Virus record (IMG/VR): IMGVR_UViG_3300031766_000057
Coordinates: 1 to 25,396 of that record
Origin: a virus
Direction: 5' to 3' (one strand)
DNA: 25,396 nucleotides
Position numbers and translations under genes: made by a program. The notes under the pieces were generated by a model that was not told where the DNA came from, did no database searches, and was given only the letters and a program-made list of their open reading frames with translations. Numbering within the stretch: the stretch's first letter is position 1; each line of letters starts with the position of its first letter. Shown piece after piece: positions 1-25,396 of this stretch.

Positions 1-2375
1 CCACCTAACAGAGCGCCTGAATTTGGATTAAACTGAGCTACAACATCATCACTACCTGCTGGTATTCCAGAAGGGGATTCAGGAGGTGCTGCTTCATCTA
101 GCTTCTTACCAAGAACTTCCTCGTAAGTAACACTATTATCTTTTCGCTTAACCGAGCCAGAACTTACACCCACTGCAATTTCAGAACTGGTAGAATTTTT
201 TACTGATTCTACAGCAGTTTTAAATGCTGGCATTATTGCACGAATCTTAGGAACGCTTGTTAGTACACCAGTAAAAGTATTCAGGTCTACAAGCCCATTT
301 TCAGCTAGGCTTTTGTTAAGGTCTTTTTCTAGTTTCTTAGCAAGCTTTGGGTCTTCAGCATTAATTAATTTAAGCGTTTCCTTAAACCCAAGATAAAAAC
401 TTCTAAACTGCTCTTTCTGTTGGGCTGCTGTTAAGAACCCACGCTTATTAGTTGCTTTTAAGCCAGATGCTTTTTGCTGGTTTTTTGTAGTAGTTAAGGC
501 GGCTGCTGTCCTAGCAAACTCAGTTTGCAAACTTCCGCCTACAGTAGTGTCGGGTTCCATATCAACACCAACTACACTTTCTGTTCCTTTGGGCTGGTCA
601 GGAATACCACTAGCTGGTACTGCTGGTCCTGCTGGTACTGGTCCCTCTTGACCTGTTACCGCTGGTCCTCCTGCTGCCATAGGAATACCGCTAGCTACTG
701 GTCCTCCTGCACCGCTAGCTACTGGTGTTCCTGCACCGCTAGCTGCTGGTGTTCCCGAAGCCTCAAGTCTAAGTCGTTCCCGCCTACCCTCAACCGCTGC
801 CCTAAACTCATCAGCAGCTTCCTGACCATCAGTTTTTAGAATGCTTTCATATGCATCCATCAAACCGTTTTGCCAGTTGTCTATACCTCTTTTGGCGAGT
901 TCATCTACAGTAGCTGACGAATTAAACTTCTCCGTAGAAGCATCATAGGTTGGTGCTGCGGGCGCTGGTGCTGGTGCTGCGGGCGCTGGTGGTACAGGTG
1001 CTGGTGCTGCGGGCGCTTGTCCCTCTTGACCTGTTACTGGTGGTCCTGCTGGTCCCTCTTGACCTGTTACCGCTGGTCCTCCTCCTGCCATAGGAATACC
1101 GCTAGCTACTGGTGTTCCCACACCTGCATTTTCAAGTGCTTGACCTACATCTGGCGTACCTACAGTCACCTTACTGGGGTCGCCACCGCTATCGCTAGGG
1201 TCGCCTAAGTCTTCAACGATACCACCAGTACCATCAGTACCACCAGTACCAGCGTTAGCCTTGTTTATTTCCCTGATACCCATGCCTATTTCGATGGCAG
1301 TGGTTGGTGCGCCAGCAATACCTTCAAGCAAAACTTCTGCTTCCTGACCTGTTATGTCCTCGCCCTTAGCCTTAATAGATAAAGCTTCGCCAGACATATC
1401 AATACCCGTCTGTATGCCAGCTTCGCTAGTTATTGCCTTCTTAGCTCCTACTCCTTTTCCAGTAAAAAGCTTAGTAAACTTACCCGCAGTACCTAAACTT
1501 ATGGCGCTAGCCATACCAACAACGGCGGATTTCTTAGCAGCTTTGTCACTAGCAGCAGACCAGTCTTCACTCTCAATAAACTTTGCTATCTCAACAGGGC
1601 TTTGCATATTAACCCCGTACTCTTGCTCCATAATCTGGGAAACTTCATTACCCCATTCCATGTAGCCATCAAGAGTACCAGCTATAGCACTAGAAGCAGT
1701 TACTCCAGATAAAAACCCAGCTACTGTACCCGCTGGACCCGCTAGACTACCCGCCGCTGCTGAACCCGCTGTTATGCCAAAACGTACTGCTAAGGCAGGG
1801 ATAGACTGAATTAAAGATTCTACTGCAACATTACTAACAGCATCCAAATTCGTTGCTATTTCCCACAGAGTTTCGCCCCACCCCTCAGCTTGCTCAATCT
1901 CTTGCATAGACTCTTGGTCTTCTTTGGACATAGCATACTTAGATACATTAGATAGAGAATTTACTATATCCTGTATATCCTGCTCGTCCCCGCCAGCAGC
2001 ACCGCTAAAGTTAATAGCTAATCTAGAACGGTTAATGCCCCTTACAGCAGCGCGCCACCAGTCACTACCCCAGCCATCATCGGCATCTTCCTCGGTATTA
2101 AGTGTCCCAGTTATTAGACTTTGTTCACGCTTAAAATCTTCGGCAATAGCAGCTAGAGCAGCGTCTCTATCTTCGGCTTTTACAGCTTCCTGAGTAGCAA
2201 TAGCGGACGGTTCTAGAGAACCCACAGTAGTAGGAATACCCTGAGCTGGGATGCCCTGAGTCCTACCATCAACACTATAGCCCTGCGCCCTTAAATAATC
2301 TGGACCCGTAGGTAGGTTATCATTAGCTCTGGTTAAGCTCGGAGACGGTTGAAATACTGTGTTCTCATCAGCCAT
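1..2375 (-). CDS. Very large virion/ejection-type protein, N-terminal 791 residues (runs off left edge)
   Basis: The minus-strand frame is open from the ATG at 2375 to the window edge with no stop, so the gene is partial. The ATG follows the previous stop by 14 bases and has AGG upstream. Residues about 188-230 are hydrophobic and rich in Gly/Ala, possibly a membrane-active segment. Residues about 380-475 and 537-595 are Pro/Ala/Gly-rich linkers with repeated SGIP and AVTGQEGP motifs. The region after that is Lys-rich and looks helical. Position at the end of the tail operon, after two ejection-type proteins, fits the giant internal virion or DNA-ejection proteins of podoviruses, which often carry lytic or polymerase domains further on. 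No catalytic motif is visible in the part seen, so the role is inferred from context. Confidence 0.75.
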   Translation of the reverse strand, partial: MADENTVFQPSPSLTRANDNLPTGPDYLRAQGYSVDGRTQGIPAQGIPTTVGSLEPSAIATQEAVKAEDRDAALAAIAEDFKREQSLITGTLNTEEDADDGWGSDWWRAAVRGINRSRLAINFSGAAGGDEQDIQDIVNSLSNVSKYAMSKEDQESMQEIEQAEGWGETLWEIATNLDAVSNVAVESLIQSIPALAVRFGITAGSAAAGSLAGPAGTVAGFLSGVTASSAIAGTLDGYMEWGNEVSQIMEQEYGVNMQSPVEIAKFIESEDWSAASDKAAKKSAVVGMASAISLGTAGKFTKLFTGKGVGAKKAITSEAGIQTGIDMSGEALSIKAKGEDITGQEAEVLLEGIAGAPTTAIEIGMGIREINKANAGTGGTDGTGGIVEDLGDPSDSGGDPSKVTVGTPDVGQALENAGVGTPVASGIPMAGGGPAVTGQEGPAGPPVTGQEGQAPAAPAPVPPAPAAPAPAPAAPTYDASTEKFNSSATVDELAKRGIDNWQNGLMDAYESILKTDGQEAADEFRAAVEGRRERLRLEASGTPAASGAGTPVASGAGGPVASGIPMAAGGPAVTGQEGPVPAGPAVPASGIPDQPKGTESVVGVDMEPDTTVGGSLQTEFARTAAALTTTKNQQKASGLKATNKRGFLTAAQQKEQFRSFYLGFKETLKLINAEDPKLAKKLEKDLNKSLAENGLVDLNTFTGVLTSVPKIRAIMPAFKTAVESVKNSTSSEIAVGVSSGSVKRKDNSVTYEEVLGKKLDEAAPPESPSGIPAGSDDVVAQFNPNSGALLG
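640..1113 (-). repeat. 63-bp near-identical direct repeat pair inside the giant protein gene
   Basis: Bases 640-702 and 1051-1113 match at 62 of 63 positions. They lie 411 bp (137 codons) apart, so both are in frame and encode the same Gly/Pro-rich linker containing VASGIPMA and GPAVTGQEGP. Shorter partial copies surround both. Recombination between copies would delete or add 137 codons in frame. Confidence 0.85.
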
Positions 2376-2389
2376 TTAATATTTACCTA

Positions 2390-3586
2390 CTATTCTGGAA
2401 CAATGCCTAGCTGTGTAGAAGCCCTGTCCCATGCTTCTGCCCCGCTAGATACCATCCCAGAGTTATACATTCTCATAGCGAGCGCAAGTATCTGTGAGTT
2501 CTTACGTGCTGCAATCCCTTCTACTACACCCTCGCCCATATTTGCTTCAAATATATCCATTATCGTTTGTTTATCATCCGTAAACTCCCCAAATTCTGCC
2601 TTATACTCCGCTGCAATAATATCGCTATAACCCGCAGCCTTTAGTCTTTCAGCATTAGCTAGCTTTTCCTGAACCGTAGCAAGAGTTTGCTGGTCTGCCA
2701 GCTCGGTACTTCGTTGAGACTGATTAGCCTCGCGCATTTTGATATAGTTTTCATTGGTTGCTAAGTTTTCTTCTTGATACTTTACAAGGTTCATAGCATC
2801 CCAAGGTTCACCGGAAACCTCACCGTTCGCATTTAATGTAGACAACGTACCGTCTCCATTATCCTGCCAACTAAAGCCTAGTTCGCGTGACTGGTGGGCA
2901 TTGGCAAGGTTCATTAGCATAGCAGCCATACCTGTATCCCCACGCTCCATAGCCATAATAGCCCCACTCGTATACCCAAATGTTTCTTGGCGCATACGAT
3001 TTGTTTCTTTCCTTTCAAGCTCATCTACACCTTCAAGCCCCCCAGCCATCATTGCTAAGTTTCTTGCTTCGTCTAACCAAGAGTTATATTCATCCTTTCG
3101 CTGCATAGCAAGGGATACAATGTCAGCTTCAGGTAGAAGGTTACTACTAGTCATACTAGCCGATAAAGGTGTCTGTTCAGGCACTGGAGCTTGCCCAGCC
3201 ACTGGTGGCTCACTTGGCATTCCGCTAGGTTGGGGTGCTACTTGAGCGTTAGGGTCTACAGCTACTTGAGCGTTAGGGTCTACAGCTACTTGAGCGTTAG
3301 GGTCTACCGGAATACCTGAAGTAGGAACTTGCGAAGTTGTTGATGCGACAGGCTGCACAAACAGGTCATCTATATTCACTTGCCCCGGACGGTAATCCGT
3401 ATAATGAGCCTTAAGAGCCTCCTTCCTAGCGAAAGCCTCATCATCACGCTGGTTAGCTACATCGGCTCTGTCATTCGCTTTAACAGCAGCTTCCTGATAC
3501 TGCTGCCTAGTAGCATCTAAAATACCTTGGCTGTAACCTCTGTTAACACCCTCTAAGGTAGCGCCTAAAGTCATATTGTCAGCCAT
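2390..3586 (-). CDS. Internal virion / ejection-type protein with VDPNAQVA repeats
   Basis: This is a 398-residue protein. The ATG at 3586 overlaps the stop of the upstream gene (TAATG) and has GGAGG 8 nt upstream, so translation is probably coupled. Residues 1-70 are helical and charged. Residues about 93-115 hold three copies of VDPNAQVA encoded by an exact 24-bp repeat, flanked by TSGIP and PSGMP. The remainder is Ala/Glu/Met-rich and predicted helical, with no signal peptide and no obvious enzyme motif. It sits between two other ejection-like proteins after the nozzle gene, where podoviruses keep proteins expelled with the DNA. Assignment rests on position and composition rather than recognised homology. 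Confidence 0.6.
   Translation of the reverse strand: MADNMTLGATLEGVNRGYSQGILDATRQQYQEAAVKANDRADVANQRDDEAFARKEALKAHYTDYRPGQVNIDDLFVQPVASTTSQVPTSGIPVDPNAQVAVDPNAQVAVDPNAQVAPQPSGMPSEPPVAGQAPVPEQTPLSASMTSSNLLPEADIVSLAMQRKDEYNSWLDEARNLAMMAGGLEGVDELERKETNRMRQETFGYTSGAIMAMERGDTGMAAMLMNLANAHQSRELGFSWQDNGDGTLSTLNANGEVSGEPWDAMNLVKYQEENLATNENYIKMREANQSQRSTELADQQTLATVQEKLANAERLKAAGYSDIIAAEYKAEFGEFTDDKQTIMDIFEANMGEGVVEGIAARKNSQILALAMRMYNSGMVSSGAEAWDRASTQLGIVPE
3241..3307 (-). repeat. 24-bp tandem repeat, nearly three copies
   Basis: Units start at 3241, 3265 and 3289. The first two are identical and the third diverges after its first 19 bases. Each encodes the eight residues VDPNAQVA in the adjacent virion protein. 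Copy number could vary by slippage without breaking the frame. Confidence 0.9.
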
Positions 3587-4764
3587 TACATACCTCCGGG
3601 TATTGGCAAAGCTTGCTTTCGGCTAGGCTTAGTACCAGTTTGTTTCTCTACGAATTTATCTAGAATACTAGCACCCATCCCATTAACTACAGAGGCAGGT
3701 AGTACGTACTCACCATCGGAGAGCGCCATTAACCCAGCGTCATCTTTAGGACCACCGGGGGCGCTAATGCTACCACCTTCAGCAGCTTTACTAGCCATCT
3801 TAGAATCAATCATCCCACCAATAGCGGAGCCAGCCATAGAGCCTAATGGACCACCCATCATTCCAGCCATGCCACCTACCATAGAGCCAATACCACCACC
3901 TGCACTACTAGCAGCGGCTGATTTAGCTTCGTATTCTTGCATCTGGTTCTGGAACTGCGTGTTGCGTACATCAGCAGAGGAGTTCCATGAACTCTCCATA
4001 CCACCAAGGTAAGGTACTGCGCCCTGTTGACCCTCAAGCCCAAGCGCACCAGTATTTTGCTGCCCAGTTAAGGCTACATTACCAATGTTAGCGGCTGTCT
4101 CAGCATTTCTAGCAGAAGACTGGTTAAGGTAGTTACCCATACCAGAAGCCTGACCCATTAGCTCTCTACCAGTAGCGCGGGTGTTTTCAGCGGCTGTGTT
4201 TTGCATAGCAGCCTGAGCTTTTGCTTCTTCTATGTTAAACATCAAGTCTTCTAGACGAGAGCTAGCTTGGCTGCTATCACCACCTACTACACCAGCTTCA
4301 CGGAGTTCGCGCTGCCGCTGCGCCCGCTGCGCTTCAAAAGACTGAGCAACATCCTGCCCAGCCTTACCACGCTGTCGTTCAATCTCACCGGGGGAAGCAT
4401 ATTCTGCGGCTTGTCTAGCAAACTCACTTTCTATAGGTGCGTATATATCACTATGTCGCTGCCTATCCTCACCAGCCCACTGATACATTTCCTCCATAGC
4501 TGGAAGCTGTACATCAAGTATTTGGTTACCTAAAGATTTAAGGTCTGCATCCATTTGAGCTGCGTATTCGCGCTGCTCCAAGGCAAACTGTTTGTTTAGA
4601 TTAGCAGCTTCTTCTAGACCACCCAGCTCTTTATCATAGCTGGGTGCAGAGGGTACTGCACCAGCAGAGGGAGCCATAGCACCAGCTATAGCGCCAGCAC
4701 CACCTTTAGCTAGAGCGCCAACTCCAGCTTCGATAACACCTGCCCAAGGACTTGCCGCTGCCAT
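3586..4764 (-). CDS. Internal virion / ejection-type protein with C-terminal DGEYV motif
   Basis: I place the start at the ATG at 4764 because GAGG lies 8 nt upstream. The GTG at 4773 would overlap that site. This gives 392 residues. The N-terminus is Ala/Gly-rich (residues about 8-35), then a long Gln/Glu/Arg-rich helical part (about 45-270), then a Gly/Met-rich hydrophobic stretch (about 286-316) that could touch or cross a membrane. Near residue 350 is SDGEYVLPASVV, a motif I recognise from the C-terminal part of many podovirus structural and ejection proteins. The end is LPIPGGM. The mix of coiled coil plus Gly-rich hydrophobic segment fits proteins that extend the tail channel during DNA entry. 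That function is inferred. Confidence 0.6.
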   Translation of the reverse strand: MAAASPWAGVIEAGVGALAKGGAGAIAGAMAPSAGAVPSAPSYDKELGGLEEAANLNKQFALEQREYAAQMDADLKSLGNQILDVQLPAMEEMYQWAGEDRQRHSDIYAPIESEFARQAAEYASPGEIERQRGKAGQDVAQSFEAQRAQRQRELREAGVVGGDSSQASSRLEDLMFNIEEAKAQAAMQNTAAENTRATGRELMGQASGMGNYLNQSSARNAETAANIGNVALTGQQNTGALGLEGQQGAVPYLGGMESSWNSSADVRNTQFQNQMQEYEAKSAAASSAGGGIGSMVGGMAGMMGGPLGSMAGSAIGGMIDSKMASKAAEGGSISAPGGPKDDAGLMALSDGEYVLPASVVNGMGASILDKFVEKQTGTKPSRKQALPIPGGM

Positions 4765-4805
4765 ATCATACACCTCATGTTCTATTTAACTTAGTATATA
4801 CGCTA

Positions 4806-5498
4806 CTAGCCGTCAATGTCACCATCTCTAACTATAAGTAGGCTTACAGCTACACTGTCCCCACCAGCTAAGTCACAAGGCGCGGCTGTAATCCAAGCAT
4901 TAGTGCCAGATGTATCTACTTCAGGCTTATATATCTGTATATCAAAAGTACCCGCTACAGATGATACTCCCACAAAAGCGCATGACTTATATATTATTTC
5001 TGAGCTAGCATCAGTCTCGCCGGGGCTAAGAAGTATATTAGGTACAATCTTATCCAGCAAATACTCACCAAGATACTGTGATGTACTAAGTGTACATCTG
5101 TAGAGACCTGTACTTATCTTAGCGCAGCTAGCTACGTTAAAACTGTCAGAAACACTAGGCGCGGCGCTTATAGTACAACCCGCAGCCATCATGGTTACAA
5201 CGTCACTATTAACCCAAGCAGCCGATGTTAAGTCATAGACCATACCATCTAACGCTTTAGGGCTATTGATTGCTACAGGGTAACTACTCTCAACTACTTC
5301 CTCAGTAGGTAACGTACCTTTACTAATTACTGTTAGCTCAGTTTCATTAGGTACACCTACTAGCGCATGGTATGCCTGATACAAGGCGTTAACAGTACGG
5401 AAAATAGCCTGAGGCTCATTCCTAGGCGCTGGTACTGCTGGATACTTAAGCCTCTCAGTAGTTAAAGTCAGTAAATCTTTTTTTGGTCTAGCACTCAT
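4806..5498 (-). CDS. Uncharacterised virion-region protein, 230 aa
   Basis: I do not recognise this protein. The ATG at 5498 overlaps the nozzle gene stop (ATGA), so it is probably made together with the nozzle. Residues 1-60 are polar and helical. Residues about 75-230 read as beta-rich, with four or five Cys (TISAAP, CAKIS, CTLST, SCAF, CDLAG regions). No signal peptide, TM segment or catalytic motif is evident. The place between nozzle and ejection proteins suggests a minor tail or tail-tip component. Confidence 0.5.
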   Translation of the reverse strand: MSARPKKDLLTLTTERLKYPAVPAPRNEPQAIFRTVNALYQAYHALVGVPNETELTVISKGTLPTEEVVESSYPVAINSPKALDGMVYDLTSAAWVNSDVVTMMAAGCTISAAPSVSDSFNVASCAKISTGLYRCTLSTSQYLGEYLLDKIVPNILLSPGETDASSEIIYKSCAFVGVSSVAGTFDIQIYKPEVDTSGTNAWITAAPCDLAGGDSVAVSLLIVRDGDIDG

Positions 5499-7489
5499 AC
5501 CTTAGCTAGCTCTCTACCAGTTTCAGCTATTGCTATAGAATAAAGATTAGCCGATGACTTTATTTTTATACGCCACAAATCAGCCTTAAAGCCAGCAGGT
5601 AGTCGCTGTTGGTTTTCATTAGTTACATACCTACTATATACCTCCCGAAACTCAGGCTCGTTCTTCAACTTTGCCAGCACAGTTACATTTACGCCAAAGG
5701 CTAAATCTACTGTATCCGGCGGTATTAAATCACTCCCACCAAAAGGCATTTTATTTACTACAGGGTAGTATTTATCTACAGGATAACCGGGAGGGCTAGT
5801 GTCAACTTTAGGACCAGTCCAAGGCGTTTTGCTGTTATACGCAAACTGGTTGTAAGTATGTAGGCTTGAAACTGCACTGTAGTTAGTAGCCTCATAGCTC
5901 CATGTCTGCGTGTCAGCATAGTCCCAAACTTCTTGGTTCCAATAGCTGTAATCAGTTAAGTCATCTATGTCAGTAATTATAGTAGGCTTTTCCCACTTGA
6001 CTACAAAAGCACCAAAGTTAAGCGGGTAAGGAGTTTCAAAGGTCTTTGACTCCCACTCGTAAACTAATGGGTTGCTTCTAGCTGGATTCCAGTGGAACAA
6101 CTGACCATTACGTATAACGTATACTTCACCAGTACGAACATCATTCTGTACTGTTCTAATATAAGACAAGTTACCTATGGTAATCATACCCCTGTTACCA
6201 ACTTCTGGTCCTAGTATGAAGCCCTCACTAGCTGACTGTAGCCCTATGTAGCCCTGACCACCTACCGCGCCCTGTATCTCAGATGGTGTAAGTAATCGCT
6301 GCCATTCAGTACGGGATACAAATTGTTTAGTGACAAGCTCCGCACCAGCTTCAGTAACGCGAATAAGTCCATCTTGTGATACGTAGTAAACACCATCATG
6401 TGCAGAAACAATACTAGCTAGTGATAGGCATGGCTCATGCTGGTCAATATCAATCATCGTCATGTTAAGAGGTGAAGCACCAGAAAGAACTTTAGGGTTT
6501 GAGTCAGTGCATACAACTAACCCTGAGTGGTACGTACCAAGACCTATAACATTAGCGCCCGTTGACACCCTATAAGAACTAGGGAATGATGCTGGTTTGT
6601 AAGGCTCTGAAAAATGTACGTCCGTACCATTAAACGCGGCGAACATTCCATTTGGTAATTGTACTAATCCGCTTAGGTTATCGTCAGCTTGCAATGAGCC
6701 GAGAGGTGGTTCAAACAATACTGTATCTAAAGCCTCATTGAGTGCTACTTCAGAGGAAGATTTTGAATCACTGTAAGTAGTGGCAGGTGCTATCTCATCT
6801 ACTAGCCTAAAGCTAACACCAGAACTACCAACAAGTGTGCGGTAAATTCTTATACCCTTTACTAAGTCTAGTGGTTTGTAAGGTTCGCCTCCGGGAAAAC
6901 TACTTTGTAGCCCAGTAACAATCCAAGTTGCGTCATCCCCACCTGATTTAGGTTCACTAGAAAAAGATGGTCCAGATTCTTCGCCCCATTGATTTACAAA
7001 AGTAAATACGTAAGAACGGACTTCTACATTGGGTTCTACTCCCGGTGGGGGTGTAGTTGCTGGTGTAGTTGTAGGGTTAGGTATGCCCCACCTATACACG
7101 TTGCATTGGCTAAGGTCGCCGTCATGTAGCAGTAGCTCGTTACCATCTACAACTGAGGGCTTAGTATCAACCCCTGTCCAATAATATCTTTGGTATTCAT
7201 CATTAATAGTCGGACCACGGTGGAAATTTACAGTGGGGTCATCAAAAGTTACCCAAGTAGATAGATATTGACCCTTAGTTGGGGAAGCAACTACTGTGTC
7301 CTTGACGTATGCGCGAAAAGCCCTGTATGCGTCATCACCTACTGTGCGTATAAACGTAGGTTTTTTAATGCCACGGATTTCGCCTGTGTAAAGCTCAGTA
7401 GACTTAGCAGTAACAGCAGCGTTTTCAGGTAAAAGCCTAGGAGAAATCTTAGGGATAATACCGCTAAAGTTTTTTATCTGGAAGTGCAT
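5495..7489 (-). CDS. Tail nozzle / tail tubular protein B-like (beta-propeller)
   Basis: This is a 664-residue protein with a start at ATG 7489 and a purine-rich AGGGGGG site just upstream. The N-terminus contains SGIIPKISPRLLPENAAV followed by an E(I)RGIKKP element. This arrangement is typical of podovirus nozzle or stabilisation proteins (T7 gp12 and P22 gp10 functional class). The rest is rich in beta-strand repeats ending in aromatic residues, for example SYVFTFVNQWGEESGPS, YRVSTGANVIGLG and YYVSQDGLIRVTEAG, consistent with propeller blades. It follows fibre and adaptor genes and precedes ejection genes, as expected for the distal tail tube. I am confident about the class, less so about which phage family it is closest to. 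Confidence 0.72.
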   Translation of the reverse strand: MHFQIKNFSGIIPKISPRLLPENAAVTAKSTELYTGEIRGIKKPTFIRTVGDDAYRAFRAYVKDTVVASPTKGQYLSTWVTFDDPTVNFHRGPTINDEYQRYYWTGVDTKPSVVDGNELLLHDGDLSQCNVYRWGIPNPTTTPATTPPPGVEPNVEVRSYVFTFVNQWGEESGPSFSSEPKSGGDDATWIVTGLQSSFPGGEPYKPLDLVKGIRIYRTLVGSSGVSFRLVDEIAPATTYSDSKSSSEVALNEALDTVLFEPPLGSLQADDNLSGLVQLPNGMFAAFNGTDVHFSEPYKPASFPSSYRVSTGANVIGLGTYHSGLVVCTDSNPKVLSGASPLNMTMIDIDQHEPCLSLASIVSAHDGVYYVSQDGLIRVTEAGAELVTKQFVSRTEWQRLLTPSEIQGAVGGQGYIGLQSASEGFILGPEVGNRGMITIGNLSYIRTVQNDVRTGEVYVIRNGQLFHWNPARSNPLVYEWESKTFETPYPLNFGAFVVKWEKPTIITDIDDLTDYSYWNQEVWDYADTQTWSYEATNYSAVSSLHTYNQFAYNSKTPWTGPKVDTSPPGYPVDKYYPVVNKMPFGGSDLIPPDTVDLAFGVNVTVLAKLKNEPEFREVYSRYVTNENQQRLPAGFKADLWRIKIKSSANLYSIAIAETGRELAKV

Positions 7490-7498
7490 AGCACCCCC

Positions 7499-7777
7499 CT
7501 ATCTGGCAATGAATGTACCAGTACCAGCAGTAACATTCGGTCGAATACTGTAGGAGCCTGATGCAAATACATTTGTTGTAGCATCATTAGAACCACCTAA
7601 TGATGCTACAGAGTGCCATGTAGCTCCATCTGGACTAATCTGCACATCCGCTTCAACAGTACCAGTAACCGAACATGTAAGGAACTCATTAGTAGAAGAC
7701 CTTAGAGTAGTAACGGACTTACCAGTATCCGCACCAGTTACAGTAACTTCCCACTTACCTCCGCTTGCATATGCCAT
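7499..7777 (-). CDS. Small beta-rich virion-region protein, 92 aa
   Basis: ATG at 7777 is preceded by AAGGAATAATTAA, a good ribosome site that overlaps the upstream stop. The sequence is Thr/Ser/Gly-rich and alternates in a beta pattern, with no Lys-rich or hydrophobic segment. It lies 9 bases before the nozzle gene. I do not recognise it. Size, composition and position suggest a small tail or decoration component. Confidence 0.5.
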   Translation of the reverse strand: MAYASGGKWEVTVTGADTGKSVTTLRSSTNEFLTCSVTGTVEADVQISPDGATWHSVASLGGSNDATTNVFASGSYSIRPNVTAGTGTFIAR

Positions 7778-7788
7778 TTAATTATTCC

Positions 7789-8211
7789 TTATGGTGCTGT
7801 GTATGTACTACCACGAGGGTAGCACGCTGATATTGTAACACCAGCTATTTCTGAAACATCCCAAGACAGCTTGGAAGCAGAGGAGCTAGCTGTACCAATA
7901 GTAGGAACAACATCGTTAGCAGCCATATAAGTTGCCGCTTCAGTAGGGTTCCAAAAACCTAAACCATTAGAGTTAACTGGCATGGTGAATGTCTTAGAAG
8001 CATTACTCTCTCCACCTGCAACCAACTCAGAGTTAATCGCTATAGCAAAAACTGCACCATCCTCTATGTTACCAACTAGGTTAACGCTACACTCTACAGC
8101 TCCACCATTATTAGTCTCTGCTGACATATAATATGGGTTAGTAGAATCGTAGGGCATACCTTCAACTTGTCGTTTAGTTACAGCTTTATGTAGTTGTGAT
8201 GATGTACTCAT
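7789..8211 (-). CDS. Small virion-region protein, paralogue of the upstream gene (140 aa)
   Basis: ATG at 8211 has AGGA 7 nt upstream. The N-terminus SSQLHKAVTKRQVEGMPYD followed by NPYYMS matches the gene at 8220-8636 (ASQLHKAATERHQSSGVYD, NPHFVS). A second match lies further on (NSNGLGFWNPTE against NPNGSGFWTAGE). The two are therefore divergent tandem duplicates. The shared N-terminus probably docks both to the same partner, while the beta-rich C-terminal parts differ. No enzyme motif is visible. It is likely a minor tail or fibre-associated protein. Confidence 0.55.
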   Translation of the reverse strand: MSTSSQLHKAVTKRQVEGMPYDSTNPYYMSAETNNGGAVECSVNLVGNIEDGAVFAIAINSELVAGGESNASKTFTMPVNSNGLGFWNPTEAATYMAANDVVPTIGTASSSASKLSWDVSEIAGVTISACYPRGSTYTAP

Positions 8212-8219
8212 AATAATTC

Positions 8220-8636
8220 CTATAGATTTTCTAATCGCTTAAAGGCTATGCCGTCACCAGTACCCGCACCAGTATTTATTACAAACAGTCCGCCAGTTGC
8301 CGTCACAGGACCATAAGAAGTAAAAGTAGCTTGAGCTACTAATTCATCGGTTATTTCCCCTGCTGTCCAAAATCCACTACCATTTGGGTTAGTACCTAAA
8401 GTAAGAGTAGCAGTAGCAACAGTCCAGTTCCAGAAATAATATTCAAAATGAAACTTAAGTGAGGAACCATCTGATGCGCTACCCTGTAGGAAAAAAGAGG
8501 AGCAACAAGCTGGTCCAACTGTAACCCCACCCTTAACAGACTCAAGTGAAACAAAATGGGGATTAGCAGCATCGTAAACACCACTGCTCTGGTGTCGCTC
8601 AGTAGCTGCTTTATGCAATTGAGATGCTCTACCCAT
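8220..8636 (-). CDS. Small virion-region protein, paralogue of the downstream gene (138 aa)
   Basis: ATG at 8636 follows AGGAAAGATT, and its stop TAG forms part of the next gene's ribosome site. It shares the SQLHKAxT-R start, the YDxxNP segment and the NxNGxGFW segment with the gene at 7789-8211. The middle contains an aromatic beta stretch (FHFEYYFWNW) and a CCSSFF element. It sits between a fibre gene and its paralogue. Function is unknown; a structural role is inferred from the neighbourhood. Confidence 0.55.
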   Translation of the reverse strand: MGRASQLHKAATERHQSSGVYDAANPHFVSLESVKGGVTVGPACCSSFFLQGSASDGSSLKFHFEYYFWNWTVATATLTLGTNPNGSGFWTAGEITDELVAQATFTSYGPVTATGGLFVINTGAGTGDGIAFKRLENL

Positions 8637-8644
8637 AATCTTTC

Positions 8645-9268
8645 CTACGTTATTTCTAGATAACTAACATCAACTATGCTACCTACCCTTAATCCAGCGG
8701 TGAACTGTATATCGTTACCAGATATTGAGTAGTCCTCAGTATTAATCTGCCTTACGCCATTAACATATACTTCTTCAGAATCAGAGTACGTGGAGAAGGT
8801 GTTACCATTTATAGTGAAATCAGTCTGTCCCTCTGTCGCAGTCTGTCTGTCCCAGACTCTAGTATGTCCTATTGCTGAGTCTACTAGCAACCCTTTAGAG
8901 TCAACCGCTACCCTAGAAGCATCAGTAAGTGGGGCATCCTCGTTCATCTTAACAAAGGTATCTGTCAATGCCTTAGCTGTAAGCCTACCGGATATAGATG
9001 AAGTAGTCGCATCAAAAGCCCCTAAACCAGTACCATCCCAGTCTCTTACTACCGTAAGGTCATTACTGGAAACATTAGTTACTTTAACAGTCTCATGCTC
9101 AGGTGTAGCCTCTGGGTCTGTAAGTGTCATAACAAAAAAGTCACCAACAGAAATACTAGGTAATAAAGCTATTAACTCTGAGTTAACTTTAATAGTGACA
9201 TAACCACTAGAAGCGGGAACATTCTCAGTAAGCGTGCCGACAGCATTATTGGAAAATAAAATTCTCAT
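8645..9268 (-). CDS. Tail fibre-like protein, 207 aa
   Basis: ATG at 9268 overlaps the stop of the collar-fibre gene (ATGA). The N-terminal about 90 residues (MRILFSNNAVGTL, then DLTVVRDWDGT) resemble the N-terminus of the collar fibre next door (MSKLVFRNNATDEL, then KLTLTRGQDRT), suggesting a common attachment domain. The C-terminal about 65 residues contain QTATEGQTDFTING, EEVYVNGVRQ, EDYSISGNDIQF and IVDVSYLEI. This is a module I know from many phage fibres and tail proteins (the ATxGQTxF...VxVNGVxL...DYT pattern). It probably sits beside the collar fibre on the tail. No enzymatic motif is visible. Confidence 0.65.
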   Translation of the reverse strand: MRILFSNNAVGTLTENVPASSGYVTIKVNSELIALLPSISVGDFFVMTLTDPEATPEHETVKVTNVSSNDLTVVRDWDGTGLGAFDATTSSISGRLTAKALTDTFVKMNEDAPLTDASRVAVDSKGLLVDSAIGHTRVWDRQTATEGQTDFTINGNTFSTYSDSEEVYVNGVRQINTEDYSISGNDIQFTAGLRVGSIVDVSYLEIT

Positions 9269-10347
9269 GGTACTTGGTTATCCACATTTAGCTTTATCAT
9301 AAAAGCGAGTACTACATAAGGTATTAGTTGGCTATCGTCAAGCGTATGCGTATGCGCACCATCATCAGCAATACCATGGTCATGTGGGAGACCACCACCA
9401 GTAGATAAAGTGTCATAAGTATGGTCTCTCTCACCCTGACCAACACCAACCTTACCGTCCGAGGATTCCCCACTGTTAACTGCAATGTCATGCTTATGTG
9501 AAGGCATCTGTGCTTCAGTGATAGCTGTACCACCAGTTACAAGCCCATGGTTGTGATTGTTAACAGAAGTTACGGTCCGCGTAAAGTTACCGCCTGAACC
9601 AAGTATATCTATTGAAGGGTCTGGTGCTGGAGTTACTGAGGGGTACGAACCATCACCGTAGTTCCACCCCATTATAAATTTAGCCCTTAAGTCAGGGGTG
9701 GCTTTTACGCCACCACCCGATGGGTACTGACCATCGCACATAGCCCAACCCGGCGGAGCTATATCCCCGTTAAACATAACTATAGTTCCGGGGACGTTAT
9801 AGTACCGTTGGTCATCCTCAGGGTGGCTGTTAGGGTTTTTAGTCCATATTGCATAACCGCCAATACTAGGGTCAGTATTGTCTGGCACAATAAGCTCATT
9901 AGCCGCCAGCCCGTTGGGCGCTCTAACAGCCATGCCATAACTGGAACCACCTCGTATAGCAGGGCTAGTTATGTCTTGGTCATCAGCGTCTAAAGCCCCA
10001 GCAAGCTTATCATCTTTATTTTGTAACACTCGTTCCATTGAACCCGCAACGGGTCGCATTTCAACTCTGTCGCCCGGCGACCAAGTTAGGGCAGTTGTCC
10101 TGTCCTGACCCCTAGTAAGTGTTAGCTTGTTCCCTGTGCGGTCAGTACATATACAGACTTCAACTTGCCCTCCGACTGAGTTAAGAGTTACATAAAACTC
10201 CTCTTTAACTGCTATAGATGCTGGTGGAAAATTATCACCAGTACCCACAAGCCAAAACTCTACATCAGTAGCACTGTAATTCGGACCATTAACAAGGTTA
10301 TTATCTAGTTCATCAGTAGCATTATTCCTAAATACCAGCTTACTCAT
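9265..10347 (-). CDS. Tail collar-domain fibre protein
   Basis: This is a 360-residue protein. ATG at 10347 overlaps the upstream stop (ATGA). Residues 1-110 form an N-terminal domain shared with the adjacent fibre. Residues about 185-230 match the phage tail collar domain: GTIVMFNGDIAPPGWAMCDG, then TPDLRAKFIMG. The C-terminal part has four His-x-His pairs (HNH near 262, HKH near 282, HDH near 322, HTH near 332) and ends with LIPYVVLAFMIKL. In T4 long- and short-tail-fibre tips, His-x-His pairs hold metal ions on the trimer axis, so a metal-stabilised trimeric fibre tip is likely here. It probably contributes to host binding. Confidence 0.88.
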   Translation of the reverse strand: MSKLVFRNNATDELDNNLVNGPNYSATDVEFWLVGTGDNFPPASIAVKEEFYVTLNSVGGQVEVCICTDRTGNKLTLTRGQDRTTALTWSPGDRVEMRPVAGSMERVLQNKDDKLAGALDADDQDITSPAIRGGSSYGMAVRAPNGLAANELIVPDNTDPSIGGYAIWTKNPNSHPEDDQRYYNVPGTIVMFNGDIAPPGWAMCDGQYPSGGGVKATPDLRAKFIMGWNYGDGSYPSVTPAPDPSIDILGSGGNFTRTVTSVNNHNHGLVTGGTAITEAQMPSHKHDIAVNSGESSDGKVGVGQGERDHTYDTLSTGGGLPHDHGIADDGAHTHTLDDSQLIPYVVLAFMIKLNVDNQVP

Positions 10348-10667
10348 AGGTCTCTAATCCTAAAATCTACAGTAGACTCTACTATTTGCTCATCAGTAGT
10401 TGTCGTTAAAAATATTACTCTATAGTATATGTTGGCTGTGCCATTTGCCACAACATACTCAAACGCCTGATTATCCAGTACAGTAAAATCAACAGTTACC
10501 AGCAAACTGTCAGGTGTAACAGTAGAAGAATTTAACACTTCTACTGTATAAGTAGGCATGGAACTAGTATCAATTCGCTCACTAGGCTGGTTAAGCCACC
10601 TAGAAAAATCTATCCGGTAGCGTTTCTTCTCAGATGGAGCCTTTGTGTATGTGTTTAGTACGCCCAT
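10344..10667 (-). CDS. Fibre-tail adaptor-like protein, 107 aa
   Basis: ATG at 10667 overlaps the upstream stop (TAATG), and the gene ends in an ATGA overlap with the collar fibre. The N-terminus KKRYRIDFSRWLNQPSERI followed by beta strands ending YYRVIF and VDFRIRDL resembles small proteins that link fibres to the tail in podovirus operons. The immediate coupling to the fibre gene supports this. The segment SSTVTPDSLL is also present in the next gene upstream. Confidence in the adaptor role is moderate. Confidence 0.55.
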   Translation of the reverse strand: MGVLNTYTKAPSEKKRYRIDFSRWLNQPSERIDTSSMPTYTVEVLNSSTVTPDSLLVTVDFTVLDNQAFEYVVANGTANIYYRVIFLTTTTDEQIVESTVDFRIRDL

Positions 10668-10900
10668 TAGCTACACCTAGTACTTTGTCTTGATGGCAAA
10701 TACGCTGTACGGTCCTCAGTACTTTGAAAGTCTACTAATACACACTCGTCTTGCACATTTTCCGTAAGCACACTGTCAGGTGTAACAGTAGAGCTAATCC
10801 AGAAAAATGATTCTACATTAGTAGTAACTACGGGGTTATACCCACCATTAATATCCGATGCATTAACCTCAAAACTATTTATACCTTGACCATCAGACAC
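10667..10900 (-). CDS. Small virion-region protein, 77 aa, GTG start
   Basis: The start is a GTG at 10900 with GGAGG ending 8 nt upstream, a clear ribosome site inside the end of the preceding gene (8-nt overlap). The sequence is acidic and beta-like, with FEVNASDINGGYNP and FFWISSTVTPDSVL. The latter repeats a motif found in the downstream gene and is backed by a 21-nt DNA identity. No TM or signal is visible. Position suggests a tail connector or fibre accessory. Confidence 0.5.
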   Translation of the reverse strand: MSDGQGINSFEVNASDINGGYNPVVTTNVESFFWISSTVTPDSVLTENVQDECVLVDFQSTEDRTAYLPSRQSTRCS

Positions 10901-11318
10901 GGAAGAACCCTCCTTCCGCAGTAGGTATCTCTAAAGTAGTTATGCCACCACCTGCGGTGAAAGAACCCCCATAGAATATATCTATATATGCTACCAATAA
11001 ATCAGTAGCTGTATCTCCGGTATCAATGTACAACATAAATGAGTCTACAGTTTTAGCTCCAGATGTTAGTCCATCAAATATAATATCCCCTGACTCCGCA
11101 ACACCTAAAGTACTAGCATTTTTACTAAGCAACGCATCACTAGGTACATCGAATATACTGGACTCGGTTAAGTCAGAAACGTATGTGTAAGTATTACTGT
11201 CAATGTCCGCTTGTAGCAAGCTACCGCTAAGAGCCAAGCATCTAATTACATCTGTCTCCCAGTTAACTTCCCCTAGCAGCAGTTTTTGTCGATAGGTTGG
11301 CATAAGTTGATTACTCAT
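10893..11318 (-). CDS. Widespread small phage virion protein family (141 aa)
   Basis: ATG at 11318 overlaps the upstream stop (ATGA) and has AGGGG upstream. The pattern YRQKLLLGEVNWETDVIRCLAL, then TYTYVSDL, then FMLYIDTGDTATDLLVAYID and a GGG-rich tail, matches a small virion protein found in very many tailed phages (usually LL-x-G-x-hD-h-x-x-D-x-IKVAL ... YKDTG...LIAYID). Its exact place in the particle is not generally named; it lies with the head-tail and fibre genes. Family recognition is from memory of the pattern. Confidence 0.6.
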   Translation of the reverse strand: MSNQLMPTYRQKLLLGEVNWETDVIRCLALSGSLLQADIDSNTYTYVSDLTESSIFDVPSDALLSKNASTLGVAESGDIIFDGLTSGAKTVDSFMLYIDTGDTATDLLVAYIDIFYGGSFTAGGGITTLEIPTAEGGFFRV

Positions 11319-11989
11319 CTTGTACCCCTAGGGTACATCCACTGATGCTCACCATTGCCGTAGTTCTTTTGCTGTAAGGTTTTCGCTTCTGCAATATGGT
11401 ATCTAGAAAGGTTGCCATAATACATAGCATCTACTTTGCTAGTATACGGCTTATCAATTTCCCGAAATAGCCTTGAAAGAGTAGTAGCTATGATACCCTC
11501 ACGGTGGTTATCTATAATCCACTGTGGCATATCTGTACCCTTAACTAGTGGTACATAGGATACCTGAGCTATAACATTATCTAGTGGCTTATCATCAGGT
11601 ATGGGGAAAGTAAAGTTTATAGTAGTAGGCGGACTGCAATAGTAGCTAGTATTATTAAAAGCAATATTCGCAGCAGTAAAGTTGTTAACCGCCCCTCTAT
11701 GGAACTGAATACCATCACGGGATAGACCCAGTACCGCGTACACCTTTTTGTTGGTGTCGTCTACTGGGTTTAAATTGTAGGGCATTAAGGATTCTGTAAG
11801 GGTAGGCAGTGATAGGAACTCTTGCCAAGCCTGTGATAACCTAAAGTACTCTCTAGCAGCTATTGTCAGTTCCTTAGTGATATAGCCACTAACGGCTCCG
11901 GGAACTTTAGGTGCAATCTCCTCTAGGAGTTCAGTTAAAGTTCCTTGACCGTCATCAGATATGCCATCTCGGTAATCACTATTAGCCAC
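11315..11989 (-). CDS. Tail tubular protein A-like / head-tail connector
   Basis: Two GTG codons could start this frame. I prefer the one at 11989 (224 residues) because AGGTGG lies 5 nt upstream; the GTG at 11998 has no ribosome site. The preferred start overlaps the preceding gene by 8 nt. Residues about 165-215 read GIIATTLSRLFREIDKPY, then Y-x-x-LSRYHIAEAK, a helical pattern typical of connector and tail tubular A proteins (T7 gp11 class). A beta-rich middle (TTINFTFPIP, VIAQVSYVPL) precedes it. It follows the adaptor gene, the usual order below the portal. Confidence 0.65.
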   Translation of the reverse strand: MANSDYRDGISDDGQGTLTELLEEIAPKVPGAVSGYITKELTIAAREYFRLSQAWQEFLSLPTLTESLMPYNLNPVDDTNKKVYAVLGLSRDGIQFHRGAVNNFTAANIAFNNTSYYCSPPTTINFTFPIPDDKPLDNVIAQVSYVPLVKGTDMPQWIIDNHREGIIATTLSRLFREIDKPYTSKVDAMYYGNLSRYHIAEAKTLQQKNYGNGEHQWMYPRGTR

Positions 11990-12332
11990 GCTGCCCACCT
12001 GTAACGTCTTGTGTAAACTTAGTTAGAAGTATACCAGCACGATTGTCCTGCGAATACTCCTCGTCCCGCAGTTCAGCATAGCCGCATATAAAATATATAA
12101 CAGGGTTAAAAAAGTTTAGTGGTACAGGAAACTCCTTATCCATATCATCAGTAGTGAGATACGTCCAAGGTTCCTTTACTATAAAAGCATCGGGTCGGAG
12201 AGTATGAAGCTCGGTAATGGCTATGTTAAAAGCTCTCATAAGAGAAGCATCAGAATAGCGATAAGCCTCAGGAACCTCGTCTTTAAGGATTTCCCTGACT
12301 GCTCCTATTGCCTCGCTTATAGTCCATGCCAT
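11982..12332 (-). CDS. Phage head-tail adaptor (DUF6682-like), 116 aa
   Basis: The protein begins MAWTISEAIGAVREILKDE and continues YRYSDASLMRAFNIAITELHTLRPDAF. This is a pattern I associate with the DUF6682 phage adaptor family, which docks under the portal ring. It is nearly full-length for that family. The ATG at 12332 has no Shine-Dalgarno site: the bases upstream are the T-run and 3' arm of a terminator. Expression may therefore rely on readthrough and a weak or unusual start. Confidence 0.7.
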   Translation of the reverse strand: MAWTISEAIGAVREILKDEVPEAYRYSDASLMRAFNIAITELHTLRPDAFIVKEPWTYLTTDDMDKEFPVPLNFFNPVIYFICGYAELRDEEYSQDNRAGILLTKFTQDVTGGQRG

Positions 12333-12340
12333 GATAAAAG

Positions 12341-12362
12341 AGGGGGGCGGTTAAGCCCCCCT
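12341..12362 (-). terminator. Rho-independent terminator directly after the coat gene
   Basis: A perfect 8-bp stem AGGGGGGC/GCCCCCCT with a 6-nt loop is followed on the minus strand by CTTTTAT. It lies 7 bases after the coat stop and 8 bases before the next start. The placement matches T7, where the late terminator follows the capsid gene and keeps capsid mRNA high. Confidence 0.85.
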
Positions 12363-12369
12363 ACACTAC

Positions 12370-13335
12370 CTAGACGTTAGCTTTACAAATAATCTGACCA
12401 ATCGAAGTAGGCTTAATAACCTGACGACCGTACACTTGCAAACCACGCATAATGGTCCCGAAGGTCTTCTCTGCTCGCAGAGTCTCAACCTTAGTTACCT
12501 GTGATGCAAAAGTCAGACCCATTGTATTACCGAAGTAAACTGCGAACTCGTCAGCAGCAAGACCACCAGCAACACCATTAGGCAACAAGTTAGACATGTA
12601 GATGGTGAATCGGTCAATCTGACCAAGGCGACCATTACGCAGGATACTTGAGCCGTCACCAGTCAATGAAGCATCTTTAAGCTCAGACGTTTTGATGCGC
12701 GCAGCCATCCATGCTGGGATAACAATATAACGCCCGCCTTCAGGGTTATTATTTTCATCCAGAGCTTGACCAGCACGAACAATAATGTCCGTTACGTTGC
12801 TCTTGTCAATAAGCAGTGGGCTAGTAGTTACACCTAAGTCGATGTTTCCAGACTTAGCCCCAGCGGTAGCGCCACGGTTAGTACTATCTGGCTTATCAAG
12901 CATAAAGCCTAGAACATCAGTATCAATCTCAATCTTCATCTGCTCTGATGCGTCATCAGCCCACATTGACAGCATGTCGATGTCAGCCTGTACTTCCATG
13001 ACATCATCAAGCTCAGTAGCCCAGTACTTACCTTGGTCGATTGGCAAGTTCAGGGTGTCCTCGCTAGGACGTTCACTGACAAGGTCTAAGCCAGCAGTGT
13101 AGTTCTTAATGGCAATGGTTGGCTTCTGGCGGATAATAATGTTATCGCCGTACTTTGAAATCTCACCTTCATAGTTAGTGTTAGCAATGGCTGCTAGCAC
13201 AGTAGCGTCATAGAACTTCTCTACGAGCTTGCCAGACCAGAGGGTGGGGATAAATGTGCCTGAGTATGTAGTCGGGTCACCAATCATCGGCGCGGAATCG
13301 CCGGGGAAAGTTGCTGTTTTATTAATCGTTGACAT
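12370..13335 (-). CDS. Major capsid (coat) protein
   Basis: This is a 321-residue protein, start ATG at 13335 with AAGG 9 nt upstream. It has the features of an HK97-fold coat protein of P22/T7-type phages: an N-terminal arm (residues 1-40), FIPTLWSGKLVEKFYDATVLAAIAN, a spine-helix region DDASEQMKIEIDTDVLGFML, GGRYIVIPAWMAARIK, FTIYMSNLLP, and a C-terminal strand region FGTIMRGLQVYGRQVIKP. It follows the scaffold gene and is insulated by a strong terminator. Coat codon use leans toward C-ending codons more than its neighbours, consistent with high expression (visual impression). Confidence 0.88.
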   Translation of the reverse strand: MSTINKTATFPGDSAPMIGDPTTYSGTFIPTLWSGKLVEKFYDATVLAAIANTNYEGEISKYGDNIIIRQKPTIAIKNYTAGLDLVSERPSEDTLNLPIDQGKYWATELDDVMEVQADIDMLSMWADDASEQMKIEIDTDVLGFMLDKPDSTNRGATAGAKSGNIDLGVTTSPLLIDKSNVTDIIVRAGQALDENNNPEGGRYIVIPAWMAARIKTSELKDASLTGDGSSILRNGRLGQIDRFTIYMSNLLPNGVAGGLAADEFAVYFGNTMGLTFASQVTKVETLRAEKTFGTIMRGLQVYGRQVIKPTSIGQIICKANV

Positions 13336-13365
13336 TGTGTATAGCCTTATAGGGTTAAATTAATT

Positions 13366-14385
13366 TTAACGAACCCTGCCTTGTGCGCTAGCGTTTACGA
13401 TGCTCTGCTCAATTTTGGCTTTATCATCAGGTCGAGACTTGAATTTGCCTTGTCGAACTTGCGTATAAAATGCTGCGATTTCCGGTTGAGTCCAAATTTT
13501 CTGGGCGATTTGCTGTCCAGTATTACCTTGGGGGCTACCTTGTCCTGCTGAAGGAGCAACGTATTGGCTTAAGTCAAGTGTCGCATTACCTGCGGGTTGA
13601 CCTGCCCCGTTGCTCGCAGAGGTTCTAGCGTTTCCCTGCTTTGCGGACGTATAAGTTCTAAATACATCCGCAGTATCTTTAACACTACCACTGTTGAAAG
13701 CATCCATCAACACTGATTTGCGTGTCATACCCCGTGTTTCAGGTATTTCAGTATCCAACCATGCCACAAAATCAGGGTCTACGTTTATATCACGCCAATT
13801 TTCAAGCTCTCTATCAAGCTTAACGTAGAAGCCTTCTTGTTCAGTTCGTTGGATACGTTGACCAGTATTGGATACGTCACCTTTTAACTCAGCTATTTCA
13901 GCACGTAACTCGGCAACAGTATTACCAGTAGTTTGCGCGGCAATCTCTTGGGCGCGGCGACCAACTATATCAATAAAGTCCTCGCCGTACAGCTCAACTT
14001 CTTCCTCAGTAATCAAGGAATGCCCTACTTGTTCAGGTACTTCAGGTACTTCCGGTGTTCTTTCCGCTAGATTCTGCATCTCAGACTTAAGCTCTCGTAT
14101 CTCGCCACTAAGTCTAGGCACTTCGGCATCGTACTTACCCTGTAAAGTGTAGTACTTTTGCTTCCAGTCTTCACGTGGTTTAGCTGGAGGCTCAGTTTCC
14201 TTTGTATCTTTTCCAGCCTCAGCCTCAGCCTCAGCCTCATTATGTTCTTCTGGTGTACCTAGTGACTTTACTAGGTCATCAATTTCAGTATCAGAATTAT
14301 CCCCCACTACTTCTCGTGGGTATACCTGTGCGTGTAAATCATCTGCTGATAGTTCTTCTGGAGCCTTGACTTGTGCTTCGGTCAT
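13366..14385 (-). CDS. Capsid scaffold protein
   Basis: This is a 339-residue acidic protein directly before the coat gene. ATG at 14385 overlaps the upstream stop (TAATG) and has AAAGGA upstream. It has a Glu-rich N-terminus with EAEAEAEA, a coiled-coil part (KQKYYTLQGKYDAE, LSGEIRELKSEMQNL, TVAELRAEIAELKGDV) and a Gly/Gln-rich linker. The basic helical C-terminus (KIWTQPEIAAFYTQVRQGKFKS, then KIEQSIVNASAQGRVR) would bind coat, as in P22 and T7 scaffolds. Order portal-scaffold-coat supports the call. Confidence 0.85.
   Translation of the reverse strand: MTEAQVKAPEELSADDLHAQVYPREVVGDNSDTEIDDLVKSLGTPEEHNEAEAEAEAGKDTKETEPPAKPREDWKQKYYTLQGKYDAEVPRLSGEIRELKSEMQNLAERTPEVPEVPEQVGHSLITEEEVELYGEDFIDIVGRRAQEIAAQTTGNTVAELRAEIAELKGDVSNTGQRIQRTEQEGFYVKLDRELENWRDINVDPDFVAWLDTEIPETRGMTRKSVLMDAFNSGSVKDTADVFRTYTSAKQGNARTSASNGAGQPAGNATLDLSQYVAPSAGQGSPQGNTGQQIAQKIWTQPEIAAFYTQVRQGKFKSRPDDKAKIEQSIVNASAQGRVR
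14215..14238 (-). repeat. Hexanucleotide repeat, four copies, in the scaffold gene
   Basis: The unit AGCCTC (plus strand) occurs four times without interruption and encodes EAEAEAEA. Unit loss or gain would keep the frame. Confidence 0.9.
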
Positions 14386-14618
14386 TAGGTATTCCTTTTA
14401 TTATGTAGTTTTGCTTCTTCCGGCGCGCTTCTAATAGCTTTTTTAAGAACCCTTAGTGTCTGCACCGATTTCTGCGTGGATAGCAAGTCTTCCGGCTTTG
14501 CTGATAACATAGCCTCTACCTGCTTTTTTTCAATAACATCAATAACTGATATAAAACTGTTTAAGTAAACATCAGGAATATCCGCTATTGCTATTGATAC
14601 ATTTTTACCAAGTTTCAT
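14385..14618 (-). CDS. Small protein between portal and scaffold, 77 aa
   Basis: ATG at 14618 overlaps the upstream 57-aa frame by ATGA, and the stop overlaps the scaffold start. It has no clear ribosome site of its own, so coupling is likely. Sequence: MKLGKNVSIAIADIPDVYL, then a helical IEKKQVEAMLSAKPEDLL segment and a basic C-terminus. I do not recognise it; T7-like phages keep head-assembly accessory proteins in this slot. Confidence 0.5.
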   Translation of the reverse strand: MKLGKNVSIAIADIPDVYLNSFISVIDVIEKKQVEAMLSAKPEDLLSTQKSVQTLRVLKKAIRSAPEEAKLHNKRNT

Positions 14619-14788
14619 TTAGGATAAGAAGTCTTCTGGTCTTTACCACCCATAAACTCATCACCTTTATCATAAATGTCACCTTTACTAACCTTACTAG
14701 ATATAAGGCGCTCACTGCATTTATACTTACTACTGTCACCGCTTTTAGGAAAAGTAGTCGGGCTTGATACTTGTCGGTAGGAATCCAT
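14615..14788 (-). CDS. Small protein, 57 aa, in the portal-scaffold gap
   Basis: An uninterrupted frame from ATG at 14788 to TGA at 14615 fills an otherwise unexplained gap. AAGGTGAT lies about 9 nt upstream, inside the end of the previous gene. The start is 2 bases after that gene's stop, and the stop overlaps the next ATG as ATGA. It begins MDSYRQVSSPTTFPKSGD and is rich in Ser, Lys and Asp. The SYRQV opening resembles the EYQQV repeats of the upstream protein, so it may be a split-off or related unit. Function unknown. Confidence 0.6.
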   Translation of the reverse strand: MDSYRQVSSPTTFPKSGDSSKYKCSERLISSKVSKGDIYDKGDEFMGGKDQKTSYPK

Positions 14789-14790
14789 AA

Positions 14791-15141
14791 TTACATCACC
14801 TTTGGCATTGGTCCGAATACTGACTCACTCTTTTTCTCAGATGGGAACATGCTACGGTTTCCATTTTTAGCGTAATCATCAGAATTACCTACTTGCTGGT
14901 ATTCAGGTGACGCTGGAGAAGCTTTAAATCCATCGCTAGTATTCTCAGAGTGGTCATGCCCACGATGGTCTGGGTGCATCAACTTGCTGGTCTTGTTGTA
15001 ATCTTTGTCACAAGTAACCTGTTGATACTCTGGACTTACACTCTTGTCTACATAGCTAGCTTCAAATTTTTCTTCTCCGTAGGTTTTACCCTGTGAAGAC
15101 TTAGCATAATCTTTATCGTTTGTTACACCTAACTCGCTCAT
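14791..15141 (-). CDS. Small polar protein with internal SPEYQQV repeats, 116 aa
   Basis: ATG at 15141 overlaps the portal stop (ATGA). The sequence is low in hydrophobic residues. It carries two repeats, SPEYQQVTCDKDYNKTS and SPEYQQVGNSDDYAKNG, and a third partial unit at the N-terminus (TNDKDYAKSSQ). A HxDHRGHDH cluster lies between them. This suggests an extended, unstructured protein, perhaps an internal head or portal-associated component. I recognise no family. Confidence 0.55.
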   Translation of the reverse strand: MSELGVTNDKDYAKSSQGKTYGEEKFEASYVDKSVSPEYQQVTCDKDYNKTSKLMHPDHRGHDHSENTSDGFKASPASPEYQQVGNSDDYAKNGNRSMFPSEKKSESVFGPMPKVM

Positions 15142-17210
15142 TGTACCATTCCTCTAGTTACGTTCTCTTGGGGTTCACGCGCTTGCATGGCAGGGTCTCT
15201 AGCCTCTTGCGGTGCTTGTCCACCACCTTGCTGCATCATAGCTTCCTGTTGCTGCATCATAGCTTGCTGTTGCGCTGCAACTTTTTGCTCAATCTCAGCT
15301 TTAGAGGGTACTATCATTTTACCATCCATGCCAAGGTCATTAGCTATTTCTTTAAGTACCTCGGCTCTACCACCTAGACCTACTATCTCCATATCCATTG
15401 GGTTGCCTGTCATCTGTAGGAACTCAAGTTTCCGCATCCTGTCAGTTTCCCTTTGTACAGCTACTGTAACGCCACGAACTTGAACACTTTCGTCTCCACG
15501 TAATACAGCATTATCACCTTGAGTAAGCATTACCATCTCATACAACCTAGTAATAGCTGGGTCTAATACATCGTCATCTACATTAGCTGCTACATTCTGC
15601 ATTACTTTCGATGCATTATCCATGAGCATAGCAAGACCAGAGGCTGTACGTCCAGCACCCCCAGCACCTGTACCACTTGTCATATACTTAGGTAGTGCGG
15701 ATGCCTCATCAGCCATTGACGAAAATCTTTCGTATATAGCCATTAACTCCTGAGCGTTAGAGTTAGGTTGGAAGAAAGATACTGGCTGCGTACCTTTAGA
15801 GCTACCATCTGGGTGGTCATTAATATGCCACCGTTTCCAAGGATAAAGTTCATTGCCAGTTTCTCCGGGAGCTAGTCGGTCATCGTTTACAATAACCTGA
15901 GGTCCAGAAGATATAGATACATTGTTAACCAGCGCACGCATTGTAGCGTTACATACGTCCTGTATATCAGTTAATATGTCAGGAAGCCCATACCCATATA
16001 TAGAACCCGGAACTTTTTCAAAAGAAGTAACGTAGTACGGGGCTTTCATGGCAAGTGAAGGGTTTATCTGTACCTTGAGTATGTGTGAATCTACAAGCCA
16101 AGCGTCAACCATATACATCTCAGCAGAGTCATACTTACCGTCTTTAGACTTAGGTATAACGTCATAATCAGCTAGCATCTCAGCGTTTATAACACCATGA
16201 TACTCAATACAATCAATAAGCTTACCTCTGGTTGTCCAGAAATCACGGGACTCAAGGTCTTCCCGTTCTGTCTCAAACCAGTCACGCCATTCCTGAGACT
16301 GCCTAGCGTTATTCCAGTCATCCAGAACTGCTCGGATAGCTTCCTCGTCATATCCGGGTACGCCTATAAGCGCAGTTAAATCAGTCTGCGCCATCTTAAT
16401 ATGCTCTATGACATAGGACTGGTCTAGGTTTCCGGCATCTGGGGTAAAGTATAAGTCCATTGGGCTAACACGTTTCCATTGCATCTGAGCTTCATAGATT
16501 AACTCAGCCTTACCATCCTTCCACTTAGTCTTAGCTACATTGTTTACAACTGGACCTTTTATAGCAGCTAGTGGAAATATGGGTAAGTCAATAAGGAACT
16601 CACGCATAGCCTTATAGTAGTCACCTTCTATAAGAATATCGTTTAGCTTATCTGTGCTGGCAGCAGCTTCGGAATTAGCAGTCTCAACCGCTTGTTTTTC
16701 CGCTTGTTTAGTTAGCTGCTCTAGCCTCTCCATTAACATTTCAGGAGTTACCTGCGCACCAGCCTCGGCTGCTACACCTATCTCAGCTTGTATTAGTCCA
16801 GATATTTTAGACGCAATATCTTCAGGTATAGTAGGTACAGGTGTAGGCTCTAGAACCCAAGGATTATCAGATGCTGAAAGGTATAAATCCCTAAGCATTG
16901 CGGTAGCGCCACGGCATTTTGTTGCGGTTACACGACTATGTACTTTAGAGCCTCCGAAAGCAGAAATATCCTTTTCTTTTTCCGGTGAGTAAAGTGACCT
17001 ATAAGTGCGGAGTGCATCAATCATGCGCTTAGATATACCTGAATTATATCGGGCATCTTTTGCGCTTCGGAACTCTTTTCGTAAGTGACCAACAAGCTTG
17101 GAAAACTTGGGAACCGCGTCATTACTGGCTATGCCGAACTTAACGTCCTCAGCTTCCTTGTCAGCGAGTTCTTTTGGTGTTACTACTCTTAGGAGATTAT
17201 TATCGCTCAT
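15138..17210 (-). CDS. Portal protein (podovirus, large type)
   Basis: This is a 690-residue protein in the size range of P22/N4-type portals. Conserved-looking portal segments include FRSAKDARYN near the N-terminus, SPMDLYFTPDA, FEKVPGSIYGYGLPDIL, then DVCNATMRALVNNVSISSGP, and AGGAGRTASGLAMLMDNASK before the C-terminal helical barrel. The last 50 residues are Gln/Met-rich with a 21-bp tandem repeat. It forms the dodecameric ring at the head vertex and works with the terminase. The ATG at 17210 has no Shine-Dalgarno site; see the overlapping promoter. No alternative start with a better site lies nearby. Confidence 0.92.
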   Translation of the reverse strand: MSDNNLLRVVTPKELADKEAEDVKFGIASNDAVPKFSKLVGHLRKEFRSAKDARYNSGISKRMIDALRTYRSLYSPEKEKDISAFGGSKVHSRVTATKCRGATAMLRDLYLSASDNPWVLEPTPVPTIPEDIASKISGLIQAEIGVAAEAGAQVTPEMLMERLEQLTKQAEKQAVETANSEAAASTDKLNDILIEGDYYKAMREFLIDLPIFPLAAIKGPVVNNVAKTKWKDGKAELIYEAQMQWKRVSPMDLYFTPDAGNLDQSYVIEHIKMAQTDLTALIGVPGYDEEAIRAVLDDWNNARQSQEWRDWFETEREDLESRDFWTTRGKLIDCIEYHGVINAEMLADYDVIPKSKDGKYDSAEMYMVDAWLVDSHILKVQINPSLAMKAPYYVTSFEKVPGSIYGYGLPDILTDIQDVCNATMRALVNNVSISSGPQVIVNDDRLAPGETGNELYPWKRWHINDHPDGSSKGTQPVSFFQPNSNAQELMAIYERFSSMADEASALPKYMTSGTGAGGAGRTASGLAMLMDNASKVMQNVAANVDDDVLDPAITRLYEMVMLTQGDNAVLRGDESVQVRGVTVAVQRETDRMRKLEFLQMTGNPMDMEIVGLGGRAEVLKEIANDLGMDGKMIVPSKAEIEQKVAAQQQAMMQQQEAMMQQGGGQAPQEARDPAMQAREPQENVTRGMVQ
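15228..15269 (-). repeat. 21-bp tandem duplication in the portal 3' end
   Basis: Two 21-bp units, 15228-15248 and 15249-15269, differ at one position. They encode QxAMMQQ-type heptads in the Gln/Met-rich portal tail. Confidence 0.85.
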
Positions 17211-17216
17211 TAGGTT

Positions 17217-17245
17217 AATATGAGTGTAAACTAAAGACTTGTCAA
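17217..17245 (-). promoter_or_regulatory. Candidate sigma-70 promoter for the portal/head operon
   Basis: On the minus strand TTGACA (17245-17240, perfect -35) is followed after 17 bp by CATATT (17222-17217, four of six). The expected +1 falls at about 17210, the A of the portal ATG, so the message would be leaderless or nearly so. It lies in the 51-bp gap between divergent genes. Confidence 0.5.
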
Positions 17246-17261
17246 TATTCTAGGGCTAACA

Positions 17262-18074
17262 ATGTTAAAAATACGTAGAGATTCAATACCCTCCTTTAGG
17301 ACACTAACCGAGCTGAGGGATGAACCCAAGTCAGTCTTAGAGGATGACGACTTCGCCATACTAACTGCTTCGGGCTTAGTTGGGCTGTATAGGTATGATT
17401 CTACCTCCAACGAATCCGATGACGGGTATGCTTACGTAGGTACTGGTCCGGGGCAGTGGATTAGGGACGGTTATGCAGACAAATCTAGAGATGAGGAGGT
17501 TAGTGGTTCATGGGAGTTCACTGACAAGATAACACTTAAGTCGGGTTCTGGTGGTGGTCTAAACTTTGCTGGCTATCCTACCAGCGATATAACTTTTCTT
17601 GACGGTTTTAGTAACCCTAGGATTAACTTTGATGTAAACAACTCAACCAGCCTATACGTATCAGAAACTAGAATACAGGCTCTAGAAATAGTTAGAGCCA
17701 AAGATGACTTGACCTTTGACGCACATGGTGCTTCTGACCTACCTATTGGTACTAGGAACCCACAACCAACTACCGTATCTACAACACATACACTAGTAAC
17801 CGATGACGAAGAAACCGCACTTATATTTAATGGTAGTACTTCTGGTACGTACTCATTAACAGTTGACAGTGCCGCTGTTGCAGGTAGGTGGGTAGTTGTA
17901 GCAAACATATCTGATGGTAATGTAAGTCTTACTGAGGGTACTGCTACTCTTACTTGGCTAAACGGTGGTGGGTCACTAATTACTGGAGATAGAACACTTG
18001 GTATTGGTGGTATAGCTACTCTTTACTTTACAGCTACTGGAGCTGCGCTAGTCTACGGCGGGGGTATATCATAG
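17262..18074 (+). CDS. Tail fibre/spike-like protein on the opposite strand, 270 aa
   Basis: This gene is on the plus strand within a block of minus-strand late genes. ATG at 17262 has AGGG about 7 nt upstream. The N-terminal part has the pattern VLEDDDFAIL, GLYRYDSTS, DDGYAYVGTGPGQWIR. This recalls the short head domain of phage spikes and fibres (Y-x-Y-D ... DDG ... G-x-G-x-W). The C-terminal about 110 residues are beta-rich (TYSLTVDSAAVAGRWVVVAN, ATLYFTATGAALVYGG), like fibre tips. The stop overlaps the GTG of the next gene (TAGTG). A host-range cassette that moves independently of the late operon is a plausible reading, but inferred. Confidence 0.6.
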   Translation: MLKIRRDSIPSFRTLTELRDEPKSVLEDDDFAILTASGLVGLYRYDSTSNESDDGYAYVGTGPGQWIRDGYADKSRDEEVSGSWEFTDKITLKSGSGGGLNFAGYPTSDITFLDGFSNPRINFDVNNSTSLYVSETRIQALEIVRAKDDLTFDAHGASDLPIGTRNPQPTTVSTTHTLVTDDEETALIFNGSTSGTYSLTVDSAAVAGRWVVVANISDGNVSLTEGTATLTWLNGGGSLITGDRTLGIGGIATLYFTATGAALVYGGGIS

Positions 18075-18484
18075 TGTTTATGGGTACTACGGCATACGTA
18101 GAATCTGAAGTATCTGGTACTTTACAACTAGTACCTGCGTTCTATTCTGAAGACTACTACTCTAACGCGGGTATATGTACTACATATTCCATTCCTATTG
18201 CTGGTGCGGGTACTTGGGTTACTGATACTATTTCTGGTGTGCAGTTTACTGACTTTTTTTACATAGAAGTGGCAAGTAATGCGGCTCTTTACTTAACCGC
18301 TAATGCAGTACTAACCCAAGATTCTTGGACTACTATGGCGTATACTAATTCGTTAGGTAATCCCGCAACACTCACATCTGCGAGTGCAGTCAGTTTTGCT
18401 ACTAGTAGTAACTATAGTACATGGCAATGGAATGGTACAATGAACTTCACACCTAGTGTTACTAACAGTTTTACACTTTCCTAA
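18074..18484 (+). CDS. Small beta-rich protein, second gene of the plus-strand island (136 aa)
   Basis: The GTG at 18074 overlaps the previous stop and has a GGGGG run about 8 nt upstream. An ATG at 18080 is the alternative. The protein is Thr/Ser/Tyr-rich, almost without charged residues, and beta-patterned throughout (TYSIPIAGAGTWVTD, FFYIEVASNAALYL, WQWNGTMNFTPSVTN). It is probably a fibre-tip partner or an attachment protein made with the preceding gene. Its TAA interlocks with the TAG of the terminase gene on the other strand. Family not recognised. Confidence 0.55.
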   Translation: MFMGTTAYVESEVSGTLQLVPAFYSEDYYSNAGICTTYSIPIAGAGTWVTDTISGVQFTDFFYIEVASNAALYLTANAVLTQDSWTTMAYTNSLGNPATLTSASAVSFATSSNYSTWQWNGTMNFTPSVTNSFTLS

Positions 18485-19938
18485 CACCAACCATTAGCAG
18501 GTGGCGCTGGCTTTACCTTTACATTTGGCTTAATTTTACGCATTATCCTTGCAACTACACGCTTATTAGTACCCAAACATAGGTACTGAAACGCATCTGC
18601 TAAATCCGCCCAAGGTCTAGCTTTGTCCGGCTTTTCATCAAAAGAGCCATCCCTCTTTTTCTTATACCTGTACTTATCTTCCATAGCTGTTATTAAGTCA
18701 GCACAACCCTCGTTATGGAAAGTTACAGCAGCATTACCACCAGACTGCTTTAAGAGCCAGTGGTCTACTGCGGCTATGCGAGGTGGTATTAAGTTAGTAG
18801 AAGCTGGATAAGCTATGAACCCAAGTGAGCGCAAGTAATGAAAGTCATCAATTTCTCCCCTGTCTTTAACTTTGCCAGAAGGGTCAGCAACTATATAGCA
18901 GGGTCTACCTAACGCCCATGGTTCCTGTAGCATTGGTATTACCATCTCGTTCATAAACATCTCAAGCCCAATGCCATCCCAATAACAAGCCTTACGTATT
19001 TGCAGCTTGCCCCTAGCATTTATCTGACCAAATACAGCAGCGGGACATCTTGCTAGGTCCATACCAATAACTATAGGGTGGTTATACGTAAACTCCATGT
19101 CATCAACTACATGGAAGTCTCTAGTAAATCGGTGCTGAAAGACTGGTTGCCCCTCTAAAGATATGCCCCACTTGCCCAATACGTAGCGGTCAATCCAATC
19201 AGGAGTAGCTCCCTCCATAAGATTGTAGTAATAGTCCCAGTTAGGTGGTAAACCTTTTTCTTTACGCAGAGGGTTGGGTGGTAAGTTTTCTATGTTTTCT
19301 GCGGCTGGGTTCTCTACAAAGTTATCCAGCTCGTCATCCCAAAACAATGGGGCTGGCTGCTCAAAGTACTCCCAAGTTTTAGGTAGGTTCTCGTGAAGTA
19401 TAGAATACCAAGGTGAATCCCTAGTGCCGGGGTTTGAGTCGGCTATGATTCCATACCAAGTAGGGGAGCCTCTACGTTTAGAAGGATACCTCCCGCAACG
19501 TCCATACGCGGCAGGGATAAAGTCAGGGTCCATCTCAGAAAACTCATTAAAGTATATGCCAGTATACTGAGATGATAATAGTCTTTTCTTATCATCTTCA
19601 TACTCAAGTGGTACAAAAAGAATCTCGCAGTGTACCTCGCCATCATCAACGAGTATTACTGAGTCGGCAACGCGGTAGGTACATATCTCACCGAACATCT
19701 CTAGGAAGTCCTTGAGTACGGTTTCCTTCATAGACTTGAGGGTATTTCTACATATAGCCCATCGGGTATAACGCCGACCATCTGGAGCTTTAGCCTGTAA
19801 AGCTGCTCGGCGCATTATTTCATATAGACATGTAGTTGTTTTAGATGAACCCACTGCCCCTACTAATGCACGTATAGGAGCTTCAGATACCATAAAAGCA
19901 GCACATGTGGGCGTAGGTGTGAACCTAATCGTTTCCAC
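18481..19938 (-). CDS. terL: Terminase large subunit (packaging ATPase-nuclease)
   Basis: This is a 485-residue protein. The start is a GTG at 19938 with GAGAGG 6 nt upstream. ATPase: Walker A GAVGSSKTT (residues 27-35), Walker B-like GIYFNE (127-132, Asn-Glu as in many podovirus terminases), coupling motif IIADSNPG (164-171). Nuclease: RNase H-like acidic residues in VIGMDLARC (Asp near 293), VADPSG (near 352) and RPWADLADAF (near 444 and 448). The protein pumps DNA through the portal and cuts it. It is separated from the small subunit by the lysis and basic-protein genes. Confidence 0.95.
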   Translation of the reverse strand: METIRFTPTPTCAAFMVSEAPIRALVGAVGSSKTTTCLYEIMRRAALQAKAPDGRRYTRWAICRNTLKSMKETVLKDFLEMFGEICTYRVADSVILVDDGEVHCEILFVPLEYEDDKKRLLSSQYTGIYFNEFSEMDPDFIPAAYGRCGRYPSKRRGSPTWYGIIADSNPGTRDSPWYSILHENLPKTWEYFEQPAPLFWDDELDNFVENPAAENIENLPPNPLRKEKGLPPNWDYYYNLMEGATPDWIDRYVLGKWGISLEGQPVFQHRFTRDFHVVDDMEFTYNHPIVIGMDLARCPAAVFGQINARGKLQIRKACYWDGIGLEMFMNEMVIPMLQEPWALGRPCYIVADPSGKVKDRGEIDDFHYLRSLGFIAYPASTNLIPPRIAAVDHWLLKQSGGNAAVTFHNEGCADLITAMEDKYRYKKKRDGSFDEKPDKARPWADLADAFQYLCLGTNKRVVARIMRKIKPNVKVKPAPPANGWC

Positions 19939-20035
19939 TCGTTACCTCTCACGGGTTTTGGTTTAAGTTTACTTCTCTTTCCATACTATAATAGGGCTGC
20001 GGAACCCCATATTACGTCATCAAGTTCGTACATGC
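19939..20035 (-). promoter_or_regulatory. Intergenic leader before the large terminase gene
   Basis: This 97-bp gap carries GCCCTATTATAGTATGG on the minus strand, with overlapping -10-like hexamers (TATTAT, TATAGT) about 50 nt before the GTG start. The CCCTAT core recurs upstream of the coat and 53-aa genes. No convincing -35 is visible, so it may be a weak, activated or phage-specific promoter. A 15-codon frame (20033-19986) is also present but not supported as a gene. Confidence 0.35.
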
Positions 20036-20707
20036 CTACCGTCTGCTCCCGAACAAACCATTAAGTCCATTACCAAAGCCAAGGTTCTTAGCCTTACCAG
20101 CCTTACCAGTTACACTGCTAGTTGCTGCTCCTGTAGTTGGCGTAGTCTGCATACTTGGTAACTGCTGGGCTGAAGCAGCCTGTCTTGCTTTGGCAGGGAG
20201 GCGCTTGCCCATCCCCCAGCGAGAAACTCCAGTATCAGTGGGCTGGCGGTAAGGATTCCGCTTGCGCTTCTGCATCTTCTGCGCAGCGGCGGCTTTACGG
20301 CTACTAGGAGTATCTCTACGAGCTGCCGCTTCTGCTTTCGCTTGGGCTTGGTATGCAGCTTGTGCTGCGTCTTTCTGGGCTTTAAGTTCGGGGTTAGCGG
20401 TGTAGTAAGCTGCCTTGTTATTAGAGGCTGCTTGGTTACGCTCATAGTTTTTCTTATCTACTTCAGCGCGAGCCTTACCCGCAGCGCGAGCCTCATCAGC
20501 AAGCTGTTTATTGTATTCCCTAGAGCCTCGCTTAAAGCCGCCTTTTGTTGCAGCGCCTTCACCAGCCATTGACCTCTGGCTGGCGGCTTGCATCTTAGCC
20601 TTGTCAGAAGCTAGTTTATCAGCCTTCTTTTTCTTAGCCTCAGCAGCTAGAGCCTTTTCACTAACAGCCTTTACCTTCTTAGGCTTTCCGTAACTAAAGC
20701 TAGCCAT
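20036..20707 (-). CDS. Highly basic Lys/Ala-rich protein with C-terminal LFGSRR (223 aa)
   Basis: ATG at 20707 overlaps the upstream stop (TAATG). The sequence is dominated by Lys, Arg, Ala and Gln, with long helical stretches (EKALAAEAKKKKADKLASDK, AQAAYQAQAKAEAAARR). The C-terminus is Gly/Asn-rich and ends NGLNGLFGSRR. The neighbouring basic protein ends SNLFGTRR, so the tail may be a shared targeting or packaging signal. Charge and position before the terminase suggest a DNA-binding head component, but I recognise no family. Confidence 0.55.
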   Translation of the reverse strand: MASFSYGKPKKVKAVSEKALAAEAKKKKADKLASDKAKMQAASQRSMAGEGAATKGGFKRGSREYNKQLADEARAAGKARAEVDKKNYERNQAASNNKAAYYTANPELKAQKDAAQAAYQAQAKAEAAARRDTPSSRKAAAAQKMQKRKRNPYRQPTDTGVSRWGMGKRLPAKARQAASAQQLPSMQTTPTTGAATSSVTGKAGKAKNLGFGNGLNGLFGSRR

Positions 20708-21807
20708 TACCGCCTAGTCCCAAATAGATTGCTAATTCCAGCTTTAAACTGTCCCCCAGCTCCCTTCAACTTACCATTTGGTCCGTAGAAGTTATCTGGT
20801 TTAGACCGCTTCTTAGTAGACTTCTTGGGTTCTGCGGGCGTATTTACTTTTTTCCGGTCGCTAGTCTTAGCTAGAACTTTGGCTAAGTCTTCAGCAGCCT
20901 TAGTATATTTACCCTCGCCCTTAAGCTTGTTAGAAGCATTTTCTTTGGTTTCTTTCTTATTACGGGAAGTTTCAGCAGCTTTTTTATTGCGTGCATACTT
21001 AGAGGCGGCTACAGCTTTCTGATTCTTTCGGGTAGCTTTCTCTGCGGGTAGTGACATCTTACGCCCGCTATCTTTTTCCTCGGCAGTTTTAGTATTGTAT
21101 CTTTTGCCCTTATACATAAAGGACTTCATGCCAGCTTTGCGTGCTGCTTTGAAAGCCTCACCTCGTGTACCAGAGTCATACTTAGATGGTTTACCTGAAG
21201 GAGTTTTAGCTTTAGTTTTAGCTTTAGTCTCACTGCCCTTTGCGGCTATAACATTCCCAGCAGTTTCCCTAGCAATATCAGCTTGGCTCTTAGGCTTAGG
21301 CTTAGACTCACCGCCAGCCATTTTTCTAGCAGTTTCTGCTTTATCAGCTATGCTTTTATTAACCTTATCATCAGAGTCTTTATAAATCTTAGCCTTACGG
21401 TCTTCGTACCCTGCGATTCGTTTCTGCCTAGCATCTTCCGTCCGAGCATTAGCCATCTGATTTTTATATCTGCTTTGCTCGGTGACGCTTACACGTTTGC
21501 TTTCTTTTTCATTTCCACGCTCTTTAGCCGATGTGCGTCTATCTGAGTCGTACCTCTTAGCAATCTTGGGATTGTCCCCAATGTATTTTTTACCATCAGC
21601 ACGCGGCTTGGTTTCCTCGGCATTCATCCCAAGAGTATTTCGTAAGCCCCTAGCCATGCCAGCAAATGACGCATGTTGATTTGTGTCATACTTATTCTGC
21701 TTACTATTTTCTTTATTAGCCTCAATGCGGGCTTCTTGCTTCTCTTTAGCTATTCGGCGCTTTACTGGGTCTTTTATAGTAGACCAGTGGGGTTTGTTAT
21801 TAGCCAT
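20707..21807 (-). CDS. Highly basic protein with AFKAARKAG motif and C-terminal LFGTRR (366 aa)
   Basis: ATG at 21807 has a GAGAGA-type site close upstream. It is almost entirely Lys/Arg/Asn/Ala-rich and probably disordered or helical. Residues about 210-245 contain GEAFKAARKAGMKSFMYKG followed by KRYNT. I recognise this as the short phage motif (A-x-x-AR-x-x-G-x-x-x-F-x-x-x-G-x-x-Y-x-T) found near the end of varied phage proteins. The C-terminus GGQFKAGISNLFGTRR parallels the next gene. A role in DNA condensation or the inner capsid is plausible from charge only. Confidence 0.55.
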   Translation of the reverse strand: MANNKPHWSTIKDPVKRRIAKEKQEARIEANKENSKQNKYDTNQHASFAGMARGLRNTLGMNAEETKPRADGKKYIGDNPKIAKRYDSDRRTSAKERGNEKESKRVSVTEQSRYKNQMANARTEDARQKRIAGYEDRKAKIYKDSDDKVNKSIADKAETARKMAGGESKPKPKSQADIARETAGNVIAAKGSETKAKTKAKTPSGKPSKYDSGTRGEAFKAARKAGMKSFMYKGKRYNTKTAEEKDSGRKMSLPAEKATRKNQKAVAASKYARNKKAAETSRNKKETKENASNKLKGEGKYTKAAEDLAKVLAKTSDRKKVNTPAEPKKSTKKRSKPDNFYGPNGKLKGAGGQFKAGISNLFGTRR

Positions 21808-21841
21808 TTTTCTCTCTCTATACCAAGGTTAGTCTTAACTT

Positions 21842-22054
21842 TTAAGGCTTTACTGTTATACCGCCAGCTTTAAACCTACCATAAATAGCAAGCCCAGCAC
21901 CAACAGTTTCTAAGGCGGAATCGCCAAAGTTGCCAAGCAGTGTTACATCATCACCACCAACAGGTAGACCAAACAGTGTAGCGATTGGCAAGACTTGGGG
22001 GGCTACCATCATAATCACGCCCCAGATTGTTTTACTCTTTAGGAAAAATTTCAT
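21842..22054 (-). CDS. Holin-like small membrane protein, 70 aa
   Basis: ATG at 22054 has GAGG 8 nt upstream. A Lys-rich start (MKFFLKSKT) is followed by a hydrophobic segment (IWGVIMMVAPQVLPIATLFGL, residues 10-30) and a second, weaker one (ALETVGAGLAIYGRFKA, 47-63). The KSKTIWG start and GAxLAIYGRxKA end fit a small phage membrane protein commonly found beside endolysins. It probably forms the membrane lesion that releases or times the endolysin. Functional proof is absent. Confidence 0.6.
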   Translation of the reverse strand: MKFFLKSKTIWGVIMMVAPQVLPIATLFGLPVGGDDVTLLGNFGDSALETVGAGLAIYGRFKAGGITVKP

Positions 22055-22077
22055 TGGTTTAGCCTCGTTGTTTAAAA

Positions 22078-22365
22078 TTATTTACGCTTCATCTCAAGTG
22101 CGCGAATCTGGTCATCATGTTTGTTAAGTCTAATGTTGATTCCAGTGCGTTCTTGGTTTAGTCGCTCATTATGTGCCTCAAATTCCACGCGGGTTACTAC
22201 TACTCTATTCGTCTCAGCAAGCCTTGCGGTCAACTGTGATGTAGCTTCGCTAAGTCTTGTTACTTGTATGTTTAAGTCCCATAGGGTCAGAGAAGTCCAA
22301 GCCAACAATGGCACGCATACTGTAGTAATCACAACAATAACAAAATCACTTACGCTCTTGTCCAC
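22078..22365 (-). CDS. One-TM plus coiled-coil membrane protein (i-spanin/holin-like), 95 aa
   Basis: The start is a GTG at 22365 immediately after the endolysin stop, with AAAGGACG upstream. Residues 6-28 are a transmembrane helix (DFVIVVITTVCVPLLAWTSLTLW). Residues 35-95 are a charged coiled coil (QVTRLSEATSQLTARLAET, then ERTGINIRLNKHDDQIRALEMKRK). This is the layout of an inner-membrane spanin, or of anchored coiled-coil accessory proteins. No lipoprotein partner is visible in or beside it, so the spanin call is tentative. Confidence 0.55.
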   Translation of the reverse strand: MDKSVSDFVIVVITTVCVPLLAWTSLTLWDLNIQVTRLSEATSQLTARLAETNRVVVTRVEFEAHNERLNQERTGINIRLNKHDDQIRALEMKRK

Positions 22366-22710
22366 TTACTTACGTCCTTTGTACTCAAAACTGAAATGTA
22401 CACAGTCTCTATTAGTAAAGTCCCCGCCCCATCTTGCATCGGGGTGTAGCTTCTTCCACTGCCTACCTAGTGGCTCATAGTCTTTAGTGTCCCATGATAC
22501 TTTGCCACCTACAACCCTAAACAGGTCAATAGCCAGCTTAAGCCTATGGACGCTATTGATTATGCCCTTTCCAGCAGCAGCGTATATCTCAGCCTGTTCC
22601 TTAGTTCTTAGTAATTCCGCACCAATAACTTCGTAGTCGTTACGGAAGCACCACACTATAAAATGACCCAGTGTACGTGTGAACTCTACTTGTTTCTGGT
22701 TAAGAGTCAT
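22366..22710 (-). CDS. Endolysin, M15-type peptidase
   Basis: This is a 114-residue, single-domain protein, start ATG at 22710 with AGGCGG upstream. It carries the zinc-site residues of M15 (VanY/L-alanyl-D-glutamate type) peptidases: H55 in SVHRLKLAIDLFR, D62 in the same segment, and H105 in CVHFSFEY. The family-typical LGRQWKKLHPDARWGGDF lies at residues 81-98. It should cut peptide crosslinks in peptidoglycan at lysis. No signal peptide, so export depends on a holin, matching the two membrane proteins next door. Confidence 0.9.
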   Translation of the reverse strand: MTLNQKQVEFTRTLGHFIVWCFRNDYEVIGAELLRTKEQAEIYAAAGKGIINSVHRLKLAIDLFRVVGGKVSWDTKDYEPLGRQWKKLHPDARWGGDFTNRDCVHFSFEYKGRK

Positions 22711-22759
22711 TTAGCCGCCTATAGTACTCAGCCTCGTTCATCAGTCGGAGGTACAATTG

Positions 22760-23003
22760 AATTACCATTTTACTTTATACATCTGAGTTATACCTTTTTA
22801 CCAATATACACAGAGACCAATGCTACCAACGTCAAGATTATTATCTTTACCATCTCTGCCTTTTCCACGCTGAGTGGCTCACCAGTAATTAGTGGTTTAA
22901 GCATAGCAAGCAACAGTGCCAAGCAAACGCTTATGGTCACTATTATGATTATTAAATCGGCTGGCTTCCACTGCATGATATTACAATTACCATTTTACTT
23001 TAT
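22760..23003 (-). repeat. 19-bp direct repeat flanking the two-TM protein gene
   Basis: The sequence AATTACCATTTTACTTTAT (plus strand) occurs exactly at 22760-22778 and 22985-23003. The right copy encodes the last residues and stop of the 93-aa protein gene. The left copy is non-coding, just past the stop of the two-TM gene. Together they bracket that gene, as expected if it was inserted or duplicated with the 3' end of its neighbour. Confidence 0.85.
22788..22976 (-). CDS. Two-TM small membrane protein (holin candidate), 62 aa
   Basis: Two clear hydrophobic helices, residues 5-29 (ADLIIIIVTISVCLALLLAM) and 42-58 (MVKIIILTLVALVSVYI), are joined by a short acidic loop. The end is basic (GKKV). 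Class II holins have this size and topology. The ATG at 22976 lacks a Shine-Dalgarno site. An exact 19-bp repeat lies on either side of the gene, suggesting late acquisition. It sits directly before the endolysin. Confidence 0.6.
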   Translation of the reverse strand: MQWKPADLIIIIVTISVCLALLLAMLKPLITGEPLSVEKAEMVKIIILTLVALVSVYIGKKV

Positions 23004-23268
23004 CCGCCCAGTACGCGGCAGACATCTTGCCCTTAGATATATTCTTGGCGTGTCTGGCTTTGAAGGATTTCTTCCTAGCTTTTTCTTTGGCTGTCTGGGG
23101 GTCTTTGCCAGCACCCGAAACGCCCTGCTGCCCAAAGCGTATAGTCTTAACCTTATCCCCTTCCTTAGCCACCACCATATGTGACTTAGTAGGGTGGTCA
23201 GGGGTTCGCTTAGGCTTGTTATAGCTACCGTAAAGCCCTTTCAGTTTTTTATCGCTATTCTTCGGCAT
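22987..23268 (-). CDS. Small basic phage protein of the KSHMVVAKEGDKVKTIRFG family, 93 aa
   Basis: I start it at the ATG at 23268 rather than the GTG one codon earlier. The sequence PKNSDKKLKGLYGSYNKPK, then KSHMVVAKEGDKVKTIRFG, then KKSFKARHAKNISKGKMSAAYWADKVKW belongs to a small protein family seen in many phages and some large eukaryotic viruses. The KARH...SAAYWA-x-KVKW end is its hallmark. The function is not known to me. The start lies 14 bases inside the preceding 53-aa gene, so coupling is likely. Confidence 0.7.
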   Translation of the reverse strand: MPKNSDKKLKGLYGSYNKPKRTPDHPTKSHMVVAKEGDKVKTIRFGQQGVSGAGKDPQTAKEKARKKSFKARHAKNISKGKMSAAYWADKVKW

Positions 23269-23416
23269 CACTGAGTATCTGAACTATCTGAGTAGTTAAC
23301 CCATCAATAGTCCCCTGCATCTCAAGCTTGTCAGCTTCTAGCCTAGCAATATCAGTTTTAAGCTGAACTATCTTTATTACTGCGTCTTCTTCAGTGTCAA
23401 TAACTTCAGTTACCAC
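23255..23416 (-). CDS. Small coiled-coil protein, 53 aa
   Basis: A GTG at 23416 with AGGAG 6 nt upstream opens a 53-codon frame ending in TAG at 23255, inside the next gene's start. The product is acidic and heptad-like (AVIKIVQLKTDIARLEADKLE, then TIDGLTTQIVQIL). The good ribosome site, the coupling overlap and its place as first gene after the terminator support it. Function unknown. Confidence 0.6.
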   Translation of the reverse strand: MVTEVIDTEEDAVIKIVQLKTDIARLEADKLEMQGTIDGLTTQIVQILSDAEE

Positions 23417-23440
23417 AATGTTCTCCTCTGTTTGAGTGGT

Positions 23441-23460
23441 TAATATAGTATAGGGTCACA
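23441..23460 (-). promoter_or_regulatory. Possible promoter for the lysis/accessory operon
   Basis: Minus-strand GACCCTATACTATATTAACC lies between the terminator and the GTG at 23416. TATACT matches the -10 consensus at five of six, and TTGGGG 18 bp upstream is a weak -35 inside the terminator stem. The CCCTAT core is shared with sites before the coat and large terminase genes. Confidence 0.35.
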
Positions 23461-23467
23461 TAAAAAG

Positions 23468-23500
23468 AAACCCCAAGAGAGGGAGAGCCTCTTGGGGTTT
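23468..23500 (-). terminator. Rho-independent terminator after the small terminase gene
   Basis: A perfect 12-bp stem (23468-23479 with 23489-23500, core CCCCAAGAG/CTCTTGGGG) has a 9-nt loop and is followed on the minus strand by CTTTTTATG. The plus-strand side has no T-run, so it works leftward. It separates the regulator/terminase transcript from the lysis operon. Confidence 0.88.
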
Positions 23501-23502
23501 CG

Positions 23503-23546
23503 CGTCAGAAAGGAGAAAACTGACGGGGGTGCAATGCAATTGCACC
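23503..23546 (-). other. Two extra hairpins between the small terminase stop and the terminator
   Basis: GGTGCAAT/ATTGCACC (23528-23535 with 23539-23546, 3-nt loop) starts one base past the stop codon. CGTCAG/CTGACG (23503-23508 with 23520-23525) follows. Neither has a T-run. Together with the terminator they make three stacked hairpins that could protect the 3' end of the message. Confidence 0.7.
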
Positions 23547-23547
23547 A

Positions 23548-24060
23548 TTACTCAGGGTCTATGTCAATAGCTGGTAAGGAAATCTCCTGTTCCCCTGTCG
23601 GCATATTAAAAACTATACGTAGTCCACCACCTTCCCCACCCTTCTGCGGTTGGTCCAGCCCAGCTACTTTAGCTAGGTTCTGGAAGCTTTGGTTTCTTAC
23701 TGAGGGAGTTGCTCCTTGGTCTGTGACGATTTCATAGATGTCGAGGAGTGAGTCTTCAACAAGCATACCCGCCTTGAGGCGCGCTCGGTCTTTGGCGTTG
23801 GTGTCTGCTGCCCAGAGCCGCTTCGCTTCTCTAAGTACTGCTCGAAAAGATTCGTTTCGTAGCCGCGCTTTGAGTTGAGCCGCAGTGTACCCATACGCAG
23901 CCGCAACTTCTGTACGAGGTCTGATATTAGAGACCAGCTCCATCGCAAGCTTCGCATCATGGTCGTTACCCTTCTGCGCCGTTGGAGTTAATTCCTTCTG
24001 CGTTGGTGGCAACATCTCTGCTAGCATCTTGTCCAGCTCCGCCTGTGACGATTCTTCCAC
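23548..24060 (-). CDS. terS: Terminase small subunit-like protein
   Basis: This is a 170-residue protein. The GTG at 24060 has AAGGA-type purine runs upstream and lies 95 nt inside the preceding regulator gene; ATGs at 24027 and 24015 are alternatives. Residues about 45-80 form a helix-turn-helix-like part (NIRPRTEVAAAYGYTAAQLKARL). Residues about 80-140 are helical (REAKRLWAADTNAKDRARLK, then VRNQSFQNLAKVAGL), followed by a Gly-rich linker and IVFNMPTGE. These patterns fit small terminases of podoviruses, which recognise the packaging site and regulate the large subunit. The gene-free region next to it may contain that site. Confidence 0.7.
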   Translation of the reverse strand: MEESSQAELDKMLAEMLPPTQKELTPTAQKGNDHDAKLAMELVSNIRPRTEVAAAYGYTAAQLKARLRNESFRAVLREAKRLWAADTNAKDRARLKAGMLVEDSLLDIYEIVTDQGATPSVRNQSFQNLAKVAGLDQPQKGGEGGGLRIVFNMPTGEQEISLPAIDIDPE

Positions 24061-24226
24061 TATCCTTTTCCTTGTTAAGTTCAGTCAGTGCGTATTGACG
24101 TAACCCTTCCCGCATTAACTCAGAGACAGTTGTTTCCCTAAGCGCGGCTAAATGCTTTAAACAATTATGGGTTGCTTCACTCAGATAAAAATTTAATTTT
24201 TTAAGGTTTCTATTTGGTCTAGCCAT
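23966..24226 (-). CDS. Ribbon-helix-helix (CopG/Arc-type) DNA-binding protein, 86 aa
   Basis: ATG at 24226 has AGGA 7 nt upstream. Residues 1-52 match the RHH fold: a basic strand (RNLKKLNFYLSEA), helix A (THNCLKHLAALRE), a TTVS turn, helix B (ELMREGLRQYALTEL). The C-terminal 35 residues are flexible and overlap the small terminase frame by 95 nt. RHH proteins bind repeated short operators and often repress their own promoter. A repeated GGCTAAG box lies in and around the promoter just upstream. It probably controls the leftward operon. Confidence 0.75.
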   Translation of the reverse strand: MARPNRNLKKLNFYLSEATHNCLKHLAALRETTVSELMREGLRQYALTELNKEKDSGRIVTGGAGQDASRDVATNAEGINSNGAEG

Positions 24227-24252
24227 TTTAATTCCTAAGTAGTTACGTATTG

Positions 24253-24281
24253 ATGATATGGCTAAGTTCCTAATAAAGCAA
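24253..24281 (-). promoter_or_regulatory. Leftward promoter for the RHH/small terminase operon
   Basis: On the minus strand TTGCTT (24281-24276) and TATCAT (24258-24253, five of six) are 17 bp apart. The expected +1 is near 24246, giving a 20-nt leader with AGGA before the RHH start. A GGCTAAG box occupies the spacer. Confidence 0.5.
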
Positions 24282-24349
24282 GCCCAGTACTAGGCGCGGC
24301 TAAGAGTCCTTAGCGACTAAAAAGGTACCGGGCATTTGTGCGGCTAAGA
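24260..24349 (+). promoter_or_regulatory. Repeated GGCTAAG boxes, probable RHH operators
   Basis: GGCTAAG (plus strand) occurs at 24260-24266, 24298-24304 and 24342-24348, at 38 and 44 bp steps. The last two are part of a longer GCGGCTAAGA repeat. The middle box is followed by the inverted CTTAGCG at 24309-24315. The first lies between -35 and -10 of the leftward promoter, where binding would block transcription. Confidence 0.5.
24282..24333. repeat. Nested inverted repeats around the middle box
   Basis: GCCCAGTAC (24282-24290) and GTACCGGGC (24325-24333) pair at eight of nine positions and enclose GCTAAG-AGTC-CTTAGC (24299-24314). Confidence 0.7.
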
Positions 24350-24370
24350 ATAACGTCTATATGTTATTCT
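24347..24370. repeat. Perfect 8-bp inverted repeat AGAATAAC/GTTATTCT
   Basis: Arms at 24347-24354 and 24363-24370 with an 8-nt spacer overlap the third GGCTAAG box and are followed by an A/T-rich run. It could be a hairpin or a dimeric protein site. Confidence 0.75.
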
Positions 24371-24519
24371 GATAAAAAATTTTGTGGAAACACCTAATAT
24401 ATATAGACCACGTATACCCCCATGTCCATGCCGCGCCCCTAATCCTAGATAGTGCGTTCGCTATATTGTGTTGATTACCTACTATGTAAGCAACAAGATG
24501 TACGGTATGGCTATGGCTC

Positions 24520-24535
24520 TGTGATGTGAATCACT
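24520..24535 (+). promoter_or_regulatory. CRP-like binding site
   Basis: TGTGATGTGAATCACT matches the CRP pattern TGTGA-N6-TCACA at nine of ten conserved bases. Its centre is 24527.5, about 39 bp before the expected start of the adjacent rightward promoter, close to the class II activation position. Confidence 0.5.
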
Positions 24536-24559
24536 TTGCTATTAGCCATTGGATATCAT
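24536..24559 (+). promoter_or_regulatory. Possible activator-dependent rightward promoter
   Basis: TATCAT at 24554-24559 is a good -10 (same hexamer as the leftward promoter). At 17 bp spacing the -35 would be TCACTT, which is poor and overlaps the CRP-like site. Expected +1 is about 24566. Confidence 0.35.
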
Positions 24560-24565
24560 CTCAGT

Positions 24566-24767
24566 GTCAAGCGGGTACGGACTCGCTACACAGACGGGCG
24601 ACAACGCGCCACGTCAGACAGCCGGTGAACCACTAATGCCTGAACGTCAGTGGTGAAAATGCGGAGACTCGAATTGGACTCTTCCCCGCACTGGTATGCC
24701 TAGTCCAGCACTCGACAGAGAATAAGTCCACGCCGCGCACAGTAATGAGACTGTGCGCGGTATCTTT
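24566..24767 (+). ncRNA. Candidate structured non-coding RNA or cis-element
   Basis: Consecutive inverted repeats cover this stretch: 24571-24586 (GCGGG/CTCGC with one G-U), 24593-24615 (GACGGGCG paired with CGCC-A-CGTC), 24629-24654 (ACCACT/AGTGGT), 24660-24690 (TGCGG/CCGCA), 24691-24708 (CTGG/CCAG) and 24733-24760 (11-bp perfect stem). TGGACT (24675-24680) can also pair with AGTCCA (24702-24707) as an alternative fold. It follows a possible promoter and ends in a terminator-like stem. It contains no frame of useful length. An RNA is inferred; a packaging or replication site is equally possible. Confidence 0.35.
24733..24767 (+). terminator. GC-rich 11-bp stem, possible rightward terminator
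   Basis: CCGCGCACAGT (24733-24743) pairs perfectly with ACTGTGCGCGG (24750-24760) around a 6-nt loop, followed by TATCTTT. The T-run is broken, so termination may be partial. On the minus strand there is no T-run. Confidence 0.5.
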
Positions 24768-24780
24768 GCGCGTACATAGT

Positions 24781-24802
24781 GCATAGCCCATAGGGGTTAT
24801 GC
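24781..24802 (+). other. Leader hairpin before the early gene
   Basis: GCATAGCCC pairs with GGGTTATGC (nine pairs, one G-U) around a 4-nt loop, about 50 nt before the ATG at 24855. It may shape the 5' leader of the early message. Confidence 0.45.
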
Positions 24803-24854
24803 GGTATGTATGCTCACTTCCGAGTATATGACCAATGTAATAAGGAATGATATT

Positions 24855-25396
24855 ATGAGTAAAGCAACAAAAGAGCAGAAAGCATTGCTGGTACGTTTAG
24901 AACCATATTCTGGCGCGGCTGCTGAGAAACGGACAGCAGTCTACTGGGTACTGGCTAAAGAGATAATTATTGAAGCAGTCGTTAACAATTGGATGGATGG
25001 ACTTAATAAGCTGATTAATGCTGGTCGCGCAGACGGCAAGCGCAATGAGACTATTGCGCTGCTGAGGGCTACTGTCGGTAAGTCTTGGGAGCTGGTCTCT
25101 GTCGACAATCGGTATAAGTACAAAGGAAATAATACCGATGCAAAGGCTGCGGCTGCGCGGCGAGATATGCTTAAAGAGTTAGTTGATTTCGAGGGGACTG
25201 AGGTAATGTATCTTGAGACCCTGATTGACAACAAGCTGTTTGATATGTCTCAGGAAACCATTGCCAAGGCTGATGCTAAAAAGACCAAGTACAAAAAGGT
25301 CACAGCTATTGAGAAATACATAGCATCTAGCTTCAAAGCAGTGCTGGCATTCGGTGGTACTAAAGCCAAGCTGATTGCTGTTGTTGAGGCTGCACT
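24855..25396 (+). CDS. Rightward (early) gene, N-terminal 180 residues, unknown function
   Basis: ATG at 24855 with AAGGAA about 8 nt upstream opens a frame that runs off the right edge. The protein starts MSKATKEQKALLVRLEPY and is helical, with Lys/Ala-rich segments (YKGNNTDAKAAAARRDMLK, then DAKKTKYKKVTAIEKYIASS). No TM, signal or catalytic motif is seen. Being first on the opposite arm and next to the control region, it is probably an early gene. Its use of G-ending Leu codons (CTG) looks higher than in the late genes, by eye. No family recognised. Confidence 0.7.
   Translation, partial: MSKATKEQKALLVRLEPYSGAAAEKRTAVYWVLAKEIIIEAVVNNWMDGLNKLINAGRADGKRNETIALLRATVGKSWELVSVDNRYKYKGNNTDAKAAAARRDMLKELVDFEGTEVMYLETLIDNKLFDMSQETIAKADAKKTKYKKVTAIEKYIASSFKAVLAFGGTKAKLIAVVEAA

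Follow-up and report, generated by a model that had tools for sequence, protein, structure and literature searches.

A hairpin-rich candidate leader RNA upstream of the rightward operon of a podovirus-like phage, with a core fold matched in a related phage

The viral record IMGVR_UViG_3300031766_000057 is a contig of 25.4 kb, and its full length of 25,396 nt is the window analyzed here. It carries a podovirus-like gene set, including a portal or head-tail adaptor, a major head protein, an internal virion protein, and a large terminase. Nearly all genes are oriented leftward, up to an ORF encoding a ribbon-helix-helix-like protein (23966 to 24226, weak Pfam match). The hairpin region lies in the gap between these leftward late genes and the rightward ORF1, i.e., between two divergent blocks. 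ORF1 has no Pfam or PHROG match, and its predicted structure is too poor for use (pLDDT of 53). The gene at 23548 to 24060 matches a PHROG without known function and was labeled as small terminase from its position only.

A sequence-only reading of this gap had proposed a run of consecutive hairpins at 24566 to 24767. Hairpins were indeed found there (24564 to 24761), but the limits did not hold, since the + strand carries some nine consecutive hairpins over a longer stretch (about 24458 to 24846), and the strongest of them (24770 to 24813) lies just beyond the interval originally noted. The raised G+C content was confirmed (0.55 in the interval versus 0.37 to 0.45 in the flanks), as were the lack of any + strand ORF of at least 50 amino acids across the interval and the GC-rich stem, which is a perfect 11-bp pairing of 24733 to 24743 with 24750 to 24760. 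The interval folds better than shuffled controls (z = −3.2; 0 of 200 shuffles as good). Folding is biased toward one strand, with z = −6.4 for 24560 to 24860 read as + strand RNA and z = −2.8 for the opposite strand. Among 504 segments of 200 nt taken from both strands of the record, the most extreme was 24701 to 24900 on the + strand (z = −7.8). The elements of the region are as follows.

24423 to 24439, no strand assigned: 17-bp block TGTCCATGCCGCGCCCC, identical in the related phage G001
24458 to 24505, + strand: hairpin A, from the MFE fold (pair probability of about 0.96), in the window only, with no counterpart demonstrated in G001
24507 to 24549, + strand: hairpin B, from the MFE fold (pair probability of 0.88 to 0.99)
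24564 to 24591, + strand: core hairpin C, with a 4-bp outer stem, a 5′ bulge, and an inner stem AGC.../...GCU
24593 to 24615, + strand: core hairpin D, with 4 bp, a bulged A on the 3′ side, 4 bp, and a six-base loop
24621 to 24695, + strand: core three-way junction, with closing stem 24621 to 24627/24689 to 24695, arm 1 at 24629 to 24654, and arm 2 at 24663 to 24684
24732 to 24761, + strand: hairpin T1, GC-rich, with 12 bp and a 6-base loop
24770 to 24813, + strand: hairpin T2, with 9 bp, a 1x1 internal loop, 10 bp, and a 4-base loop
24817 to 24847, + strand: possible pairing around the ORF1 ribosome-binding site (CTTCC ... TGACC ... AAGGAA), with elements common to G001
24855 to 25396, + strand: ORF1, first gene of the rightward operon, truncated by the end of the record

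We found one independent relative, the phage G001 (41.6 kb), whose large terminase is 87% identical. Contigs L002/L018 and G004 belong to the same phage; G004 is 99.5 to 100% identical to G001 and overlaps it at either end, so that the two join into a circular map of about 51.6 kb. The genes on the two sides of the gap diverge in the relative as they do in the window, with an ORF1 homolog (35% over 142 amino acids), and further along its rightward operon are genes for an AAA ATPase, a VWA/DUF2201 protein, a family A DNA polymerase, and helicases. This gene content suggests early expression of the rightward operon. Scans of viral and other genomes for further carriers returned only other contigs of the G001 phage, and querying INPHARED for DNA similar to the intergenic region brought up no relatives.

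Several observations elsewhere in these contigs deserve mention. Two rightward ORFs lie within the leftward late block of the window (17262 to 18484, + strand), the first being a diverged homolog of a G001 gene in the same orientation (30%). A 94-amino-acid protein encoded at 22987 to 23271 (− strand) is 96% identical to that of G001 (91% at the DNA level), whereas the large-terminase DNA is only 78% identical. This gene resembles, at the DNA level, sequences of HMO-2011, SIO1, P12053L, and other marine phages, and more than 590 IMG/VR loci; its product falls in a PHROG of unknown function and has a weak match within a DNA-pilot/minor head family. Assembly breaks cluster near the leader hairpins: one 45-kb contig from the relative has its first base within the leader (L164:1), and the window record stops in ORF1.

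The hairpin stretch has no BLAST similarity to G001, except for a short match at the start of ORF1. Covariance models built from the window alone, R1 (24590 to 24697) and R3 (24562 to 24697, adding hairpin C), nevertheless matched the syntenic place in G001 with cmsearch, at 30.7 bits (E = 3e−5) and 34.4 bits (E of about 1e−5), respectively, these E-values being rough because the calibration was shortened. A sequence-only nhmmer search with 24590 to 24697 gave 5.9 bits in G001 (E = 0.59). The best chance score of R1 was 16.7 bits over 1.3 Mb of other phage DNA, and R3 had no match over 781 kb of such DNA. One genome search with R1 missed the G001 site that cmsearch finds, and its negatives were left out.

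In the model alignment of the window and G001, both sides changed in 12 of the 42 pairs of the core (shuffled mean of 6.0; 0 of 500 as high), and pairing was kept in 95% of pair cells, compared with 28 to 49% for slid structures; the alignment is fitted to the structure and therefore biased toward it. When the core of G001 was folded alone and unconstrained, it adopted the same layout as that of the window: two hairpins separated by a single unpaired base, the second with a bulged A, and then a three-way junction with two arms. Folded in this way, it is barely better than shuffles (z = −1.5). G001 shows the same strand bias as the window (z = −3.85 versus −1.94). The earlier proposal of a structured RNA, read rightward, is supported by the comparison with G001, and the core at 24562 to 24697 is, as judged from the sequences of two independent phages only, a predicted RNA fold kept at the same spot by compensating mutations.

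Conservation is uneven along the leader. Hairpin C is kept in G001 with three compensatory pairs. Hairpins C (28 nt) and D (23 nt) are adjacent in both phages, with one base between them (unpaired A 24592 in the window). The G001 version of hairpin D has equal length, bulge, and position, with two compensatory pairs, one GC/GU change, and no broken pair, and its pair probability is at least 0.97 in both phages. Arms 1 and 2 of the junction carry three and four compensatory pairs, respectively. The core is weakest at the stem that closes the junction: the model alignment breaks two of its seven pairs, its pairing in G001 is displaced by 2 nt, and in the full-leader fold it competes with other pairings (probability of 0.09 and 0). 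Downstream of the core, G001 has a strong hairpin at the place of T1 and a hairpin of 6 bp, a 1x1 loop, and 12 bp at the place of T2. A covariance model of T1 and T2 together had no match in G001, so that these are equivalents by place and strength only. The pairing around the ORF1 ribosome-binding site has a probability of 0.97 in the window and 0.04 in G001.

Strong intergenic hairpins could be ordinary in these phages and be alike in the two of them by descent and chance. The gaps of other phages of the wider group also fold well (mean z = −1.6, several below −5), and the failure of the T1 and T2 model leaves the homology of these two hairpins unsupported. The compensatory changes in the core and its structure-dependent match at the syntenic place speak against this explanation, which we consider very improbable.

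The hairpins might also act as DNA, as a replication origin, a single-strand initiation site, or a packaging start. The divergent noncoding region adjoins the terminase-like gene, the same stretch folded as single-stranded DNA also beats shuffles (z = −4.45), and a contig from the relative has its start within the leader. Against this, folding is biased toward the + strand, where G-U pairs occur, and the compensatory changes suit an RNA. Genome ends at the leader, one form of the DNA site raised by the sequence-only reading, are not supported, because in the relative the overlapping contigs join into a circle that passes through this place; an origin or a headful start may still be placed there. 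Overall, a DNA site appears improbable.

Transcription signals were sought around the chain. A possible CRP-dependent promoter had been noted at its left edge, but the palindrome TGTGA-N6-TCACT belongs to the stem of hairpin B, whose tip (24521 to 24534) it forms, and it has no supporting hexamers. The best hexamers near it, ATCACT-18-TATCAT, are weak, and no such palindrome was seen in the counterpart region of G001 (unaligned). Neither phage showed a convincing rightward promoter. The 17-bp block TGTCCATGCCGCGCCCC, the longest exact intergenic block in common with G001, is probably control DNA of the divergent region. Read leftward, it holds TGGACA, with TATATA at a spacing of 17 in the window and not in G001.

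The sequence-only reading had the hairpin run end in the GC-rich stem and a short T-run. The stem is real, but the T-run (TATCTTT) makes no terminator in a consensus scan, which found no intrinsic terminator (GC-rich stem and U-run) on the + strand of 24200 to 24900. A small RNA ended by a terminator was accordingly rejected. A free-standing small RNA could otherwise be cut or ended near T1 or T2 and act in trans, with a host or phage molecule as its target: the compact conserved fold has no coding potential, and the GC-rich T1 and T2 might provide its 3′ ends or be cut by RNase III. Nevertheless, no U-run terminator follows T1 or T2 and none is evident in G001, the ORF1 ribosome-binding site comes at once in both phages, and such an RNA would be without a known target. 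We regard a trans-acting RNA as unlikely.

Known families gave no identification. Rfam 15, searched as the sequence-only reading had suggested and with phage pRNA included, had no gathering-score match over the window and no match up to an E-value of 5 at 24200 to 24900. ARAGORN found no tRNA or tmRNA gene, and a search of the PMC literature on phage leaders and RNase III found nothing useful. The search for a single-subunit phage RNA polymerase with PF00940 was empty, as it was in the control genomes, so that the absence of such an enzyme is read only from the PHROG and Pfam scans of large ORFs, in which none was recognized.

Between the two RNA readings raised at the outset, a structured leader fits best, because no terminator cuts the structure off from ORF1, and in both phages the ribosome-binding site of this gene comes next. 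A covarying structure lies upstream of and in line with ORF1, which is homologous in both phages; with no terminator in between, the simplest reading of the structure is a 5′ leader for the rightward operon. We conclude that the interval probably encodes a folded 5′ leader RNA that acts in cis and belongs to the rightward operon, presumably an early one, of this podovirus-like phage. Transcription would begin leftward of 24458, perhaps close to the conserved block at 24348 to 24439, and the leader would be made by the host RNA polymerase, which is assumed since no single-subunit phage polymerase was found among the scanned ORFs.

The core would then fold on the nascent transcript and act in cis, in one of two ways that we hold to be about equally probable. 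It could let the elongating host polymerase past terminators, as does the put RNA of phage HK022, or affect the lifetime of the mRNA and the translation of ORF1. The region after ORF1 in the relative bears on this choice. Straight after ORF1, it has three giant tandem hairpins (L161:12480-12700, − strand; z = −10.6), the middle one terminator-like and very strong, with 20 pairs followed by CTATTTTATT; the window record stops short of the matching place. Early transcription would either stop at this point or have to run through it. Either the leader and ORF1 would form a closed unit, or the polymerase would have to pass this barrier, which would call for an antiterminator, and put likewise sits near the start of its transcript.

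Three known systems offer comparisons. The put RNA is about 70 nt long and lies downstream of an early promoter. Its two forms, putL and putR, consist of two neighboring stem-loops near the start of the transcript and bind the zinc-binding domain of the β′ subunit of RNA polymerase, suppressing pausing and termination (PMC9378689). The leader described here is similarly a folded RNA near a presumed early transcript start, with C and D as neighboring stem-loops, but its core of about 134 nt is longer and has an added three-way junction, and the leader reaches nearly 400 nt. The likeness drawn here is one of place and layout, and an action on polymerase is putative. In T7, hairpins of the early mRNA leader and of RNase III sites precede the first early genes and influence the ends and the stability of the mRNA. 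The hairpins studied here also precede the first gene of a presumed early operon; unlike the single irregular hairpins at T7 gene junctions, they form a chain with a conserved junction before the first gene, and cleavage is putative. The pRNA of phi29 is likewise a phage RNA with a three-way junction, and its ends pair with each other. The core differs from it in having no Rfam match and no mutual pairing of its ends, and a conventional large terminase is present. By these comparisons, it would be a structured phage leader RNA with its own undescribed fold, like put by its place and like pRNA by its junction. A bolder proposal is that the leader represents a new class of phage RNA with no relation to put, folding as the early transcript emerges and reprogramming the host RNA polymerase, or some other host machinery, as infection begins; we see this as a doubtful prospect.

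Phages devote little DNA to noncoding sequence, so a conserved fold of such size at the head of a presumed early operon is probably important. To our knowledge, protein-free RNA elements that steer the host RNA polymerase are few, and put of HK022 is the known phage case. If polymerase steering holds true, the leader would be a further case in a different phage lineage and would show how general this strategy is. If it is a leader for stability or translation, it would be more ordinary, yet still an undescribed RNA family. In both cases, the covariance model is a concrete tool to search for more members.
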